Assembly: GCF_000720635.1 (NCBI RefSeq)
Contig: NZ_JOCF01000010.1
Location: 1 to 64,000 of the forward strand
DNA length: 64,000 bases
Direction: 5' to 3'
From: Streptomyces sp. NRRL WC-3742
GTDB taxonomy: Bacteria; Actinomycetota; Actinomycetes; Streptomycetales; Streptomycetaceae
Part shown: one piece after another, positions 1 to 64,000 of the stretch
Position numbering within the stretch: position 1 is the stretch's first letter
Layout of the letters: each line of letters opens with the position of its first letter
Notes under the pieces: generated by a model
Seen by the model: the letters and a program-made list of their open reading frames with translations, nothing else
What the model was told of the DNA's origin: nothing
Database searches by the model: none
Made by a program: the position numbers and the translations under genes

Positions 1-1166
1 GCGGTGGGGGGCTTCGGGTGGCGGGTGAGGGCCTGGTCGAGGTGGCGGCGGAGGGTGCGGCCGAGGGGCTTCTCGACCACGCGGTGGATGATCCAGGCCA
101 GGAGGAGCATCGAGGCGGTGGTGAGGGCGAGCCGGCCCCACGGGCCGAGCCAGGGGGCGTGGGCGGTGAGTTCGCCGGCCATGGGCAGGCCGAGGCTCTG
201 GTGGATCAGGTAGAAGGGGTAGGTGAGCGCACCGGCGGTCATGAGCCAGCGCCAGCGGATGCGGGCGAGGGGGCCGACGGTGGCCAGGAGCAGGAGGGCC
301 AGGAAGGCGGTCAGCGCGGCGGCGGCGACGGTCCAGGAGCAGAGCGACTGGGAGCCCCATTCCCGGGAGTGGCCGGCCAGCCGGTTGGGGAGCACGGCCA
401 TTTCGTAGCACCAGGCGAAGCCGAGGACTACCCAGAGCATGAGGTTCTGCCCGAAGCGGTACATGAGGTAGACCGCGATGCCGGCGACGAACAGGCCGGC
501 GTACTGGCTGAGGACGAGGTCGTCCAGGAACTTGCTCTTCGTCTCCGAGGTGATGAGTGCGGCGGCGAGCCAGATCACACAGAACCCCATGACCCGGTGG
601 TAGGTCGTGCCGAAGGCCAGGAGGACGGCCATGAGGAGGTAGAAGTGGGCCTCGACGGCGAGGGTCCAGGCGACGCCGTCCAGGAGGCTCGCGTGGAGGG
701 CGTCGGGGAACATCGTCAGGTTGGCCAGGACGACCCGGGGGTGGATCACCGAGGAGACGTCGTGGGTCTGCATGGGGATCAGCGCGATCCTGGCGACGAT
801 CAGGACGACGGCGGCCCAGTAGGCCGGGTAGAGCCTGGATATTCGTGAGGCGGCGAACTGTCCTGCCGTGCGTCCCCAACTGCTCATGCAGATGACGAAT
901 CCGCTGATGAGGAAGAACGCCTCGACGCCGAGCCAGCCGTACATCGACGCGTGGTGCAGCGGGTAGGCGAACTCCTTCGGGGACGGCCCCCACAGGGCGG
1001 GCGAGATCGCGCTCAGGTAGTGGAATCCCGCGACGGCGAGCGCGGCGATCAGCCGCATGCCGTCGAGGACGGCCAGCCGGGCTCCTGCCGGTGCGGGGTC
1101 GGGGTGGGCCCGCTGGCGGGTGGGCGGTGTCGCGGGCGCATGGAGCACTGGCGGGAGTCCGATCAT
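1..1166 (-). CDS. Acyltransferase family 3 membrane protein (3' end cut by window edge)
   Basis: The minus strand reads open from an ATG at 1166 to the window edge with no stop, so the C-terminus is missing. I translated it directly: an N-terminal LDGMRLIAALAVAGFHY segment, then FFLISGFVICMS, FAASRISRLYPAYWAAV and VEKPLGRTLRRHL near the end. These are hallmarks of the OafA/YrhL acyltransferase-3 family, multi-pass membrane proteins that O-acylate sugars, polysaccharides or antibiotics. About nine or ten hydrophobic segments are visible. The histidine in AGFHY fits the family's conserved catalytic region. The substrate cannot be inferred. The neighbouring glycosyltransferase is co-directional but separated by a terminator. 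Confidence 0.88.
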   Translation of the reverse strand, partial: MIGLPPVLHAPATPPTRQRAHPDPAPAGARLAVLDGMRLIAALAVAGFHYLSAISPALWGPSPKEFAYPLHHASMYGWLGVEAFFLISGFVICMSSWGRTAGQFAASRISRLYPAYWAAVVLIVARIALIPMQTHDVSSVIHPRVVLANLTMFPDALHASLLDGVAWTLAVEAHFYLLMAVLLAFGTTYHRVMGFCVIWLAAALITSETKSKFLDDLVLSQYAGLFVAGIAVYLMYRFGQNLMLWVVLGFAWCYEMAVLPNRLAGHSREWGSQSLCSWTVAAAALTAFLALLLLATVGPLARIRWRWLMTAGALTYPFYLIHQSLGLPMAGELTAHAPWLGPWGRLALTTASMLLLAWIIHRVVEKPLGRTLRRHLDQALTRHPKPPT

Positions 1167-1345
1167 GTCGACACGCCCGCTCTCGCCCGGGACCGCGGAC
1201 GAGGGTCGTGGGCGTCAGAGAACTGTGCTGCCTCTCAGCCGTCGTGCGGGCACGCCACCCGCAGGCTGATCAACCGTGCGCTTATCTTATGACAGCCAAA
1301 ATCGACGAAAGCCTGGGTGGCAGCACACCCGGCGCAGCCGAAGCG

Positions 1346-1378
1346 CGAGGGGGCCGCGGGCGATCCGCGGCCCCCTCG
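1346..1378 (-). terminator. Intrinsic terminator of the glycosyltransferase gene
   Basis: A perfect 14-bp GC-rich stem (1346-1359 with 1365-1378) has a 5-nt loop. It starts 8 bp beyond the stop codon of the upstream minus-strand glycosyltransferase. There is no clear U-tract, as is usual in streptomycetes. Confidence 0.8.
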
Positions 1379-1385
1379 GGGCAGG

Positions 1386-2504
1386 TCAGGCCCGGCCGGC
1401 GAGGGCTTCGAAGGTCGGGACGAGCGAGGCCGGGGTGGGGAGGGCGAGGTTGTCGGCCTGGACGGACTTCGCGGTGGCCCGGAGCTCGGGGTCGTTGAGG
1501 AGCCGGTCGAGGGTGGCGACGTCGACGGTGTCGGAGGTGGAGCGCAGGGCGATACCGGCGGCGGTGAGGGCCTCGGCGACGATGAAGTTGTCGGCGCCCT
1601 GGGGGAGGACGAGCTGGGGCAGGCCCTCGTTGAGGCTGGTCAGGGTGGTGCCGGCGCCGCCGTGGTGGACGACGGCGTCGGTGTGCCGGACGAGCTCGAC
1701 CAGCGGGATCCACGGCATCGGGCGGACGTTGGCGGGCAGCGTGCCGAGCGGCGAGATGTCGGCGTCGCCGACCGCGAGCAGGAACTCGGCGTCCACCTCG
1801 GCGGCGGCCTCGATCAGCCGGGTGACCCCGCCCACGCCCTCGACGCGGGCGACCACCGAGCCCAGGGTGACCAGGACTCGCCGCTTCTCGGACGGGCGCA
1901 GCACCTCGATGGGTACCACGCCGGTGCCGTTGTACGGGAGGTAGCGGGCGCGCAGCCCGTCCGGGTCGCCGCCGAACGGGCCGACGTTGATCGCCGTGGA
2001 GTCGGCAGGGCCGGCCACGCCGTGCTGCTCGTAGAGGTCGGCCTGGTGGCGGGTGAAGAGTTCGATCATCTCGCGGCCGGACGGAATGCCGTAGTTCTGC
2101 ATCACCAGCGGGATCTTGAGCTTGGCGGCCACCAGCGGGGCGGCGGTCTGGAAGGTGGCGTGCACCAGCAGGTCGGCGCCCCAGCCGGAGGCGGTGGCGA
2201 GCAGGTCGTCCACGGTGGTGCGGCCGGCGTGCACGAAGCCGGCGGCGGCCAGGTCCTTCAGCTCATCGGTGGAGAGGCTGGCGTTGCCGTAGGTCATCGG
2301 GCCCTGGCGCCACTCGATGAACAGCTCCTCCAGGGTGCGGCCGTCGCCGATCTCGACGACGGGGAAGCCGGAGGTGGTCATCGGGTCCAGCGGGCGCTGC
2401 CCGGCGAACAGGACCTCGTGCCCGGCGGCGCGCAGCGCCTGGGCGAAGGGCACCATCGGGAAGACGTGGCCGGCCGAGGCCGGGCCGGTGAAGAGTATGC
2501 GCAT
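1386..2504 (-). CDS. Macrolide-type (GT1 family) glycosyltransferase
   Basis: This 372-residue protein begins MRILFTGPASAGHVFPMVP, the glycine-rich acceptor-side loop of GT-B enzymes. It carries HHGGAGTTLTSL near residues 280-291 and LPQGADNFIVAEAL after it, which is the nucleotide-sugar signature of the antibiotic/macrolide GT1 family (EryCIII/UGT type). Such enzymes move a sugar from an NDP-sugar to a small hydrophobic acceptor. A strong GGGAGGAG ribosome binding site precedes the ATG. No deoxysugar biosynthesis genes or polyketide genes are nearby, so acceptor and donor are unknown; detoxification or decoration of a metabolite is possible. Confidence 0.9.
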   Translation of the reverse strand: MRILFTGPASAGHVFPMVPFAQALRAAGHEVLFAGQRPLDPMTTSGFPVVEIGDGRTLEELFIEWRQGPMTYGNASLSTDELKDLAAAGFVHAGRTTVDDLLATASGWGADLLVHATFQTAAPLVAAKLKIPLVMQNYGIPSGREMIELFTRHQADLYEQHGVAGPADSTAINVGPFGGDPDGLRARYLPYNGTGVVPIEVLRPSEKRRVLVTLGSVVARVEGVGGVTRLIEAAAEVDAEFLLAVGDADISPLGTLPANVRPMPWIPLVELVRHTDAVVHHGGAGTTLTSLNEGLPQLVLPQGADNFIVAEALTAAGIALRSTSDTVDVATLDRLLNDPELRATAKSVQADNLALPTPASLVPTFEALAGRA

Positions 2505-2793
2505 GGTCGTCTCCTCCCGCGCCGGGTCGGGGCGCGGCGTCTGGGGTGTCTGTATCTGATGCGTGCATCGAATGGGTAACAGGGCAGTCTCACCCCGCTA
2601 AATGACGTTCCGTCAATTCGCAATCGATCACAATGGTCGTTAATCGGCCGTTCTGTGGCGGGACTTGTCATTCGGGTGAGAGTGTGCTCAAAAGGGTGGG
2701 TGGCGGCGGTGGAACTGCCCGTCTGCGGCCGCCGTCCAAGCAGTGACGGAATCCCTGCCCGGGTTGAACGCCGGGAGGAGTGCGGAGGGACCA

Positions 2794-3339
2794 GTGCAGT
2801 CAGGCGGCGCCGAGCTCAACCTCGGTTTCCAGGGCGGTCGTTGTGGAGGTACGTCCTACGGGGGAGCGCCGGGCCGCCCCGGCCGGCCCCCGGTCGGGAG
2901 GCTGGGCGCCGCGGAGCGCTGCGAGGCGCTGCTCCAGGAGACGCTGGACGCCGTCGAGCCGCCGCTCGCCTGGCGGGCGGGGGTGCCCGCGGCGGGGGTG
3001 CGGCTGCCGCGGCCGGGGCGGGAGTCGGAGCCCTGCTGGTACGTGGGCCGGGGGCGGGACGTGCTGACGGTGGTGTCGCTGCCGCGGCGGGCGGAACTGG
3101 CGGGGGCGGTGGAGCGGCACTGGCGCCGGCGCGGCTGGACGATCACCGGGCTGGGAGACGGGCCCGCCCGTCCGGGAGTCGCCGCGGCGACCGGGGACGG
3201 CTACCGACTGGCGCTCCGCTTCGGCGAGTTGGGCGAGGTGCGGCTGCTGGCCGGTTCCTCGGACGCGGCCTGTTCCGGGCACGGGCCCGTGGCGCTGCCC
3301 GAGGTGTGCTGCCCGTACTGGAGCGCCTCGGGATGGTGA
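2794..3339 (+). CDS. Hypothetical protein, about 181 residues
   Basis: The reading frame is open from a GTG at 2743, but the GTG at 2794 is preceded by a much better ribosome binding site (GGAGGGA), so I start there. The product has no family I recognise with confidence. A central region of alternating charged and aromatic residues (LLQETLDAVEPPLAW, CWYVGRGRDVLTVVSLP, HWRRRGWTITGLG) and a final LRFGELGEVRLLAGSS look like a compact alpha/beta fold. It has a short glycine-rich N-terminus without a convincing signal peptide. Codon usage matches the neighbours and a terminator follows. It stands alone between genes of opposite strand. Confidence 0.65.
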   Translation: MQSGGAELNLGFQGGRCGGTSYGGAPGRPGRPPVGRLGAAERCEALLQETLDAVEPPLAWRAGVPAAGVRLPRPGRESEPCWYVGRGRDVLTVVSLPRRAELAGAVERHWRRRGWTITGLGDGPARPGVAAATGDGYRLALRFGELGEVRLLAGSSDAACSGHGPVALPEVCCPYWSASGW

Positions 3340-3375
3340 CGCTCGAGGCGACATCCGAGGGCTGAGACCGGGGGA

Positions 3376-3411
3376 GGCGCGGGACGAGTCCCCCCGGACC
3401 CGTCCCGCGCC
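3376..3411 (+). terminator. Terminator-like hairpin after the hypothetical gene
   Basis: An 11-bp perfect stem (GGCGCGGGACG at 3376-3386 with its complement at 3401-3411) and a 14-nt loop lie 37 bp after the stop at 3339. Confidence 0.6.
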
Positions 3412-3550
3412 GCCACGTCGCGCGGCTTCGGCACTGCCGCTCCCCCCGACTCCCCGGCAGCTCCCGCCGGCCCCCCTGACCGCGCTCTCCGGCGAGAGCG
3501 ACCGCACAGGCCCCCGGCGAGCCCCTACCCCCCGAGGCGTCGTTGGATTC

Positions 3551-3581
3551 ACGGTAACAAACCGCATGGTTGGTTTGTCAA
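3551..3581 (-). promoter_or_regulatory. TetR-like operator inside a minus-strand promoter
   Basis: Read on the minus strand, TTGACA (3581-3576) and TACCGT (3556-3551) are separated by 19 bp. The spacer carries the inverted repeat ACAAACC / GGTTTGT (3557-3563 and 3572-3578), a shape typical of operators of TetR-family repressors in streptomycetes. No gene follows it in the minus direction. Confidence 0.45.
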
Positions 3582-3809
3582 TAGCGATATCCACGAAACT
3601 TCCACAACCGCGCGGGCAGCTCCGGGAGCCGCGAAGGGCGCCGGGCCAGCGGGCAAACCCCGGCGCGGCCGTACGGCGTCAATCGGGCGGGCTCGACCGG
3701 CCGAGTGCGGCGCGTACGGAATCCGACACTCCGAGCATCATGTCAGCACGCACCGACACCGCGCGAGCACGGATGGGAACGGCGGGGAACGGCTGGGAAG
3801 GGCGGGAAA

Positions 3810-3847
3810 CGGCGAGGAACAGCGGGAACGGCGAGGAACAGCGGGAA
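3810..3847. repeat. Perfect 19-bp tandem duplication
   Basis: CGGCGAGGAACAGCGGGAA occurs at 3810-3828 and again at 3829-3847. Degenerate copies of its GGGAACGGC core lie just upstream from 3777. It sits just past the 3' end of the SenR-like gene and has no evident role. Confidence 0.8.
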
Positions 3848-3868
3848 GCGGAACGGGAGCGGCAGACG

Positions 3869-4507
3869 TCAGCGCAGCAGCCGGCGCTCCTTGGCCACCG
3901 CCACTGCCCCCGCCCGGGTGTCCACGCCCAACTTGTCGTAGATCCGCCCCAGGTGCGTCTTCACCGTCGCCTCGCTGATGAACAGCGCCCGCGCGATCTC
4001 CCGGTTGCCGAGCCCCTGGGCGAGCTGTTCGAGGATGTCCTGCTCCCGCTCGGTGAGCTGCGGAGCGGGCGCCCGCATCTGCGCCATCACCCGGGAGGCG
4101 ACCGGCGGCGAGAGGACCGTACGTCCCTGCGCGGCGGCGTGGACGGCGGCGAACAGTTCCTCCGGCCGCTCCGCCTTGAGCAGGTAGCCGGTGGCGCCGG
4201 CGGCGATCGCCCGGCTGATGTCGGCGTCGGTGTCGTACGTGGTGAGCACCAGCACGTGCGGCCCGCCCGGAGCGGCGGTGATCCGCCGGGTGGCCTCGAC
4301 GCCGTCGATGCCGTCGCCGAGCTGGAGGTCCATCAGTACGACCTGCGGCTTCAGCCTGGCGGCCAGCGCGACGGCCTCCTCCCCGGTGCTGGCCTCGCCG
4401 ACCACCGTGATGTCGCCCGCGCTGGCGAGCAGGGCGAGCAGCCCGGCGCGGACCACCGCGTGGTCGTCGCAGACCAACAGCCGTACGGGGGAAGGGACGC
4501 CGTTCAT
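3869..4507 (-). CDS. senR: NarL/LuxR-type response regulator, SenR-like
   Basis: This 212-residue response regulator has a receiver domain (residues about 9-125) with the acidic pair DD at 14-15, phospho-acceptor D60 in VVLMDLQLG and the lysine in YLLKAE. A LuxR HTH follows at about 150-200 (LTEREQDILEQLAQGL, EATVKTHLGRIYDKLGV). Its ATG overlaps the stop of the sensor kinase by 4 nt (ATGA), implying translational coupling. With the kinase and the divergent HbpS-like gene it matches the SenS/SenR/HbpS redox and heme stress system of Streptomyces, in which SenR activates hbpS and catalase-peroxidase genes. The senR assignment rests on this context; the domain calls are directly visible. Confidence 0.88.
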   Translation of the reverse strand: MNGVPSPVRLLVCDDHAVVRAGLLALLASAGDITVVGEASTGEEAVALAARLKPQVVLMDLQLGDGIDGVEATRRITAAPGGPHVLVLTTYDTDADISRAIAAGATGYLLKAERPEELFAAVHAAAQGRTVLSPPVASRVMAQMRAPAPQLTEREQDILEQLAQGLGNREIARALFISEATVKTHLGRIYDKLGVDTRAGAVAVAKERRLLR

Positions 4508-5790
4508 CGTTGCTCCGATCGCTGCTCCGTGCGCTGCTCCGTGCGCTGCCCCAGCGGGATGGCGGCGGAGACGACGGTGCCTTCGCCGGGGGCGCTCTCC
4601 ACCGTCAGCGTGCCACCGAGCTGCCGCAGCCGGGCGCGCATCGCCGGGAGCCCGTACCCGCGACCGCCGCCGGAGCTGCCCGCCGCCGGGTCGAAGCCCT
4701 GCCCGTCGTCGGCGACGTCCAGCACGGCCTGGTCGCCGAGGAAGGACAGCGTGATCGCGGCGGCCGAGGCCCCGGCGTGCTCCCGGACGTTGGCCAGCGC
4801 GCCCTGGGCGATCCGCAGCAGCGCCGCCTGCGCGGCCGTGGGCAGCGGGACGGGCGCGCCGTCCAGGTGGAACCGGACGGGCAGGCCGCTTTCGGCCGAC
4901 TCCCGCCCGGCCAGCGCCCGCAGCGCCTGCTCCAGGCCCCGGCCCTGCGCCAGTTCGGCCGGGGCGAGGTCGTGGACGAAGCGGCGTGCCTCGGCGAGGT
5001 TGCGGGCGGCCACCTCGGCGGCGGTGCGGACGTGGGTGCGGGCGGTCGCCGGATCGGTGTCCCAGGTGCGCTCGGCGGCCTGCAGCAGCATCTGCTGGCT
5101 GGAGAGGCCCTGCGCCAGGGTGTCGTGGATCTCCATCGCCAGGCGCCCACGCTCGGCCAGGGTGCCCTCCCGCCGCTCGGTGGCGGCGAGTTCGCGACGG
5201 GTGCGGACCAGGTCGGCGATCAGCGCCCGCTGCCGGGCGGCCTGCCGGGCCATGAACAGGAAGACGCCGGTGGCGAGCGCGGCCACGGCGGGCGGCAGCA
5301 GGACGAGCGTGGCGTCCGCGCCGCCGGGCAGCCGGATCTGGGCGACCACCACCAGCACCGTCAGGGCGGCGACCAGCGGGATCGCCGCCTTCCCGGGGAG
5401 GGCGCGCAGCGCGCTGTAGATCAGTGGGACGGCGCACCACGCGAAGCTCGGCGCGAGCAGGACCAGGACCACCCAGAGCGCCACCACCACCGCCAGCGGC
5501 CAGAGGCGGCGGCGGCCCGGTGCGGGCGGGTGGCGGTGGGCGAGCCAGGAGCCGGTGGGCTGGACGACGGCCAGGGCGGCGCTCAGCCCGATCACCCAGG
5601 GGACGAGGGGGCTGTCGGCGTGGTGGGTGAGGTAGCGGGTGAGCGCGGCGGCGAGCAGGAGGAGGAAGGCGGAGTCCAGCATTACCGCCAGCCGCCCGGC
5701 GTCCGGGTCCCCGAGCGCGCGGGGCCCGCTGGCGTCTCCTCCGGCAGCGTCTTCTCCGGAGGTGTGCTCGGCGGGCTCGGGCTGCGGCAC
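4504..5790 (-). CDS. senS: Membrane histidine kinase of the HisKA_3 class, SenS-like
   Basis: This 428-residue sensor kinase starts at a GTG with an upstream GGAGA. Residues about 33-180 hold five or six hydrophobic helices, followed by a coiled linker. The phospho-accepting H222 lies in LAMEIHDTLAQGL, and an HATPase domain follows (ALANVREHAG, DDGQGFDP, GYGLPAMRARL). SenS of S. reticuli is also a five-helix HisKA_3 kinase that senses redox stress through the secreted HbpS. The C-terminus ends in a repeated QRTEQRTEQRSEQR tail encoded by a short tandem repeat at 4510-4545. It is divergent from hbpS and forms one operon with the response regulator. Confidence 0.88.
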   Translation of the reverse strand: MPQPEPAEHTSGEDAAGGDASGPRALGDPDAGRLAVMLDSAFLLLLAAALTRYLTHHADSPLVPWVIGLSAALAVVQPTGSWLAHRHPPAPGRRRLWPLAVVVALWVVLVLLAPSFAWCAVPLIYSALRALPGKAAIPLVAALTVLVVVAQIRLPGGADATLVLLPPAVAALATGVFLFMARQAARQRALIADLVRTRRELAATERREGTLAERGRLAMEIHDTLAQGLSSQQMLLQAAERTWDTDPATARTHVRTAAEVAARNLAEARRFVHDLAPAELAQGRGLEQALRALAGRESAESGLPVRFHLDGAPVPLPTAAQAALLRIAQGALANVREHAGASAAAITLSFLGDQAVLDVADDGQGFDPAAGSSGGGRGYGLPAMRARLRQLGGTLTVESAPGEGTVVSAAIPLGQRTEQRTEQRSEQR

Positions 5791-5900
5791 GGGGTCTCCA
5801 GGACGAACGGCGGGCGCTCGGCGCCCTGACCAGCGCCGATCCCTCGATGGTGACCCGAACGGCCCGGGCGCGCATCAGCCGATCGGTTGACGGGTCCGTC

Positions 5901-5921
5901 GACCGTCCCGCTCGGACGGTC
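5901..5921. promoter_or_regulatory. Palindrome between senS and hbpS, candidate SenR site
   Basis: GACCGTCC (5901-5908) and GGACGGTC (5914-5921) form a perfect 8-5-8 inverted repeat midway in the 265-bp divergent region. Related CCGTCGA/GTCGAC sequences surround it. The position suits a shared operator for both divergent transcripts. Confidence 0.45.
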
Positions 5922-6055
5922 GCGCCGGACCGTCGATGCCCGGAGCCCGTACCCGGCCGGAGGATCGAAGCAGAGCCGGGCGGTCCCCCCCGCCGCCCGG
6001 CCCGGACCCCCTCCCCTCCACCCGTCGACCGCGCAGATCCGCCGAGGAGCACCCC

Positions 6056-6628
6056 GTGAAGAACACCCTGAAGAACACCTCCGTCCGCACTCGCGTGCTG
6101 ACCGGTACCGTCGCCGCCGCCGCGCTCGCCGCCGCCACCGTGGGCGCCGTCTCGGCCAGCGCCGAGACCTCCGAGACCCCGGCCGCGCCCGCCGCCGTCA
6201 AGATCGACGTCCAGAACAAGAACCTGGCCCAGTCCACCGGGCTGAACCTCGACGCCGCCACCCGCGCCGCCCAGGCCACCCTGGACGCCGCGACCAAGGC
6301 CGGCCAGCACGTGTCCGTCGCCGTCGTCGACCGGGACGGCGTCGTCCGCGTCCTGCTGAAGGGCGACGGCGCCGGCCCGCAGGCCACCGAGTCGGCCCAG
6401 CGCAAGGCGTTCACCGCCGTCTCCTGGAACGCCCCGACCTCGGAGCTGGCCAAGCGCCTGGCCCAGGCCCCGAACCTGAAGGACATCCCGGGCACCCTGT
6501 TCCTGGCCGGCGGCGCCCCGGTGCAGTCGAAGGGCGCCCCGGTCGCGGGCATCGGTGTCGCGGGCGCCCCGAGCGGCGACCTGGACGAGCAGTTCGCCCA
6601 GGCCGGTGTCGCGGCGCTCGGCAAGTAG
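6056..6628 (+). CDS. hbpS: Secreted heme-binding protein of the HbpS/GlcG family
   Basis: I start at the GTG at 6056, preceded by GAGGAGC; the frame is open further upstream but reads as low-complexity arginine and proline. The 190-residue product has a lysine-rich N-terminus, an alanine-rich signal sequence ending near ASA (about residue 39) and a GlcG/HbpS domain (residues about 50-188: ATRAAQATLDAATKAG, VAVVDRDGVVRVLLKGDGAG, GAPVAGIGVAGAPSGDLDEQ). HbpS octamers bind heme and iron outside the cell and modulate SenS. The divergent senS/senR pair supports that role here. It could alternatively be a generic GlcG-family protein. Confidence 0.85.
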   Translation: MKNTLKNTSVRTRVLTGTVAAAALAAATVGAVSASAETSETPAAPAAVKIDVQNKNLAQSTGLNLDAATRAAQATLDAATKAGQHVSVAVVDRDGVVRVLLKGDGAGPQATESAQRKAFTAVSWNAPTSELAKRLAQAPNLKDIPGTLFLAGGAPVQSKGAPVAGIGVAGAPSGDLDEQFAQAGVAALGK

Positions 6629-6831
6629 GCGCTGGGCCGGCAGGTAGGCGCTGGGCACGTAGGCCCTGCGGCCCCGGAGGCCCGTACCGCGCACGCGGAA
6701 CGGGCCTCCGGGCTGCCGTCCGTCGAGCCCTCCACTCGTTCGGGTGAACGCCGGGAGGGTCGCCGCAGAACAGCGGGTGACCCTTCGAAAAGCCGGTGTC
6801 GTTGTCAGTGCCGCGTGGCAGGCTTCCCGGT

Positions 6832-7260
6832 ATGACGGCGTGGACCCTCAACGACATCGAACGCGCGATCCGCTCCTCCTGGGACGTCGACACCTGTGCG
6901 CCCGAGGATCTGGCCCACTGGCGTCCCGACAACCCCGCCCGCGGCCAGTGCGGAGTGACGGCGATGGTGCTGCACGACCTGCTCGGCGGCGAGCTGATGA
7001 TGGGCGAGGTGCACGTCGGCGGGGTCCGCACCGACCTCCACTGGTGGAACCGGTTCGCCACCGGCGTCGAGATCGACCTCACCCGCGAGCAGTTCGGGCC
7101 GGACGAGCACGTCAGCCCGGGCCGCCCGGTCGCCCGCCCGGCGCGCCCGGGCCGGCTCCAGGCCCAGTACGAGCTGCTGCGCCACCGCGTCGTCACCCAG
7201 CTGGAGCACGGCGCCGCCGCCTCGGACCGCACCTGGCCGCCCGCCCGCGCCGTCGCCTGA
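6832..7260 (+). CDS. YunG-like protein
   Basis: This 142-residue soluble protein starts at an ATG at 6832; an ATG at 6796 is in frame but adds a poorly conserved leader. The segment from AIRSSWDVDTC through WRPDNPARGQCGVTAMVL, then LHWWNRFATGVEIDLTREQF, is the pattern of the small YunG family. This includes a conserved cysteine in GQCGVT and a histidine in LHWWN that resemble a papain-like Cys/His arrangement. No function is established. The C-terminus is a proline-rich tail. It has no operon partner, and the following gene begins 143 bp later. Confidence 0.7.
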   Translation: MTAWTLNDIERAIRSSWDVDTCAPEDLAHWRPDNPARGQCGVTAMVLHDLLGGELMMGEVHVGGVRTDLHWWNRFATGVEIDLTREQFGPDEHVSPGRPVARPARPGRLQAQYELLRHRVVTQLEHGAAASDRTWPPARAVA

Positions 7261-7403
7261 GCCCTGAACCTGACTCCTGAGCCTGGCCCCTACCCTTACC
7301 CCTTACCCCTGGCCCTGATCCTGATCCCTGAGACCGAGCCGCCCCGGCACGTCCGTCTGACGTACAGTCGGCCGCGGACCATCCGTGGGCGAAGGGGTGT
7401 GCG

Positions 7404-8288
7404 ATGACCAGGCAGTTGATCGGCTTCGTGGGGCTGGGCGCGATGGGCCGGGGCATGGCCGGCAGTCTGCTGCGGGCCGGTCACGCCGTACGGGTGTGGA
7501 ACCGCTCGCCCGAACCGGTGGCCGCCCTGGTGGCCGAGGGCGCCGAGGCCGCCGGCACGCTCGCCGAGGTGTTCGCCGCCGACATCGTGGTCTCGATGCT
7601 CGCCGACGACACGGCCTTCGAGCGCCTGCTGCTGGACTCCGGGCTGCTGGCCGGCGCCGAGGCCACCCTGCACGTCAACATGGCCACCGTCTCGCTCGCC
7701 CTCGCCGAGCGGGCCGAGGCCCTGCACGCCGAGCACGGCGTCGGCTACGTCGCCGCGCCCGTCCTCGGACGGCCCCCGGTCGCCGCCGCCGGGCAGCTCA
7801 ACATCCTGGCCGCCGGTGAGCCCGCCCTGCTGGAGCGCGCCGAGCCGCTGTTCGCCGCGATGGGGCAGCGCACCTGGCACTTCGGCGACCGGCCGAGCCA
7901 GGCCAACACCACCAAGATCAGCGTCAACTTCCTGCTGGCCTGCGCGATCGAGTCCATGGCCGAGGCGTGTGCCCTCGCCGAGGCCAACGGGGTGCGGCCC
8001 ACCGACCTGGTCGAGCTGCTCACCGGCACCCTCTTCCCCGGGCCGATCTACGGCGGGTACGGCGCGATGGTCGCCGAACGCCGCTACGAGCCGGCCGGGT
8101 TCCGGCTGCCGCTCGGGCTCAAGGACGTGGGCCTCGCCCTCGACGCCGGCGCCGCCTCGACCGTCCCGCTCCCGTTCGGCAGCGTCCTGCGCGACGCCTT
8201 CCTGGACGCGCTCGCGCACGGCGACGGGGACAAGGACTGGGCGGCCGTCGCCGAGGTCGCCCGCCGCCGCGCGGGGCTGCCCGCCTGA
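7404..8288 (+). CDS. NAD(P)-dependent beta-hydroxyacid dehydrogenase family oxidoreductase
   Basis: This 294-residue enzyme has an N-terminal Rossmann domain with GFVGLGAMGRGMA (residues about 7-19) and the NADP-type follow-up RVWNRSP. The catalytic lysine of the 6-phosphogluconate-dehydrogenase-like superfamily is K171 in NTTKISVNFLL, with N175 after it. An all-alpha C-terminal domain completes the family architecture. The substrate-loop motif usually DAPVSGG is here YVAAPVLGRPP, as in imine-reductase-like and glyoxylate-reductase-like members. A 2-hydroxyacid or an imine is therefore possible. The start has an AAGGGGTGTGCG leader. The flavoprotein gene downstream may be functionally linked but is separated by a repeat array. 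Confidence 0.9.
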   Translation: MTRQLIGFVGLGAMGRGMAGSLLRAGHAVRVWNRSPEPVAALVAEGAEAAGTLAEVFAADIVVSMLADDTAFERLLLDSGLLAGAEATLHVNMATVSLALAERAEALHAEHGVGYVAAPVLGRPPVAAAGQLNILAAGEPALLERAEPLFAAMGQRTWHFGDRPSQANTTKISVNFLLACAIESMAEACALAEANGVRPTDLVELLTGTLFPGPIYGGYGAMVAERRYEPAGFRLPLGLKDVGLALDAGAASTVPLPFGSVLRDAFLDALAHGDGDKDWAAVAEVARRRAGLPA

Positions 8289-8353
8289 CGCGGGCCGACA
8301 CACGCCGGAAACAGCCGGAATAAGCGGCGCGCGACGGCTGCTCGCACCTCCGA

Positions 8354-8437
8354 CCGTCCGATGAGGACAGTTCCACGAGAACCGTCCGGTGAGGACCGTC
8401 CGACGAGAACGGTCCCACCAGGACCGTTCCACGAGAC
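8354..8437. repeat. Six tandem copies of a 14-bp repeat upstream of an oxidoreductase gene
   Basis: Six consecutive 14-mers run from 8354 to 8437 (units start at 8354, 8368, 8382, 8396, 8410 and 8424). The rough consensus is CCGTCCCACGAGRA, with two to four changes per unit. The array ends exactly before the ribosome binding site CGGGGGAG of the next gene, so it lies in the leader or promoter of that gene. Confidence 0.85.
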
Positions 8438-8450
8438 CGGGGGAGTACCG

Positions 8451-9032
8451 ATGACCGATCAGCCGTCCGCCGCCGCTCGGGCGCCGCGCAGTTTCCTGTT
8501 CCTCGACGCGAGCACCCGCGAGGAGGGCAACACCGTGCGCCTGGCCCGGCACGCCGCCGAGGCGAGCCTGCCCGCCGGGGCCGAGCAGCGCTGGCTGCGA
8601 CTGGACGACCACCCGTTGCCGCCCTTCGAGGACCGGCGGCACGACGGGGACGGCGTCTACGCCGAGCCGACCGGCCACGCCCGTACGCTGCTGGACGCCA
8701 CCCTGGCCGCCACCGACCTGGTCTTCGTCGCGCCGGTGTACTGGTACGCGCTGCCCACCAGCGCCAAGCTCTACCTCGACCACTGGTCGGGCTGGATGCG
8801 GGTGCCCGGGTTGGACTTCAGGCCCCGGATGGGCGGGCGCACCCTGTGGGGCGTCACCGTCCTGGCCGGTACGCCGGAGAAGGCCGAGCCGCTGGTCGGC
8901 ACGCTCCGGCTGTCGGCCGAGTACATGGACATGCGCTTCGGCGGCGTGCTGATCGGCAACGGCAGCCGGCCGGGGGACGTGCTGGGCGACGAGCGGGCGC
9001 TGGTCGAGGCCAAGTCCTTCTTCGCCGGCTGA
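8451..9032 (+). CDS. NAD(P)H-dependent flavin oxidoreductase (flavodoxin fold)
   Basis: This 193-residue protein starts at an ATG 6 nt after GGGGGAG. FLDASTREEGNTVRLARHA is the phosphate-binding loop of the FMN reductase family. FVAPVYWYALPTSAKLYLDHW is the flavin-ring contact region of NAD(P)H-dependent oxidoreductases such as WrbA- and KefF-like proteins, followed by TLWGVTVLAGTP. It probably reduces quinones, nitro compounds or flavins in the cytoplasm. The 14-bp tandem array immediately upstream suggests specific regulation. It ends 205 bp before the next gene. Confidence 0.85.
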   Translation: MTDQPSAAARAPRSFLFLDASTREEGNTVRLARHAAEASLPAGAEQRWLRLDDHPLPPFEDRRHDGDGVYAEPTGHARTLLDATLAATDLVFVAPVYWYALPTSAKLYLDHWSGWMRVPGLDFRPRMGGRTLWGVTVLAGTPEKAEPLVGTLRLSAEYMDMRFGGVLIGNGSRPGDVLGDERALVEAKSFFAG

Positions 9033-9237
9033 CCCTGGGCAAAAGCCCTTTCGCCGGACGGAGTTGGACGTATCGGGCACCCCCGCGCCGCCCGCGGGCC
9101 GTGGAACGCAACCCGCCTTCCTGAGTGGCCGGAACGTTCGGTACTCTCCTCGAACTTCAAGCTTCGCGGGGGGCGTAGCGCCTGTCGGGCCACCCTTCCG
9201 CGCCCGGGCCTCGCCCGGACACTTCCGTGAGGTCTCC

Positions 9238-10329
9238 TTGTCCATACGTCGCAGTCTCGCCCTCGTAGGCGCCGCCGCGCTCACCTCCTCGCTCGTCCTG
9301 GCCGGCGCTCAGGGCGCCGTGGCCGTGGGCGCCACCGCCAGCCCTTCCGCCGCCGCTCCGCAGGCCGACAAGTCGGCCGCCTCGAAGCTGAACCTGTCGC
9401 TGGACGGCGTCCCCGGCTCGTTCATCGCCGGTGGCAAGGGCCGCATGTTCACCTACGAGGTCGAGAACAAGACCAAGCACGACTTCGTGCTCTACCCGCT
9501 GCTCAAGTTCAAGAGCCGTGCGGGCGAGCTCCACCCGACCGACCTCAAGGTCGAGTACCAGCTGCCCGGCGAGGACTGGCGGACGGCCGTGGTCGCCCCC
9601 GACGCGAGCGGCAGCAAGAAGGACGCCGTCCTGATCCTGCTCGGCGGCCTCGACGACAGCGGCAACCCGCAGCCCGACGCCCTGCTGGGCCTGAACCGCG
9701 GCAAGACCCTGAAGATCGACATCCGGGCGACCTTCACCGAGGACGCCCCGCTCGGCAAGGCCGGTGTCGTCCCCGCCGCCTACTCGGCACAGCTCGACGA
9801 CGACACCCACCTGCCCGTCGACAACGGCAACCTGAGCTGCGAGGGCGGCTCCCGGTTCGTGATCAAGGCCCAGGGCGACGGCGGTGGCGGCGGCAAGCCG
9901 AGCCCGACCCCGACCCACTCCGGCAAGCCCAGCCCGACCCCGTCGCAGACCGGGACGCCGACCCCCAGCGGGACGACCACCCCGACGGAGACGGTGACCC
10001 CGACGCCGACCCAGAGCGCCACCAAGACGCCCACCACTCCGGCGACCACCCCGGCGACCACCCCCTCCCCGGCCGCGAGCACCACCGGCGACGCCGGCGG
10101 CCCGATCGACTTCCCGGTCGAGCCCCCGGTCATCACCCCGCCGAAGCTGCCCGCCGACGCGGTCACCAAGGCCAAGTCCAAGGCCGACGCCGGCGACAAG
10201 GCCCTGGCCCAGACCGGTGGCGGGGACAACACCACCGTGATCGCCGCCGCCGGTGCCGCCGTCCTGGCCGCCGGTGCCGGCACCCTGGTGGTCCTGCGCC
10301 GTCGCAAGGCTTCCGGCCAGCAGGGCTGA
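9238..10329 (+). CDS. Sortase-anchored cell wall protein with LAQTG motif
   Basis: I start at the TTG at 9238, just after GTGAGGTC; this gives MSIRRSLALVGAAALTSS, a clean Sec signal peptide, whereas upstream sequence has no protein character. The mature part (about residues 45-215) looks like a beta-rich domain (FTYEVENKTKHDFVLYPLL, VEYQLPGEDWRTAVVAPD). A Pro/Thr-rich wall-spanning region follows (about 220-330). The end is LAQTGGGDNTTV, a hydrophobic helix and RRRKASGQQG. LAXTG plus helix plus positive tail is the sorting signal for class E sortases of streptomycetes. The protein is therefore displayed on the wall. Its role is unknown. Confidence 0.88.
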   Translation: MSIRRSLALVGAAALTSSLVLAGAQGAVAVGATASPSAAAPQADKSAASKLNLSLDGVPGSFIAGGKGRMFTYEVENKTKHDFVLYPLLKFKSRAGELHPTDLKVEYQLPGEDWRTAVVAPDASGSKKDAVLILLGGLDDSGNPQPDALLGLNRGKTLKIDIRATFTEDAPLGKAGVVPAAYSAQLDDDTHLPVDNGNLSCEGGSRFVIKAQGDGGGGGKPSPTPTHSGKPSPTPSQTGTPTPSGTTTPTETVTPTPTQSATKTPTTPATTPATTPSPAASTTGDAGGPIDFPVEPPVITPPKLPADAVTKAKSKADAGDKALAQTGGGDNTTVIAAAGAAVLAAGAGTLVVLRRRKASGQQG

Positions 10330-10340
10330 TCCAGCGCCCC

Positions 10341-10383
10341 CCGTCCGCGACCCCCGCTTCACAGGAGCGGGGGTCGCGGACGG
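10341..10383 (+). terminator. Strong intrinsic terminator
   Basis: An 18-bp perfect stem (10341-10358 with 10366-10383) with a 7-nt loop directly follows the stop of the sortase substrate. Confidence 0.9.
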
Positions 10384-10452
10384 CACAGACCGTTCTCCGC
10401 GGTCACATAGGATGTCCGGCCGAGGGGGGCGGATCGGCGGGGAGAGGTATTG

Positions 10453-11673
10453 GTGCGGGGAGCACGCACGGCACGGACCACCACCGACTACGAGGCGGCG
10501 ACCGGGCGGATCGCGGGGCTGCCGCTCCGTAGACACCACGTCCTGCTGGTCGCCTGGACGGTCCTGTGGTTCCTCCTGGTAGAGCCCAGCGGGGGCTTCT
10601 CCTGGCACTACCTGCGCCAGGGCGAGCAGCTCCTCTTCTCGGGCCAGCCCGACGGCGGACTCTCCCTCTACGCCCACCACCCCGAGCTGCAGATCGGCCC
10701 GGTCAGCCTGGCCGCCGCCCGGCTCACCGCCCCGTTCTCCCCGCACACCGGCGAGCTGCTCGCCGAGGCGGTCAGCGCCGGGCTCGGCCTGGTGATGCTG
10801 GTCCTGATCGGCCGCACCGCCGCCCTCCACTACCTCGGCACCGGCACCAACCACCGCCGGCTCCAGCAGCGCCTGCTGATCGCCGGGCTGGCGTTCATCC
10901 CCATGTGGGTCGAGGTCTCCGTCCGCTTCGCGCACCTGGACGACGTCCTCGCGCTCTTCTTCACCACCCTCGCCGCGCACGCGCTCGCCCGCGGCAAGCC
11001 CGTCCAGGTCGCGCTGTTCCTCGCCCTGGCGGTGGACTCCAAGCCCTGGGCGATCGCCTTCGCCCCGCTGATCCTCGCCCTGCCCCGGCGCACCTGGCTG
11101 CGCGCCGCGCTCTGGTTCTGCCTCCTGGTGGCCGTCGCCTGGCTGCCGTTCTACCTGGGCAACCTGGACACCTTGGCGGCCGCCAAGTTCACCATCCCCA
11201 ACCAGCCCGCCTCCGCGCTGCGCTGGTTCGGGGTGACGGACCCGTCCACCCCCTGGTGGGACCGCCCGGCCCAGTTCGCGCTCGGCATCGGCCTCGGCTG
11301 CTTCGCGGTGTGGCGCGGCCGCTGGCCGGCCGTGGTGCTGCTCGGCGCGGACGCCCGCATCCTGCTCGACCCGAGCGTCTACACCTACTACACCGCCTCC
11401 ATCCTGCTCGGCACCCTGCTCTGGGACGCGATCGGCCAGAAGCGGCTCGTCCCCTGGTGGAGCTGGATCGCGCTGGCCGCGCTGTACGGGGGCACACTGC
11501 TCCTGCCGACGGACTCGGCCCGGGGCTTCGCCCGGCTCGCCTTCGTGGTGGTCTCGGCGCTGTACGTGCTGTTCTGGCCCACCCAGCGCACCCGCCGCCC
11601 GCGCCCGTCGGCGGAGGGCGCGGGGACGCGCCGGGGCGCCCGCCGCCGCGAGCGCGTGCTCGTCGACGCCTGA
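10453..11673 (+). CDS. Polytopic membrane protein, possible GT-C-like transferase
   Basis: TTG (10450) and GTG (10453) are adjacent possible starts; the GGGGAGAGG ribosome binding site at 10439-10447 spaces better with the GTG. The roughly 406-residue product has about nine or ten hydrophobic segments (VLLVAWTVLWFLLVEPSGG, LGLVMLVLIGRTAALHYL, ALWFCLLVAVAWLPFYLG, LRWFGV and others). It also has an HLDDVLALFFTTLAAHAL stretch and a DSKPWAIAFAPLILALP stretch. The layout, with an early acidic loop and WAIAF motif, recalls polyprenol-dependent mannosyltransferases (GT87-like), but I cannot confirm catalytic residues. The C-terminus is arginine-rich and cytoplasmic. It is single, with its own promoter region. 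Confidence 0.75.
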   Translation: MRGARTARTTTDYEAATGRIAGLPLRRHHVLLVAWTVLWFLLVEPSGGFSWHYLRQGEQLLFSGQPDGGLSLYAHHPELQIGPVSLAAARLTAPFSPHTGELLAEAVSAGLGLVMLVLIGRTAALHYLGTGTNHRRLQQRLLIAGLAFIPMWVEVSVRFAHLDDVLALFFTTLAAHALARGKPVQVALFLALAVDSKPWAIAFAPLILALPRRTWLRAALWFCLLVAVAWLPFYLGNLDTLAAAKFTIPNQPASALRWFGVTDPSTPWWDRPAQFALGIGLGCFAVWRGRWPAVVLLGADARILLDPSVYTYYTASILLGTLLWDAIGQKRLVPWWSWIALAALYGGTLLLPTDSARGFARLAFVVVSALYVLFWPTQRTRRPRPSAEGAGTRRGARRRERVLVDA

Positions 11674-11694
11674 GATCTCCCGGGAAAAGGCGGC

Positions 11695-11725
11695 TTGACC
11701 CTCACGCGACGTGAGGCGCGAGGGT
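11695..11725 (+). promoter_or_regulatory. tipA-type promoter with central dyad
   Basis: A TTGACC -35 (11695-11700) is followed by CCTCACG CGA CGTGAGG and a GAGGGT -10-like hexamer at 11720-11725, giving the 19-bp spacer typical of MerR-family targets. The dyad CCTCACG/CGTGAGG is nearly the same as in the thiostrepton-inducible tipA promoter as I remember it, so autoregulation is expected. Confidence 0.8.
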
Positions 11726-11752
11726 GGAGCCAGCGACGAAGGGAGGAACCCC

Positions 11753-12526
11753 ATGAGCAACGAGGGCCACTCGGTCGGCGCCGTGGCGAAGATCGCCAAG
11801 GTGACCGTCCGCACCCTGCACCACTACGACGAGATCGGACTGCTGTCCCCCGCGGGCCGCACCCGCGCCGGCTACCGCCGGTACACGGACACCGACCTCG
11901 ACCGGCTGCAGCAGATCCTCTTCTACCGCGAACTCGGGTTCCCCCTGGAAGAGATCGCGGCGATCCTGGACGACGGCTCGGTCAGCCCGACCGAGCACCT
12001 CCGGCGCCAGCACCAGCTGCTGACCGACCGGATCAGTCACCTCCAGGAGCTCGCCACAGCCGTCGAACACGCCATGGAGGCACGCAGGATGGGCATTCAG
12101 CTGACCCCGGAGGAGAAGTTCGAGATCTTCGGCGAGGGCTACCAGGAGAGCTGGGAGCAGGAAGCCGAACAGCGCTGGGGGAACACCGAGGCGTGGGCCG
12201 AGTCCCAGCGCCGCACCGGCGGCTACGGCAAGGCCGACTGGCAGCGGATCCAGGCCGAGATGACGGAGCTCAACACCCGTCTGGCCGCCGCCGTCACCGC
12301 GGGCGAGCCGGCCGACGGCACGCTCGCCGTCGACCTCGCCGAGGAGCACCGGCAGCACATCTGCCGCAACTTCTACGACTGCACGTTCACCATCCACCGC
12401 GGACTGGCGAGCCTGTACGTGTCGGACCCCCGGTGGACCAAGACGTACGAGGACCTCGCCCCGGGCCTGGCGCAGTGGCTGCACGACGCCATCGTCGCCA
12501 ACGCGGACCGGCGCGAGCAGGCGTGA
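11753..12526 (+). CDS. tipA: MerR-family regulator of the TipA type
   Basis: This 257-residue protein starts at an ATG behind GGGAGGAACCCC. The N-terminal MerR winged helix (residues 6-75: SVGAVAKIAKVTVRTLHHYDE, YRRYTDTDLDRLQQI) is followed by a dimerisation helix. The C-terminal TipAS domain (about 110-255) contains QESWEQEAEQRWGNTEAWAES and HRQHICRNFYDCTFTIHRGL. TipAS traps thiopeptides such as thiostrepton covalently, and in S. lividans TipAL then activates its own promoter. Whether the reactive cysteine equivalent is one of the cysteines in HICRNFYDC needs alignment. The gene is monocistronic and preceded by the matching promoter. A second internal start that makes free TipAS, as in S. 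lividans, is plausible at the ATG encoding residue 108 or 112. Confidence 0.92.
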   Translation: MSNEGHSVGAVAKIAKVTVRTLHHYDEIGLLSPAGRTRAGYRRYTDTDLDRLQQILFYRELGFPLEEIAAILDDGSVSPTEHLRRQHQLLTDRISHLQELATAVEHAMEARRMGIQLTPEEKFEIFGEGYQESWEQEAEQRWGNTEAWAESQRRTGGYGKADWQRIQAEMTELNTRLAAAVTAGEPADGTLAVDLAEEHRQHICRNFYDCTFTIHRGLASLYVSDPRWTKTYEDLAPGLAQWLHDAIVANADRREQA

Positions 12527-12597
12527 ACCCGCTCGAGCGGGCGTGAAACGGGCCGCTCAGGCGTGAAGCCGCCCGAGCAGGGGTTGAACCGGGCCGC

Positions 12598-13707
12598 TCA
12601 GGCCACCCCGCGCCCGAAGGAGCGCCGGTAGGCGGTCGGGGAGGTGCGCATCACCCGGCCGAAGTGGTGGCGGAACGTCGCGGCGCTCTCGAAGCCGACC
12701 GCTGCGGCGACCTCCTCCACCGTCCCCTCCGGGGCCTCCAGCAACGGCAGGCTGGCCGCGATGCGCTGGGTGACGACCCAGCGCATCGGGCTGGTGCCGT
12801 TGCGGGCGGTGAAGTGCCGCAGGTACGAACGGTCCGACATGCGAGCGGCCGAGGCCAGCTGCGAGATGGTCAGCGGGGACGCCAGGTGGTCCAGGGCCCA
12901 CTGCATGCTGCGGACGATCCCGTCGTCCTCCGGCTCCACGGCGGGCACGGCCGCCTCGATGAACTGGGCCTGCCCGCCGTCCCGGTGCGGCGGCACCACG
13001 AACCGCCGGGCCACGCTGTTGGCCACCTTGGCGCCGTGGTCCCGCCGCACCAGGTGCAGGCACAGGTCGATCCCGGCGGCGCTGCCCGCGCTGGTCAGCA
13101 CGTCGCCGCCGTCCACGTACAGCACGTCCGGGTTGACCCGCACGGACGGGTGACGCTGCTGCAGCAGCTCGGCGTACCGCCAGTGGGTGGTCGCCTCCTT
13201 GCCGTCCAGCAGCCCGGCGGCGGCCAGCGCGAAGGCGCCCGAGCAGATCGACACGATCCGGGCGCCGCGCTCGTGCGCCGTCCGCAGCGCCTCCACCAGT
13301 TCGGGTGACACGCCCCCGCTGAACGCGTTGCGCACCCCCGGCACCACCACCGTGTCGGCCGCCGCCAGCTCGTCCAGCCCGTGCCGGGCCGTCAGGGCGA
13401 AGCCGCCCACCGCGTCCAGCGCCGTGCCCGGCCGGTCGGCGCACACCTTCAGCCCGTACCAGGGCGCCGCCAGCAGCCCGCCCAGCTCGGGTCGCGCCAG
13501 GCCGAACACCTCCACCACCACGCCCAGTTCGAACGGCGCCATGCCCTCGAAGGCGTACACCGCGACGTCGTGCACGGGCTCGGGACGCCGCCCGATGGTG
13601 ACGGCCACCGGCCGGGGACGGGAGCCGGCCCCCGCGCCGTTCTGCTCGGTCGCCTCGGTCGCCTCGGTCGCCTCGGTCGCCTCGGCTGTCCGGGCCATCC
13701 CTGCCAT
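12598..13707 (-). CDS. GlxA-family AraC regulator with DJ-1/PfpI domain
   Basis: This 369-residue protein has a DJ-1/PfpI-like amidase-fold domain (residues about 35-210) with VYAFEGMAPFELGVVVEVFG and IVSICSGAFALAAAGLLDG. Its cysteine sits at the family's nucleophile elbow. An AraC double HTH lies at the C-terminus (about 270-365: SQLASAARMSDRSYLRHF, VEEVAAAVGFESAATFRHHF). GlxA-type proteins regulate catabolism or development (AdpA belongs to this group), though this is not AdpA itself. The N-terminus has a repeated EATEATEATE tract encoded by a TCGGTCGCC repeat; an internal ATG at 13698 is an alternative start. It is monocistronic. Confidence 0.88.
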   Translation of the reverse strand: MAGMARTAEATEATEATEATEQNGAGAGSRPRPVAVTIGRRPEPVHDVAVYAFEGMAPFELGVVVEVFGLARPELGGLLAAPWYGLKVCADRPGTALDAVGGFALTARHGLDELAAADTVVVPGVRNAFSGGVSPELVEALRTAHERGARIVSICSGAFALAAAGLLDGKEATTHWRYAELLQQRHPSVRVNPDVLYVDGGDVLTSAGSAAGIDLCLHLVRRDHGAKVANSVARRFVVPPHRDGGQAQFIEAAVPAVEPEDDGIVRSMQWALDHLASPLTISQLASAARMSDRSYLRHFTARNGTSPMRWVVTQRIAASLPLLEAPEGTVEEVAAAVGFESAATFRHHFGRVMRTSPTAYRRSFGRGVA

Positions 13708-13947
13708 GCGGAAACCCCCTGCTCACGGGTGGCGGAATCCCGGTGAGTGTAGCCCTCGCGGCCACCCCGGAAATCTTCTTCGAATCCGCCCGCAACCTCG
13801 ACGGCCGCCGTACGTCCATCAGTAGGGGGGCGAAGGAAACCGGGCCGGGAGCGGCTGCGAGGATCTCGCCGATCATGTTCGCGATCAAGGGGTCCGACGG
13901 TCCGGCGCACGACGCCGTCACCGTCCTGGGGGAAAGCGGAACCGAAG

Positions 13948-14625
13948 ATGTCCATGGTCATGGGGCCGATCTCCGCGCCGGGGTGGGCGCGCGGCTTCTC
14001 CGTACGCGGGACGGTAGCCGCGCTGTTCGGCGTGCAGGAGGCCGGCGAGCCGGTCACCGGCGCGACCACCGACCAGCAGGCGGCGCAGCGTCGTTCCGGG
14101 TTCCGGCTGCTGCGCGGCGGTCGCAGGCCCACCGAGGAACGGCCCACCCTGACCGACCTCTACCACGCCCACCGCCTGGGCCTGGTCCGGATGGCCGTCC
14201 TCCTCGTCGACCACCAGGACCTCGCCGAGGACGTGGTGCAGGAGGCGTTCACCCAGCTCTACCAGCGCCACGGCGAGCAGCTCGACGACCTCGACAACGC
14301 CCTCGGCTACCTGCGCACCTCGGTGGTCAACGGCGCCCGCTCGATGCTGCGCCGCCGCAGGACCGCCCGGGAGTACGTGCCCCCGCACGAGGCCGACGCC
14401 CCCTCCGCCGAGGACCACGCGGTCCTCAACGACGAGCACCGCCGCGTCCTCGTCGCCCTGCAGGAATTGACCTCCCGCCAGCGCGAGGTGCTGGTGCTGC
14501 GCTACTGGTCCGACATGTCGGAGGCGCAGATCGCCGAGACCCTGGGACTCTCCCGGGGCGCAGTGAAGTCCACCGCCAGCCGGGCGCTGGACGCCTTGGA
14601 AAAGCACCTGGAGAAGGTTCGATGA
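13948..14625 (+). CDS. ECF sigma-70 family factor (SigE/SigM-like)
   Basis: The product is 225 residues if the first ATG is used; ATGs at 13954 and 13960 are close alternatives. After an unusual 65-residue N-terminal extension come region 2 (TLTDLYHAHRLGLVRMAVLLV, DLAEDVVQEAFTQLYQRHG) and region 4 (LTSRQREVLVLRYWSDM, AQIAETLGLSRGAVKSTASRA). The SYL-type DHQDLAEDVVQEAF pattern is that of the large SigE-like ECF group of actinomycetes. Its last codons overlap the ATG of the next gene (ATGA), so a coupled membrane partner, possibly an anti-sigma factor, follows. Target promoters are unknown. Confidence 0.9.
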   Translation: MSMVMGPISAPGWARGFSVRGTVAALFGVQEAGEPVTGATTDQQAAQRRSGFRLLRGGRRPTEERPTLTDLYHAHRLGLVRMAVLLVDHQDLAEDVVQEAFTQLYQRHGEQLDDLDNALGYLRTSVVNGARSMLRRRRTAREYVPPHEADAPSAEDHAVLNDEHRRVLVALQELTSRQREVLVLRYWSDMSEAQIAETLGLSRGAVKSTASRALDALEKHLEKVR

Positions 14626-15986
14626 CCGACAAGTCCGTTCCCCCGAACGGCGATGACGGCGGTTCGGCCGAGACTCCGACCGAACGGCTGCTCCGCGAGG
14701 CGATGAACGCCCGGACGTCCCTGATCACCGCCCACGACCTGCGCCCCGCCGCGCCCCCGAAGTCCCGGATCCGGCGGCTGCGCCCGGTGTACATGGTCAC
14801 CGTGCCACTGCTCGGCCTCGCCGCCGCCGCGGCCATCGGCGTGGTCACCCTCAAGGGCAGCCCCGTCGCCGACCACCGCACCCCACCCCCGGCCGCCACC
14901 ACGTCGGCCTCGCCGACCCCGGTCCCGAGCACGAGCCCGACGGTGACCCCCACCCCGACCTCGACCCAGACGGCCACGGAGACCCCGGCCGGCAGCCCCG
15001 AGACGGCGGTCCCGGAGGCCGACCCCACCCCGGCGGGCACGGCGTACACCTTCCGGGGTGTGAAGCTGAGCATCCCGGCCGGCTGGCGGGCGGCCCCCAC
15101 GGACCCGGCGAACTTCCACCTGTGCCTGCTGAGCCCGGGGGCGCCGAAGAACGCCACCGAGCGGGACTGCCAACCGTACGGGGTGGATCTGGCGGTCTTC
15201 GATGCGGAGTCGGGCATCTGGCCGACGACCGGCGACCTCGACGACCTCGGTGGCTGGGGCCATCAGCCCTACTGCCCCGTCTGGGGGAATCCGCACTCGG
15301 TGGTCGGTGGTGAGCTGGACTACGGCTCCGCCCCCGTGAAGAGCACGCCCACCGTCTCCGGTCGCGCCGCGCGCAAGTCCCAGTGGCAGGCGAGTTGCGG
15401 CGGGGTGACCTTCAAGTCGCAGTTGTGGGCGCTTCCCAAGGATCAGGTGTTCGTCTCGGCGGTCGGCCTCAAGGCCGACTACCAGGAGGACCTGCAGTCG
15501 ATCGTGGACAGCCTCGACGTCAGTGGCCACCCGGCGCCGTACTCGAACACCGTCAGCGTGACGCTGACCGGTCTCAGGCCCGGACAGCAGGTGACGAACG
15601 ACGGCACGCCCGTGGAGTTCACCGCGACGTTCAAGAACACCGGAACCAAGAAGGTCACCGGGGCCAGGGCCGTGGTCAGCATCCGCAACTACCCGGGCTC
15701 GCCGCCCGGGCGGCTGCCCAAGGGGACCGTGGACTTCCAGGACGGCACGACCTGGAAGTCCGTCAATGCCCTCGGCGCCTTCTCCGGCACCGATCTGAAC
15801 GTCAATGCGCCGGTCGACCTTGCCCCGGGGCAGAGCGTCACGATCAGCTACCGGCTGAAGCTGGCTCCGGAGGACGGCGCGGGCACCCTCCCGGTCAACG
15901 TGACCCTGGTCGTTCCCGCCCCCGACTCCGGAAGCTACACCGTGCCCGGTGACACCCTCGTCAACGTCCAGGTCGTCACCAAGTAG
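14622..15986 (+). CDS. Membrane-anchored protein coupled to the ECF sigma factor
   Basis: This 454-residue protein is translated from an ATG overlapping the sigma gene stop. The cytoplasmic N-terminus (residues 1-55, TERLLREAMNARTSLITAHDL) is followed by one transmembrane helix (about 57-80) and a Pro/Thr/Ser linker (about 85-135). Two extracellular beta-rich domains follow, the second resembling an Ig-like or DUF11-type domain (VSVTLTGLRPGQQVTNDG, PGQSVTISYRLKLAPEDG). Coupling and topology suggest a sensor or anti-sigma role, but no zinc-binding anti-sigma (HXXXCXXC) motif is present, so this is inference. It shares a bidirectional terminator with pepP. Confidence 0.8.
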   Translation: MTDKSVPPNGDDGGSAETPTERLLREAMNARTSLITAHDLRPAAPPKSRIRRLRPVYMVTVPLLGLAAAAAIGVVTLKGSPVADHRTPPPAATTSASPTPVPSTSPTVTPTPTSTQTATETPAGSPETAVPEADPTPAGTAYTFRGVKLSIPAGWRAAPTDPANFHLCLLSPGAPKNATERDCQPYGVDLAVFDAESGIWPTTGDLDDLGGWGHQPYCPVWGNPHSVVGGELDYGSAPVKSTPTVSGRAARKSQWQASCGGVTFKSQLWALPKDQVFVSAVGLKADYQEDLQSIVDSLDVSGHPAPYSNTVSVTLTGLRPGQQVTNDGTPVEFTATFKNTGTKKVTGARAVVSIRNYPGSPPGRLPKGTVDFQDGTTWKSVNALGAFSGTDLNVNAPVDLAPGQSVTISYRLKLAPEDGAGTLPVNVTLVVPAPDSGSYTVPGDTLVNVQVVTK

Positions 15987-15997
15987 CACGCGCGAGA

Positions 15998-16027
15998 AAG
16001 GCCCGGCTCCCTCAGGGGCCGGGCCTT
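15998..16027. terminator. Bidirectional terminator between convergent genes
   Basis: AAGGCCCGGC (15998-16007) pairs perfectly with 16018-16027 around a 10-nt loop. It lies between the stops at 15986 (plus) and 16038 (minus). Confidence 0.88.
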
Positions 16028-16037
16028 CCTTCGCAGG

Positions 16038-17537
16038 TCAGGCCAGGGAGGCCATCCAGGACTCGATGTCCTCGGCGCGGCGGGGCAGGCCCGCGGAGAG
16101 GTTCTCGTTGCCGTTCTCGGTGACGAGGATGTCGTCCTCGATGCGGACGCCGATGCCGCGGTACTCCTCGGGCACGGTCAGGTCGTCCTGCTGGAAGTAC
16201 AGGCCCGGCTCGACGGTGAGCACCATGCCGGGCACGAGCAGCGCGTCGACGTGCTCCTCGCGGCGGGAGTGGGCGCAGTCGTGGACGTCCAGGCCGAGCA
16301 TGTGGCCGGTGCCGTGGAGGGTCCAACGGCGCTGGAGGCCCAGCTCCAGGACCTTCTCGACGTCGTACACCGAGGCGTCCAGCAGGCCCCAGGCGAGGAG
16401 GCGCTCGGCGAGGACGCGCTGCGAAGCCTCGTGGAAGTCGCGGAAGCGGGCGCCCGGCTTCACGGCCGCGATGCCGGCCTCCTGGGCGTCGTACACGGCG
16501 TCGTAGATCTTGCGCTGCAGGTCGTCGAAGCGGCCGTTGATCGGCAGGGTGCGGGTGACGTCGGCGGTGTAGAGGGTATGAGTCTCCACGCCGGCGTCGA
16601 GCAGCAGCAGTTCGCCGGGGCGCACGTCGCCGTCGTTGCGGACCCAGTGCAGGGTGGTGGCGTGCGGGCCGGCAGCGGCGATGGTGCTGTAGCCGACGTC
16701 GTTGCCGTCGACGCGGGCGCGGCGCCAGAAGGTGCCCTCGATCCAGCGCTCGGAGGTGGCGACGGCCTGGCCCAGCTCGCGGACGACGTCGGTGAACCCC
16801 TTGACGGTGGCGTCGCAGGCGGCGCGCAGCTCGCCGATCTCCCACGCGTCCTTGACCAGGCGCAGGCCGCTCAGGAACTCCTTGAGCTCGGCGTCCTTCT
16901 CCTCGTCGGTCGCGTCGGCGAGCGCGGCCTCCAGGCCGGCGTCGTAGCCGCGCACGATGCGGGTGGGCACGGCGGAGTCGGCGGCGAGGGCGGTCAGCTC
17001 CTCGGAAGCCGTGCGGACGTCGCGGGCGGGCAGGCCGAGCAGCTGCTCCTGCTCGGCGAGGCTGTGCCGGCGGCCGACCCAGAGCTCGCCGTGGCCGTCC
17101 AGCCAGAACTCGCCGTTCTCGCGGTTGGAGCGGGGCAGCAGGTAGAGGGCGAACTCGTGGCCGCTCTCGCCGGCGGGCTCGGCGACGAGCACCGCGTCCT
17201 CGGTCTGGTCGCCGGTGAGGTGCACGTACTCGCTGGCGGCGCGGAAGGCGAAGTCGCAGTCGTTGGAGCGGACCCGCAGGTTGCCGGCCGGGACGACCAG
17301 GCGCTCGCCGGGGAACGCGGCGGAGAGCTTCGCGCGGCGTTCGGCGGCGTACGGGGCCTGGGCGACCGGGGCGAGGCCGTGCAGCTCGGTGTCGGCCCAG
17401 CCGGACTTCATCGAGGCGGACAGCTCGTCGGAGATCTCGCCGTAGAGCCCGTTCTTGCGGCCCTTGAACGTCTTCGGCTCCTCGCCGCCCTCGGCCTCGG
17501 GGTTCTCGGCCAGTGCGGGGGTGCGGTCCTCGGTCAC
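16038..17537 (-). CDS. pepP: Xaa-Pro aminopeptidase (aminopeptidase P)
   Basis: The GTG at 17537 follows AAGGAGG and matches the usual length of streptomycete aminopeptidase P (499 residues); the frame extends 28 codons upstream without protein character. An N-terminal creatinase-like domain is followed by the pita-bread metallopeptidase domain. Metal-site motifs are visible: LLLDAGVETHTLYTADVTRT (two aspartates), LHGTGHMLGLDVHD (histidine), VLTVEPGLYF (glutamate) and GVRIEDDILVT (glutamate). It removes N-terminal residues preceding proline and needs two divalent metals, usually Mn. It is cytoplasmic and monocistronic. Confidence 0.93.
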   Translation of the reverse strand: MTEDRTPALAENPEAEGGEEPKTFKGRKNGLYGEISDELSASMKSGWADTELHGLAPVAQAPYAAERRAKLSAAFPGERLVVPAGNLRVRSNDCDFAFRAASEYVHLTGDQTEDAVLVAEPAGESGHEFALYLLPRSNRENGEFWLDGHGELWVGRRHSLAEQEQLLGLPARDVRTASEELTALAADSAVPTRIVRGYDAGLEAALADATDEEKDAELKEFLSGLRLVKDAWEIGELRAACDATVKGFTDVVRELGQAVATSERWIEGTFWRRARVDGNDVGYSTIAAAGPHATTLHWVRNDGDVRPGELLLLDAGVETHTLYTADVTRTLPINGRFDDLQRKIYDAVYDAQEAGIAAVKPGARFRDFHEASQRVLAERLLAWGLLDASVYDVEKVLELGLQRRWTLHGTGHMLGLDVHDCAHSRREEHVDALLVPGMVLTVEPGLYFQQDDLTVPEEYRGIGVRIEDDILVTENGNENLSAGLPRRAEDIESWMASLA

Positions 17538-17663
17538 GTACAACGCCTCCTTGGGGGTGGTACCGCCGCCCTCGGGGGGAGGTGTCGGATCGCGACACGC
17601 GCGGGCGGCCGTGCGTTCCATGGTACGGACGCGCGACCGCCCTTTCGTTCCGGGTTCGAACCC

Positions 17664-19169
17664 TCACTCGAAGCGGGCCGCCAGCAACATCAGGTCGTCG
17701 GTGGCCGGCGCGGAGTCCGGGGCGGGGCAGACGGCCAGCAGGTGGGCGCAGAGCCTGGCCGGGTCGATCCGGACGTCGCGCGGGGCGTCGGCGGCGGCCC
17801 GGCGCAGGTTGGCCTGCCCGGCGTGCAGGGTCGGGCCGCAGCGGCGGGCCAGGCCCTCGGTGTAGAGCAGCAGGGTGTCACCGCGCTCGGCGGTGAACTC
17901 GACGCCGGGCGCCTCCCAGCAGGCCAGCATGCCGAGCGGCGCGGAGAGCGAGGTCTCGACGAACTCGGCGCCCGCCCGGCCGACCAGGATCGGCGGGCAG
18001 TGCCCGGCCCCGGCGAGGGTGATCCGCCGCTCGGCGGGCTCGACCCAGGCGTAGACGGCGGTGGCGGTGCGGGTGGGTTCGGTGGTCTTGAGCAGCAGCT
18101 CCAGGTCCCCGAGGACGGAGACCGGGTCCTCGCCCTCCAGTACCGCGTACGCCCGCAGCGCCGCCCGGACGCGGCCCATCGCGGCGGCGGCGCCGGGCGC
18201 GGAGCTGGGGCCCGCACCGGGGCCGTCGCCGGAGACGGAGCCGACGGTGAGGCCGATCGTGCCGTCCGGCAGCGGGATGGCGTCGTACCAGTCGCTTCCG
18301 CTGGAGCGCTCCAGGCCCGCGGGGACGAGCCTGGCGGCCAGGCGCAGCCCGGAAGTCTGCGGGAGGTGGTCGGGCAGCAGGCCCCGGCGCAGCGCCTCGG
18401 TGGTGCGCAGGGTGCGGTCGGCCTCCAACTGCTTGGCCAGCAGCGGGGCGGCGAACTCGCAGTAGAGCCGGGCCATCTCGCGCCGGCACTCGCTCGGGTC
18501 GGCGGGGCCGTCCCAGAACCAGACGGCGGCGGCGAGCGGGCCCTCCTCCTCGGTGGCGAGCGGCAGGCCGTAGCAGCCGCCGAGGCCGAGGTGGACGGCG
18601 AGTTCGCGCAGCCGGTCGCCGGTGGTCGGGTCCTCGCCGAGCTCGGGGGAGTACAGCTGTTCGGGCCGGTCGCGTTCGCGCAGCAGCCGGGCGAGCAGGC
18701 TCTGTTCGGTGGGGACGGTCTCCAGCGCGCCGAGGCTGGCGCGGTCCAGGCCGAGGCCGACGGGCTGGCCGGGGCCGCCGCCGGGCGTGCGGGTGACGAG
18801 GACGCCCCGGCGGGCGCCGAGCAGCGCGGCGACGGAGGCGAGGACGGCGTCCAGCGTGGCGGTGAGGCCGCGGGCGCGGGCGAGCCGTTCGGTGTGCTCG
18901 TGCAGGCTGGTGATATCGGACAGGCGTCCGGCCAAACGGTCCTGCAGGGCCGCGGACCGGTCCGTGCGGTCGTCCGCGCAGTCGGGATCGTCCGCGCAGT
19001 CCGGATCGTCCGGATCGTCCGGGTCATCCGGATCGGCCGGGGTGTCCGGGCCCTCCGGGGTGTCGGCGGCGCCGGGGAAGCTCGGCGGAGGGTCGAGGAC
19101 GGTGAGCCCGCCTGCGCCGGCGGGCTCGACCGGCTCGGGGGGTGTCGTCGGCGGGTGGGAGTCGGTCAT
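17664..19169 (-). CDS. GAF plus SpoIIE-type PP2C phosphatase with altered catalytic motif
   Basis: This 501-residue protein has a disordered N-terminus with an acidic DPDDPDDPDDPD tract (residues about 40-68). A coiled segment and a GAF-like domain follow (about 85-235), then a SpoIIE/RsbU-like PP2C domain (about 275-500: SSGSDWYDAIPLPDGTIGL, GAGHCPPILVGRAG, DTLLLYTEGLARR, ATDDLMLLAARF). Such proteins usually dephosphorylate anti-anti-sigma factors. Here the normal GDV.GHG motif reads GSVSGDG, so one metal-binding aspartate and the histidine are changed; activity may be reduced. The acidic tract is encoded by a GTCCGGATC tandem repeat near 18985-19030. It is monocistronic. Confidence 0.85.
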   Translation of the reverse strand: MTDSHPPTTPPEPVEPAGAGGLTVLDPPPSFPGAADTPEGPDTPADPDDPDDPDDPDCADDPDCADDRTDRSAALQDRLAGRLSDITSLHEHTERLARARGLTATLDAVLASVAALLGARRGVLVTRTPGGGPGQPVGLGLDRASLGALETVPTEQSLLARLLRERDRPEQLYSPELGEDPTTGDRLRELAVHLGLGGCYGLPLATEEEGPLAAAVWFWDGPADPSECRREMARLYCEFAAPLLAKQLEADRTLRTTEALRRGLLPDHLPQTSGLRLAARLVPAGLERSSGSDWYDAIPLPDGTIGLTVGSVSGDGPGAGPSSAPGAAAAMGRVRAALRAYAVLEGEDPVSVLGDLELLLKTTEPTRTATAVYAWVEPAERRITLAGAGHCPPILVGRAGAEFVETSLSAPLGMLACWEAPGVEFTAERGDTLLLYTEGLARRCGPTLHAGQANLRRAAADAPRDVRIDPARLCAHLLAVCPAPDSAPATDDLMLLAARFE

Positions 19170-19807
19170 GCCGCCACTCCTGACGCGGTGCTACGTGCCA
19201 TGCGAAACCCCCAGATAAGGCCAATGTGGAGCGAGTACGGCCTTAGGGCGCGTTTCGCCTCGATTCGCTACTACTCGTCATTGATCGACAGCAATGCCAC
19301 CACTTCTACACAGGCCATTCGGGGCATGTCCAGATCCGGGACGAGGCGGATGGCCGGTTCCACGGGGTTCGCGACCCGGACGGGGGGCGCGCACGGTTCG
19401 TGTGCGCGCCGGGCGGGCCGTGAGGCATGGAGCGGGCCGGTGACGGGCAGAACCGCAGGGACGGTCCGGGCGGCCGTCCGGATCGTATGTCCGTGCCGCC
19501 CGACCGCCGGGCTGGCCGGAAGTCTCTCACTCGTACGGTGGAACCAAGCGCGCCCGGGCGGCGTCCATCCGGGCGCATACGGGATTCTCGTTCCAAGGGC
19601 TGTTCCAGTGCGCGGCCCCTCTCAAGTCGTGCTCCGCCCCTGCCCCACGTCGCAGCCGCGCCGCCCGCCGTGCCGACCCTCCCCCAGCCTCCGGCCGGGG
19701 GGACCCCCAACCGCCGTACCGGTTCCGGGGCCGTGCCACGGGCCGAGCGACGAGTTCCGAGGGGTGTCGGCGGGGCGAACCGAGCGGTCAGGGAAAGGAC
19801 GAGCGCC
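19170..19807. other. Gene-free divergent region
   Basis: These 638 bp lie between the PP2C-like gene (minus) and the prim-pol gene (plus). The open frames here read as arginine/proline-rich sequence without domains. The first 120 bp after 19200 are unusually AT-rich for this genome and probably contain the PP2C promoter. No RNA gene or repeat family is evident. Confidence 0.55.
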
Positions 19808-20443
19808 ATGCGTGAGAACCCGGAGGACCGGTCCGACGAGAGCTCCACCCGGCTGGTCGCGGCCCTGACGGCGGCCGTCGACCACCGCTGGCCCGTGGTG
19901 CCGGGCGCGGTACTGCGCGGGCGCCGGTGTTCCTGCGGCGACCCGGACTGCGTCGTCCCCGGCGCGCACCCGCACGACCCGTCGCTGCTGACGGCCACCA
20001 CGGACGCCCGGATGGTGCGCTGGTGGTGGGAGCGGCAGAGCCCGGACGCGCCGGTGCTGGCCGCCACCGGCTCGGCGGTCTCGGCGGTCAGCCTGCCGGC
20101 GGCGGCCGGCGCGCGGGCGCTGGTCTTCCTGGCCGCGCTGCGGCTGCCGCTCGGCCCGGTACTGGCGATGCCCGGCCGCTACGCGCTGCTCGTGGCGCCG
20201 TACTCGCTGGACGCGCTCGGCGAGATGCTCGCCCAACTGCCGTGGGTGCCCTCGTCGTTGCGCTACCACGGGACGGGCGGCTTCCTGCCGCTGCCGCCCG
20301 GGGGGGCCGCCGGGAGGGTGCGCTGGGTGCTCGCGCCGAGGCCCGCGAAGGGGGGCGGGGTGTGGCTTCCGCAGGTGGGGCCGCTGCTGGGGGAGTTGGT
20401 GGAGGCGACGGCCAGGATGGACAGCGGGCGCTCGGCGTACTGA
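19808..20443 (+). CDS. Small bifunctional primase/polymerase-domain protein
   Basis: This 211-residue protein consists only of a prim-pol N-terminal-type fold. It shows CSCGDPDCVVPGAHPHDPSLLTATTD, where the cysteines fit a small zinc site, then MVRWWWERQSPDAPVLAATG and a later FLPLPPGG in place of the usual GGLHLYF histidine motif. Streptomycete chromosomes commonly encode such a short protein near this locus, and its catalytic competence is doubtful because the typical DXD and H motifs are not clear. It is not obviously linked to replication and is likely a domesticated or regulatory relative. A strong hairpin follows the stop. Confidence 0.75.
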   Translation: MRENPEDRSDESSTRLVAALTAAVDHRWPVVPGAVLRGRRCSCGDPDCVVPGAHPHDPSLLTATTDARMVRWWWERQSPDAPVLAATGSAVSAVSLPAAAGARALVFLAALRLPLGPVLAMPGRYALLVAPYSLDALGEMLAQLPWVPSSLRYHGTGGFLPLPPGGAAGRVRWVLAPRPAKGGGVWLPQVGPLLGELVEATARMDSGRSAY

Positions 20444-20481
20444 ACACGCGGCGGCACCGGTCGGGCCGTTCCGGAAAAACA

Positions 20482-20530
20482 AAAGATCCGGCCGCTGGCG
20501 ACGGGGGATGCACCAGCGGCCGGACTCTTT
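20482..20530. terminator. Bidirectional terminator with A/T flanks
   Basis: A 12-bp perfect stem (20487-20498 with 20513-20524) is extended by AAAGA/TCTTT flanks with one bulge. It gives a U-rich tail in both directions between the convergent genes ending at 20443 and 20641. Confidence 0.9.
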
Positions 20531-20640
20531 AGACAGTAACAAGGATCGGCGCCCGCGCCAATTTCCAAGACGCCCTCCACGCCCGGAAATTGCGCTTCCC
20601 ACGCGACAATGTGACGCGTATCACCCCGATCCCGCGCGCC

Positions 20641-21624
20641 TTAGTTCAGGGTGACCTGACGGTTCACCAGGTTCGCCCGGGCGCGCCGCTCCTCGGCGGT
20701 CAGCGGGGTCGGGGCGGCGAGTACGGCGGCGAGGCGCTCGGCGAACTCGGCGGCCGGCTTCTCGCAGTCGGCGGCGGTCATCTCCAGCGGGAGGTCCCAC
20801 ACCGGGACGGTCAGGCCGTGCGCGCGGAACGAGCCGACGAGACGGGTGTCCGCGCCGAGCGAGGCTTCGCCGGCGGCGTTCAGCCGGGCCAGCGCGTCGA
20901 GCAGCTGCTCCTCGGGGACGGTCATCACCCAGCGCAGGTGGTTCTTGTCCGGGGTGCCGCACCAGTAGGCGGAGTCGACGCTGCTCAGCTTCTCGGTCGG
21001 GATGGCCGAGGCGTTGGCGCGCTCCAGGGAGGCGGCGACCTCACCGGTGGCGGTCTCGGCGTCCTCCAGCCAGAACTCGAAGCCGGTGTGCACGACGGGC
21101 GTGAAGGCGGCGGAGGCGTCCAGCAGGTCCTGCAGGCGGCGCCCGCCCGGGACGGTCCGGCGGGCGGGCACGGGGGAGCCGGGCTCGGTGGCCAGGGCCA
21201 GCTCCAGGGCGTCCGCCAGGTCGCGGCTGAGGTCGCCGGAGGAGGACTGGGTCTGCAGGCCGAGCAGGATCGAGCCGTCCTGCCGGCGCAGGGCGGGCCA
21301 GGCCAGCGGCAGGACCGTCGCCAGGGTCACCGACGGGACGTCACCGGTGGCGCCCTCGGCCACGCCGGCGGCCAGGGTCAGCGGCACCGTGGCGGCCGGC
21401 ACCAGCTCGCGCAGCGCGACCCAGTCGGCCTCGCCCGACAGGCCCTCGAACGGACGGTGCACCAGCTCCTGGACGGCGTGCGAAGCCTCGCGGCCGTGGC
21501 ACGCCTTGTACCGGCGGCCCGAGCCGCAGGGACAGGCTTCGCGGGCCCCCACCACGGGGACCTCGCCGGTGACGGCGGTGGTGGACTGACGCTGCGGCGC
21601 CTTCTTGGCGGCCTTCTTGCCCAT
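20641..21624 (-). CDS. SEC-C motif protein of the DUF5926 type
   Basis: This 327-residue protein starts MGKKAAKKAPQRQ, a basic tail. The SEC-C zinc motif CPCGSGRRYKACHG follows (residues about 31-44), which is usually involved in binding zinc and sometimes ribosomal or nucleic acid partners. The rest matches the actinobacterial DUF5926 pattern, with segments such as DWVALRELVPAATVPL, HTGFEFWLEDAE and HGLTVPVWDLPLEM. Function is unknown; the SEC-C and lysine tail suggest nucleic-acid or ribosome association. It is monocistronic on the minus strand and faces the prim-pol gene. Confidence 0.85.
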   Translation of the reverse strand: MGKKAAKKAPQRQSTTAVTGEVPVVGAREACPCGSGRRYKACHGREASHAVQELVHRPFEGLSGEADWVALRELVPAATVPLTLAAGVAEGATGDVPSVTLATVLPLAWPALRRQDGSILLGLQTQSSSGDLSRDLADALELALATEPGSPVPARRTVPGGRRLQDLLDASAAFTPVVHTGFEFWLEDAETATGEVAASLERANASAIPTEKLSSVDSAYWCGTPDKNHLRWVMTVPEEQLLDALARLNAAGEASLGADTRLVGSFRAHGLTVPVWDLPLEMTAADCEKPAAEFAERLAAVLAAPTPLTAEERRARANLVNRQVTLN

Positions 21625-21762
21625 GGTGCGGCTCTCCCGGGGACGGTGGTTCTGATCCCGGAGAGCCTACTGACGTATTCCGTGCGCACGGGAACGCGCC
21701 CGCGCGGGCCCGGCGTTCCAGGGGGCGCGCACCCGGTGGTGCGCGCCCTTTCCGCTATCGGC

Positions 21763-22485
21763 TCACGCGCTGCGCGCGTCGCCCTCGGGGGTGCGCCGGG
21801 CGTGCCGGGCGCGGGCGGGCAGCGCCGCCCAGACCGTCACCTCGCCCGGCGCGTCGCGCACGCCCCAGTCGCTCGCCAGCTGGTCGACGATGCTCAGACC
21901 GCGGCCGCCGCGCGAGGTCAGCGAGGGGTTGGCCGGAAGCGGCCGGGTGGCCGCGCCGCCGTCGGTGACCTCCAGGGTGAGCACGCCGTTTGCGTGCATC
22001 TGCCAGCGCACCAGCACGCCGCCGTCCGGCTCGTCCCGGTGCTCGGCCCCGCTCTCCGCGTCGTCCCGCCCGCCCTGCGCGGTCCGCGTCCTCGCCGGGA
22101 CGCCGACCAGCACCTGGTCGACCACCTCGGCCCGGGCACCCCGGCCCAGGGCCGGGAGCGGGCCGAGCGGACGGGCGTACCGACACGCGTTGCTCAACAG
22201 TTCGGAAAGGATCAGAACGGCATCATCGATGACCGGTTCAGGTATCTGCCGGTCGCCCAGATCTCGACGCAGCCGGCGCCGTGCGACCCCGACACTCGCT
22301 GGGCCGTGCGGCACCGCCATGGTCGATGAAGTCGGCACTTCGCGCGCCACCATCAACGCCACCCCCGGACCTCCTTCAGCGTTTGCCGAGGGAGAGATGC
22401 CCCTTGGTAATGCGTTGGAAACGGCCCCTCGGCGATCCCGCGAGTCCATTTCGAGTACTGCGACGAACGGTGAACCTGAGGTCAT
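21763..22485 (-). CDS. Anti-sigma-factor-like ATP-binding protein (RsbW-type HATPase)
   Basis: The product is 240 residues from the ATG at 22485 with GGGGA upstream; an internal ATG gives a shorter form beginning MAVPHGPASVG. The HATPase core has the N-box VLILSELLSNACRYA, the G1 motif LEVTDGGAATRP and the G2 motif GGRGLSIVDQLASDWGV. Such single-domain kinases phosphorylate anti-anti-sigma factors or bind sigma factors and are numerous in streptomycetes. An insert of about 40 hydrophilic residues (GRDDAESGAEHRDEPDGG) is unusual. The nearby SpoIIE-type phosphatase could be a partner, but this is speculation. Confidence 0.85.
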   Translation of the reverse strand: MTSGSPFVAVLEMDSRDRRGAVSNALPRGISPSANAEGGPGVALMVAREVPTSSTMAVPHGPASVGVARRRLRRDLGDRQIPEPVIDDAVLILSELLSNACRYARPLGPLPALGRGARAEVVDQVLVGVPARTRTAQGGRDDAESGAEHRDEPDGGVLVRWQMHANGVLTLEVTDGGAATRPLPANPSLTSRGGRGLSIVDQLASDWGVRDAPGEVTVWAALPARARHARRTPEGDARSA

Positions 22486-22593
22486 TCCCCGCTCACCCTC
22501 CGTCGCCCGCGCGCAAGAATTCCGGCAATAACGTGCCCGGAAGGTTTGATTGCCGAACAGAACGCTCAGGATCCGGTGGAGCCGGGCCGGGTG

Positions 22594-23424
22594 TCAGCGG
22601 CCGAGATGTGCCAGAACCTCCGCCGGGCGGTTGGTGATGATCGCCGACACGCCCAGTTCCAGGCACAGGTCGACGTCGGCGAGCTCGTCCACCGTCCAGA
22701 CGTGCACCTCGTGTCCCAGCTCGCGCAGCCGCGGTACCAGGTTCGGCTTGGCCTTGATCAGGTCGATGCCCGGGCCGGCGATCCGCGCCCCGCCCGGCAG
22801 CGGCCGGCCCTCGCGCAACTGGCCGATCAGCGGCAGCATCCGCTCGATCAGGAAGACCCGGCGGTAGTCCGGCGCGGCGGCGGCCACCCGGTTCAGCGCG
22901 ATCGAGGAGAAGCTCATGATCCGGGCCGACGGGCGGTCGCCCTCCTGCACGGCGCCGATCTTGAACCGCTCCAGCATCCGCAGCAGCTCGGCCTCGACGC
23001 GGCCGCGGAAGCGCACCGGGTGCTTGGTCTCGATCGCCAGGTCCACCGGGCGGCCGCAGTCCACGACCAGCTCCAGCAGGCGCTCCAGGCGCAGCACGCC
23101 GCGCACCTCGGGGTCGATGCTGGGGCGGCCGGTCTTCCAGGCGCCGAAGTCGTACGCCTCCAGCTCGGCGAGCGTCATCGCGGAGACGGTGCCGCGGCCG
23201 TTGGAGACGCGGCCGATCCGGCGGTCGTGCACGCACACCAGTTCGCCGTCGGCGGTGACCCGGACGTCGCACTCGACCGCGTCGGCGCCTTCGTCGAGCG
23301 CGCGCCGGTAGGCCGCGAGGGTGTGCTCGGGCAGGGCGTGGGAGGAACCGCGGTGGGCGATCACCTGGACGGGCTGCGCGGAGCGCGCGGCCGCCGAGGG
23401 CAGGTCTTGGCTGGTCACGGCCAT
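22594..23424 (-). CDS. Glycerophosphodiester phosphodiesterase
   Basis: The ATG at 23424 gives 276 residues and matches the start of the conserved domain. The GDPD TIM-barrel signatures are present: VIAHRGSSHALPEHTLAAY (HR and E), ADAVECDVRVTADGELVCVHD (E, D, H), LAIETKHP (ExK) and HVWTVDELADVDLCLELGV at the end. It hydrolyses glycerophosphodiesters to sn-glycerol 3-phosphate and an alcohol. There is no signal peptide, so a cytoplasmic role is likely. The frame upstream reads through the transporter region but not as this protein. Confidence 0.92.
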   Translation of the reverse strand: MAVTSQDLPSAAARSAQPVQVIAHRGSSHALPEHTLAAYRRALDEGADAVECDVRVTADGELVCVHDRRIGRVSNGRGTVSAMTLAELEAYDFGAWKTGRPSIDPEVRGVLRLERLLELVVDCGRPVDLAIETKHPVRFRGRVEAELLRMLERFKIGAVQEGDRPSARIMSFSSIALNRVAAAAPDYRRVFLIERMLPLIGQLREGRPLPGGARIAGPGIDLIKAKPNLVPRLRELGHEVHVWTVDELADVDLCLELGVSAIITNRPAEVLAHLGR

Positions 23425-23522
23425 AACGATAGGCGGCCGAGGTGACGCGGAGGCGAAGACGGTCCCAATCCGGGGGGCCGTCTTCGCCTGCGCGTCACTC
23501 CTGCGCGTCACTCCTGCGCGGC

Positions 23523-24944
23523 TCAGAGCGCGGTGCGTCGTCCGGTGCGGTGGGCGAGCGGGGTGAGGGCCCAGGTGACCAGGGCGGGCACCAGGAAGGC
23601 GAACAGCGAGGCGGAGGTCCACTGCTGCGGGGTGAAGTGCAGGGCCTCCCGGGCCGAGGCCCAGAAGTCCGTCCACCAGTCGGCGACCTGGGTCGGCGCG
23701 ATGAGCTGGTAGACGGCGAAGCCCAGCAGCCACGGCAGCAGCATCAGCCAGCGCGAGGGCGCGTCGGCGGAGAGGTTCCAGCCGTGGCGGCCGGCGCCGA
23801 GGAAGTAGTCCACGGCCAGCACCGCCAGCAGCGGCACGAACACCGAGCCGATCAGGCCCAGGAAGTTGGTGTAGGTGTCGGTGAAGCGGTCGATCCGCAG
23901 CGCCAGCACGGTGATCAGCACGCCGATGCCGCCGCTGAGCACCCGGCGGTCCACCTTCGGCAGCAGGTTCTGCACCGACATCGCCGTCGAGTACACGTTG
24001 GCGAAGGACTGGTCGGTCTCGCGCAGCACCAGCACCAGCAGGAACAGCCAGCCCGCCCAGACGCCGAGGAAGGAGTCGAAGATGCGGTTCGGGTCGCCGT
24101 CCGACTGCAGCAGCGCCATCAGGCCGAGCACGTAGCACCAGACCTGGGCGATCGTGTAGCCGGAGAAGCTGCCCCAGAACGCCGAGCGCGGGGTGCGCGA
24201 GTGTCGGGTGTAGTCGGCGGCCAGCGGGACGAAGGAGATCGACACCGCGATCATCGCGTCCGTGGCGCCGAGGAAGCCGTGCCAGTTGCCGGCGCCCGGG
24301 TCCGGCACGCCCTGACGGCCCAGCTGGACGGTGAGGTACACCATCGCCACCGCCACGGCCCCGGCCACGAAGCGGCGCAGCACCGCGATCGAGCCCAGCG
24401 GCCAGATCGTCAGCGCGGTGGTCAGCGCGCCCGCGAGCAGCACGAACAGCCAGCGGTAGCCGTCGGTGTGGGCGACGGTCTGCGCGCCCGCCGCGATGGT
24501 CAGCAGCTCGAACACGCCCCAGCCGATGCACTGGACGATGTTCAGCACCGTCGGCAGGTACGACAGCCGGGTGCCGAACAGGCCGCGCAGGGTGGCCATC
24601 GCGGGCGCGCCGGTGCGGGCGCCGATCAGCGCGGCCACGCCGAGCATCGCGGTGCCGACGGCCGTACCGACGAGTATCGCGGTCACCGCGGCGGCCAGGG
24701 ACATCTCGCTGCCCTTGGCGCCGAGCACGGTGGCGGCGGTGGAGAAGCCGATCAGGCTGACGCCCAGGTTCATCCAGAGCGCGAAGTGGTCCCGGAAGCG
24801 CAGCGTGCGCGGCGGCTCGGTGTCCAGGACGAGCGGGGCCTCGACGCGCTCGGGGCGCTCCAGGACCGCCGTCGAGGCGGGGGATTCGGGGAAGTCCCCG
24901 GACGAGGGCGCGCCCGAGGAAGAGGATGACGAAGCAGGCGGCAT
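23523..24944 (-). CDS. cytX: NCS1-family transporter, CytX-like thiamine-precursor permease
   Basis: This 473-residue membrane protein has about twelve hydrophobic helices and the NCS1 (cytosine/purine/allantoin permease) signature region LWMNLGVSLIGFSTAATVLG. It also has FVPLAADYTRHSR and DYFLGAGRHGWNL. A TPP riboswitch lies directly upstream, which assigns it to CytX, the putative hydroxymethylpyrimidine transporter for thiamine salvage, rather than to cytosine uptake. The disordered N-terminus is serine-rich (ASSSSSSGAP). The ATG at 24944 is served by a GGGAG that forms part of the riboswitch 3' element, so TPP binding can hide it. Confidence 0.92.
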   Translation of the reverse strand: MPPASSSSSSGAPSSGDFPESPASTAVLERPERVEAPLVLDTEPPRTLRFRDHFALWMNLGVSLIGFSTAATVLGAKGSEMSLAAAVTAILVGTAVGTAMLGVAALIGARTGAPAMATLRGLFGTRLSYLPTVLNIVQCIGWGVFELLTIAAGAQTVAHTDGYRWLFVLLAGALTTALTIWPLGSIAVLRRFVAGAVAVAMVYLTVQLGRQGVPDPGAGNWHGFLGATDAMIAVSISFVPLAADYTRHSRTPRSAFWGSFSGYTIAQVWCYVLGLMALLQSDGDPNRIFDSFLGVWAGWLFLLVLVLRETDQSFANVYSTAMSVQNLLPKVDRRVLSGGIGVLITVLALRIDRFTDTYTNFLGLIGSVFVPLLAVLAVDYFLGAGRHGWNLSADAPSRWLMLLPWLLGFAVYQLIAPTQVADWWTDFWASAREALHFTPQQWTSASLFAFLVPALVTWALTPLAHRTGRRTAL

Positions 24945-24953
24945 GGCCGATAC

Positions 24954-25075
24954 TCCCTACGCCGGCATTACCCGGACAGGTTCCGGCGGTCAGCGCCCCC
25001 TCGACGGTTCGCCGACGGTGCTGTGGCGTACGGTCGACATGCGCACTCTCAGCCTGGTGGGTCCAAGCTCCCGCG
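24954..25075 (-). promoter_or_regulatory. TPP riboswitch (THI element)
   Basis: Read on the minus strand, the leader contains GGGAGCTTGG, the core CAGGCTGAGAGTGCGCATG, then GCGCTGACCGCCGGAACCTG and GGGTAATGCCGGCGTAGGGA. These are the conserved CTGAGA, ACCTG and GGGTAATGCCGGCGTAGGGA blocks of the TPP aptamer in the right order. The variable P3 arm lies between them. The final GTAGGGAG doubles as the Shine-Dalgarno of the transporter, pointing to translational control. Confidence 0.95.
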
Positions 25076-25317
25076 TGTCAGTTCGTGGAGCGACAGGCTA
25101 ACCGGCAGGTGGGTGAACGCCAAGGCCAGGGGGTGCGCGGTCCGCATCGCGGACGGTTCCGACGGGGGCGGGGGAACCTCCGGCCGTCGGTCCTCCGTCC
25201 CCGCAGGTCGGTGGCGGTTAAGGATTCTTATGCGTTCTTCAGCGGGGTCCTTACGGCGATCGAATCGCCGGTGCGAAAAACTATGGTCCTTGGTTCTGTC
25301 AGCTATGGAGGTCGTCC

Positions 25318-27228
25318 GTGAGCACCGAGCGCGAGGTTGGGCCCACCGGGCCGCAGGGGGAGCAGCCCTCGGGCGGCCGGGGAGCGGGCGGTCACGTTCC
25401 CGACGCCCCTGCGCAGGGCGAGCACAAGCCGACCATGGCGTTCAGCCGCGTCCCGGACCCGGCGGCGGCCGAGCCCGCCGCTGAGCCCGCCGCTGAGACC
25501 GTCGAGGACGGGGGCTCCGAGGACGGCGGGCACAAGGGGACCATGGTGTTCAGCCGCGTCCCGGACCCCGCCGCGGCCGAGCCTGCCGCGGAGGCCGCCG
25601 CTGCCGCCGGTGCCGCTGCCGAGGCCACCCCGGCCGACGGCGGGCACAAGCCCACCGTGGCCTTCACCAAGGTCCCCGCGCCGGAGGCGCCCGTCGCCGA
25701 GCCCGTGGCCGCCGCTGCCGAGCCCGCCGTCGACCCGGCCACCGGCTACCTCGACGCGCCCCCGCCCGTCCTGCCGCCCGTGGCGCCCGCCGCCCCTGTG
25801 GCGCCCGTGGCCCCCGCCCAGGCCGCGCCGGTGCTGCCGCCGGTCGGCAACCCGTACGCCACCCCGACCCACGGCGTCCCGGCCGCCGGCGCACAGGAGC
25901 CGTACGGCACCGCGCCCGTCGCCCCCGGCGCGCCCGCCGTGCACGGCCACCACCCCTTCGGCTCCGGCCAGCCGCTCGGCGGCTGGGGCGCCGGCCCCGA
26001 CGCCACCGCCGGCGGCCCGGGCCACCCCGGCGGCCCGCAGGGCCCGCTCGGCTACCCGGCCGAGTACGCCGGCGGCCCGCAGGGCCCGAAGACCCCGGGC
26101 AGGAAGCGCGGCGGACTGGTGGCCCTGATCGCCGCCGTCGCCCTGGTCGCCGGTGTGGCCGGCGGCGCCATCGGCGTGACCGTCGCCCGGCACGACGACA
26201 GCGCCGGCAGCAGCGCGAACGACCACCGCAGCACCACCATCCAGGCCGGCAACACCCAGAAGAACGAGCCCGCCGCCGGCTCGATCGCCGGGATCGCGCA
26301 GAAGGCGCTGCCCAGCGTCGTCACCATCAAGGCCGTGGGCAACGGCGAGTCGGGCACCGGCACCGGCTTCGTCTTCGACACCGAGGGCCACATCCTCACC
26401 AACAACCACGTGGTCGCCCCGACCCTCCAGGGCTCCGGCGGCAAACTGACCGTCAAGTTCGCGGACGGCACCTCCTACAGCGCCTCGGTGCTGGGCAACG
26501 CCTCCGGCTACGACGTCGCCGTCATCAAGATCGACAACCCGCCGAAGGGCAAGCTGACGCCGCTCCCGCTGGCCGACTCCGACAAGGTCAACGTCGGCGA
26601 CACCACCATCGCCATCGGTGCGCCGTACGGCCTGGAGTCCACCGTCACCAGCGGCATCGTCAGTGCCAAGGACCGCCCGGTCGCCTCCGGCGACGAGACC
26701 GGCTCGCAGGCTTCCTACATGAACGCCCTGCAGACCGACGCCTCGATCAACCCCGGCAACTCCGGCGGCCCGCTGCTCGACGCGAGCGGCGCGGTGATGG
26801 GCATCAACTCGGCGATCCAGTCCAACGCCTCCGCCAACGGCCGGGCCGGCAGCATCGGCCTCGGCTTCGCCATCCCGATCAACCAGGCCAAGTGGGTCGC
26901 CGAGACCCTGATCAAGACCGGCAAGCCCGTCTACGCCAAGCTCGACGTGCTGCGCAACGACGACTACAAGGGCGACGGCGCGCAGATCCAGACCCGCGAC
27001 ATCCAGGGCCAGGCCGCCGTCACCCCCGGCGGCGCCGCCGACAAGGCCGGCCTCAAGCCCGGCGACATCATCACCAAGCTCGGCGGCGCACCGATCGAGA
27101 ACGGCCCCGCCCTGGTCAGCCGCATCTGGACCCACAAGCCCGGCGAGACCGTCGACGTCGAGTACACCCGCAACGGCCAGCCCTTCAACACCAAGGTCAC
27201 CCTCGGCACCCGCGAGGGCGACGCCTGA
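25318..27228 (+). CDS. HtrA-like membrane serine protease with PDZ domain
   Basis: This 636-residue protein starts at a GTG behind ATGGAGG. A long disordered Pro/Ala cytoplasmic region (residues 1-262) contains three copies of a KPTMAFSRVPDP-like repeat. One transmembrane helix follows (about 266-288), then a trypsin-like domain with catalytic H364 (NNHVVAP), D399 (GYDVAVIKID) and S482 (NPGNSGGPLLD). A C-terminal PDZ domain lies at about 550-632 (GDIITKLGGAPIENGPALV). Such proteases face the wall side and degrade or process misfolded secreted proteins. It lies just upstream of tRNA-Ser on the same strand. Confidence 0.93.
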   Translation: MSTEREVGPTGPQGEQPSGGRGAGGHVPDAPAQGEHKPTMAFSRVPDPAAAEPAAEPAAETVEDGGSEDGGHKGTMVFSRVPDPAAAEPAAEAAAAAGAAAEATPADGGHKPTVAFTKVPAPEAPVAEPVAAAAEPAVDPATGYLDAPPPVLPPVAPAAPVAPVAPAQAAPVLPPVGNPYATPTHGVPAAGAQEPYGTAPVAPGAPAVHGHHPFGSGQPLGGWGAGPDATAGGPGHPGGPQGPLGYPAEYAGGPQGPKTPGRKRGGLVALIAAVALVAGVAGGAIGVTVARHDDSAGSSANDHRSTTIQAGNTQKNEPAAGSIAGIAQKALPSVVTIKAVGNGESGTGTGFVFDTEGHILTNNHVVAPTLQGSGGKLTVKFADGTSYSASVLGNASGYDVAVIKIDNPPKGKLTPLPLADSDKVNVGDTTIAIGAPYGLESTVTSGIVSAKDRPVASGDETGSQASYMNALQTDASINPGNSGGPLLDASGAVMGINSAIQSNASANGRAGSIGLGFAIPINQAKWVAETLIKTGKPVYAKLDVLRNDDYKGDGAQIQTRDIQGQAAVTPGGAADKAGLKPGDIITKLGGAPIENGPALVSRIWTHKPGETVDVEYTRNGQPFNTKVTLGTREGDA

Positions 27229-27308
27229 GCCCCCCCGATGACCGCCGACCACCGCTGAAACGGTGTGCACCGAACCCCGCCGGACCCGTTAGGCTGACCT
27301 CCGCCTGT

Positions 27309-27396
27309 GGAGAGCTGCCCGAGCGGCCTAAGGGAACAGTCTTGAAAACTGTCGTGGCGTGACCCGTCACCGTGGGTTCGAATCCCACGCTCTCCG
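27309..27396 (+). tRNA. tRNA-Ser (anticodon TGA), integration target
   Basis: The acceptor stem GGAGAGC (27309-27315) pairs with GCTCTCC (27389-27395), the discriminator is G, there is a long variable arm and the anticodon loop is CTTGAAA. The 3' half from 27340 on is identical to a second copy at 46577-46637, showing that it was supplied by the integrated element. CCA is not encoded. Confidence 0.97.
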
Positions 27397-27400
27397 CTGA
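27340..27400 (+). repeat. attL: Left attachment site (61-bp direct repeat, inside tRNA-Ser)
   Basis: 61 bp from the anticodon arm to 4 nt past the tRNA are identical to 46577-46637. Overlap of att with the anticodon loop and 3' end is the usual design of tRNA-targeting tyrosine integrases of AICEs. Confidence 0.95.
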
Positions 27401-27417
27401 TGGGGAACACCCAGCCC

Positions 27418-27452
27418 AGGGCGGGTATCGGCTAGCAGCCGATACCCGCCCT
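27418..27452 (+). terminator. Element-encoded terminator after the restored tRNA-Ser
   Basis: A 16-bp perfect stem (27418-27433 with 27437-27452) with an AGC loop is followed by TTTT. Its AGGGCGGGT arm start is shared with the chromosomal hairpin at 46655-46688. Confidence 0.92.
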
Positions 27453-27505
27453 TTTCGATTTCGTCCCAGACTGTCCCACCTGAATCCCAGGTCTGGTCAG
27501 TGTGT

Positions 27506-27525
27506 GTGGGCCAGTTGTGGGCCAG
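27506..27525 (+). repeat. Left pair of GTGGGCCAG repeats, candidate integrase arm sites
   Basis: GTGGGCCAG occurs at 27506-27514 and 27517-27525, 11 bp apart. A matching pair with the same period lies at 46485-46504 inside the right end. The sites are just downstream of the int stop. Confidence 0.6.
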
Positions 27526-27535
27526 ATTGGCGGGC

Positions 27536-28915
27536 CTACTCCTCGCCGTACTCCTGGTCCAAGAACCGCTCGATCAGGGTGTTGGACCGGTCTTTCCGGC
27601 CGTCGAGCACCTTCGCGTAGAACTTGAAGAGCACCGTGATGCTGTGGCCAGCACGGTGCGCGACCTCCGCCGGGTCTACGCCAGCCGCTAGCCACCCGGA
27701 AACGCAGGTGGCCCGCAAGCTGTACGGCACCTCGGCGAACGGAGTGGCCACCTGCGCGGCGGTGAGCACAAGCTTCCGGGCCTTCTTCCAGACCTCCGAG
27801 GTCTCCTTGGTGCTGACCAATCCGCCCCCAGCGGCCTGGAAGAGGCGCCCGTCGAGGCCGAGTCCGAACTCCGCCACGTGCTCGCGCAGCATCTGGACGA
27901 ACACCGGGGGGATCGGGATCTCCCGGGTGGCCTTGCGGGGGCGATGCTTCAAGCCGCGCTCCTCGTGAGACTGCCCGTCGTCGGTCCACCGCGACCCGAC
28001 CCGAGGCGAGCTGCCGGGCGCCACGATGAGACCCCATCCCGTCTCCGGGAGGGTGCAGTCGACCAGACGGAGGTGCGTGACCTCCGCCGGGCGCATGGCG
28101 GCCCAGTTGGTGCAGCCGTAGTACGTGGCCAGGTGGCGCCCGCGCAGGCCGAGTGTCCGGACTGCTTCGATCAGGTCCCGCGCCTGGCGCGGCGCGGGGA
28201 CGTACCGGAAGTCGATCTCGTTATCCGTCTCCGGTGGGTCCCACTTCACGGACTTCAACGGGTTGGCTGTGAGGAGCTTCCGCTCGATCGCGTACCCGAT
28301 CGCGCCGCTGAGGGTGGAGTACTTGCGCTTGATGGTGTTGTCCGCCGCGCGCTTCCCGTTCAGCTGCAAGGTAATGGCCGTCAGAGCTTCCCGGAGGGTG
28401 TCCGAGTCCTCCAACTGCGGTACGGGCACCGACTTTTGAGCGAGCCAGGCGAGCGCGTCCGAGAACTTCTCAGGGATCTCGCCCTGGTGGTCGGAGAAGT
28501 TGAACGCCCAGCACGAGAGGGCCCTCCGCAGCACCCTCGCTGGCGGAGCCCCACGGTGATCAGTGACGAGCGCTGGAGTGATCGTGGCCAGCCCGTCCGC
28601 CCGCGCAGCGCGTTCTTTTGCGGAGGACCCGGGCCAGGTGATCTCGGCGTACCTCTTCGCGTGGTCGAACCACGAAACCTGATTCTGCTTCTGTGTCAGT
28701 TCGCGCAACTCGGACGCCGGCAAGCCGGTCTCGACGTCGAACTCCTCGCCGTTCTTCATCGCGGTGCGGAGTTCGGCCAGCCTGCCGGTGGCGAGGGTCT
28801 TGGTGACGTAGCTCTTCGAATGCGGCTTCGACCCAACCTTCCAGCGCAGCTCAAAAGGCTTCTTCCGGTTGGCTCGTTGACGGATGGTGTACAGCTTCAC
28901 GTCGTACGTCAGCAC
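27536..28915 (-). CDS. int: Site-specific tyrosine integrase
   Basis: I start at the GTG at 28915, which follows GGAGAG; the frame continues into a hairpin upstream. The 459-residue protein has an arm/core-binding N-terminal half (KRKYSTLSGAIGYAIERKLL) and a catalytic domain. Its arginine lies in WAAMRPAEVTHLRL (about residue 275), with YSLRATCVSGWLAAG (second arginine, with tyrosine where many integrases have histidine) and RAGHSITVLFKFYAKVL (H/W position and nucleophilic tyrosine near 433). It catalyses attP x attB recombination at tRNA-Ser and lies 135 bp from attL. Excision should need the Xis next door. A hairpin directly upstream of the start may limit transcription from xis into int. 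Confidence 0.93.
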   Translation of the reverse strand: MLTYDVKLYTIRQRANRKKPFELRWKVGSKPHSKSYVTKTLATGRLAELRTAMKNGEEFDVETGLPASELRELTQKQNQVSWFDHAKRYAEITWPGSSAKERAARADGLATITPALVTDHRGAPPARVLRRALSCWAFNFSDHQGEIPEKFSDALAWLAQKSVPVPQLEDSDTLREALTAITLQLNGKRAADNTIKRKYSTLSGAIGYAIERKLLTANPLKSVKWDPPETDNEIDFRYVPAPRQARDLIEAVRTLGLRGRHLATYYGCTNWAAMRPAEVTHLRLVDCTLPETGWGLIVAPGSSPRVGSRWTDDGQSHEERGLKHRPRKATREIPIPPVFVQMLREHVAEFGLGLDGRLFQAAGGGLVSTKETSEVWKKARKLVLTAAQVATPFAEVPYSLRATCVSGWLAAGVDPAEVAHRAGHSITVLFKFYAKVLDGRKDRSNTLIERFLDQEYGEE

Positions 28916-28929
28916 GTGCTCTCCAGACA

Positions 28930-28954
28930 GGGGCCCCGGCAAGGCCGGGGCCCC
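28930..28954 (-). terminator. Hairpin between xis and int
   Basis: An 11-bp perfect GC stem (28930-28940 with 28944-28954) with an AAG loop lies 20 bp after the xis stop and 15 bp before the int start. It is a terminator or attenuator without a U-tract. Confidence 0.75.
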
Positions 28955-28973
28955 TCAGGCGTGGATTGGGTGG

Positions 28974-29165
28974 TCAGGCGGCGGTCGTGTGCTCCAGATC
29001 GGCCCACCAGGCATCGAGGTCGGAGCGGCGGACGCGGATCTGGCCGTTGGGCAGCTTCAGGAGCGTCGGCCCCTTGCCGCGGGCGACCATGCGGTAGAAC
29101 GCGCTGCGGGACATGTTGATCTCGGCGAGAACAGCGGGGAGCTTCAGGTGTTCCTGCTTGGGCAT
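28974..29165 (-). CDS. xis: Excisionase / MerR-like HTH protein
   Basis: This 63-residue protein is built as a single winged helix: LPAVLAEINMSRSAFYRMVARG is the helix-turn-helix and PNGQIRVRRSDLDAWWADLE the wing plus final helix. This is the standard form of AICE excisionases (helix-turn-helix 17). It should bind the attachment region and steer the integrase toward excision. The gene directly precedes int, separated by the hairpin. The start ATG is supported by a CCGGAGAAGCCG leader. Its 5' side faces the GTAGCGG repeat array, whose first copies lie 55 bp upstream, so the array may also contain its promoter. Confidence 0.9.
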   Translation of the reverse strand: MPKQEHLKLPAVLAEINMSRSAFYRMVARGKGPTLLKLPNGQIRVRRSDLDAWWADLEHTTAA

Positions 29166-29219
29166 CGGCTTCTCCGGAGATCCGACTTGGCGGGGCCTGG
29201 CCCCTTCCTTCTCTGGTAT

Positions 29220-29468
29220 CCGCTACTGCCGCTACTGCCGCTACCTCCCTGGTCAGGGGCATGTTTTTGGTAGCGGATTGGGTAGCGGTAGCGGATTGGT
29301 GCCGCTCCCGCCGGGGCGGGCGGGAGCGGCGGGCGGCTTACGGCGCGGCGGCGGCCTGGGCGGTCGGTTCGGCCTCGTGTAGCGGATCGGTATCCGCTAC
29401 CTCCGGCGTATCCGCTACCGGATTCAGGTGCCTGACCTGCGCGGTAGCGGCAGTAGCGGCAGTAGCGG
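29220..29468. repeat. Array of twelve GTAGCGG heptamers, candidate replication origin
   Basis: GTAGCGG occurs in plus orientation at 29270, 29282, 29288, 29379, 29444, 29453 and 29462. It occurs in minus orientation at 29220, 29229, 29238, 29394 and 29412. The outer triplets have a 9-bp period and point toward each other. The right third overlaps codons of the DUF3631 protein's C-terminus (ATAATAAT-like alanine/threonine tail). A terminator hairpin sits in the centre. Confidence 0.9.
29302..29329 (-). terminator. Terminator of the DUF3631 gene
   Basis: An 11-bp perfect stem (29302-29312 with 29319-29329) with a 6-nt loop lies 9 bp past the stop at 29338. It lies within the GTAGCGG array. Confidence 0.8.
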
Positions 29469-30603
29469 ATTCCTGGGAGCGAAGCGGACGGGGCGGGCAG
29501 TACCGCAGCCACGCGTCGGCGAGGTCGGCGGCGTAGTAGCCCTTGGCGCTGCTCTTGGGACCGGTCTTGATGCTGCGGGGCTTGATCGGGTCGTTGTCGG
29601 CCTTGACGTAGTCGCCGAGCATCTTGGCGAGGGCGCGGGCGGTGATGGGCTTGCCGTCCAGGTCGGCCCACGGGGCGTCGTCGAGCTCGGCAAGCTTGCT
29701 CAGCAGGTCGGAGCTGAGCATCCGCTCGGCGCCGCCGAAGATGTCCCGCAGGTCGGCGAGGAGGCGGATGCCCACCGAGCCCTTGTCGTTGGCCTTGGAG
29801 GCGGTGACGAGCTGGACGCAGGCGGTGCGGGCGCGCTCGGGCCAGTGGCCGCCGGCGGCGTCGGCGACGGCGAGCAGCGGCTCCCATACGTCGGCGGGCC
29901 GGTCGCTGATGCCCTCGGGCAGCACCGGCCACACGTCGTGGAGCTGGTCGCGGACGCTGGCGGCCCACTCGGCGAGGCGGTCGCGCAGCTTGTGCCCCTC
30001 CGCCTTGTGAATGCGCTCGCGGTAGGGCTCGACCTTCTCGTTGGGGGCCCGGCGGCGCATCCGGATGATGACGGAGCGGCTCATGATGGTGTCGGGCAGG
30101 TCCCCGAGGCCGCCCATGGCGAGGGCGGCGTAGACGGGGAAGGGCTGGACGGTCTGGTTGCCGCCGTCGCCGACGCAGCGCAGGACGACGCCGGAGCGGC
30201 GGTGGCCGGAGTTGATGAGGCCGCGCAGGTCTTCGTTCCCGGTGGCCTTGGGGCCGAAGACGGTGTCGATCTCGTCGAACAGCACGGTGGGGCGGGCGTC
30301 GGCGTCGGAGACGGTGCGGAACAGCGCGGCCGGGCTGACGTCGGTGGTGAGCACCGGGCGCGGGGCGATCGTCTCCATGATCTCCAGCGCGCGGGTTTTG
30401 CCGGAGCCGGGTTCGGGGCTCAGGAAGGCGATGCGGGGGGTGGACTCGAAGCAGTCGAGCAGGTGGGTGTGGGCGTCCCACAGCACGACGGCGGTGTAGG
30501 CGGCTTCGCTGGGGAAGACGTTGAAGCGGCGGTGGAACGCCTCGACGGCGTCGAGGACGGCGGCGCCGTCGATGGTGGTGACGGGCGGGTTGGGATCGGT
30601 CAT
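29338..30603 (-). CDS. DUF3631 P-loop ATPase, replication-module helicase-like protein
   Basis: This 421-residue protein starts at an ATG at 30603. Walker A is SPEPGSGKT (residues about 62-70), Walker B is TVLFDEID (D110, E111) and an arginine-rich sensor region IIRMRRRAPNEKVEPYRERI follows. The DUF3631 C-terminal part runs to about residue 375. The tail (about 376-421) is a low-complexity ATAATAATAQ and VADTPEVADTDP stretch encoded by the GTAGCGG repeats. DUF3631 proteins accompany prim-pol proteins in AICEs and phages and probably act as the replicative helicase or initiator. Binding of its own 3' repeats would place origin and initiator together, which is inference. Confidence 0.88.
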   Translation of the reverse strand: MTDPNPPVTTIDGAAVLDAVEAFHRRFNVFPSEAAYTAVVLWDAHTHLLDCFESTPRIAFLSPEPGSGKTRALEIMETIAPRPVLTTDVSPAALFRTVSDADARPTVLFDEIDTVFGPKATGNEDLRGLINSGHRRSGVVLRCVGDGGNQTVQPFPVYAALAMGGLGDLPDTIMSRSVIIRMRRRAPNEKVEPYRERIHKAEGHKLRDRLAEWAASVRDQLHDVWPVLPEGISDRPADVWEPLLAVADAAGGHWPERARTACVQLVTASKANDKGSVGIRLLADLRDIFGGAERMLSSDLLSKLAELDDAPWADLDGKPITARALAKMLGDYVKADNDPIKPRSIKTGPKSSAKGYYAADLADAWLRYCPPRPLRSQESATAATAATAQVRHLNPVADTPEVADTDPLHEAEPTAQAAAAP

Positions 30604-30635
30604 GCTGGCCTCTCCGGTTCGGTAGGGCTGGACAG

Positions 30636-30674
30636 AAGCGGGCCGCCCGTCTTTGGCGAGAGGGCGGCCCGCTT
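30636..30674 (-). terminator. Hairpin between the two DUF3631 genes
   Basis: A 13-bp perfect stem (30636-30648 with 30662-30674) lies 9 bp after the stop of the upstream DUF3631 gene and before the start of the next. Confidence 0.85.
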
Positions 30675-30682
30675 CGCGCGGC

Positions 30683-31552
30683 TCAGACGGCGCGGTCACC
30701 GGTGGCGGTGAACTCGCGGGCCGTGTCGACGAGTTCGAGGCAGGCGGTGCGGGCGCGCTGGGGCCAGTGGCCGCCGGCGGCGTCGGCGACGGCGAGCAGC
30801 GGCTCCCACACGTCGGCGGCGCGGTCGAAGACGCCCTCAGGCAACTCGGGCCGGGCGTCCGTGACCTCGTCGTGCACCCGGTCGGCCCAGGCGGCGAGGC
30901 GGTCGCGCAGGATGTGGCCCAACACCTGGTGGATGCGCTCGCGGTAGGGCTCGACGACCTGGTCGCAGGCCCGGCGACGCATCCGGATGACGACGGCCCG
31001 GCTCGTGATGCTGTCGGGCAGGTCGCCGAGGCCGGCGAGCGCGATGGCGGCGTAGGCGGGGAAGGGCCGCACGGTCTGCGCGTTGCCGACGCCGACGCAG
31101 CGCAGGACGACGCCGGAGCGGCGGTAGCCGGCGTTGATGAGACCGCGCAGGTCTTCGTTCCCGGCGGCCTGCGGGCCGAGCGCGGTGTCACTCTCGTCGA
31201 CCAGCACGGTGGGACGGGTGGCCCTGCCGCTGATCGAGCGGCCGAGCGCGGCAGGGCTCATGCCGGTGGCGTCCACCGGGCAGGGCACGAGGTCACCGAT
31301 CACGGCGAGGGCGCGGGTCTTGCCAGTGGCGGGTCCCTGGGACATGAGCGCGAGGCGCGGGGTGGACTCGAAGGCGTCGAGCAGGTGGGTGTGGGCGTCC
31401 CACAGCACGACGGCGGTGTAGGCGGCGTCGCTGGGGAAGACGGTGAAGCGACGGTGGTGGGCCTCGACGGCGTCGAGGAGGGCCGCGCCGTCCTCGGAGC
31501 CCGGGCGGGCGGTGGTGAAGAAGCTCTTAAGGGGGGAGGAGGGGAGGCTCAT
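30683..31552 (-). CDS. Second, shorter DUF3631-type ATPase
   Basis: This 289-residue protein is clearly paralogous to the downstream DUF3631 protein over about 250 residues (AAYTAVVLWDAHTHLLDAFES, EDLRGLINAGYRRSGVVLRCVG, ADVWEPLLAVADAAGGHWP). It stops before the C-terminal DUF3631 region. Walker A is QGPATGKT. The Walker B acidic pair is retained but reads LVDESDTALG instead of LFDEID. It may be a regulatory subunit or half of a hetero-oligomeric ring. Its ATG overlaps the prim-pol stop (ATGA), so it is translationally coupled to prim-pol. A terminator separates it from the longer copy. Confidence 0.85.
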   Translation of the reverse strand: MSLPSSPLKSFFTTARPGSEDGAALLDAVEAHHRRFTVFPSDAAYTAVVLWDAHTHLLDAFESTPRLALMSQGPATGKTRALAVIGDLVPCPVDATGMSPAALGRSISGRATRPTVLVDESDTALGPQAAGNEDLRGLINAGYRRSGVVLRCVGVGNAQTVRPFPAYAAIALAGLGDLPDSITSRAVVIRMRRRACDQVVEPYRERIHQVLGHILRDRLAAWADRVHDEVTDARPELPEGVFDRAADVWEPLLAVADAAGGHWPQRARTACLELVDTAREFTATGDRAV

Positions 31553-32487
31553 GCGGCGTCTCCAGTCGGGTTGTTGGCGATGGACCAGTTCAGGGCGTTG
31601 GTGATGGTCGCGTCGGCCTCACGCGCGGTCAGGCCGGCCGTCTCCGCCGCCCCCTTAAGAGCGCCCTCAACCTCGGCGCGGTCGAGCTTGCCGTTGGCGA
31701 CGAAGCGGCCCAGGGCGCGGGCGGCGCGGGTGAGGGCCCAGTTGCGTGAGCCCTCCGGGGCGCCCGCGACGTTCGCCGTCTCGTTGCGCAGGGCGGCATC
31801 CACGTAGGCGGGCCGGTTGCCCTGCCGCCAGGAGTCGAGCCGGAACGGGGTGGTTGAGGGCCTGGGCTGTGGGGTGAGCAGGCGGGTGATCCAGTCGGGC
31901 AGCGGCGCCGGGTCGCCGCCGCGTCCGACCTCGTAGCGGCGTCCGTCGACGACGCTGCCCGCAGCGACGACGTAGCCCCCGCCCGCGCGGGTGTCGATCA
32001 GCCACCCGAGCCCGGACCCGTGGTGTCCGGCGGTGTTGCGCAGCTCGACCTCGGCGGGGGCGGTGAAGTACAGGTGCAGGCCCCCGCTGGGGGTGGTGAC
32101 GGTGTAGGTGCCGTCCGGGAACGGCCGGTGGTTGCGCTGGGACAGCGCGAACAGCACGTCGAACCCGTTCTCCACCTGCTCGTCGGCCCACTCCGGGGGC
32201 GGGGCGGCGCCGGGCTTGGGGGTGTCGAGGTCGATGACGACCAGGCCGGACGGGCCGGTCGCGAGGCCGACCCCGTACGGCGCGTGCGACCAGGTGCGGC
32301 GCACGGTGTCGGGGTCGAGGGTGGCGCGCTGCTCCCATCCCTGGTGGCCGGTGGTGCAGGGGCCGGTGCGGGGGCAGGTGGCGGAGGCGTGCAGGGCGGG
32401 GCGCTTGCTGTGGGGCAGCAGAGGGAAGACGCGCCAGCCGCGTTCGACGGCGTTGAGGGCGGCGTTGAGCAGGGGGTTGCCGGTCAC
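31549..32487 (-). CDS. Bifunctional DNA primase/polymerase (prim-pol)
   Basis: This 312-residue protein has an N-terminal prim-pol domain (residues about 5-210). The metal-binding aspartates lie in LVVIDLDTP (D86, D88), the histidine is H138 in PSGGLHLYF, and the later acidic loop is LGWLIDTRAGGGYVVAAGS. An alpha-helical C-terminus follows (residues about 240-305, GSRNWALTRAARALGRFVA). Prim-pol proteins synthesise primers and extend them; they define the RepPP class of AICE replication. It is coupled to the downstream short DUF3631 ATPase and follows the zinc-finger gene, from which it is separated by a hairpin. Confidence 0.92.
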   Translation of the reverse strand: MTGNPLLNAALNAVERGWRVFPLLPHSKRPALHASATCPRTGPCTTGHQGWEQRATLDPDTVRRTWSHAPYGVGLATGPSGLVVIDLDTPKPGAAPPPEWADEQVENGFDVLFALSQRNHRPFPDGTYTVTTPSGGLHLYFTAPAEVELRNTAGHHGSGLGWLIDTRAGGGYVVAAGSVVDGRRYEVGRGGDPAPLPDWITRLLTPQPRPSTTPFRLDSWRQGNRPAYVDAALRNETANVAGAPEGSRNWALTRAARALGRFVANGKLDRAEVEGALKGAAETAGLTAREADATITNALNWSIANNPTGDAA

Positions 32488-32509
32488 GGCGGTTCCTTCG
32501 GCGGGTTGG

Positions 32510-32539
32510 GCCCGGGGCCGGGGGCGTTCGGCCCCGGGC
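32510..32539 (-). terminator. Hairpin after the zinc-finger gene
   Basis: A 10-bp perfect stem (32510-32519 with 32530-32539) lies 8 bp past the stop at 32548. Confidence 0.7.
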
Positions 32540-32547
32540 AGGGAAGG

Positions 32548-32910
32548 TCAGAGGTCGAACAGGGTGTCCGGCTCGGTGGCCGGGGCGGACGCGTGGCGGG
32601 CCGCGATGGCGGCGCGGCGGGTGGCGTCGTGGCAGGTGGGGCACCAGGCGGCGAGCGAGCGCTTGGGCAGGGCGGCGGCCTGGTGGGAGGGCAGCAGGAG
32701 GCCGTGCGGGTCGGCGGGGGCGGCGAGGAGGCGGACTGGCCCGGTGCCGTGGCGGTGGCCGTAGCCGCCGTGGACGGCGGGGCAGCGCCCGCCGTCCTTC
32801 TCGTGGTTCTTGCCGCAGGTGCCCCGGCACTGGCATCGGCCGGCGGCGGCCGCGAGGACGGCCTGCCACAGGCCCTGCTGGTCGCCGAGCGGCGGGGTGC
32901 GGGCGGTCAC
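32548..32910 (-). CDS. Small HNH/zinc-finger-like protein
   Basis: This 120-residue protein has its GTG (32910) overlapping the stop of the methyltransferase reading frame (GTGA); an ATG at 32919 is an alternative. It has four cysteines in a CQCRGTCGKNH...GRCPAVHGG arrangement and a later AWCPTCHDATRRAAIAARH. This looks like a treble-clef zinc site similar to HNH-type proteins that occur in many Streptomyces elements. The catalytic HNH residues are not clear, so it may only bind DNA. Coupling to the methyltransferase suggests a possible modification/restriction pairing, but this is inference. Confidence 0.72.
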   Translation of the reverse strand: MTARTPPLGDQQGLWQAVLAAAAGRCQCRGTCGKNHEKDGGRCPAVHGGYGHRHGTGPVRLLAAPADPHGLLLPSHQAAALPKRSLAAWCPTCHDATRRAAIAARHASAPATEPDTLFDL

Positions 32911-34485
32911 GACGCCCATCCCGTGGCCAGCTCGTTCCCGGTGATGGCCTCGACCAGGGCGGAGACCAGGAGTTCGGCGACGTTGGAGGTCACGGCGTTG
33001 CCGAACTGGCGGACCTTCTCCCGCTTGTTCCCGATCACCACGTAGTCGGGGGTGAAGCTCATCGCGGCGCCGATCTCGTGCGGCTCCAGCATCCGGAACA
33101 GCACCTCGTCCACGTCCGCCGTTCCCTGCTGGCCGCCTGCGGCGAGGCCGTAGCGGTCGCGGGTGGTCAGGGTGCCGACCGGCTCGCCGACGGGGCGGGC
33201 GGTGCTGTTGCCGTAGTACGGGGTCAGCAGCGCCGACCAGTCGACGGCGGTCGAGCCAGGCGGCAGGCTGAGGCCGTGGTGGTTGCCGGAGGCGGTGACG
33301 GTGGCGAGCGCGTCCAGGACCGGGCGGGCGTCGGAGCCGCCGCCGCGCAGTTCGGCGATGAACGGCAGCCAGGCCAGGCCGGTCTCGTTGCGGGCGGTCT
33401 GGGTGCGCATCGGCTCCCCGATCTGCCCGGCGGCCTTGCCGTCGCGGCCCTCGGTGGGCACGAGCAGCGGCGGCACGGCCAGGCCGTCGTTCTCGCGGGT
33501 GGTGCGGGTCGGCGCGGGGACGGTGACCGGGGTCGCCTCGGTGCGCCAGGTGCCGCCGGCCGGGGCGAGCAGCGGGGCGCCGTACTTGCGGATTCCGGCG
33601 CGGATGCGTTCGCGGGTCGCGGCCGCGTACGGCGTGAACTTGCGTCCGGGCTTGCCGTCGCCGATCCGGCGGCCGGTCAGCGACCAGTCGATGATGCTCG
33701 CGGCCGGGACGACGGGCGGCTCGACGACGGCGTTGCGGCAGGCCACGTTCGGGCAGCGGTAGACGTACTGCTGGCGGTAGCGGCCCATGTCGGCCCCGGC
33801 CCGCTTGAACACCTGCACCGCCCGCACCGTCTTGTCGCAGCCCTCGCACCAGGCCAGGGGCCTCAGCCACTTGTCCCAGTCGGGGTCGTGGCCCAGGTCG
33901 GCGCGCCAGTAGGCGAGGTAGAGGCGGTCGCGGGACTGCGGGGCGACGGCGATCACCGAGGGGCGGGCGGTGCATGGAGTTCAGGGCGATCAGGCGGGTG
34001 CGGTAGCCGGGGCCGACCTGCCGGATCTCCTGGACGAAGGCCGACCAGAGGTCCCAGGCGCGCACGTCGATCACGTTCTCGACGACGCCCGCGAGGACCG
34101 GCTTGCCCCGGGCGGCCATGGCCTCCAGGTAGCGGGGGACGTCCCACATCAGGGCGCGGGAGCGGTCGGTGGCGGCGTCGGGCAGGGTCTCGCCGAACAG
34201 GTCGGGCTGTCGGTCGAAGTCCCGCTTCACCCCTCGGGCGTTGGACCACTTCGGGCACTCGGGGGAGGCCCAGAACAGGTCGGCGGCGGGGAACTTGGCG
34301 ACGTCGGCGTCGTGGAGGTCGCCGAGGAAGTGGTCGGCGGCAGGGAAGTTCGCGGCGTGGCTCGCGATGGCCTTGTCCCAGTGGTTCGCGGCGAGGACGG
34401 GGGTGACGCCGGGGACGGCGGCGGCGCCGGTGCTGGAGCCGCCGGCGCCGCAGAAGAAGTCGATGTAGGTCAGGCCCGTGGTCAC
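32907..34485 (-). pseudogene. Cytosine-C5 DNA methyltransferase with a +1 frameshift
   Basis: The gene begins at a GTG at 34485, which overlaps the previous stop (GTGA). The first part has motif I (IDFFCGAGGSSTG), motif IV-like WASPECPKWSNARG and motif VI VENVIDVRAWDLW. The frame is then broken near 33969: one extra base in ATGCACCGCCCGCCCC shifts reading, and the downstream frame resumes with motif VIII APQSRDRLYLAYW. It continues to motif X FGNAVTSNVAELLVSAL at 32907. Without the extra base a 525-residue enzyme would result. The second part can also initiate at the GTG at 33956. It is either a true inactivation, a sequencing error, or +1 slippage on CCC-C. Confidence 0.85.
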
Positions 34486-35063
34486 CGGCCACCCCCGGAC
34501 AGGTCGTTGACGAGGTGGGCGTGGGCGTTGGCCCAGACGGCGAGTTCCTCGACCACGGACTTGGCTTCGATCGTCATGATCGGGCCCGGCTCGGCGGTGC
34601 CGGGTTCGATCAGCAGGTGGTCGGGCACGGGCAGGAGCAGGGTGGCGGTGGCCAGGAGCAGGGCCTTGTCGGCGTACGGCTCGATGAGGCGCCCGAAGCC
34701 GCGCTCGGTGCCCCACGGGTCGGGCTGCCAGTCGCCCAGGCGGTGGTCGGGCCGGTGGGCGAGCGCGGAGTGCCGCAGGGGCACCTCGACGCGCAGGGCC
34801 ACCTCGTTGTGGGCGGCGGGGACGACGGTGACGGCGTGCAGGTCGGGGCGGATGCGCACGTAGCCGGGGGACATGACGGGGCTGGTGGCGATCTGCCAGG
34901 CGCTGCACGCGAACTCGGCGGCGGTGAGCGGCTGTCCGTCCTCGTGCAGCAGGCGCTTGTTGCGGGCGAGGTAGGCGCCGTAGCGGGAGTCGCCGTTGGA
35001 AGCGCGCTCGCGGTCGTGGACGTCGTCGACGACGGCGAGCGTGCCATCGGTGAACTGGGGCAT
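34482..35063 (-). CDS. Hypothetical element protein coupled to the methyltransferase
   Basis: This 193-residue protein starts at an ATG at 35063 and overlaps the methyltransferase start by 4 nt. No known domain is recognised. Segments such as RYGAYLARNKRLLHEDGQPL, HNEVALRVEVPLRHSA and LLLPVPDHLLIEPG suggest a mixed alpha/beta protein, and it is acidic at the end (TIEAKSVVEELAVWANAH). Coupling to the DNA methyltransferase suggests a joint role in DNA protection or recognition. It is preceded by a hairpin that terminates the SSB gene. Confidence 0.7.
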   Translation of the reverse strand: MPQFTDGTLAVVDDVHDRERASNGDSRYGAYLARNKRLLHEDGQPLTAAEFACSAWQIATSPVMSPGYVRIRPDLHAVTVVPAAHNEVALRVEVPLRHSALAHRPDHRLGDWQPDPWGTERGFGRLIEPYADKALLLATATLLLPVPDHLLIEPGTAEPGPIMTIEAKSVVEELAVWANAHAHLVNDLSGGGR

Positions 35064-35100
35064 GCTGGAGTCCTCTGGTCTCTGAGAGGGGATCGGACGG

Positions 35101-35150
35101 GCCCCGCAGCAGCCGGACGACCTTGCCGGGATGGCCGTCTGCTGCGGGGC
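35101..35150 (-). terminator. Long hairpin after ssb
   Basis: GCCCCGCAGCAG (35101-35112) pairs perfectly with 35139-35150 around a 26-nt internal segment. It lies 31 bp past the ssb stop. Confidence 0.8.
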
Positions 35151-35180
35151 TCATTTGTGCTGTTCGGGGTTGTGGTCCGG

Positions 35181-35621
35181 CTAGAACGGCGGCTCGGTCG
35201 AGCCGTCGGCCGGGGCGCCGCCCCACTCGGTCCCGGGGGCGACGGGAGCGGGGGCGTCGGTGGACCACGGGTCCGTCTGCCGCGTGGCCGGGCCACCGCC
35301 GTTGCGCTGGGTCTTGGTGACCTTGGCGGTGGCGAAGCGCAGGCTGGGGCCGACCTCGTCGACGTCGAGGCCGACGATGGAGCGGTTCTCGCCCTCGGGG
35401 GTCTGCCAGTTGTGCTGCACGAGGCGGCCGGTGACGACGACGCGCGTGCCCTTGGTCAGGGACTCGGCGACGTTGGTGGCGATCTCGCGCCAGGCGGTGG
35501 CGCGCAGGAACAGCGCGGTGCCGTCGCGCCACTGTCCGGTGGCCTTGTCGTAGGTGCGCGGGGTGGAGGCGACGGTGAAGCGGGCCATGGCCACGCCCTG
35601 CGGGGTGAAGTCGGCGTCCAC
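35181..35621 (-). CDS. ssb: Single-stranded DNA-binding protein, N-terminally short
   Basis: This 146-residue protein starts at a GTG with AAAGG upstream. The OB-fold matches actinobacterial SSB from the second half of strand 1 onward: MARFTVASTPRTYDKATGQW, LFLRATAWREIATNVAESL, TRVVVTGRLVQHNW, LDVDEVGPSLRFATAKVTK. It then has a Gly/Pro tail ending EPPF, the acidic tip that recruits partner proteins. The usual first 18 or so residues are absent (a GNLVDDPELR-like strand). No in-frame upstream start restores them, so the protein is either a shortened form or depends on oligomer complementation. It likely serves replication of the excised element. Confidence 0.85.
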   Translation of the reverse strand: MDADFTPQGVAMARFTVASTPRTYDKATGQWRDGTALFLRATAWREIATNVAESLTKGTRVVVTGRLVQHNWQTPEGENRSIVGLDVDEVGPSLRFATAKVTKTQRNGGGPATRQTDPWSTDAPAPVAPGTEWGGAPADGSTEPPF

Positions 35622-35631
35622 GGTCGGCCTT

Positions 35632-35814
35632 TCAGACGGTAGGTGTGGTCGGCTCGGGCTGCGGGGTGAGTGCGTGCAGGGCGTCGGCGATGGCGAGGAG
35701 GGCCAGCAGGTGGGCGTGGTCGGCGGGCGGCAGGGAGCCGTACTTGGCGTAGACGCGGGCGAGGTCGTAGTGGCTCGCGTCGGGGAGGCCGGGGCAGTCG
35801 AGGGGGTTGGTCAA
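35632..35814 (-). CDS. Small hypothetical protein, 60 residues
   Basis: The frame begins with a TTG at 35814 and ends 10 nt before the ssb start, suggesting an operon with ssb. The product is helical (YDLARVYAKYGSLPPADHAHLLALLAIADALHAL) with a Pro/Thr tail. There is no known domain, and the start codon is uncertain because the ribosome binding site is weak. It could be a small regulatory or structural protein, or a chance frame, although its length distribution and spacing fit the operon. Confidence 0.5.
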   Translation of the reverse strand: MTNPLDCPGLPDASHYDLARVYAKYGSLPPADHAHLLALLAIADALHALTPQPEPTTPTV

Positions 35815-35827
35815 GGCGGCTGTCCGT

Positions 35828-36238
35828 TCAGCGGTTGCGGTTGGTGACGTTGACGTGCACGTTCACGGCGCCGTGGCCGCCCCCGCCGCCGGTGCCACGG
35901 AGTTTGGCGACGCAGTAGGTGCCGGCGCCGATGGCGACGAGGCCGCCGAGGCTTCCGGCGGCTGCGGACAGGGCCTGGGCGGCGTAGCCGATGCCCAGTC
36001 CGGCGGCGCCGAGTCCGATGCCGCCGGCGGCGAGGCGGGCGGGCCACGGGTCGCGGGCCGGGATGACGAGGGTGGGCGGCTGCGGGACGGGCGGGTAGGC
36101 GTAGGCGGGGTAGGGCTGCAAGGTGGCGCCCTGGTGGAGGGCGGGCGGGTGGGTGAGCGGGGCGGTGGCGTACAGGGGCTGGCCCTCGGCGGTGTAGAGC
36201 ACCGGGGCGGGCGCGTGGGTGTACGGGCTGTGGTCCAC
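35828..36238 (-). CDS. Small membrane protein with Tyr/Pro-rich N-terminus
   Basis: This 136-residue protein starts at a GTG behind GGGAGAAGC. A Tyr/Pro/His-rich cytoplasmic N-terminus (residues 1-65, LYTAEGQPLYATAPL and YPAYAYPPVPQPP) precedes two hydrophobic helices (about 70-90 and 94-112, rich in Gly/Ala). It ends with a basic Asn/His tail. No family is recognised. Its position between the tra-region genes and ssb and its membrane nature resemble the small Spd-type spread proteins of Streptomyces elements. Confidence 0.65.
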   Translation of the reverse strand: MDHSPYTHAPAPVLYTAEGQPLYATAPLTHPPALHQGATLQPYPAYAYPPVPQPPTLVIPARDPWPARLAAGGIGLGAAGLGIGYAAQALSAAAGSLGGLVAIGAGTYCVAKLRGTGGGGGHGAVNVHVNVTNRNR

Positions 36239-36275
36239 GGTGCTTCTCCCGTCGGGGCTGTGCGGGGGTGGGTGG

Positions 36276-36464
36276 TCAGTGGCCGGAGACGATCCGGGTG
36301 AGCGCGGTGAGGAAGTTGTTGACCGGGTCGGCCATGCCGGTGGAGGCGAGGGTGAAACCCGAGAGCCACAGGACGGCGGCGGTGGGCAGGGAGACGCGGC
36401 GGCCTCGGATGAGGACGGCGGAGAGGATCGCGAAGACGACGGTGACGCTGAGCGAGACGATCAC
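36276..36464 (-). CDS. Small two-helix membrane protein
   Basis: I start at the GTG at 36464 behind AGGAAGG; the frame is open further but reads as low-complexity sequence through the repeat array. The 62-residue product is nearly all hydrophobic: VSLSVTVVFAILSAVLI, a short basic loop RGRRVSLP, and a second helix AAVLWLSGFTLASTGM, then a polar end. It resembles small transfer-associated membrane proteins of Streptomyces AICEs. It may form part of the spread function that moves the element between compartments of mycelia. It begins 49 bp beyond the CTTGTCG array. Confidence 0.72.
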   Translation of the reverse strand: MIVSLSVTVVFAILSAVLIRGRRVSLPTAAVLWLSGFTLASTGMADPVNNFLTALTRIVSGH

Positions 36465-36513
36465 GGTGGAGCCTTCCTGGGAGGATCGGTGACGGGATGT
36501 CGGTGCCGGGCGG

Positions 36514-36660
36514 CTTGTCGTCTTGCTTGTCGCGCGGCTTGTCGCTTGTCGCTTGTCGGCTGTGGCTTGTCGCTTGTCGCCTCGCAGGTCAAAGGGGGGT
36601 CCGGGCCGTCGGAGCGGCTCCAGACCCCCCTCTCCGACGGAATGGGCGACAGGCGACAAG
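36514..36660. repeat. clt: CTTGTCG heptamer cluster next to tra, candidate clt transfer locus
   Basis: CTTGTCG occurs on the plus strand at 36514, 36526, 36538, 36545, 36552, 36566 and 36573 (first base of each copy), and inverted as CGACAAG at 36654-36660. Five of the seven plus-strand copies lie back to back without gaps. The cluster sits in the 204-bp gap between the tra stop (36669) and the 62-residue gene. Between the array and the inverted copy lie two interleaved hairpin-forming stems (36594-36600 with 36624-36630; 36606-36614 with 36632-36640). Confidence 0.75.
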
Positions 36661-36668
36661 CGGCCGGA

Positions 36669-38789
36669 TCAGCCCTCGGCGGAGGGCCGTCCGGCGTGGG
36701 TGCGGTGGACGTAGCGGGTCTTGGTCCCCGACCCGGTCCGCACGACCTCTCCCGTCTCTGCCCACTCCTTCAGCCAGCCGTTGATGGTCTGGCGGGTGGT
36801 GCCGAAATCAGGCTTGAGGATCTTCTCCATGGCGGAGGCGCCGGTGCCCTCGGGGCCGGCGGCGCGCAGCAGTTGCAGGGCGGCGTCCTTGGCGTCGGGG
36901 GTTTCGGGCGTCGGCTCGTCGCGGCCGGTGGACCAGGTGGACGGGTCGGCCCAGTCGGTTCCGGCCGGGGTGGTGCCGGGCTCGGGTGCGGGAGGCAGGA
37001 GCCAGATCGACTCCAGTTCGTCCTCGGGTGTGGCGGCGGGCTTGTCCCATCCGGCGGTGGCCTTCCAGCCTCCGGCTGGGGCGGCGCTCTTGCCCGGGGC
37101 GGTGGCCGTGCCGCCGGACGCCGGGCCGGTGGGCGCGGCCGGGGTGGCGGCGGCGGTGACGGGTTCGGCCCACAGGTGGCCGCAGCGTTCCATCAGCCAG
37201 CGGTCGGTGTAGTCGGCGCCGGCGGCTTCCAGGGAGGGGGCGTCGAGGGTGGGGCGGCGGCGGGCGGTGAGGGCGCTGATCTCCTCGATCATGTCGGGGG
37301 TGATGCGGGGCTGGCGGGCCTTGGCGGGCTGCTTGCCCTCGGTGCCGACCAGCACCGAACCGGGGCCTGAGAACGAGTCCTCGGCGCGCAGGGCACGCCA
37401 GCCGAAGAGGTGGCCGAGCTCGGAGTCTTCGAGGGCGCCGGTGGCGAGGCGGTTGGAGGCCATCTTGCGCACGAGCGGGTCGGGCATGACGTCCTGGGTG
37501 ACGCGCAGGACGGAGATGACGGCGCGGATCGCCATGGCGCGGGCGATGCGGACGACTTCGGAGATCCCGGCGAGGATGGCGCGGGCCTCGCGGGTGGCGG
37601 CGGCTTCGGCGCCCTCGTCCATGACGATGACGATCTCCGGGATGGCCGGGCTCACGGGGAGCTTGTCGTCGTTGGCGTCGCGCATCGCGTCCTGGTAGGC
37701 GGACTTGCGGGTCTTGGCGATGCGGACGGCGGCGGCGAGCATGCGCTTGGCCTCCTCGACGGTGGAGGCGACCCAGTCGACGCCGGGCACGGGGATGTCG
37801 GCGTTTGCCCAGGGGGAGCCGTCGCGGCCGAGCTGGGCGTCGCGCCAGGCGTTGAGCCAGGGCAGGCCGATGGAGCCGCCGTTGAGGTCGATCACCCACA
37901 CCAGCACGTCGTTGGTCTGGTTGAGCCGGGCGATGAGGGTGTGGAGCCAGTTCGTCTTGCCGGTGCCGGTGGGGCCGGTGGCGATCGTGGACGCCTGCCG
38001 CAGGTCCATCTCCGCCCGGGCGCCGTCGGACAGCAGCGCGATCGGGATCAGGTTGTTGACGGTGGTGACTTCCTCCATCTCCTCGACGGGGAAGAGGAGC
38101 GCGTCGGTCAGGACGCGGGTGGTGACCTGGATGATTACGCGGCGCCGGGAGATGCCGGGCATGACCTGGAGGCCGCAGCCGTCGGGCAGGTCGAGGTCCG
38201 TGCCGAGTCCTTCGGCACGCTCCGCGATGGAGCGGCGGGTGGTGCCGCCTTCGGGGAGTTCGAGTTCGAGGGTGTAGCCGGCGCCGGAGGGCCAGTGCTC
38301 GATGCCCAGCACGGTGACCTCGACGCCGCAGACGCGGCGGATGCGGTCGGTCCAGTCGGCGGCGAGCTGGCGGCGGGCGCCGATCAGCAGCAGGTGGGTG
38401 CGCTTGGCCTGCTCGACCTCCTCGTGCGCGGCGAACGCGGCGCCCAGGGTGCCGGCGGCGATCCCGGCGGCGGCGAGCGTGCCGAGCTGGGGCCACTGCC
38501 AGGGGCCGCCGTGGGCGAGCGCCCAGGACGACCAGCCGCCGGCGGCCATCCAGCAGGTGCCCCGGAAGGCGAGCGTGGCGCCGGTGAGCTTGCGGCGCAG
38601 GCCCGCGCCGAGGGTGCCGAGTGTTCCGGCGGCTCCGGCGGCGAGCGCCCATCCGGCAGGCATGCCGGTGGCGTGGCCGAGCGCGGTGGTGGTCAGGGCG
38701 CCAGCGGTGGCGTTGAGGGTGCCGGACAGCAGGCCGTGTCCGGCGCTCCAGTCGAGGCGGGGGCCGGTGTTCTTGCTGGTCTTGGTCAT
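36669..38789 (-). CDS. FtsK/TraB-type DNA translocase (conjugative transfer pump)
   Basis: This 706-residue protein starts at an ATG at 38789. The N-terminal part holds hydrophobic segments (about 20-60 and 75-120). The FtsK/SpoIIIE motor has Walker A GPTGTGKT (272-279) and Walker B VIVMDEGAEA (D391, E392), with ASNRLATGALEDSELGHLF downstream. A Pro/Ala linker and a C-terminal winged helix follow (about 640-695, ASAMEKILKPDFGTTRQTINGWLKEWA). TraB-type pumps of Streptomyces plasmids move double-stranded DNA between hyphae after recognising repeated octamers at clt with the winged helix. The adjacent CTTGTCG array is the obvious candidate target. Confidence 0.93.
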   Translation of the reverse strand: MTKTSKNTGPRLDWSAGHGLLSGTLNATAGALTTTALGHATGMPAGWALAAGAAGTLGTLGAGLRRKLTGATLAFRGTCWMAAGGWSSWALAHGGPWQWPQLGTLAAAGIAAGTLGAAFAAHEEVEQAKRTHLLLIGARRQLAADWTDRIRRVCGVEVTVLGIEHWPSGAGYTLELELPEGGTTRRSIAERAEGLGTDLDLPDGCGLQVMPGISRRRVIIQVTTRVLTDALLFPVEEMEEVTTVNNLIPIALLSDGARAEMDLRQASTIATGPTGTGKTNWLHTLIARLNQTNDVLVWVIDLNGGSIGLPWLNAWRDAQLGRDGSPWANADIPVPGVDWVASTVEEAKRMLAAAVRIAKTRKSAYQDAMRDANDDKLPVSPAIPEIVIVMDEGAEAAATREARAILAGISEVVRIARAMAIRAVISVLRVTQDVMPDPLVRKMASNRLATGALEDSELGHLFGWRALRAEDSFSGPGSVLVGTEGKQPAKARQPRITPDMIEEISALTARRRPTLDAPSLEAAGADYTDRWLMERCGHLWAEPVTAAATPAAPTGPASGGTATAPGKSAAPAGGWKATAGWDKPAATPEDELESIWLLPPAPEPGTTPAGTDWADPSTWSTGRDEPTPETPDAKDAALQLLRAAGPEGTGASAMEKILKPDFGTTRQTINGWLKEWAETGEVVRTGSGTKTRYVHRTHAGRPSAEG

Positions 38790-38815
38790 GGCGGCGGTCT
38801 CCAGCCGGGAAGTGG

Positions 38816-38850
38816 GGCCGGGCCGTCCACAGGGTGTGGACGGCCCGGCC
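38816..38850 (-). terminator. Hairpin upstream of tra
   Basis: A 16-bp perfect stem (38816-38831 with 38835-38850) with a GGG loop lies 28 bp past the stop of the preceding gene. Confidence 0.88.
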
Positions 38851-38878
38851 GGGGTGAAGGGGTGCTGGGGAGAGGCGG

Positions 38879-40594
38879 TCAGACGTTCCACTTCCGCTCG
38901 GCCTCGATGCCGTTGCGGGGGCTCTCGTGACGCTCCAGGTCGTCGGCGTGGGCCTGGCGGAACGTCGGGGCGACCTCCTCCAGGGCCTGCACGACGCGGC
39001 CCATCGCCTGGTAGCCCTGGCTGATCTCCTCGACGACGACCGGCTCCAGCGGCAGCTGCTCGGCGGCCTTCTCCGCCAGGACCCGCAGGACCTCCTGGAG
39101 GGTGGCGTACGCGACGGGCAGCTCGTCCGCGAACGCCCCGAACTCGATCATCGTCTCGGGGTCGAAGGTGGTCGCGGCCTGCAAGAGGACGTCGGCGGCG
39201 GAGCTGAGGCTGAACGTGGCGGCGGTGCCGTCCAGGGGCGTGGTCACGGCGGTCTCCTTCACGGTGGGCTTGCCGAGGGTGATCGGGTCGGCGGTGCGGG
39301 CGGGGTCGGGGCCGATGCGGGCGAAGGGGCTGGCCGTGACGAGGGTCCACGCGATGGGGGCGCCGTCTGCGGTGGCCGGGGTCGGGGTGGGGCGGCCGGG
39401 GATGTTCACGGTCTCGGCCGGGACCGGCACCTGCTCCGTCCCGGCCCCACCGGCGGTGGCGGCGGGGTTGGGGGTGCCGAGGATCGCGGCGTCCCTGGCC
39501 TCACGTGCGGCGCGGGCGCGCTCGCGCATGCGCTGCCAGACGCGGCGCATGTGGCCACTCACCCGGCCGGGGTGACGCCAGTTGAGAAGCAGGGCGGAAC
39601 CGAGGCCGACCAGACCGGTCGCGGCGGCGGCACCGGCCATCCGGGCCCGGTAGCGCACCGCCGAGCGCCGCAGGGCCTTGGACTGCACCGGCGTGACGGC
39701 GCCGCCCGAGCTGCCGGAGGCGCCCCGGGGGCGGGCTCCGGCGCCGGTCGCGGGGTCGATTCCGGCGGCGCGCTCGGCCCTGGCCTGGCCCTTGGCGACC
39801 CGCTTGGCGGTGCGCTCGGCGATCCTCGCCAGGCGCTGGTCGCGGCGCATGTCCTGCCCCGGCCGGGGGCGGTCGTCGAGGCCGGGCAGGCGGGAGGCGA
39901 CGTTGGCCAGGGTCCGGGCTGCGGCGGCGGCCGGGCGGTGACGCAGCGGCCCGCCCGTGCGGGCGCCGCGCGCGGCGGTGCCGGCCTGTCCGGGGACGTG
40001 GTGACCGGTACCGGGGTGGCGGGCCCCGGCGTGTTCGGTGGCAGGGGGGATGGTTCCGGCCGATCGCGACACGGCGGGTCCTTTCCGGCTCTCAGGGTGG
40101 TGGGAGGAGGAGGCGGCGGCCCCGCCGTGGCGCCCGGCCGCGCCGGGAACGGGCCGGGGGCTGGCACCGTGCGAGTTGCCCGGCGAGCCGTAACGCCCGC
40201 TTGCCTGGCCGTAGTTGTGGCCGGAGGTCCGGGAGGCGAGCGGGCGGCCGGGCTGGGCGAAGGCACCACCCACGCTCGCTCGCTGTGAGGCGAGGCGGGC
40301 GGCCGGACCGCTGGCGGAGCGGTTGCGGGCCCTGCGGGCGAGGGCGCCGAGCGCGGCGGCACCGGCGACGCCGGCCACCGCTACGGCGGCCGGGCCGCCG
40401 AGAGAGGCGGCGCCCGCACCGGCGGTGCCGAGCGCGTTCGCGACGGCCACCGCCAACGGGACGCCCGGCACCGCACCCGGCTGCGACGCCGGGAGCGCCG
40501 GGGACTGCTTGGACTTCGGGGCCGGGTTGGGGGGTGGCTGGTTCTGAGGTGCGGGAACGACCTCGACCAGCGTCGAGGCGACCGGTTCGGACAT
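38879..40594 (-). CDS. Large membrane/coiled protein of the transfer region, function unknown
   Basis: This 571-residue protein starts at an ATG at 40594. It begins with a Pro-rich segment, then hydrophobic Ala/Gly stretches (residues about 45-85: LAVAVANALGTAGAGAASLG, AAVAVAGVAGAAALGALA). A long basic disordered region rich in His/Arg/Gly follows (about 90-300), then another hydrophobic stretch (about 310-335, MAGAAAATGLVGLGSALLL). The C-terminal half is a soluble helical domain (YATLQEVLRVLAEKAAEQL, QALEEVAPTFRQAHADDLE). No family is recognised. Position next to the pump suggests a role in transfer or septal cross-wall passage, like Spd proteins. Two hairpins flank it. Confidence 0.65.
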   Translation of the reverse strand: MSEPVASTLVEVVPAPQNQPPPNPAPKSKQSPALPASQPGAVPGVPLAVAVANALGTAGAGAASLGGPAAVAVAGVAGAAALGALARRARNRSASGPAARLASQRASVGGAFAQPGRPLASRTSGHNYGQASGRYGSPGNSHGASPRPVPGAAGRHGGAAASSSHHPESRKGPAVSRSAGTIPPATEHAGARHPGTGHHVPGQAGTAARGARTGGPLRHRPAAAAARTLANVASRLPGLDDRPRPGQDMRRDQRLARIAERTAKRVAKGQARAERAAGIDPATGAGARPRGASGSSGGAVTPVQSKALRRSAVRYRARMAGAAAATGLVGLGSALLLNWRHPGRVSGHMRRVWQRMRERARAAREARDAAILGTPNPAATAGGAGTEQVPVPAETVNIPGRPTPTPATADGAPIAWTLVTASPFARIGPDPARTADPITLGKPTVKETAVTTPLDGTAATFSLSSAADVLLQAATTFDPETMIEFGAFADELPVAYATLQEVLRVLAEKAAEQLPLEPVVVEEISQGYQAMGRVVQALEEVAPTFRQAHADDLERHESPRNGIEAERKWNV

Positions 40595-40627
40595 GATGGG
40601 CGCTCCGGTTCTCTGCGGAGGACGGAG

Positions 40628-40674
40628 GGCCCGGAACCGCCGACAGCTTGCAGGCGAGGCGGCGGTTCCGGGCC
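40628..40674 (-). terminator. Hairpin after the 140-residue gene
   Basis: A 14-bp perfect stem (40628-40641 with 40661-40674) with a 19-nt loop lies 12 bp past the stop at 40686. Confidence 0.85.
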
Positions 40675-40685
40675 GTTACGGCTGT

Positions 40686-41108
40686 TCAGAGCCGGTACGG
40701 CTCCAGCGAGAAGAACAGGAGGACCGCCCCGGCCAGTTCGGGCCGCTGCCGGTCGATCTGCGCCCGAATCTCCTTGTAGGCGCGCTGGCGGTCCGTGCCC
40801 GGCGCGGCGGTGTAGCCGCCCTCGAAGGTGAGCGTGTTCAGGCCGTTGGGGATGGGGCGCTGGAGCGTGATCATCCAGGCGTGCGTGGGCTCCCCGCCCG
40901 GAGCCGTGCGGGGAGCGGGGGCGGCCTCGTCGGTGGCGAGCTGGGCCATGAGGATCTCGGCGCTCGCGACGTACTCGCGCAGCGCGGCCGTGCGCTGCGC
41001 GCTGCTGGTGGCGGCGGTGTACTTGGCCTGCGCGGCGTCGCACGCCTTGACGGCGGCGCGAACGGCCTCCGGGTCGGTGGGGTTGCTGGAGTGGGTGGAC
41101 GGCCCCAT
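40686..41108 (-). CDS. Hypothetical element protein
   Basis: This 140-residue protein starts at an ATG at 41108 with a GAAGGAGGCCC leader. The N-terminal half is helical and alanine-rich (AVRAAVKACDAAQAKYTAATSS, QRTAALREYVASAEILMAQLA). The C-terminal half is beta-rich with aromatic residues (AWMITLQRPIPNGLNTLTFEGGYTAAPG, LAGAVLLFFSLEPYRL). I recognise no domain. It is soluble and acidic to neutral, has an obvious ribosome binding site and terminator, and runs with the RapZ-like gene upstream at an 18-bp spacing, so it is likely part of the same transcript. Confidence 0.7.
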   Translation of the reverse strand: MGPSTHSSNPTDPEAVRAAVKACDAAQAKYTAATSSAQRTAALREYVASAEILMAQLATDEAAPAPRTAPGGEPTHAWMITLQRPIPNGLNTLTFEGGYTAAPGTDRQRAYKEIRAQIDRQRPELAGAVLLFFSLEPYRL

Positions 41109-41126
41109 GCCGGGCCTCCTTCGGTG

Positions 41127-41513
41127 TCAGCGGTCGATGACGGGTTTGGCCAGGTCGCGGTGGGTGAGCCGGACACGGGTGCCGGTCTTGGCGAGGCGCC
41201 GGGCGAGGACCATGGCGACGGTGGCGGCGCGGTGGCGGCCGCCCGCGCAGCCGACCGCGATGGTCAGCGGCGCTTCGGCCGGGCCCGTGTCGAACGCGTC
41301 GGCCAGCAGTGCGGCGGCGCTGATCAGCTCCCGGATGCCCGGGGTGTTCAGCACGGCGTGGCGCACCGGCAGGTCGTTCGCGCTCTGGTGGCGCAGGGCC
41401 GAATTGACGTGCGGGTCGCGGAAGTGGCGGCGCAGGTCGATGGTCAGGTGCGCGGTCGGCGGGGCGCCGTGCAGGTAGCCGAACGAGACGACGTCGATGC
41501 TGGTCACAGCCAT
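41127..41513 (-). CDS. Stand-alone RapZ C-terminal-domain protein
   Basis: This 128-residue protein starts at an ATG at 41513. The pattern SFGYLHGAPPTAHLTIDLRRHFRDPH followed by LPVRHAVLNTPGIRELI and LTIAVGCAGGRHRAATVAMVLARRL (residues about 84-108) matches the C-terminal half of RapZ/YvcJ. That half binds small RNA and nucleotide sugars in Escherichia coli. The N-terminal P-loop kinase half is absent. The GCxGGxHR motif is intact (G88, C89, G91, G92, H94, R95). A free-standing C-terminal domain occurs in some actinobacterial elements; its role is unknown. It may bind RNA or a nucleotide. Confidence 0.8.
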   Translation of the reverse strand: MAVTSIDVVSFGYLHGAPPTAHLTIDLRRHFRDPHVNSALRHQSANDLPVRHAVLNTPGIRELISAAALLADAFDTGPAEAPLTIAVGCAGGRHRAATVAMVLARRLAKTGTRVRLTHRDLAKPVIDR

Positions 41514-41533
41514 GATCGGGGCCCCCTTTGATG

Positions 41534-41743
41534 TCAGCGGGTGTGCTGGATCAGGGAGCCGAGCAGCTCGGGCCGGCTGGTCGCGCCGAGCGAGACACCG
41601 GCCGAGGTGAACAGGTGCCACCAGCGCACGGCGCCAGCCGCGTTGCTGGTCTGGGCGCACATGAAGCCGTGGAGCGGGAAGACGTCCACGACGCGGGTCT
41701 GGGCGAACTCCGGCGCCGGGGCCGGGATGTGGTCGGTGCTCAT
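41534..41743 (-). CDS. Small hypothetical protein, 69 residues
   Basis: The start ATG at 41743 follows CAGGGAGATCCCC. The product (EFAQTRVVDVFPLHGFMCAQ, VRWWHLFTSAGVSLGATSRPELLG) is compact with one cysteine and aromatic residues and has no known domain. It lies 20 bp upstream of the RapZ-like gene and 17 bp downstream of the DUF2637 gene, which indicates one operon. It is likely real because of the spacing and ribosome binding site. Confidence 0.65.
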   Translation of the reverse strand: MSTDHIPAPAPEFAQTRVVDVFPLHGFMCAQTSNAAGAVRWWHLFTSAGVSLGATSRPELLGSLIQHTR

Positions 41744-41760
41744 GGCGGGGATCTCCCTGT

Positions 41761-43365
41761 TCAGATGGTGAGGGCGTGGGGGGTGTAGCCGGAAGCGAGC
41801 AGCTCGGCGGCCTCGGTGCGGCGCCCGGAGGCGGTGGCGAGGGAGACCTCGAGGGCCTCGGCGATCGACTGGAGGCTGACGGCCTCGGGGTTGCCACCGG
41901 CGGCGAGGATCATCCGGGCGACGCGCCGGTTGGCGCGGGCGGCGGGGGTCAACTTCGCCGCGTCCTCCGCTTCGACCGCGCGCCGCTCCGCTTCAGCGGC
42001 ACGCGCACGGGCTTCAGCGGCCCGCAGCCGAGCCGCCTCGATGGCTTCCTCGGCGTCGGCCTGGGCGCGCTTGGCCGCTGCCGCGTCGCGCTCGGCTTCG
42101 GCCGTACGGCGGCCTGCTTCAGCGGCGGCCTCCTCGATTTCAGCGGCAGCCTTGGCCGTTTCAGCGGAACGCAGGCGGGCGGCCTGCGCTGCCTGCTCGT
42201 CCTCGGCGCGGGCCCGCTCGACAGCGGCGGCCTCGCGGTCCGTTTCAGCGGCACGGCGCCGGGTTTCAGCGGCGACCTGCTCCGTTTCAGCAGCGCTTCG
42301 GTCGGTTTCAGCAGCGCGCCGACGGGCTTCGGCTGCGTCCTGCTCGGCTTCGGCGGCGGCCAGTTCCTCCGTCGCCTGGTCGAGCCGCTCGGCGGCCTCC
42401 GCCTCCCGGCCGGCGGCCAGGGCCCGGGCCTGCGCCTGGGCGCGGGCGGAGGCCGTATCGGCGTCGACCTCGTACCCGGCGGCCTCGACGCGGCCCGCCG
42501 TACGCAGGCTGGAGATCCGGGCGTCAGCGGTGCGGGCCTCGGCCCGGGCGGCGACCTCGGCCTCGAACGCGGCCTGCCGGTCGGCCCGCAGCCGGGCACT
42601 CTCCTCCGCCTCGATCGGCAGGGCCAGGGCCTCATCCACGGAGAGCCCGAAGCGCTCCATCGTGAGGGGAAGACGCTGGTCAGCGGGCGCCTTGCGCCAG
42701 TCACCGCCGTGCTCGCGCTCCAGCATCACCCGGTAGACGAGCCGCTCACGCTCCAACTCGACCGCCCGGTCGTAGGAGGCGATGCCGTTCAGCCGCATCC
42801 GCCGGTACATCCGAAACGACGGCCACGGGGCGAGCAGCCAGCGGTGCACGGGCACGCCGTCGCGCTGGTGGCCGGCCTCGATCCGGGTGATCCGGATGAC
42901 CAGGCGCCGCCCGGCCTCGACCACCGCCACGAACATGATCGGGATGACTGCGTGCATCGCCGTGCCGGTCGGGTTCTTCAGTAGCGGCCCGGCGGAGGCG
43001 GCGTTGAAGTAGATCGTCGCGCCGGTGAAACCGTGGGCCAGCAACCTGAGCATCGGCCACGGGGCGCGCTTGCGGATCAGGTGCAGGTCCATCGCCAGCA
43101 GGGCCACGATCCCGGCGTCCACACCGACTGGGAACGCGTAGCTGAAGTCCCCGAACCCGTGCCTGAAACCGAGGTCCCGCAGCGCGTTGTAGGAGCCGCT
43201 GAAGCCGATCCCGGCGAGCACCGCGCCGCCGACTGCGGCGAGGACCGTCAGGCCCAGCATCAGAGCGTTCGCGCTGTTGGCCCGCGTGGTCGAAGCGGCC
43301 GGCCGCGCCGTTGAAACGGTGGCGGCCGGGGTTGAAACGCCCGTGGGCGCCGCCATCGTCGTCAC
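41761..43365 (-). CDS. DUF2637 membrane protein with long alanine-rich coiled coil
   Basis: The GTG at 43365 overlaps the WhiB stop (GTGA); an internal ATG at 43356 is an alternative. The 534-residue protein has four hydrophobic helices (residues about 33-55, 70-92, 105-125 and 132-150), with FGDFSYAFPVGVDAGIVALLAMDLHL matching DUF2637. A basic cytoplasmic segment with WLLAPWPSFRMYRRM follows, then a coiled coil (about 270-450) of repeated AAETDRRAAET heptads. A C-terminal helix-turn-helix-like region ends the protein (AARANRRVARMILAAGGNP, IAEALEVSLATASGRRTEA). DUF2637 proteins belong to Streptomyces element spread/transfer functions. The coiled coil is encoded by a degenerate repeat at 41990-42330. 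Confidence 0.85.
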   Translation of the reverse strand: MTTMAAPTGVSTPAATVSTARPAASTTRANSANALMLGLTVLAAVGGAVLAGIGFSGSYNALRDLGFRHGFGDFSYAFPVGVDAGIVALLAMDLHLIRKRAPWPMLRLLAHGFTGATIYFNAASAGPLLKNPTGTAMHAVIPIMFVAVVEAGRRLVIRITRIEAGHQRDGVPVHRWLLAPWPSFRMYRRMRLNGIASYDRAVELERERLVYRVMLEREHGGDWRKAPADQRLPLTMERFGLSVDEALALPIEAEESARLRADRQAAFEAEVAARAEARTADARISSLRTAGRVEAAGYEVDADTASARAQAQARALAAGREAEAAERLDQATEELAAAEAEQDAAEARRRAAETDRSAAETEQVAAETRRRAAETDREAAAVERARAEDEQAAQAARLRSAETAKAAAEIEEAAAEAGRRTAEAERDAAAAKRAQADAEEAIEAARLRAAEARARAAEAERRAVEAEDAAKLTPAARANRRVARMILAAGGNPEAVSLQSIAEALEVSLATASGRRTEAAELLASGYTPHALTI

Positions 43366-43748
43366 GCGGCACCCCCGGCGTTCACCCGGGCCCGGGAACG
43401 GGCCGCCCGCCGCAGCACGCTGTTGCGCTCGCGCTCGTTGAGGCCGCCGAAGATGCCGTGCGGCTCCCGGCGCTTGAGCGCGCCGTCCAGGCACAGCAGG
43501 CGCACCGGGCATCCGGCGCAGATCATGCGGGCGCGCCGCTCGGACCACTCGGCCGCAGCCCGGGCGGCCTCCATGTCCTCGGCGTCCTCGCCGACCTCCG
43601 GATAGAACAGGTCGGCATCGGCACCGGCGCAGGCGGCCCCGGGCAGGTCGCCGTCCGGGGCGGGCCGGTACTCGGCAAGTCGGACGGCCAGCGGACGGCC
43701 GGGCCGGTGCGGGGCACGGGTGCCAGTGAGGTAGAGACGGCGAATCAT
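43362..43748 (-). CDS. WhiB-family iron-sulfur regulator
   Basis: This 128-residue protein has the four cysteines of Wbl proteins: C40 in GAACAG, C77 and C80 in CAGC, and C86 in LLCLD. GIFGGLNERER follows at about 98-108, the usual glycine-rich turn. Wbl proteins hold a [4Fe-4S] cluster, bind region 4 of the main sigma factor and act as transcription regulators or redox sensors. The first 35 residues are extra compared with WhiB itself. Such a gene is common in AICEs and probably coordinates transfer with the host cycle. Its ATG overlaps the preceding stop by 1 nt, and its stop overlaps the DUF2637 start. Confidence 0.92.
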   Translation of the reverse strand: MIRRLYLTGTRAPHRPGRPLAVRLAEYRPAPDGDLPGAACAGADADLFYPEVGEDAEDMEAARAAAEWSERRARMICAGCPVRLLCLDGALKRREPHGIFGGLNERERNSVLRRAARSRARVNAGGAA

Positions 43749-44014
43749 CAGGCAGCCGCCTTCCAGGTCAGCACCCGGCAGCGCTCGGCGGTGCGCATCA
43801 GCGCGGACGCGAACCGGGCCTCCGGCCCGTCCAGGTCCCGCAGGATCTCCCGCGCGGCGTCGAGCCGGGCCAACCGGTCCTCGTCCGACTCATCCGCGCC
43901 GCCGGCGAACAGCTCGGTGTCGACACCGAAGCCGTAGTCGGCGCCGGTCCCGAAGGCCAGCTCCGCGAACTCCTCGGGAGTCGCGGCCTCCTGGCCTGCA
44001 ACAATCAGTCTCAT
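43748..44014 (-). CDS. Small hypothetical protein at the head of the leftward operon
   Basis: The ATG at 44014 follows GACGAGGTGAACCC. The 88-residue product is acidic at its centre (GADESDEDRLARLDAAREILRDLDG) and starts RLIVAGQEAATPEEFAELAFG. It is probably helical with no known domain. It is the first gene of the WhiB/DUF2637 cluster, overlapping whiB by 1 nt. The open frame continues upstream as arginine-rich sequence that I consider non-coding because the ribosome binding site is here. Confidence 0.65.
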   Translation of the reverse strand: MRLIVAGQEAATPEEFAELAFGTGADYGFGVDTELFAGGADESDEDRLARLDAAREILRDLDGPEARFASALMRTAERCRVLTWKAAA

Positions 44015-44805
44015 GGGTTCACCTCGTCCAATCGGGGGGTGAGCCCGCAGGGCCGCCGCGCGATCCTTGGCCGGGAGCGCGGTGGCCCGACTCACGCGGG
44101 CCCAGCAACTCGTCGAATCACGAGCAGCCACGGAACCCGACGCAAGCTGGCCGCCACAGAAGCGGTCGGCGCGCGCCGGGGACCGTGATCGCTGGTAAAG
44201 CGACCGGAAGCGGTGAGCCCCGCCCGCTGGTCAGCGGCGGGGCCGGATACAGCTCTGGCGCATGCCCATGGGCGCGCCCTCCTCAGGTCGAAGCCCCTGG
44301 CGGGGCTGCGGGTTGGGGGTTGCCCGTCCTACGGGCGTCAGGTCTCTCGGGCCTGGTCCGGTGCTTCATCGCTGCTCAGCACCAGCAGGGCGGCGCACTC
44401 CCCGATCGGGGCGTGCTGCGTGGCTCGCAGCCGCCGACGACATCACCCGGTCGTCACGGGGGCGGTCTTCACCCGCCACGTGCTTCGAGACTCCGCTGGT
44501 CCACTCGGCTCGCCCCAGCCGTACGAATCGGCCTGGTCAGCGTCCGTCCGTCCCCACACCCCCGAAGGGATGGCACGCCACTGCGTAGGGGGAGAGCACG
44601 TGTCGCGGTGGTTCAACTCCCCGGCGGACCGAAGTCCCCTAGGTGCCTTCCGCGACCGCCGCCCTCGCGTCGGTCTCGCACGATCGATATGAAGCCGGCG
44701 CCTCTCGGCGGACGGCGATTCTCAAGGAACTGCACTTCCCTGGCAGGCCCTCGCGAGCCAACTTCCGGGCGCATTCGTGCAGGTCAAGCAAGCCCTAAAG
44801 TCATG
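44015..44805. other. Long intergenic region of the element with many hairpins
   Basis: These roughly 790 bp contain no convincing gene; frames on either strand read as Arg/Pro-rich sequence. They carry several short hairpins: GCCCC/GGGGC near 44293-44306, GCCCG/CGGGC at 44322-44336, and the 12-bp palindrome CCCCGATCGGGG at 44400-44411. Candidate content includes promoters for both flanking operons, a non-coding RNA, or part of a replication or stability locus. Confidence 0.55.
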
Positions 44806-44823
44806 TTGAGGACTTGTCCTCAA
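44806..44823. promoter_or_regulatory. Perfect palindromic operator, GntR regulator target
   Basis: TTGAGGACTTGTCCTCAA is a perfect 8-2-8 palindrome 110 bp before the gntR start. A close variant occurs at 44882-44896. Confidence 0.7.
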
Positions 44824-44881
44824 CTCCTCTTTAGGAGCTGGGAATGACTATGACGGGTTCTCAGGAAGTCGTCAACTCCTC

Positions 44882-44896
44882 TTGAGGACTTATCCT
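44882..44896 (+). promoter_or_regulatory. Second GntR operator overlapping a -10-like hexamer
   Basis: TTGAGGACTTATCCT repeats the first 15 positions of the palindrome at 44806 with one change (G to A), ending in TATCCT, a plausible -10. Repressor binding here would block gntR itself; the start lies 37 bp downstream. Confidence 0.65.
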
Positions 44897-44932
44897 GGGC
44901 GAGTCACACACCGAGGGACGGCGGAGGCCACC

Positions 44933-45721
44933 ATGGCGAAGGTGTACGAGCGCATCGCCGACGCGCTGCGAGAAGAGATCCGCGCAGGTCAGCGCAAGCC
45001 TGGCGAGAGGCTTCCTGCCGAGACGGCGCTAGCGGACCAGTTCGGAACGAGCGTGCCAACCGTGCGGCAGGCGGTCGGTGTCCTGGAGGCCGAAGGGCTG
45101 GTCGAGAAGCAGCACGGCCGGGGGACGTTCGTCCGGAAGGAATCGACCAAGGTCGTCCGGGACGGTGCGCGTCACCAGTGGGAGAAGGACCGGGCGCGTC
45201 AGCCCGAATCCGAGCGGCTCAAGACCGGAGCGACCGAGCGTGACACCGGTCTGAGCATTAACGACTTGGCCTTCTCGGCGACGTACGCGCAGGTGCCGGC
45301 AGTAGGAGAGCTTGCGAAGGAGTTCGGCGTGCCTGAAGGCACGATGTTGCTCCGCAGGACGTACCGAACCAGGAATCGGGAGGAGCGAACGCCGCTCAAC
45401 CGCGCGGAGTCCTACCTGGTACTCGACATGGTCGCTAGCAACCCTGACCTGCTGCGTGAGGACCAGGAGCCGTGGCCCGGGGGCACCCAGAATCAGCTCT
45501 GGACGGTGGGAATCGAGCTGGACCGGATCGTAGAAACGTTCCGGGCCCGGCCGCCCACACCGGAAGAGGCGGAGGAACTGGGCCTACCAGTGGGCGTGTC
45601 GGTGATCATCTGCCGCAAGGTCAGCGTCGACATTAACGACCGGGTAGTCGAGGTCTCCGACGTCGTCCTGCCTGGTGACCGCACTGTGCTGACCTTCACG
45701 AGCAAGCTGACAAGGTGGTGA
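44933..45721 (+). CDS. GntR/HutC-family regulator (KorSA-like)
   Basis: This 262-residue protein starts at an ATG behind CGGAGGCC. The N-terminal GntR winged helix (residues about 3-70: VYERIADALREEIRAGQ, ERLPAETALADQFGTSVPTVRQA, HGRGTFV) is followed by a UTRA ligand domain (about 95-260). Proteins of this kind at the ends of AICEs, such as KorSA of pSAM2, repress transfer and replication. Two copies of TTGAGGACTT-type operators lie upstream, so autorepression is likely. Its last codons overlap a GTG (GTGA) at the start region of the glycosyltransferase gene, giving coupling. Confidence 0.9.
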   Translation: MAKVYERIADALREEIRAGQRKPGERLPAETALADQFGTSVPTVRQAVGVLEAEGLVEKQHGRGTFVRKESTKVVRDGARHQWEKDRARQPESERLKTGATERDTGLSINDLAFSATYAQVPAVGELAKEFGVPEGTMLLRRTYRTRNREERTPLNRAESYLVLDMVASNPDLLREDQEPWPGGTQNQLWTVGIELDRIVETFRARPPTPEEAEELGLPVGVSVIICRKVSVDINDRVVEVSDVVLPGDRTVLTFTSKLTRW

Positions 45722-45723
45722 GC

Positions 45724-46476
45724 ATGACCAACATCGTGACCGTCATTACGGCGGTGCATGGACCGTCGGCGCCGTTCCTGGCCGATGCCTACAAGTCGCT
45801 TGTCGACCAGCAACTTCCCGATGGATGGGGCTGGCAGTGGGTGATTCAGGAGGACGGGGAGACGGGCACGGTCGTGCCGCATGTCCCCGACGACCCTCGG
45901 ATCAGCTTCGGCCAAGGCCGCCACGGGCGCGCCGGCGTGGCCCGGACTCTGGCGCTGTCCCGCGCCGAAGGCGACTTCGTCAAGGTCCTGGACGCTGACG
46001 ACATGCTGACCCCGGGCACCCTGGCCCGTGATCTGGCCGCACTGAGCAACCCCGGAATCTGCTGGACCACGTCCCGCGTGCTCGACCTTCTGCCGGATGG
46101 CTCCACAGTCGGGTTCGACCAGGACCCGCCGGAAGGTCCGGTCGAACGTGGCGCCGTGCTTGAGCACTGGAAGGCCCACGACTTTCGCGCCCAGGTGCAC
46201 CCCGCGACACTGTGCGTCCGCCGGGACCTGCTTCTGGCACTCGGCGGCTGGATGGCACTCCCCGCTTCCGAGGACACGGGCCTTTTGCTCGCCCTGAACG
46301 CGGTGAGCCGAGGATGGTTCAGCGCCGATACCGGCCTTCTGTACCGCAAGTGGCCCGGACAGAGCACCAGCCAGGCCGCGCACGTGCATGCAGGAGAGCG
46401 GTCGGCGCGTATGGCGGTGGTCGAGGCCCGTGCGCGCGCACTCTCGGCGCTTGCAGGGTGGCGGGTCGACAGCTGA
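45724..46476 (+). CDS. GT2-type glycosyltransferase, cargo gene
   Basis: I use the ATG at 45724 (AAGGTGG in front); GTGs at 45715 and 45718 are upstream alternatives, the latter overlapping the gntR stop. The 250-residue GT-A protein has an N-terminal VTVITAVHGPSAPFLADAY, the metal-binding DADD (residues about 90-93 in FVKVLDADDML), and ASEDTGLLLALNAVSRGW, the acidic catalytic region. A sugar is probably transferred to a small acceptor or wall polymer in the cytoplasm. It lies in one operon with the GntR regulator and is not needed for mobility, so it is cargo. Similar GntR-glycosyltransferase pairs sit at the ends of several Streptomyces elements, as far as I recall. Confidence 0.85.
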   Translation: MTNIVTVITAVHGPSAPFLADAYKSLVDQQLPDGWGWQWVIQEDGETGTVVPHVPDDPRISFGQGRHGRAGVARTLALSRAEGDFVKVLDADDMLTPGTLARDLAALSNPGICWTTSRVLDLLPDGSTVGFDQDPPEGPVERGAVLEHWKAHDFRAQVHPATLCVRRDLLLALGGWMALPASEDTGLLLALNAVSRGWFSADTGLLYRKWPGQSTSQAAHVHAGERSARMAVVEARARALSALAGWRVDS

Positions 46477-46484
46477 ACCCGATC

Positions 46485-46504
46485 TTGGGCCAACTGTGGG
46501 CCAG
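46485..46504 (+). repeat. Right pair of TTGGGCCA/GTGGGCCAG repeats
   Basis: TTGGGCCA at 46485-46492 and GTGGGCCAG at 46496-46504 have the same 11-bp period as the pair near the left end. They lie 73 bp inside the right att. Confidence 0.6.
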
Positions 46505-46576
46505 GGCTCACAGTTGGCGCCATTGATACGGTGTAGTTCCTGGTCAGGGTCGGTGCGGGCGGCGCGACGGAGTTGT

Positions 46577-46637
46577 TCTTGAAAACTGTCGTGGCGTGAC
46601 CCGTCACCGTGGGTTCGAATCCCACGCTCTCCGCTGA
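46577..46637 (+). repeat. attR: Right attachment site (61-bp copy of the tRNA-Ser 3' part)
   Basis: This is identical to 27340-27400 over 61 bp. Upstream of the repeat there is no tRNA 5' half, so this copy is a pseudo-tRNA end and not a functional tRNA. Confidence 0.95.
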
Positions 46638-46654
46638 CAGGGGAACACCTGCTC

Positions 46655-46688
46655 AGGGCGGGTGCCGAGACCACTCGGCACCCGCCCT
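46655..46688 (+). terminator. Chromosomal hairpin beyond attR, original tRNA terminator
   Basis: A 14-bp perfect stem (46655-46668 with 46675-46688) has a 6-nt loop. It is probably the terminator that followed the tRNA before insertion. Confidence 0.85.
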
Positions 46689-46720
46689 CGGTGTTTTCCG
46701 GGGGCTTCGGCGGGCGGGGG

Positions 46721-46751
46721 TTGACCCTGACACCGTGGGAGGCGGTGGAGT
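46721..46751 (+). promoter_or_regulatory. MerR-type promoter of the regulator gene
   Basis: TTGACC (46721-46726) and TGGAGT (46746-46751) are 19 bp apart, with CACCG/CGGTG arms in the spacer. The gene starts 10 bp downstream. Confidence 0.5.
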
Positions 46752-46760
46752 GGAGGCACC

Positions 46761-47588
46761 ATGTTGAACATCGGAGACTTCGCCAGCCACGGCCGGGTGT
46801 CGGTGCGGATGCTGCGCCACTACGACGCGATCGGTCTGCTGCGGCCCGCCCGGGTCGACCCCGTCAGCGGGTACCGGTCCTACGAGGCCGCCCAACTCGC
46901 CCGGCTGAACCGGGTGATCGCGCTCAAGGAGCTCGGCTTCACGCTGCAGCAGGTGCGCGCCGTGCTCGACGAGCAGGTGGACACCGCCGAGTTGCGCGGG
47001 ATGCTGCGGCTGCGCAGGGCCGAACTCGCCGCCGCCATCGCGGTGGACGAGCGGCGGCTGGCCCGGGTGGAGGCGAGGCTCCGGACGATCGAGAGCGAGG
47101 GGAACATGTCCGAGCACGATGTGGTCGTGAAGCCGGTTCCGTCGGTGCGGGTGGCCCAACTGACCGGGGTGGCCGCGAGTTACGAGCCGAAGGACGTCGA
47201 CCTGGTGGTCGGCCCGCTGTTCGAGGAGCTGTGCCGCCGGGTCGCCGAGGCCGGGATCGAGGAGACCGGCCCGTCCGTCGCCCGTTACGAGGACGTGCCG
47301 CAGGGCGACGGCTCGGTGCTGGTCCGGGTCTGCCTCCAGGTCGCGTCCTCGGTGAAGCCGGGGGCGTACGGGTTCGACGTGCTCGACCTGCCGCCGATCG
47401 AGGAGGCGGCGACGATCGTCCACCACGGCTCGATGACCGAGTCCGTGGGCAGCTTCCAGGCGCTGGCCCGCTTCATCGAGGCGTCCGGCTACCGCTCGGC
47501 GGGGTACGCGCGCGAGCGCTACCTCGAGACGCCGGACGACATGTCCAAGTGGGTCGTCGAGCTCCAGGAGCCCGTGGTCCGCGTCTGA
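46761..47588 (+). CDS. MerR-family regulator with GyrI-like effector domain
   Basis: This 275-residue protein starts at an ATG behind GTGGAGGCACC. The N-terminal MerR HTH (LNIGDFASHGRVSVRMLRHYDAIG, residues 2-25, and GYRSYEAAQLARLNRVIAL) is followed by a dimerisation helix. The C-terminal GyrI-like multidrug-binding domain lies at about 120-275 (VVVKPVPSVRVAQLTGV, YEDVPQGDGSVLVRVCLQV, YRSAGYARERYLETPDDMSKW). This is the BmrR/BltR architecture, which senses small hydrophobic drugs and activates an efflux pump. The gene just downstream is an MFS transporter with a matching promoter, so a drug-responsive regulator-pump pair is likely. Confidence 0.9.
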   Translation: MLNIGDFASHGRVSVRMLRHYDAIGLLRPARVDPVSGYRSYEAAQLARLNRVIALKELGFTLQQVRAVLDEQVDTAELRGMLRLRRAELAAAIAVDERRLARVEARLRTIESEGNMSEHDVVVKPVPSVRVAQLTGVAASYEPKDVDLVVGPLFEELCRRVAEAGIEETGPSVARYEDVPQGDGSVLVRVCLQVASSVKPGAYGFDVLDLPPIEEAATIVHHGSMTESVGSFQALARFIEASGYRSAGYARERYLETPDDMSKWVVELQEPVVRV

Positions 47589-47622
47589 CGGCCCGGCAGC
47601 GTCGGGCGGCGTCGGGCGGCGC

Positions 47623-47653
47623 TTGCCCTCGACCCGGTCGAGGGTCCTAGCGT
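47623..47653 (+). promoter_or_regulatory. MerR-type promoter of the MFS gene, 19-bp spacer with perfect palindrome
   Basis: A -35 TTGCCC (47623-47628), a 19-bp spacer and a -10 TAGCGT (47648-47653) are present. The perfect palindrome CCCTCGACC C GGTCGAGGG spans 47626-47644. The predicted transcription start falls at about 47660-47662, at the GTG start codon. Confidence 0.8.
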
Positions 47654-47661
47654 CGCCCGGC

Positions 47662-48855
47662 GTGACCACCGCTGCCTCCCTGCCCCGCCCGTACCTGCTC
47701 TGGCTCTCCGGGGTCCAGACCGGGCTGCTGGGCGACGCCGCGCTGTACTTCGCCCTCGGCTGGGCCGCCTCCGCGTACGGGGGAGGGGCGGCCGGGCTGG
47801 TGCTGACGGCGATCACCGTGCCGCGCACGCTCCTCGTCCTGTTCGGCGGGGCGGTGGCCGACCGGTACGGCGTCCGGCGGGTGCTGCTCGCCGGGGACGC
47901 GGTGATGCTGGCCGCCACGCTGCTCCTCGCGGCCGCCGTGGGCCGCCTCGGCACTCCGCTGTGGCTGCTGGTCGCGGCGGGGGCGGTGATCGGCGCGGTC
48001 GACGCGTTCTACCTCCCGGCGAGCGGCTCGATGCCGCGACGCCTCGTACGGGACGAACTCCTGTCCAGGGCCCTGGCGTTGAGGCAGGCCGGCGGGCAGA
48101 TCGCGGTCCTGCTCGGGGCGCCGCTCGGCGGTCTGCTGGTCGCCTCCGGGGGGCTCGCCGGTGCGGCCCTCGCGGACGCGGCGAGCTTCGGGGCCGTCCT
48201 GCTGGCCGTGCTGTACGTGCGCCCGGCAGGTGCGGAGGGGCCCGCGGGCGGTGCTTCGCCCGGGCTGCTGCGGGAGGCTTCCGGCGCCGTCCGCCTCGCC
48301 CTGCGTGACCCGCTGCTGCGGGCCGCGCTCCTGCTCACCGGCGCGGCCGCCGGGGGCCTGCTGCCGGTGGTGTCCCTGCTCGGGCCGCTGCTGGCCCGCT
48401 CCCACGGGTGGGGGGCGGGCGCCGCGGGCCTCCTCGGGGGAGGGCAGGCGGCCGGGGTGCTGGCGGTGGCGGGCCTGGTGGCCTGGCGCGGCGCGCTGTC
48501 CCGTCCGGGCGTGGGTGCCTCGGCGGGCCTCGCTGTGGCGTCGGCGGGCACGGCCCTGCTGGGCCTCGCCGCCGATCGGGCGATGGCGGCCGTCGCCGCC
48601 GTCGTGATCGGTCTCGGCTCCGGGCTGTTCGCCTCCCACCTCGGCCCGCTCGTCCTCGGTGGGGCTCCGGTTTCTCATCTCTCGCGTGTGCAGGCGCTGT
48701 TGACGCTGGTGCAGAGTGCGGGGCTGATCCTCGCCAACCCCCTTCTGGGCCGCCTCGCGGACGCCACGGGACCACAACTCCCCACCCTGATCTGTGCCTT
48801 GCTCACCCTGGCGGCCGCCGTCCGAGCGGCGCGGATGCCAACTGCCGCTGGCTGA
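47662..48855 (+). CDS. MFS efflux transporter
   Basis: I start at the GTG at 47662; the product is about 397 residues with twelve predicted helices. Typical MFS elements are visible: GGAVADRYGVRRVLLAG (motif A, residues about 62-78), and DAFYLPASGSMPRRLVRDELL near the middle loop. No ribosome binding site is visible and the promoter start coincides with the GTG, so a leaderless transcript is likely. It is probably a drug or metabolite exporter controlled by the upstream MerR/GyrI protein, which lies 73 bp away and is transcribed in the same direction from its own promoter. Confidence 0.88.
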   Translation: MTTAASLPRPYLLWLSGVQTGLLGDAALYFALGWAASAYGGGAAGLVLTAITVPRTLLVLFGGAVADRYGVRRVLLAGDAVMLAATLLLAAAVGRLGTPLWLLVAAGAVIGAVDAFYLPASGSMPRRLVRDELLSRALALRQAGGQIAVLLGAPLGGLLVASGGLAGAALADAASFGAVLLAVLYVRPAGAEGPAGGASPGLLREASGAVRLALRDPLLRAALLLTGAAAGGLLPVVSLLGPLLARSHGWGAGAAGLLGGGQAAGVLAVAGLVAWRGALSRPGVGASAGLAVASAGTALLGLAADRAMAAVAAVVIGLGSGLFASHLGPLVLGGAPVSHLSRVQALLTLVQSAGLILANPLLGRLADATGPQLPTLICALLTLAAAVRAARMPTAAG

Positions 48856-48987
48856 GGGCGACATGACCCGGGCGCCGCACCCGGGGACCCCTGCAGCGCG
48901 ACCGGCCCGCCGCCGGGCGCACTTGCCCGGCTCCGGGCCCCGGGGCAGAGTGCCGGTGTAGTGGCGGGCGGTGGAGCGGAGGCGGCG

Positions 48988-50352
48988 ATGGGTGAGCTGG
49001 TGGAGCGGCTGGAGCTCGGGCTGCCGGACGGGGCCGTGGTGGTGGACCCGGACGTGACCGCCGCGTACCGCCGGGACATGGCCGGGTTCTGCGAGGCCGG
49101 CGAGCCCGCCGCGGTGGTGTTCCCGGAGACGGTGGAGCAGGTGCAGCACGTGCTGCGCACCGCCACCGAGCTGCGGGTGCCGGTGGTGCCGCAGGGCGCC
49201 CGCACCGGGCTGTCGGGGGCGGCGAACGCCGTCGACGGGTGCATCGTGCTGTCGATGGTGAGGATGAACCGGATCCTGGAGCTGGACCCGGTGAACCGGA
49301 TCGCCGTGGTCGAGCCGGGCGTGGTGAACGCCGAACTGTCCCGGGCCGCCGCCGAGTCGGGCCTGACCTACCCGCCGGACCCGTCGAGCTGGGAGTCCTG
49401 CACGATCGGCGGCAACATCGGTACGGGCGCGGGCGGGCTCTGCTGTGTGAAGTACGGCGTCACCGCCGAGTACGTGCTCGGCCTGGACGTGGTGCTGGCG
49501 GACGGGCGGCTGCTCTCCACCGGGCGCCGCACGGCCAAGGGCGTGGCCGGGTACGACCTGACCAGGCTGCTGGTCGGCTCGGAGGGCACGCTCGGCGTGG
49601 TCGTCCGGGCGGTGCTGGCGCTGCGGCCCGCCCCGGCCCCGCAGCTGGCGCTGGCGGCGGAGTTCCCGAGCGCGGACACGGCGGGGGCGGCGGTGTGCGA
49701 GGTGATGGCGCAGGGCCTGACGCCGTCGCTGATGGAGCTGATGGACGCGACCACCGTGCGGGCCGTCAACGAGCTGGGGCGGATGGGCCTGCCGGAGTCG
49801 ACGCGGGCGCTGCTGCTGGTGGCCTTCGACGGGCCGGACCGGGTGGCGGAGCTGGAGCGGACGGCCGGGCTCTGCCGGGCGGCCGGGGCGACGGAGGTGG
49901 TGCCGGCCGAGGACCGGGCGGAGTCGGAGCTGCTGCTGGAGGCCCGCCGGCTGGCGCTGCCCGCGCTGGACCGGCTCGGGACCACGATGATCGACGACGT
50001 GGCGGTGCCCCGCTCCCGGCTGGCCGCGATGCTGAACGGGGTCGAGGCGATCGCCGAGCGGCACGGGCTGACCATCGGGGTGGTCAGCCACGCCGGGGAC
50101 GGCAACACCCACCCGATCGTGATCTTCGACGCCTCGGACGAGGAGCAGGCGGCGCGGGCCCAGCGGTCCTTCGACGAGATCATGGCGCTCGGCCTGGAGC
50201 TGGGCGGGACGATCACCGGGGAGCACGGGGTGGGGCTGCTCAAGCGGGACTGGCTGGCGCGCGAGCTGGGCCCGGTGGGGCTGGAGCTCCAGCGGCAGCT
50301 GAAGGCGGTCTTCGACCCGCTGGGAATTCTGAACCCGGGCAAGATGGTCTGA
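48988..50352 (+). CDS. FAD-linked oxidase of the glycolate oxidase GlcD / D-lactate dehydrogenase type
   Basis: I use the ATG at 48988 (GGAGG 6 nt upstream) rather than a GTG at 48961. The 454-residue flavoprotein has the PCMH FAD-binding domain (residues about 35-215: VVFPETVEQVQHVL, VPQGARTGLSGAAN, IGGNIGTGAGGLCCVKYG). The C-terminal FAD-oxidase domain ends GEHGVGLLKRDWL and FDPLGILNPGKM, the family signature. It oxidises a 2-hydroxy acid, passing electrons to a quinone or cytochrome. No Fe-S partner (GlcF) is adjacent, which favours a stand-alone D-lactate-dehydrogenase-like enzyme. Confidence 0.93.
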   Translation: MGELVERLELGLPDGAVVVDPDVTAAYRRDMAGFCEAGEPAAVVFPETVEQVQHVLRTATELRVPVVPQGARTGLSGAANAVDGCIVLSMVRMNRILELDPVNRIAVVEPGVVNAELSRAAAESGLTYPPDPSSWESCTIGGNIGTGAGGLCCVKYGVTAEYVLGLDVVLADGRLLSTGRRTAKGVAGYDLTRLLVGSEGTLGVVVRAVLALRPAPAPQLALAAEFPSADTAGAAVCEVMAQGLTPSLMELMDATTVRAVNELGRMGLPESTRALLLVAFDGPDRVAELERTAGLCRAAGATEVVPAEDRAESELLLEARRLALPALDRLGTTMIDDVAVPRSRLAAMLNGVEAIAERHGLTIGVVSHAGDGNTHPIVIFDASDEEQAARAQRSFDEIMALGLELGGTITGEHGVGLLKRDWLARELGPVGLELQRQLKAVFDPLGILNPGKMV

Positions 50353-50817
50353 TTTTCCTCCCGCCCAATTTTCTGATCTTCTCTCAGCTTCCGAGGGCGA
50401 CCTTTCGGGAGTGACTGAAAAGTCGACATGGAAGGGTGGTCGAACTTTTCAGGGGCGCATTCACGGGTGGGCCGCGCCCCCGTGGTGCGCCGAGCGGTTC
50501 GTACGGTCTCCAAGCGCCCTCGCCAGGGCGTCGCGCCGGGCGCACCGGAGGCCACCGTCCGGGCGAAGTCCCAGGCCGCCGACGGTGTGTCGCCGCGCTG
50601 TCCGGTTCCGTCGCCGTTATGCGCCGCCCTGGTGGATATCACGCGAACGGGCGAAATCCGCCGTCGCGGCTAGTGCTTTGTCGATTTGTTGCGGAAGTCT
50701 GTCCCTCGGCGTCGCAGCCGCAGGTGTTCGTCTGGCCGGCGAACTCCCGCACATCGCGCTCGGAATCGGGCGAGATAAGAGAGATAAGCACGATAAGCAG
50801 CTTCTTGGAGGCTTCTG
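50353..50817. other. Intergenic region with inverted repeat and GATAAG triplet
   Basis: These 465 bp lie before the small secreted protein gene. An inverted repeat (50415-50427 with 50439-50452, one bulge) of CTGAAAAGTCGAC lies about 60 bp after the FAD-oxidase stop. Three GATAAG hexamers (50773, 50783 and 50792) lie in the leader of the next gene. There is no gene in between. Confidence 0.6.
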
Positions 50818-51147
50818 ATGGCTCGTATCCACACCCGCCGGATGACAGGGTTCCTGCTCGCCGTCCCGCTCGCGGCGGGTCTGCTGCTGGCGGGCGCCGG
50901 TGCCGCCGCCGCCGACAACGGCGCGGCCGCCGGGGCCGGCTCCAACGCCGGCGTGGTGTCCAACGTCGGCACGGGCAACGTCTTCGGCGGGCTCGACGGC
51001 AACTACGTCTCGACCCAGCAGACGGCCACCGGTTCCGGTGCGTCGAACCAGAACAACACCGTCGCGGTGAAGGACAACGCGGGCAACGTCCTGGCCGGCC
51101 AGGGCAACAAGAACATCAACGTCATCTTCGCGCCGGTCCTCCACTGA
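50818..51147 (+). CDS. Small secreted Gly/Asn-rich protein
   Basis: This 109-residue protein starts at an ATG behind TTGGAGG. An Arg/Lys N-terminus and a hydrophobic Sec signal (GFLLAVPLAAGLLLAGAGA) end near AAADNG. The mature part, about 75 residues, is rich in Gly, Asn, Thr and Val (SNVGTGNVFGGLDGNYVSTQ, SNQNNTVAVKDNAGNVLAGQ), resembling repeated beta strands. It is cysteine-free, so it is not a disulfide-stabilised toxin. It is not a chaplin or rodlin that I can recognise. Surface or aerial-hypha coating is a guess. Downstream there is a strong hairpin and a repeat array. Confidence 0.75.
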   Translation: MARIHTRRMTGFLLAVPLAAGLLLAGAGAAAADNGAAAGAGSNAGVVSNVGTGNVFGGLDGNYVSTQQTATGSGASNQNNTVAVKDNAGNVLAGQGNKNINVIFAPVLH

Positions 51148-51326
51148 CCTTCCCCGGCACCACCGACGGCGGGGGCGCCGGAGGTGGGTGACCGCGGGTG
51201 AGCTGAGCATCCGCGGAGGGGCTCGACAACAGTCTCCGGGCGGCACGACCGCCCGGGCTCGGGTCACGTCGGAAGACGACGACGAGCGCATGACCGGCCG
51301 GCGGAAAGGGTCACCGCGAAACCGGC

Positions 51327-51362
51327 CTCGTGGGCGGTGCCGCCATCGGCACCGCCCACGAG
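51327..51362. terminator. Very strong hairpin, terminator or structural element
   Basis: CTCGTGGGCGGTGCCG (51327-51342) pairs perfectly with 51347-51362 across a CCAT loop (16 bp). It is 180 bp past the preceding stop. Confidence 0.7.
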
Positions 51363-51429
51363 TGCGTCCGGAGCCGGGAGGGACGCACCCCGCGTCCGGA
51401 AACCGCCCCCCGGAACCGGCTCCAGGGAC

Positions 51430-51481
51430 CGCCGCCGGAAACCGCCGCCGGAAACCGCCGCCGGAAACCGCCCCCCGAAAC
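51430..51481. repeat. Four tandem 13-bp repeats
   Basis: CGCCGCCGGAAAC occurs at 51430, 51443 and 51456; the fourth unit at 51469 differs (CGCCCCCCGAAAC). Related CCGGAAACCG sequence lies before it. It is in the leader region of the PdxH-like gene. Confidence 0.85.
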
Positions 51482-51638
51482 CGCCGCCCACCAGCGGGGA
51501 CCCGGCCACCGAGGGCCCGCGCCCGGTGCCGTCGGCCCACGGCGGTACGGTTGCGCTCCGACAGCGCACCACGAGCCCGGGCCGGCAGTCGGCCCGGCCG
51601 GGTGAGGCGACCGCGGCAACCGGAGGGAAGGGCGCGCC

Positions 51639-52400
51639 ATGGCGGCGGAAGAGGAGAGCCTGACCGGCCCCGGCGGGGCCATGCCCGCGCCGGACGCACG
51701 ACCCCAGCAGCCCGAGCGCCCCACCGGCTCGGGCACCGTCCCCGAGCTGCTGCTCGGCCGCCCGCCGATGGCCCGCCCGCTGCCGTCCTTCGACACCGAG
51801 GCCCTCCCCGAGGAGCCCGGCCCGCTGTTCGTGGAGTGGCTCGCCACCGCGCTGGACGCCGGGGTGCTGGACCCGCAGGCGTTCACCCTCTCCACCGTCG
51901 ACGAGGACGGCATGCCGGACGCCCGGGTGCTGGTGCTGCGCGACGTGGACGCGGTCGGCACCGGCTGGAACTTCTCCATCACCGCCGACAGCCCCAAGGG
52001 CCGTCAGCTCGCCGCCCACCCGGCCGCCGCGCTGTCCGTCTACTGGCCGCAGCTGGGCCGCCAGGTGCGGGTGCGCGGCAGCGTCGAGCGCGCGGCCGAC
52101 CTGGTCGCCGCCGCCGAGTTCGCCACCCGCTCGCCCGCCGCCCGGGCCGCCGAGCTCGTCGGACGACAGAGCGAGCGGATGACGGCCCTCGAGGAGTACG
52201 ACGACGCGCTCGCCGCCGCCCACCGCCAGCTGGAGGCCACCCCGGACGTGGTCGCGCCCGGCCACGCCGTCTACACCCTGTGGGCGCACGAGGTGGAGTT
52301 CTGGCAGGGCGAGGCCCGCCGCCGCCACGTCCGGGTGCGCTACACCCGCACCGGCCCCGTCCGCACCCCGGAGTGGACGCGGATGCTGCTCTGGCCGTGA
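51639..52400 (+). CDS. pdxH: Pyridoxamine 5'-phosphate oxidase (PdxH type)
   Basis: This 253-residue FMN enzyme starts at an ATG behind CGGAGGGAAGGGCGCGCC. A poorly conserved N-terminus of about 50 residues precedes the split-barrel fold (residues about 55-250). It contains DPQAFTLSTVDEDGMPDARVLVLRD, FSITADSPKGRQLAAHPAAAL and SVYWPQLGRQVRVRGSVERA, and ends EFWQGEARRRHVRVRYTRTG near the C-terminus. It oxidises pyridoxamine or pyridoxine phosphate to pyridoxal phosphate. The C-terminal RLH-type substrate motif is modified (RRRHVRVRY), so a related FMN-dependent deaminase is possible. Confidence 0.88.
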   Translation: MAAEEESLTGPGGAMPAPDARPQQPERPTGSGTVPELLLGRPPMARPLPSFDTEALPEEPGPLFVEWLATALDAGVLDPQAFTLSTVDEDGMPDARVLVLRDVDAVGTGWNFSITADSPKGRQLAAHPAAALSVYWPQLGRQVRVRGSVERAADLVAAAEFATRSPAARAAELVGRQSERMTALEEYDDALAAAHRQLEATPDVVAPGHAVYTLWAHEVEFWQGEARRRHVRVRYTRTGPVRTPEWTRMLLWP

Positions 52401-52416
52401 GCGGCGCCGGACGCTC

Positions 52417-53391
52417 CTACCGCCGCCCGGTCAGCGTGGCCCCCACGCTGGCCGCGACCACGCAGGCGATCCCCGCCAGCTGCGGCGCGCCGAGCAACTG
52501 CCCGAGCACCACCAGCCCGACCAGCGCGCTGACCGCCGGCTCCAGGCTGACGAGCACGCTGAACACCCGCTGGGGCATCCGCCGCAGCGCGGTCATCTCC
52601 AGCGCGTACGGGATCACCGGCAGCAGCAGCGACACCCCGGCGACGGCGGCGAGCAGCGCGAGCGGTGAGGCGCCGGGCGCGGTCAGCCCGTCCCGGGCTT
52701 CGCCGAACCCGAAGGGCGCGAGCGTCAGCGCACCGGCGGTCATCGACACCGCGAGCCCCTGGAAACCCTCGAAGACGGCGCCGACCTTGTCGGTGAACAG
52801 GATGTACGCCGCGTAGCAGGCCGCCGCGCCGAAGGCGAAGAGCAGGCCGACCGGGTCGAGCCCGCCGCCGCCCTCGCCCTCGCCGAGCAGGGTCAGCAGC
52901 GCGACCCCGCCGGCGGCGAGCAGCGCCCAGAGCAGATGGCTGGCGCGCCGGGCGAAGACCAGGGCGACGGCGAGCGGGCCGAGGAACTCGATGGTCGCGG
53001 CGGTGCCCATCGGCAGCCGGTCGATCGCGCCGGCGAACAGGAAGGTCATCCCGGCGGAGGCCATCCCGAGCAGGGTGGCCGCGGCGAGGTCGCGCGGGCG
53101 CTTGCCGCGCAGCCTGGGCCTGGTGACGGCGAGCAGGATGACGGCGGCGAAGCCGAGCCGCAGGAAGGTCGTGCCGCTGACGCCGAGCGGGCCGAACAGC
53201 GGCTTGGACAGGGCGATGCCCGTCTGCACCAGGAACATCGCGGTCAGACAGAGAAGCGGCGCCGGGATCCTCTCCGGGCGCCGCGGGGCCTTGCCGAACC
53301 TCCGGCCGGTGGGTCGGCCGGAGTGCGCGCCCGGGGGAGCGGCGGTGGCCGGCGTCGGTGCGATGGTTTCGCCGGGGTGGGAGGTGGGCAT
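52417..53391 (-). CDS. EamA-family (DMT) transporter
   Basis: This 324-residue protein begins with a Pro/Arg cytoplasmic tail and has ten hydrophobic helices. They fall into two homologous EamA repeats (residues about 50-180 and 190-320), e.g. MFLVQTGIALSKPLFGPLG, TFLRLGFAAVILLAVTRPRLRG and VFSVLVSLEPAVSALVGLVVLG. The RhtA-like exporter subgroup for amino acids or small metabolites is plausible. It is convergent with pdxH, 16 bp apart, and divergent from the next gene. Confidence 0.9.
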   Translation of the reverse strand: MPTSHPGETIAPTPATAAPPGAHSGRPTGRRFGKAPRRPERIPAPLLCLTAMFLVQTGIALSKPLFGPLGVSGTTFLRLGFAAVILLAVTRPRLRGKRPRDLAAATLLGMASAGMTFLFAGAIDRLPMGTAATIEFLGPLAVALVFARRASHLLWALLAAGGVALLTLLGEGEGGGGLDPVGLLFAFGAAACYAAYILFTDKVGAVFEGFQGLAVSMTAGALTLAPFGFGEARDGLTAPGASPLALLAAVAGVSLLLPVIPYALEMTALRRMPQRVFSVLVSLEPAVSALVGLVVLGQLLGAPQLAGIACVVAASVGATLTGRR

Positions 53392-53519
53392 AGTGACGAG
53401 TTTGCCGTAAGGAGTGACAAACGGGCAAGCTCGTTACCAGAATCGGGACGGATGCGGACGGGTGCGCCCGAAAGGGTGGACTCGGCAGGGGCTCACGGCG
53501 TGGCTTCAGTAATCGTCGG

Positions 53520-54416
53520 ATGGTCCGTCAGTATCAATGGCCGGTGCGCTATCTCCGCCCAGCGGCCCTGCTCGCCGCCTCCCTCGTGCTCCTACTGGCC
53601 ACCGACGGGACGGGCGGGAGCGCCGAAGCCTCCGCCCCGGCCGCCGTCGCCCTCCCCCGCATCCGCACCGTGAAGCTGCCCGACCGGGCCGGCCCGCCCA
53701 AGGTCCGCGACACCTGGACCGGCCCCGCCTTCGACGCCTGCACCGCCCCCACCCTCGACACCCTGCGCGCCTGGCGCGGCGCCTCCCCGTACGGGGCGCT
53801 CGGCATCTACGTCAGCGGCTCCCAGCGCGGCTGCGCCCAGCCCCGGCTCACCGCCGACTGGGTCCGCCAGGCCCGCGCCATGGGCTGGCGCTTCCTCCCC
53901 GTCCACGTCGGCCTCCAGGCCCCCTGCGCCGACCCCACCCACAAGCCCAGGCGGATCGACCCCGCGAAGGCGGCCCGCCAGGGCCGCGACGAGGCCGGCG
54001 AGGCCGTCCACGCCCTGCGCTCCCTCGGCTTCGCCCAGGGCAGCCCCGTCTACCTCGACATCGAGTCCTACCCCATGCGCGACCCTGCCTGCGGCCAGGC
54101 CGTGGTCGAGTTCACCCTCGGCTGGACCCAGGCCCTCCACTCCGCCGGCTACCGCTCGGGCTTCTACTCCAGCCTCGACTCCGGCATCGCCGACCTCGCC
54201 GCCGCCGCCCGCGCCGGAAGCACCCCCCTCCCCGACGCCCTCTGGTACGCCCGCTGGGACGACCACCCCGACACCACCGGCTCCGGCCGCCTCGACCCCG
54301 ACCTCTGGCCCGTCCACCAACGCGTCCACCAGTACCGGGGCAACACCGAGGAGACCTACGCCGGCGCCACCCTCACCATCGACCGCGACCAGGCCGACGC
54401 CCCCACCGCCGACTGA
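53520..54416 (+). CDS. Secreted DUF1906 glycoside-hydrolase-like protein
   Basis: This 298-residue protein has a signal peptide at residues about 10-40 (RPAALLAASLVLLLATDG). The DUF1906 TIM-barrel-like domain (about 70-295) contains AFDACTAPTLDTLRAWRG, GALGIYVSG, GWRFLPVHVGLQAPC and SPVYLDIESYPM. The last carries an acidic pair in the position of the catalytic residues of GH25-like lysozymes, followed by HSAGYRSGFYSSL. Such proteins are secreted and presumed to act on cell wall material. There is no neighbouring operon. Confidence 0.88.
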   Translation: MVRQYQWPVRYLRPAALLAASLVLLLATDGTGGSAEASAPAAVALPRIRTVKLPDRAGPPKVRDTWTGPAFDACTAPTLDTLRAWRGASPYGALGIYVSGSQRGCAQPRLTADWVRQARAMGWRFLPVHVGLQAPCADPTHKPRRIDPAKAARQGRDEAGEAVHALRSLGFAQGSPVYLDIESYPMRDPACGQAVVEFTLGWTQALHSAGYRSGFYSSLDSGIADLAAAARAGSTPLPDALWYARWDDHPDTTGSGRLDPDLWPVHQRVHQYRGNTEETYAGATLTIDRDQADAPTAD

Positions 54417-54598
54417 CGGCGGGTCGCGTTCCGAGGACGGCGGGACCAAACCGGGGCGAATCCGTGATCGGTTCAACGGGGGCGGAGGGCTGACAGGGGG
54501 CGGGCGGGGCGGCACAATCGGGCACGTCCGCGTGCATTACCGATCGGTAGGGGTGCTCGCGGGAGCTGTCGCCAGTGCCGCCAGGTCAAGGAGGACCC

Positions 54599-56260
<1,662 letters not shown>

Positions 56261-56272
56261 CCCGGACAGCGG

Positions 56273-56308
56273 GAGAGGCCCCGGTTCCACGTGGAACCGG
56301 GGCCTCTC
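56273..56308. terminator. 36-bp perfect palindromic bidirectional terminator
   Basis: An 18-bp self-complementary stem is centred on CACGTG between the convergent genes ending at 56260 and 56355. Confidence 0.92.
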
Positions 56309-56354
56309 GGCACGTGAGCCCGCGTCAGCTCACGTCAGCTCACGGCAGCCCGCG

Positions 56355-59300
56355 TCATCCCGCGGCGGCGACGCCCGCCTCGCCCATGGCGCCGATCCGC
56401 CCGAGCAGGTCGACGATCCGGGACTGCACGTCCTCGCTGGTCGAGCGCTCGGCGAGGAACAGCACCGTCTCGCCGGTGCGCAGCCGGGGCAGTTCGCGCG
56501 GGTCGAGGTCGACCGAGGTGTAGACCACCAGCGGGGTGCGGTGCAGCCGGTCGTTGGCGCGCAGCCAGTCCAGCAGGCCGACCCTGCGGCGGCGGATCTG
56601 CAGCAGGTCCATCACCACCAGGTTGGGCTGGACGCTGCTGGCGCGGGCCACCGCGTCGTTCTCGTCCGTCGCGTGCTCGACGTGCATGCCGCGCCGCTCC
56701 AGGCTGGCGATCATGGCGGCGGCGATGTCCGGGTCACTCTCGACCAGCAGCACCCGGGGCGCGTGGTGCTCGCCGTCGCGCGGGGCGAGGGCGCGCAGCA
56801 GCACGGCCGGGTCGGCGCCGTACGCGGCGTCGCGGGTGGCCTGGCCGAGGCCGGCGGTGACCAGCACCGGGATGCGCCGGTTGAGCGCCGCGGTGCGCAG
56901 CGACTGCAGCGCGGTGCGGGTGATCGGGCCGGTCAGCGGGTCGACGAAGAGCGCGGCGGGATCGGCGCCGGCCTGGGAGTCCACCTCCTCGCGGGAGCGG
57001 ACGATCACCGGCCGGTAGCCGCGCGACTGCAGCGCCTCGCGGGTGTTCGGGTCGGGCTCGGGCCAGACCAGCAGCCGCCGTTCGCCGTTCGACCCCTCCT
57101 GCGGCGCCTCCGCGCGCTCGGGGGCGGCGGGCAGCTCGGCCATCGCGCGCGGCGCCGTCCGGGTCTCGACCGGTACGGGCGGCTGCGGGGGCACGGCGGG
57201 CAGCGGCGGCGGGCCGATCGGGCGCGGCGGGGCCAGCTCGGCCAGGCCCGTGCCGACGGGCCTGGGCGCGGTGGGCTCCTCGGCGGCGGGCAGCGCGGGC
57301 CTGGCGGGTTCCAGCGCGGTGCCGGGGGTGCCGTTCGACGCGGCGGGCGCCTCCTGGCCGGGGCCGGGCGGCACGGCGAGGCGGCGCCGACGGCCGGTGG
57401 GCGCGGCGGCGGGCTCCGGCGGCGCGGGTGCGGGGCCCGCGGGCAGGGCGTGCTCCAGGCCGGGGTAGACCGGGACCACCTCGGGCAGCCCCGGCAGGGC
57501 CCCCGGCACGGCTCCTGGTACAACGCCGGGCACGGCTCCGGGTGTAGCTCCGGGTACGGCTTCGGGCAGGGCTCCGGGCAGGGCGAGGGCGCCGGAGGAG
57601 TCCTCGGCGGAGGGCAGCCCGCGGCGCCGTCTGGGCTTGGCCTCGCCCTCGCCGGACGGGTCGGCGGACGGCGCGGGAGCCTCGGCCACGGCCGTGCCGG
57701 GGCCGAGCGCAAGCGGCTCGCGACCGCCCGTACGGGCCTGGGCGGGGCGGCCCTCCTCGACGGGCACGGCGTAGGCGGGGCCGGAGCGGCCGTCGTCCTT
57801 GCCCCACGGGTCGGTCCGGGTGCCGTCGGGGCCGGTCAGGCCCTGGCGTCCGTACGCGGGGCCGGCGTTGCTGACCCACTGCCCGGTGGCGTCCCGCTCG
57901 GCGGGCGCAAGGGGGGCGGCGGAGGCCGGCGGTTCGGTCTCGGCGGCGGGGCGGCCACGGCGGCCGCGCCGCTCGGCGGGGGGCTCCTCGGCGCCCGCGC
58001 GCTCCGGCTCGGGGGTCTCGTGCGCCGGGCGCCCGCCCTCGGCGGGCGACTCCCCGGGCTCGGCCGCCTCCTCGCTGCTGGGCAGCTGCGGGATGCCGGG
58101 CAGCTCGGGCAGGACGGCGCTGTCGGTCTCCTTGGGCCGGTCCGAGCGGCCCTCGGCGGCCGCGCGCTCGGCGGCGGCCTTCGCGGCGACCGGGTCCAGC
58201 GGCAGCTCGACGACGTACGTGGTGCCGGCCTTGCCGGGCAGCTCGTGCGGCTGGAGGACGCCGCCGTGGCGCTCGACCACCGCGCGGGCTATCGGCAGGT
58301 GGACGGCGCTGCCGCCGCGGCCGGGGCCGCGGATCTCGACCCGGGCGACGTCGCCGCGCTGGGCGGCGGCCAGGACGACGGTCGGCGGCTCGGAGGCCGG
58401 GCGCGGCGCGGGCGCGCCGGTCAGCCCGGGGACGGCGAGGCCGGGGGAGGCGGGGACGGGGGCGTCCAGCGCGTGACCGACGCCGCTGACGTCGGCGACC
58501 AGGTGCGCGAGCGCCTGGGCGAGCCGCTGCTCGTCGGCGATCACCTCGACGGCGGCGGCGTGCACCGAGAACCGCACCCGGCCCGGACCGGTCAGCTCCC
58601 CGGCCTCCTCGACGGCCCGCCGGACCACCGTGTCCAGGCCGACGGGGACGTGCTCCGGGGCGGGCTGGCGGCCGCTTCTGCCGTCCTTGTTCTCCTTGCC
58701 GTCCTTGCCCTCGGCCGGGGCGCCCGCGCCGGCCTCGGCGCGCTGGTGGGCCAGCACGTCGTCGATGAGCTTCCCGTAACGGCGGCACTCGTCGGCGAGG
58801 CGGCGCAGGGTCCAGTTGGCCTCGGGCCACAGCTGCCCGGCCGGGTCGGCGGCGAGGGTCTCCAGCCGCTGGTTCAACGCGCTGAGCGCGCCGCCGAGTT
58901 CGCTCTCCAGGACGGCGGTGAGGTGCTCGTTGCGGGCGATGAGGGCGAGTTCGCGGCTGCGGTCGGTGAAGGTCATCACCGCGCCGACCAGCTGGTCCCC
59001 GTCCCGGACGGGGGCGGTGGTGAGGTCGACGGTGACGGGCCGGCCGTCCTTGCGCCACAGCACGGTGCCGCGCACCCGGTGCTTGCGCCCGGAGGTCAGG
59101 GTGTCCAGCAGCGCGGACTCCTCCAGCGCCAGCGGGGTGCCGTCCGGCCGGGAGTGCTGGATCAGCGGGTGCAGCTCGCGCCCGCCCAGCTCGCTGGCCC
59201 GGTACTCCAGGATGTGCGCGGCGGCCGGGTTGACCAGGACGCAGCGTCCTTCGAGGTCCACGCCGAGCACGCCCTCGGCGGCGGCCCGCAGGATCATCTC

Positions 59301-59789
59301 GGTCTGCTTGTGCTGGCGGCGCAGCTCGGCCTCGACGCCGACCCGGCCGGAGAGGTCGCGGACCAGCAGCAGGAGCAGGTCGGAGGAGGGGGAGCGGGAG
59401 CCCTCGCGGTAGGGGTCGTACGGGACGAGGGGCGAGAGCGCGTAGCCGCGGCCCTCGGTGTCGCCGTCGGCGAAGTCGTTGCCGGAGACCTCGACGGGGA
59501 AGGTGGTCCCGTCGGTGCGGTGGGCGGTCATCCGGACCGGACGGTCCAGGGGGTCGTCCTCGCGGGTGGCCGGGCGCATCGAGCCGGGGATGCGGCTCGG
59601 GTCGAACTCGGGCAGGAGGCCCAGCACGCCCATGCCGACCAGTGAGGTGCCCGGGGCCTGCAGCGCCTGGACGGCCGCGCTGTTGGCGTCCACGACGGTG
59701 CCGTTGCTGTTCACCAGCAGCAACGCGTCGGGCAGGGCGTCGAGTATGGCGTCGAGGCGAGCAGCGCCTCGGATCGGCCTGCTGCTCAC
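56355..59789 (-). CDS. PAS-PAS-pseudo-histidine-kinase-receiver protein
   Basis: I start at the GTG at 59789 with GAGGAG upstream; the frame extends slightly further. The 1144-residue protein has two PAS domains (residues about 10-110 and 165-275: LDAILDALPDALLLVNSNGTV, MILRAAAEGVLGVDLEGRC). A kinase-like helix pair follows, in which the expected histidine motif reads LESELGGAL. A degenerate ATPase region lacks clear N and G1 boxes but keeps IARAVVERHGGVLQP and YVVELPL. A very long Pro/Ala-rich linker (about 560-900) follows, then a receiver-like domain (about 1010-1125) with VLLVESDPDIA, VVMDLLQIRR (Asp kept) and LAERSTSEDV, where the usual lysine is absent. It probably senses a signal and works by protein interaction rather than phosphotransfer. 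Confidence 0.85.
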   Translation of the reverse strand: MSSRPIRGAARLDAILDALPDALLLVNSNGTVVDANSAAVQALQAPGTSLVGMGVLGLLPEFDPSRIPGSMRPATREDDPLDRPVRMTAHRTDGTTFPVEVSGNDFADGDTEGRGYALSPLVPYDPYREGSRSPSSDLLLLLVRDLSGRVGVEAELRRQHKQTEMILRAAAEGVLGVDLEGRCVLVNPAAAHILEYRASELGGRELHPLIQHSRPDGTPLALEESALLDTLTSGRKHRVRGTVLWRKDGRPVTVDLTTAPVRDGDQLVGAVMTFTDRSRELALIARNEHLTAVLESELGGALSALNQRLETLAADPAGQLWPEANWTLRRLADECRRYGKLIDDVLAHQRAEAGAGAPAEGKDGKENKDGRSGRQPAPEHVPVGLDTVVRRAVEEAGELTGPGRVRFSVHAAAVEVIADEQRLAQALAHLVADVSGVGHALDAPVPASPGLAVPGLTGAPAPRPASEPPTVVLAAAQRGDVARVEIRGPGRGGSAVHLPIARAVVERHGGVLQPHELPGKAGTTYVVELPLDPVAAKAAAERAAAEGRSDRPKETDSAVLPELPGIPQLPSSEEAAEPGESPAEGGRPAHETPEPERAGAEEPPAERRGRRGRPAAETEPPASAAPLAPAERDATGQWVSNAGPAYGRQGLTGPDGTRTDPWGKDDGRSGPAYAVPVEEGRPAQARTGGREPLALGPGTAVAEAPAPSADPSGEGEAKPRRRRGLPSAEDSSGALALPGALPEAVPGATPGAVPGVVPGAVPGALPGLPEVVPVYPGLEHALPAGPAPAPPEPAAAPTGRRRRLAVPPGPGQEAPAASNGTPGTALEPARPALPAAEEPTAPRPVGTGLAELAPPRPIGPPPLPAVPPQPPVPVETRTAPRAMAELPAAPERAEAPQEGSNGERRLLVWPEPDPNTREALQSRGYRPVIVRSREEVDSQAGADPAALFVDPLTGPITRTALQSLRTAALNRRIPVLVTAGLGQATRDAAYGADPAVLLRALAPRDGEHHAPRVLLVESDPDIAAAMIASLERRGMHVEHATDENDAVARASSVQPNLVVMDLLQIRRRRVGLLDWLRANDRLHRTPLVVYTSVDLDPRELPRLRTGETVLFLAERSTSEDVQSRIVDLLGRIGAMGEAGVAAAG

Positions 59790-59966
59790 GTCGACAGGTC
59801 TCCTCGGCTCGGGGCAGCTCCTCCGGAGACGGCAGTATCTCATTCTTCTTTGCGGCGGGGACGACCCGCCTAGTAACGTGGGCGGTGGTTGGTGCCGGGC
59901 CCCACGGTTGTGGCATCATCGCTGACACACGGAACGGGTCCGCGCGAGCGGGCGTGCTCCTTGTGG

Positions 59967-60057
59967 GGAGGCTTCGCCTAGTCCGGTCTATGGCGCCGCA
60001 CTGCTAATGCGGTTTGGGTTTTACCGCCCATCGAGGGTTCAAATCCCTCAGCCTCCG
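59967..60057 (+). tRNA. tRNA-Ser (anticodon GCT)
   Basis: The acceptor GGAGGCT (59967-59973) pairs with AGCCTCC (60050-60056), with discriminator G. The anticodon loop is CTGCTAA, and there is a long variable arm and the T-arm GGTTCAAATCC. CCA is not encoded. Confidence 0.95.
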
Positions 60058-60201
60058 CAGCACGGGAGCCCCGTCGACGGTCACGTCGGCGGGGCTCTTC
60101 GCATGCCGGGGGCGGGGGCCGGAGCAATCGATTTCGTCCCACGTCGCAGGTCATGTAATGTTGTCCTCGCACCGCCCCGGGGGCAACGTTCACCGGGGCG
60201 A

Positions 60202-60277
60202 GCGCTCATAGCTCAACGGATAGAGCACTTGACTACGGATCAAGAGGTTGCAGGTTCGAATCCTGCTGAGCGCACCA
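60202..60277 (+). tRNA. tRNA-Arg (anticodon ACG), first copy
   Basis: The acceptor GCGCTCA (60202-60208) pairs with TGAGCGC (60267-60273), and the ACCA end is encoded to 60277. The anticodon loop is CTACGGA; its first base is normally deaminated to inosine to read CGU, CGC and CGA. Confidence 0.96.
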
Positions 60278-60309
60278 CAACTCCGCAAGATCGGGTTCGC
60301 CCGTTCCTT

Positions 60310-60385
60310 GCGCTCATAGCTCAACGGATAGAGCACTTGACTACGGATCAAGAGGTTGCAGGTTCGAATCCTGCTGAGCGCACCA
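60310..60385 (+). tRNA. tRNA-Arg (anticodon ACG), second identical copy
   Basis: This 76-nt gene is identical to the copy at 60202, 108 bp downstream of it, with CCA encoded. The 32-bp spacer between copies differs from the sequence upstream of the first copy. Confidence 0.96.
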
Positions 60386-60387
60386 TC

Positions 60388-60420
60388 GAGAAGCCCCCGG
60401 CCACAGGCCGGGGGCTTCTC
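60388..60420 (+). terminator. Terminator of the tRNA-Arg pair
   Basis: A 15-bp perfect stem (60388-60402 with 60406-60420) with an ACA loop follows the second tRNA directly. Confidence 0.92.
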
Positions 60421-60748
60421 CCGTTCCACGGCCGCCCCGGAGGATCGAACGGGCATTCCCGGTGGATGGGTTGACACCGAAGACCGGGCTCCGGCGGATT
60501 GTTCTGAATTCCCCTTTCCCGTAGGGCATTTCCGTGCGCCGCGCGCAGGATCGATTGCCGCCTAATGGATGAAATGCATCCGTTTCGGGTACATCCCGTC
60601 CTGCCGCCCGGATGCCTGCCAAACGGGTGGGACACGGCCAAAACAGCAGGTGTCGCGGTATGACCGGCTCAGGATCGTGATTCCGTTTTGTCCGATCTTG
60701 TGTCCAGACTGCCCGCCGTCCCGGCAGCCGACCGTGAAGGAGAGCCGG
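60421..60748. other. Leader region of the large surface protein gene
   Basis: These 328 bp contain no gene; open frames are unsupported. The sequence is less GC-rich than its surroundings (around 60560-60700). It likely holds the promoter of the surface protein gene, with AAGGAGAG just before its ATG. No repeat or RNA structure stands out. Confidence 0.55.
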
Positions 60749-63700
60749 ATGAGCCGACAGTTCCCCCGCACCGCTGCCGCCCTGGCCGTCCTCACGGCAG
60801 GGCTGCTGACCGGCTGGAACGCCCCGCTCTCGGTGGCCGAACAGTCCCCCGACACCTGGTCCGGGGAGCACCGCGCGGTGCTGCCCTCGGGCCTTTCCGT
60901 CCAGTTGGAATTCGCCGCTTCCCCGGGCGTCGGCATCACCGCCTCGGCCGGGGAATTGGCCGACCGGGCGGGCGGTCGTTCGGCCACGCCGTACGCGGAC
61001 GGAATGCACCCCGGAGATCCCGCGCAGGTATTCGCGGTCGCCGACGGCGAAGCGCGGACGGACGGTTCCTGGCACCCGGTCGGAACGCTGCGGCTGACAT
61101 TCTCCCGGCCCGTCCGCAATCCCCGGCTCCACCTCAGCGGGCTCGCCGCCCTCGCCACCGGGAAGTCCGGCACCACCTCCACCGCGGCCCGCCTCACCCT
61201 CACCGGCGGCTCGCCCGCCACCCCCACCCTGACGGGCCGCACCGACTGGGCGGGCTGGACGGTCGACGCCGCGACCCTGGCCCCGGTCGGTGCGGACGGC
61301 TCCACCGACGGCGCGGCCGGCTCCGCCGCCGAGGGCACCGTCGAACTCGCCGGGACGATCCGCAGCGCGGAGTTCCGCGTGGAACAGCGCAGCACCGCCC
61401 GCGCCGGGAGCACCACTCCCGCGCCCGCGCTGAGCCACGCCTTCACCGTCACCGTCGACGAGGACCTCGGCACCGCCCCGCAGGACTACGGCAACGCCTC
61501 CCACGTCGTCTCCGACCTCTTCCTCGGCCGCGACGCCACCGGCTCCGGCCGCAGCGCCCGTCCGTCGGCCTCCGGGGTCCCGGGGGCCGGGGGCTCAGGG
61601 GCCGGGGGCTCAGGGCGGGGCGACGAGCCGCTGGTCCAGCTCGACCACGGCGCCGCCCGGCGCAGCCCGTTCGACCGGCCCTCCGTCAGCCCGCCGCCGC
61701 CCAGGCTCCAGCCCGGCCGCGGCGAGTACCAGGGCGCCGACCCCTCGATCAGCTTCCCCGCGGAGGCTTCCGTCGGCCGCTACTACCGGGTCACCGTGCC
61801 CGTCGCCGTCGGGGACCAGCCCGCGACCCTGGCCGGCTGGATCGACTTCGACCACAACGGCCGCTTCGACCCGACCGAGCGGGTGCAGGTCGAGATCCCC
61901 GCCGGCGTCGACACCGGGACCCTGGAGTGGACCGTCCCGCCCGGCGCCTCCGCCAGCGACACCTGGGCCCGGCTGCGGATCGCCCGGGACACCGGCCAGC
62001 TCATCGGCTCCGGCGGCTTCGCCGACTCCGGGCAGGTCTCCGACCAGAAGATCAAGCTGACGGTCGGCGCCGCGCGGCCCGAGATCGCCGACCCCGTCGA
62101 CGGCGACGTGCTCGCCGACACCCGCCCGCAGATCCGCGGCGAGGCGGCCGTCCCCGGCGCCACCGTCGAGGTCCGGGACGGCGACACCGCGCTCTGCCGC
62201 GCCAAGGCCGGGCGCGGCGGCGACTGGACCTGCCGGCCCGACACCGCGCTGGCCGGCGGCGTGCACAGCCTCACCCCGGTCGAGACCATCGCCGGGGGCG
62301 TGGTGCTGCGCGGCGAGGTCGTCCGGGTCAGCGTCAAGACGGCGCCGCCGAGCACGCCCGTGCTCACCCTGCCCGAGTTCACCAACGACCCGGCGCTCCT
62401 GCTCACCGGCACCGGCGAGCCCGGCAGCGCCGTCTCGGTCTCGGACCGCTACTCCGACAGCGAGGTGTGCACCACGGCCGTGCGGGCGGACGGCCAGTGG
62501 TCCTGCATCCCGGTCGAGAACCTGCCGGACGGGCAGCACCCGCTCACGCCCGTCGCCGTCGACGCGGCCGGGAACCGGACCACCGGGAAGCCGGTCACGC
62601 TGACCGTCGACACCGTCGCGCCGGACAAGCCCGTCCTCGCCACCCCGGCCTCCGGGGAGACCGTCCGCAGCAGCCGTCCGAAGCTCACCGGGCGCGCCGA
62701 GCCCGGGGTGAACGTGCAGGTCACGGCCCGGACGGGCGGCGCGGATTCGGCGGATCGGACGGTGCTGTGCGGGGCGACGGCTGCCCTCGACGGCAGTTGG
62801 AGCTGCACCGCCAACCGGGACCTGACGGACGGGGCGCAGTGGCTCGTCGTCACGGCCACGGACCGGGCGGGGAACGCGACTTCGGGGGACCCGGTGGCGA
62901 TCCGGGTCACGGCGGGGGCGGATACGGCGAGCACCTCGCCGAGCCCGTCCGCCGCGGCTTCGCCGAGTGCGGCGGTGCCCGCGTCGGTGCCTGCTTCGGC
63001 TCCGGTGAGTGCGGTGGCGTCGCCGAGTGCCTCGGCTTCGAGCCCGGCGGCGGGGACGGGTACGGCTTCGCCGAGTGCGAGTGCGAGTGCGAGTGCGAGC
63101 CCGAGCCCGTCGGCGTCGACCTCGGCGTCGTCGGCGGAGGTTTCGCCGAAGCCGAGCCCGAGTGCTCCGGCCTCGGTGGTGCCGGAGGTGCCGGTGACGG
63201 TGCCGCTGCCGCCGGGGGTGCTGCCGATTCCCGTGCCGGCGGTCCCCGTGCCGGCCCCGGTTCCCGGGGGGCCGAGCCCGAGCGCGGTTGCTTCGGCGTC
63301 GGTGGCCTCGCCGTCGGCAGTGCCGACGGTGTCGGGCTCGCCGAGTGCGCCCGCGTCGCCTTCGGTCGCGGCGTCGGGTCTGCGGCCGGTCGAGCCCGGG
63401 GTGTTGCCGGTCTTCGTCCCGCAGGTCCCTGCTCCGGTTCCGCCGGGTCCGACGGTTCCGTCGGTCGCGGCCCCGAAGCCGAGCGCTCCCCCCAACTCGC
63501 CGAAGGCGAGCGCGAGCCCGAGCCCGAGTCAGAGTCAGATCCCCAGCGCATCCGCGCAGGTCACGGCCTCGCCGTCCGCCTCGCCGTCCGCGTCCGCGTC
63601 GGCGTCGGCCTCGGCCGGTTCGAGGGCGGCGCTCGCGCCCGCCGACCCGCCGTCGTCGCCGTCAGCGGTCGTGGAGGAGGAGCAGCCCGAGGGCGCAGCG

Positions 63701-63865
63701 GCGCGGCCGCAGGCGGCGCCGCCCTCCGAGGGGCGGGTCGCGGCCGCGCCGCCCGGGGAGTCCGCCCGGCGGGGCCTGCTCGCCGGAGTCCTGCTGGTGC
63801 TCGCCGGGATCGCGCTCATCACCCGCCGGGTGATCGCCCGGGGGCCCGGCTCCAGACGGCGCTGA
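60749..63865 (+). CDS. Large secreted GEVED/Ig-like protein with Ser/Ala/Pro stalk and C-terminal anchor
   Basis: The ATG at 60749 follows AAGGAGAG and gives a Sec signal (RTAAALAVLTAGLLTGWNA). The 1038-residue protein has an N-terminal beta-rich CshA-like region (about 40-245). A GEVED-type domain follows (about 330-450: YYRVTVPVAVGDQPATLAGW, GWIDFDHNGRFDPTERVQVE). Three bacterial Ig-like repeats come next (about 450-730, with CRAKAGRGGDWTCRPD, CTTAVRADGQWSCIP and CGATAALDGSWSCTA marking each). A long stalk of Ser-Pro-Ala repeats runs from about 735 to 1000, ending in a hydrophobic helix and a GPGSRRR tail. No LAXTG motif is present, so it is probably membrane-anchored. It is a likely adhesin or surface display stalk. 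Confidence 0.88.
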   Translation: MSRQFPRTAAALAVLTAGLLTGWNAPLSVAEQSPDTWSGEHRAVLPSGLSVQLEFAASPGVGITASAGELADRAGGRSATPYADGMHPGDPAQVFAVADGEARTDGSWHPVGTLRLTFSRPVRNPRLHLSGLAALATGKSGTTSTAARLTLTGGSPATPTLTGRTDWAGWTVDAATLAPVGADGSTDGAAGSAAEGTVELAGTIRSAEFRVEQRSTARAGSTTPAPALSHAFTVTVDEDLGTAPQDYGNASHVVSDLFLGRDATGSGRSARPSASGVPGAGGSGAGGSGRGDEPLVQLDHGAARRSPFDRPSVSPPPPRLQPGRGEYQGADPSISFPAEASVGRYYRVTVPVAVGDQPATLAGWIDFDHNGRFDPTERVQVEIPAGVDTGTLEWTVPPGASASDTWARLRIARDTGQLIGSGGFADSGQVSDQKIKLTVGAARPEIADPVDGDVLADTRPQIRGEAAVPGATVEVRDGDTALCRAKAGRGGDWTCRPDTALAGGVHSLTPVETIAGGVVLRGEVVRVSVKTAPPSTPVLTLPEFTNDPALLLTGTGEPGSAVSVSDRYSDSEVCTTAVRADGQWSCIPVENLPDGQHPLTPVAVDAAGNRTTGKPVTLTVDTVAPDKPVLATPASGETVRSSRPKLTGRAEPGVNVQVTARTGGADSADRTVLCGATAALDGSWSCTANRDLTDGAQWLVVTATDRAGNATSGDPVAIRVTAGADTASTSPSPSAAASPSAAVPASVPASAPVSAVASPSASASSPAAGTGTASPSASASASASPSPSASTSASSAEVSPKPSPSAPASVVPEVPVTVPLPPGVLPIPVPAVPVPAPVPGGPSPSAVASASVASPSAVPTVSGSPSAPASPSVAASGLRPVEPGVLPVFVPQVPAPVPPGPTVPSVAAPKPSAPPNSPKASASPSPSQSQIPSASAQVTASPSASPSASASASASAGSRAALAPADPPSSPSAVVEEEQPEGAAARPQAAPPSEGRVAAAPPGESARRGLLAGVLLVLAGIALITRRVIARGPGSRRR

Positions 63866-63967
63866 CCTGCGCAGACTGTCCTCCGATCTCCCTCCGACCG
63901 TCCCCGAACCGTCCCGACCATCCGTTCATGTGCCTGCGCGTCAGGTCGGCTTTGGACGATTCGTCAG

Positions 63968-63998
63968 CAAATGTCGACACACCTCAGCTCAAATGTCG
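63968..63998 (+). repeat. CAAATGTCG pair at the window edge
   Basis: CAAATGTCG at 63968-63976 and 63990-63998 occurs 22 bp apart. The AT-rich context after the stop at 63865 may be an operator or promoter of a gene beyond the window. Confidence 0.5.
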
Positions 63999-64000
63999 CA

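Follow-up and report, generated by a model that had tools for sequence, protein, structure and literature searches.

The twelve GTAGCGG heptamers that lie between xis and the DUF3631 gene of this Streptomyces sequence are very probably the vegetative origin of an actinomycete integrative conjugative element (AICE). RepAM, the DUF3631 protein, would act there as a self-loading AAA+ helicase that reads the heptamers via its C-terminal winged helix, with several subunits per arm of the array, outward movement and priming by Prim-Pol. The initial annotation of the 64-kb stretch analysed here (the window) had proposed a candidate origin recognised by the neighbouring replication protein, and comparison of related loci lends strong support to that proposal.

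The array occupies positions 29220..29468 and contains, as annotated, 12 exact copies within 249 bp, seven on the plus strand (29270, 29282, 29288, 29379, 29444, 29453 and 29462) and five on the minus strand (29220, 29229, 29238, 29394 and 29412). The two facing triplets with 9-bp spacing described earlier were recovered as outer block 1 (29220..29244, minus strand) and outer block 2 (29444..29468, plus strand). The inner copies had been described as pairs; they form instead two looser groups of three, one at 29270, 29282 and 29288 (arm 1, 29270..29294, plus strand) and the other at 29379 (plus), 29394 and 29412 (both minus; arm 2, 29379..29418), and the array therefore reads as 6 + 6. Such an arrangement is far from chance. 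When the 297-bp region is shuffled 2000 times with its dinucleotide composition preserved, GTAGCGG appears at most twice (mean 0.18); as this heptamer had been picked by eye, a fairer control is the commonest 7-mer of any kind, which reaches at most nine copies (mean 2.9) in 2000 shuffles of the same region. Scanning the window in 250-bp stretches with steps of 25, we found the largest number of copies of one 7-mer (11) at the array, with a runner-up of 8. The 64-kb window has 26 copies of GTAGCGG in total (dinucleotide shuffles: mean 7.6, maximum 14), and the only two occurrences of the triplet GTAGCGG-N0-6-GTAGCGG-N0-6-GTAGCGG in the 8.74-Mb genome are those in the array. An Rfam search of 28900-29700 gave no match.

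The array belongs to a 19.2-kb AICE of the RepAM type. As expected for such elements, integrase and Xis are located beside a tRNA attachment site and direct repeats are present at both ends: a 61-bp repeat at 27340..27400, in the end of tRNA-Ser (27309-27397), is identical to a second one at 46577..46637. The genes are arranged on one strand (minus) in the order integrase (27536..28942; phrog_1 match, no Pfam family found, start codon not fixed), Xis-like HTH_17 protein or excisionase (28974..29165; phrog_66 match), array, RepAM (29338..30603; PF12307, 217 bits against a cut-off of 24), a truncated DUF3631 gene (30683-31552), Prim-Pol (31549..32487; PF09250), which is the proposed primase of the same replicon, an SSB-family gene and an FtsK/SpoIIIE-like transfer protein of 706 aa (36669..38789). 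The last of these scores below the cut-off for PF01580 (15.8 bits, cut-off 24) and has Tra-like homologues next to the RepAM genes of other loci. The truncated DUF3631 gene, situated between RepAM and Prim-Pol, is 69% identical over residues 12-270 and lacks the winged helix; this neighbour was seen in the window only among 116 loci, many of them with limited upstream sequence, and is a helicase core without its DNA reader, perhaps a decay product or a partner in mixed hexamers. Inspection by eye also revealed a stretch (IDFFCGAGG) that resembles the start of a DNA cytosine methyltransferase, at about 33.9-34.5 kb (minus strand) in the frame 32548-35532; no Pfam family was found in the 32548-34440 part of this frame.

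RepAM represents one replication type of actinomycete conjugative elements and a common one, with matches at E <= 0.001 in 223 of the 394 sampled genomes of the family. The window's RepAM also matched in 39 of 100 relatives, 42 of 70 genomes of the genus and 24 of 396 genomes of the phylum sample, these sets overlapping, and the best 120 of 7211 homologues in a protein search, where named, come for the most part from Kitasatospora and Streptomyces. In addition to the loci that the searches gave, 100 regions were fetched, a subset of all matches. From 175 loci, 154 unique by gene-end sequence were kept and nine partial ones left out, giving 145 proteins: 116 above 55% identity, the window's own (L004) included, and 29 more distant. 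Two of the partial loci are L065, where the array is present, and L021 (66% identity, match ending at residue 298), with no GTAGCGG in the 900 nt checked.

If five or more copies of a single word at the RepAM 3' end count as an array, all 116 non-partial loci above 55% identity possess one. Relatives with the same replication genes and no array had been named in advance as the observation that would speak against an origin, and none of the 116 loci is of this kind. Two of them are circular plasmid records of 13-14 kb with the same module (NZ_CP108973 and NZ_CP108827). Outer blocks could be called at 115 loci on the RepAM side and at 95 on the far side, and their pitch is mostly 9 bp (168 intervals on the RepAM side, 135 on the far side) and less often 8 bp (7 and 31, respectively); 38 further intervals of 28-29 bp on the RepAM side lead to additional copies. 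Word-family copies total 10-14 in 102 of the 116 loci. Prim-Pol was missed in 13 of the 102 loci of at least 8 kb by a window-based search and in 12 of 102 by a profile; the one such locus checked (L172) has a divergent Prim-Pol (38 bits). Among the distant relatives (29-51% identity), 17 of 29 repeat another word at the same place, beyond all 200 shuffles, and 12 of 29 have no significant repeat at the gene end. Arrays of three members of the phylum sample (L055, L052 and L066) are built from other words (TGTTCCGCATA, GGTACC, GTTGCAC) and are found partly inside the coding end. The window's contig also bears a RepAM of the 41% clade (L075, G000:C10:153762-154967), which has an in-frame stop and an array of GACGG-type words.

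The overlap of the array with the coding end of the DUF3631 protein, suggested previously, is real: 6 of the 12 copies are inside the frame ending at 29338, and across the 116 loci the number of copies inside the RepAM frame is zero in 4, one to three in 41 and higher in 71. The tail encoded across the repeats reads ATAATAAT; its interpretation as a by-product of the DNA repeats gains support from a pLDDT below 50 from residue 375 onwards and from the variable frame ends. The rest of the protein is predicted, using alignments of the window's protein with 100 and 74 of 240 listed homologues, to consist of an AAA+ core and a C-terminal winged helix, resembling MCM/SF3-like helicases. Matches of the predicted model in the PDB are MCM, D5, PriRep1 (7pds, the SaPI5 protein) and BrxL, and the matches of the winged-helix fold are middling. 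Searching solved structures by RepAM sequence, or PHROGs with RepAM, gave no match. RepAM contains a P-loop (GSGKT) and a Walker B motif (VLFDE at 107). The predicted winged-helix domain (29500..29724, minus strand, aa 294-368) is the proposed reader of the heptamers.

The words themselves differ among relatives. GTAGCGG is dominant in 90 of the 116 loci, GTGGCGG in 15, GTTGCGG in 9, and GTTACGG and GTAACCG in one each. A tree of residues 1-310 requires at least 12 word changes: L166 (GTTACGG) is sister to L163 (GTAGCGG), L089 (GTGGCGG) is placed beside L041 (GTAGCGG), and L114 (GTAGCGG) is nested in a GTGGCGG group. In L166 all outer copies are GTTACGG, in the geometry of its GTAGCGG relatives; words change as a concerted set. 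Many arrays of the GTG and GTT type mix both words; three mixed GTGGCGG and GTTGCGG arrays (L100, L044 and L077) go with G at residue 344, as if the reader tolerated both or a switch were in progress. Among genomes with several RepAM elements, compared for signs of incompatibility, one (G104) harbours two RepAM elements with different words, GTAGCGG (L076, C1:2414488) and GTTACGG (L166, C1:4385075), and another (G206) has three RepAM elements that all use GTAGCGG, the loci having been partly selected as pairs.

Comparison of the proteins shows an association, at the level of sequence, between the word and the putative wing of RepAM. The columns most informative on the word are 352 and 344, corresponding to codons 29548..29550 and 29572..29574 (minus strand) on partner strands of the predicted wing, the latter encoding Ser in the window. 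In tree-independent contrasts, for which the tree was built without the winged helix, column 344 follows the array word best and ranks first of 345 (3.9 of 5 concordant, none opposite), while column 352 is the next real residue column (2.9); between them rank twelve gap columns of the variable tail, nine of these at 3.83. Contrasts are few, and by itself the sign test for column 344 does not reach significance (p 0.125), nor does it in the non-GTAGCGG group, where 2.8 of 4 are concordant (p 0.25). A complete one-residue code at position 344 was rejected, as S and P at this position also go with GTAGCGG (L111). The word is independent of the Xis, Int and Tra clusters in the 102 loci used for module tests.

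The symmetry of the array invites another explanation, namely a rolling-circle origin or a cruciform, in which one strand of the long inverted repeat would be extruded as a hairpin for RepAM to recognise, or RepAM would nick the DNA there. Both arms are joined by a 101-bp inverted repeat (76%), and the array strand folds far better than shuffles (-97.4 vs -60.5 kcal/mol, z -9.9). Where the outer blocks are equally spaced, 68 of 84 spacer letters are complementary; arms paired at random give 38 (at most 56 in 200 tries). In the available accounts, recognition of a stem-loop was proposed by the authors of pWTY27, and PMC3218068 predicted that RepAM initiates rolling-circle replication at nick sites like those of pC194. 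However, equal spacing in both arms occurs in just 21 of the 43 loci with clean 3 + 3 outer blocks, so a perfect stem is not kept, and the likeness of spacers can also arise by homogenisation of the arms. RepAM has a P-loop and Walker B and lacks the H-hydrophobic-H metal motif of HUH initiators, HTH at residue 45 being all that was found, and the exact strings CTTGATA, CTTGTAA and CTTGACA (pC194-like nick sites) are absent from 27.4-41 kb. The model of RepAM as an AAA+ helicase of the MCM/SF3 kind makes the earlier prediction of a rolling-circle mode look mistaken, and we regard a rolling-circle or cruciform origin as very unlikely. Nor is the array symmetric about a hairpin as had been stated: ten of the 12 sites pair about an axis at 29344, which is 28 bp from the centre (29315.5) of the 12-bp stem at 29301..29330. 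This hairpin, which starts 7 bp beyond the stop codon of RepAM, is a possible transcription terminator of the gene; perfect stems of at least 9 bp were found within 90 nt of the RepAM stop in 45 of the 116 loci.

A role in the control of excision, either through binding of Xis or Int or as an operator of xis-int, is suggested by the position of the array directly upstream of xis-int, and the replicase, excisionase and integrase genes of pSAM2 constitute one operon, to judge from a title cited in PMC3218068. Against this, each of the three BLASTP clusters of Xis (55, 20 and 12 of the 102 loci; links at 1e-6 over 60% of length) is found with two or more words, GTAGCGG always among them, and the attachment site is on the opposite side of int. 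Two smaller Xis clusters, of 6 and 4 loci, seem to consist of spurious frames, and the main integrase cluster (89 frames) is found with all five words. Initiator autoregulation, which the initial annotation had also considered, is unsupported: as the array is 3' of RepAM and 5' of xis-int, a transcriptional effect would be expected to hit the excision genes and not the rep promoter. Control of excision as the function of the array is therefore highly improbable in our judgement; use of the array as an operator by RepAM itself could be compatible with its use as an origin. Also highly improbable is a role as transfer sites (clt/TRS), in which the FtsK-like Tra would recognise the heptamers for transfer of double-stranded DNA. 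The element does encode such a protein, and Streptomyces TraB is described in the accessible part of PMC3583192 as recognising 8-bp repeats through a winged helix at its C terminus, but the array adjoins repAM and is 7 kb from tra, and the word did not follow the Tra protein among the 102 loci, GTAGCGG being found with three Tra families that have no significant mutual BLASTP similarity and GTAGCGG, GTGGCGG and GTTGCGG all within one TraB family (75-82% identity to that of L001). Arrays bound by Xis or by Tra are rejected by these module swaps.

In an origin read by RepAM, each subunit would use its winged helix to bind one heptamer, and several subunits would gather on each arm, where six sites could most simply accommodate one hexamer. 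RepAM would then melt the inner side of the arms and travel outwards in both directions, and the neighbouring Prim-Pol would prime the opened strands. Two facing hexamers would give bidirectional forks, and the element may replicate after excision, as a circle, in a bidirectional theta mode. The strict count of two hexamers is weakened by the copies per arm, which range from 3 to 11 and most often number 6 on either side (38 and 28 of the 116 loci), exactly 6 + 6 being found in 14 of 116. A melting zone of the PICI type is disfavoured because the array centre is the most GC-rich part (AT fraction 0.12-0.16); an AT-rich region between the iteron sets, as in PICI, was not found over 29300-29374. 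The most AT-rich 50 bp within 29000-29700 start at 29250 (0.44), beside the arm 1 copy of a second conserved box.

This box, on the inner side of the outer blocks, is word-independent with the consensus CGCAGGTCAG, and its fixed offset emerged once the count was anchored on the outer blocks. In the window the GGTCA cores are found at 29251..29255 (plus strand), 6 nt from outer block 1, and at 29433..29437 (minus strand; mirror box, GCAGGTCAG), 6 nt from outer block 2. GGTCA is present in the far-side spacers of 106 of the 116 loci (100 at offset 6) and in the RepAM-side spacers of 59 (56 at offset 6); for called outer blocks only, the counts are 88/95 and 61/115, compared with 3 and 1 in one shuffle per spacer. 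Anywhere in the region, GCAGGTCA forms a facing pair in 22 of the 116 loci exactly and in 48 with at most one mismatch (shuffles 0 and 5), and in 2 and 6, respectively, of the 29 distant loci. Several distant relatives with other words keep GCAGGTCA; both copies mostly point in the same direction in the 41% clade, which speaks against the facing pair as a universal rule. According to the accessible descriptions, the pRN1 primase depends on a GTG template motif, and the SCCmec primase-polymerase CCPol-MP starts efficiently at the iteron region of its helicase (PMC7581432); by analogy with these two systems, our guess is that the GCAGGTCAG box might be a start site of Prim-Pol. More tentatively than for the origin itself, we suggest that RepAM origins could be a recoding system, in which the wing and nearly all iterons change together, the AAA+ core and architecture stay, and lineages come to carry different origin codes. 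The constant GCAGGTCAG box, held at a fixed distance from the outer blocks (facing in close relatives) and not read by the wing, would in that case serve the shared machinery, most likely as a Prim-Pol start on each melted strand. We consider this extension possible, with the balance of probability against it.

If the origin proposal is true, RepAM elements resemble phage satellites and SCC elements in replicating from an iteron origin with a helicase that loads itself. Naturally occurring changes of word, for example between L163 and L166, provide a ready-made test of origin reading by the initiator, and the array could serve as a compact origin for actinobacterial vectors. As in SaPI, PICI and SCC elements, two iteron sets are found directly 3' of the initiator gene. 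SaPI/PICI modules (Rep or PriRep, with ori 3' of rep; PMC6092414 and PMC7581432, in their accessible text) share with the RepAM element a self-loading helicase initiator, proposed for RepAM from its predicted model, an origin (probable in RepAM elements) that directly follows the initiator gene on its 3' side, short iterons in two sets, a primase homologue, and xis and int. Their C-terminal domain reads the iterons, as we propose for RepAM, and two hexamers were suggested for SaPI Rep in the available part of PMC7581432. The RepAM element differs in its DUF3631 protein, its actinobacterial conjugative context, the lack of an AT-rich centre between the sets, the facing copies within each set, the extra GCAGGTCAG box and the array overlapping the coding end; owing to the absent AT-rich centre and the different protein family, we do not file it as a PICI. 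Pattern-2 SCCmec (Cch2, CCPol-MP) likewise has a helicase whose C-terminal domain binds direct repeats downstream of the helicase gene, but has only three AAGTG iterons and other helicase and polymerase families, and no conjugation genes are mentioned in the accessible text (PMC7581432).

Closer to the present host, a literature search that most subscription journals lay outside of returned no description of a RepAM iteron origin, word switching, wing link or constant box. AICE RepAM of the pMEA300 type, defined by DUF3631 in PMC3218068, shares PF12307, the modules int, rep and FtsK-like tra, and sometimes Prim-Pol; rolling-circle replication was predicted for it, and the available part of that article mentions no repeat array or cognate word. 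The Streptomyces plasmid pWTY27 (14.3 kb; repA, repB, iteron), for which a bidirectional mode was inferred and gel shift and footprint are described, has in common with the window's element a primase/polymerase with a second Rep protein, an int gene, adjacent repeats of 7-8 bp in both orientations and an inverted repeat of about 105 bp. It differs in its word (GTGGGAAC) and may differ in its RepA of 522 aa, which may not be a DUF3631 protein, and word switching is not mentioned in the accessible account. With the iteron locus, primase/polymerase and inverted repeat of pWTY27 known, an iteron origin in Streptomyces is not new; what is new is the assignment of an iteron origin to RepAM elements, together with the set-wise switching of words, the link to the wing and the constant box.
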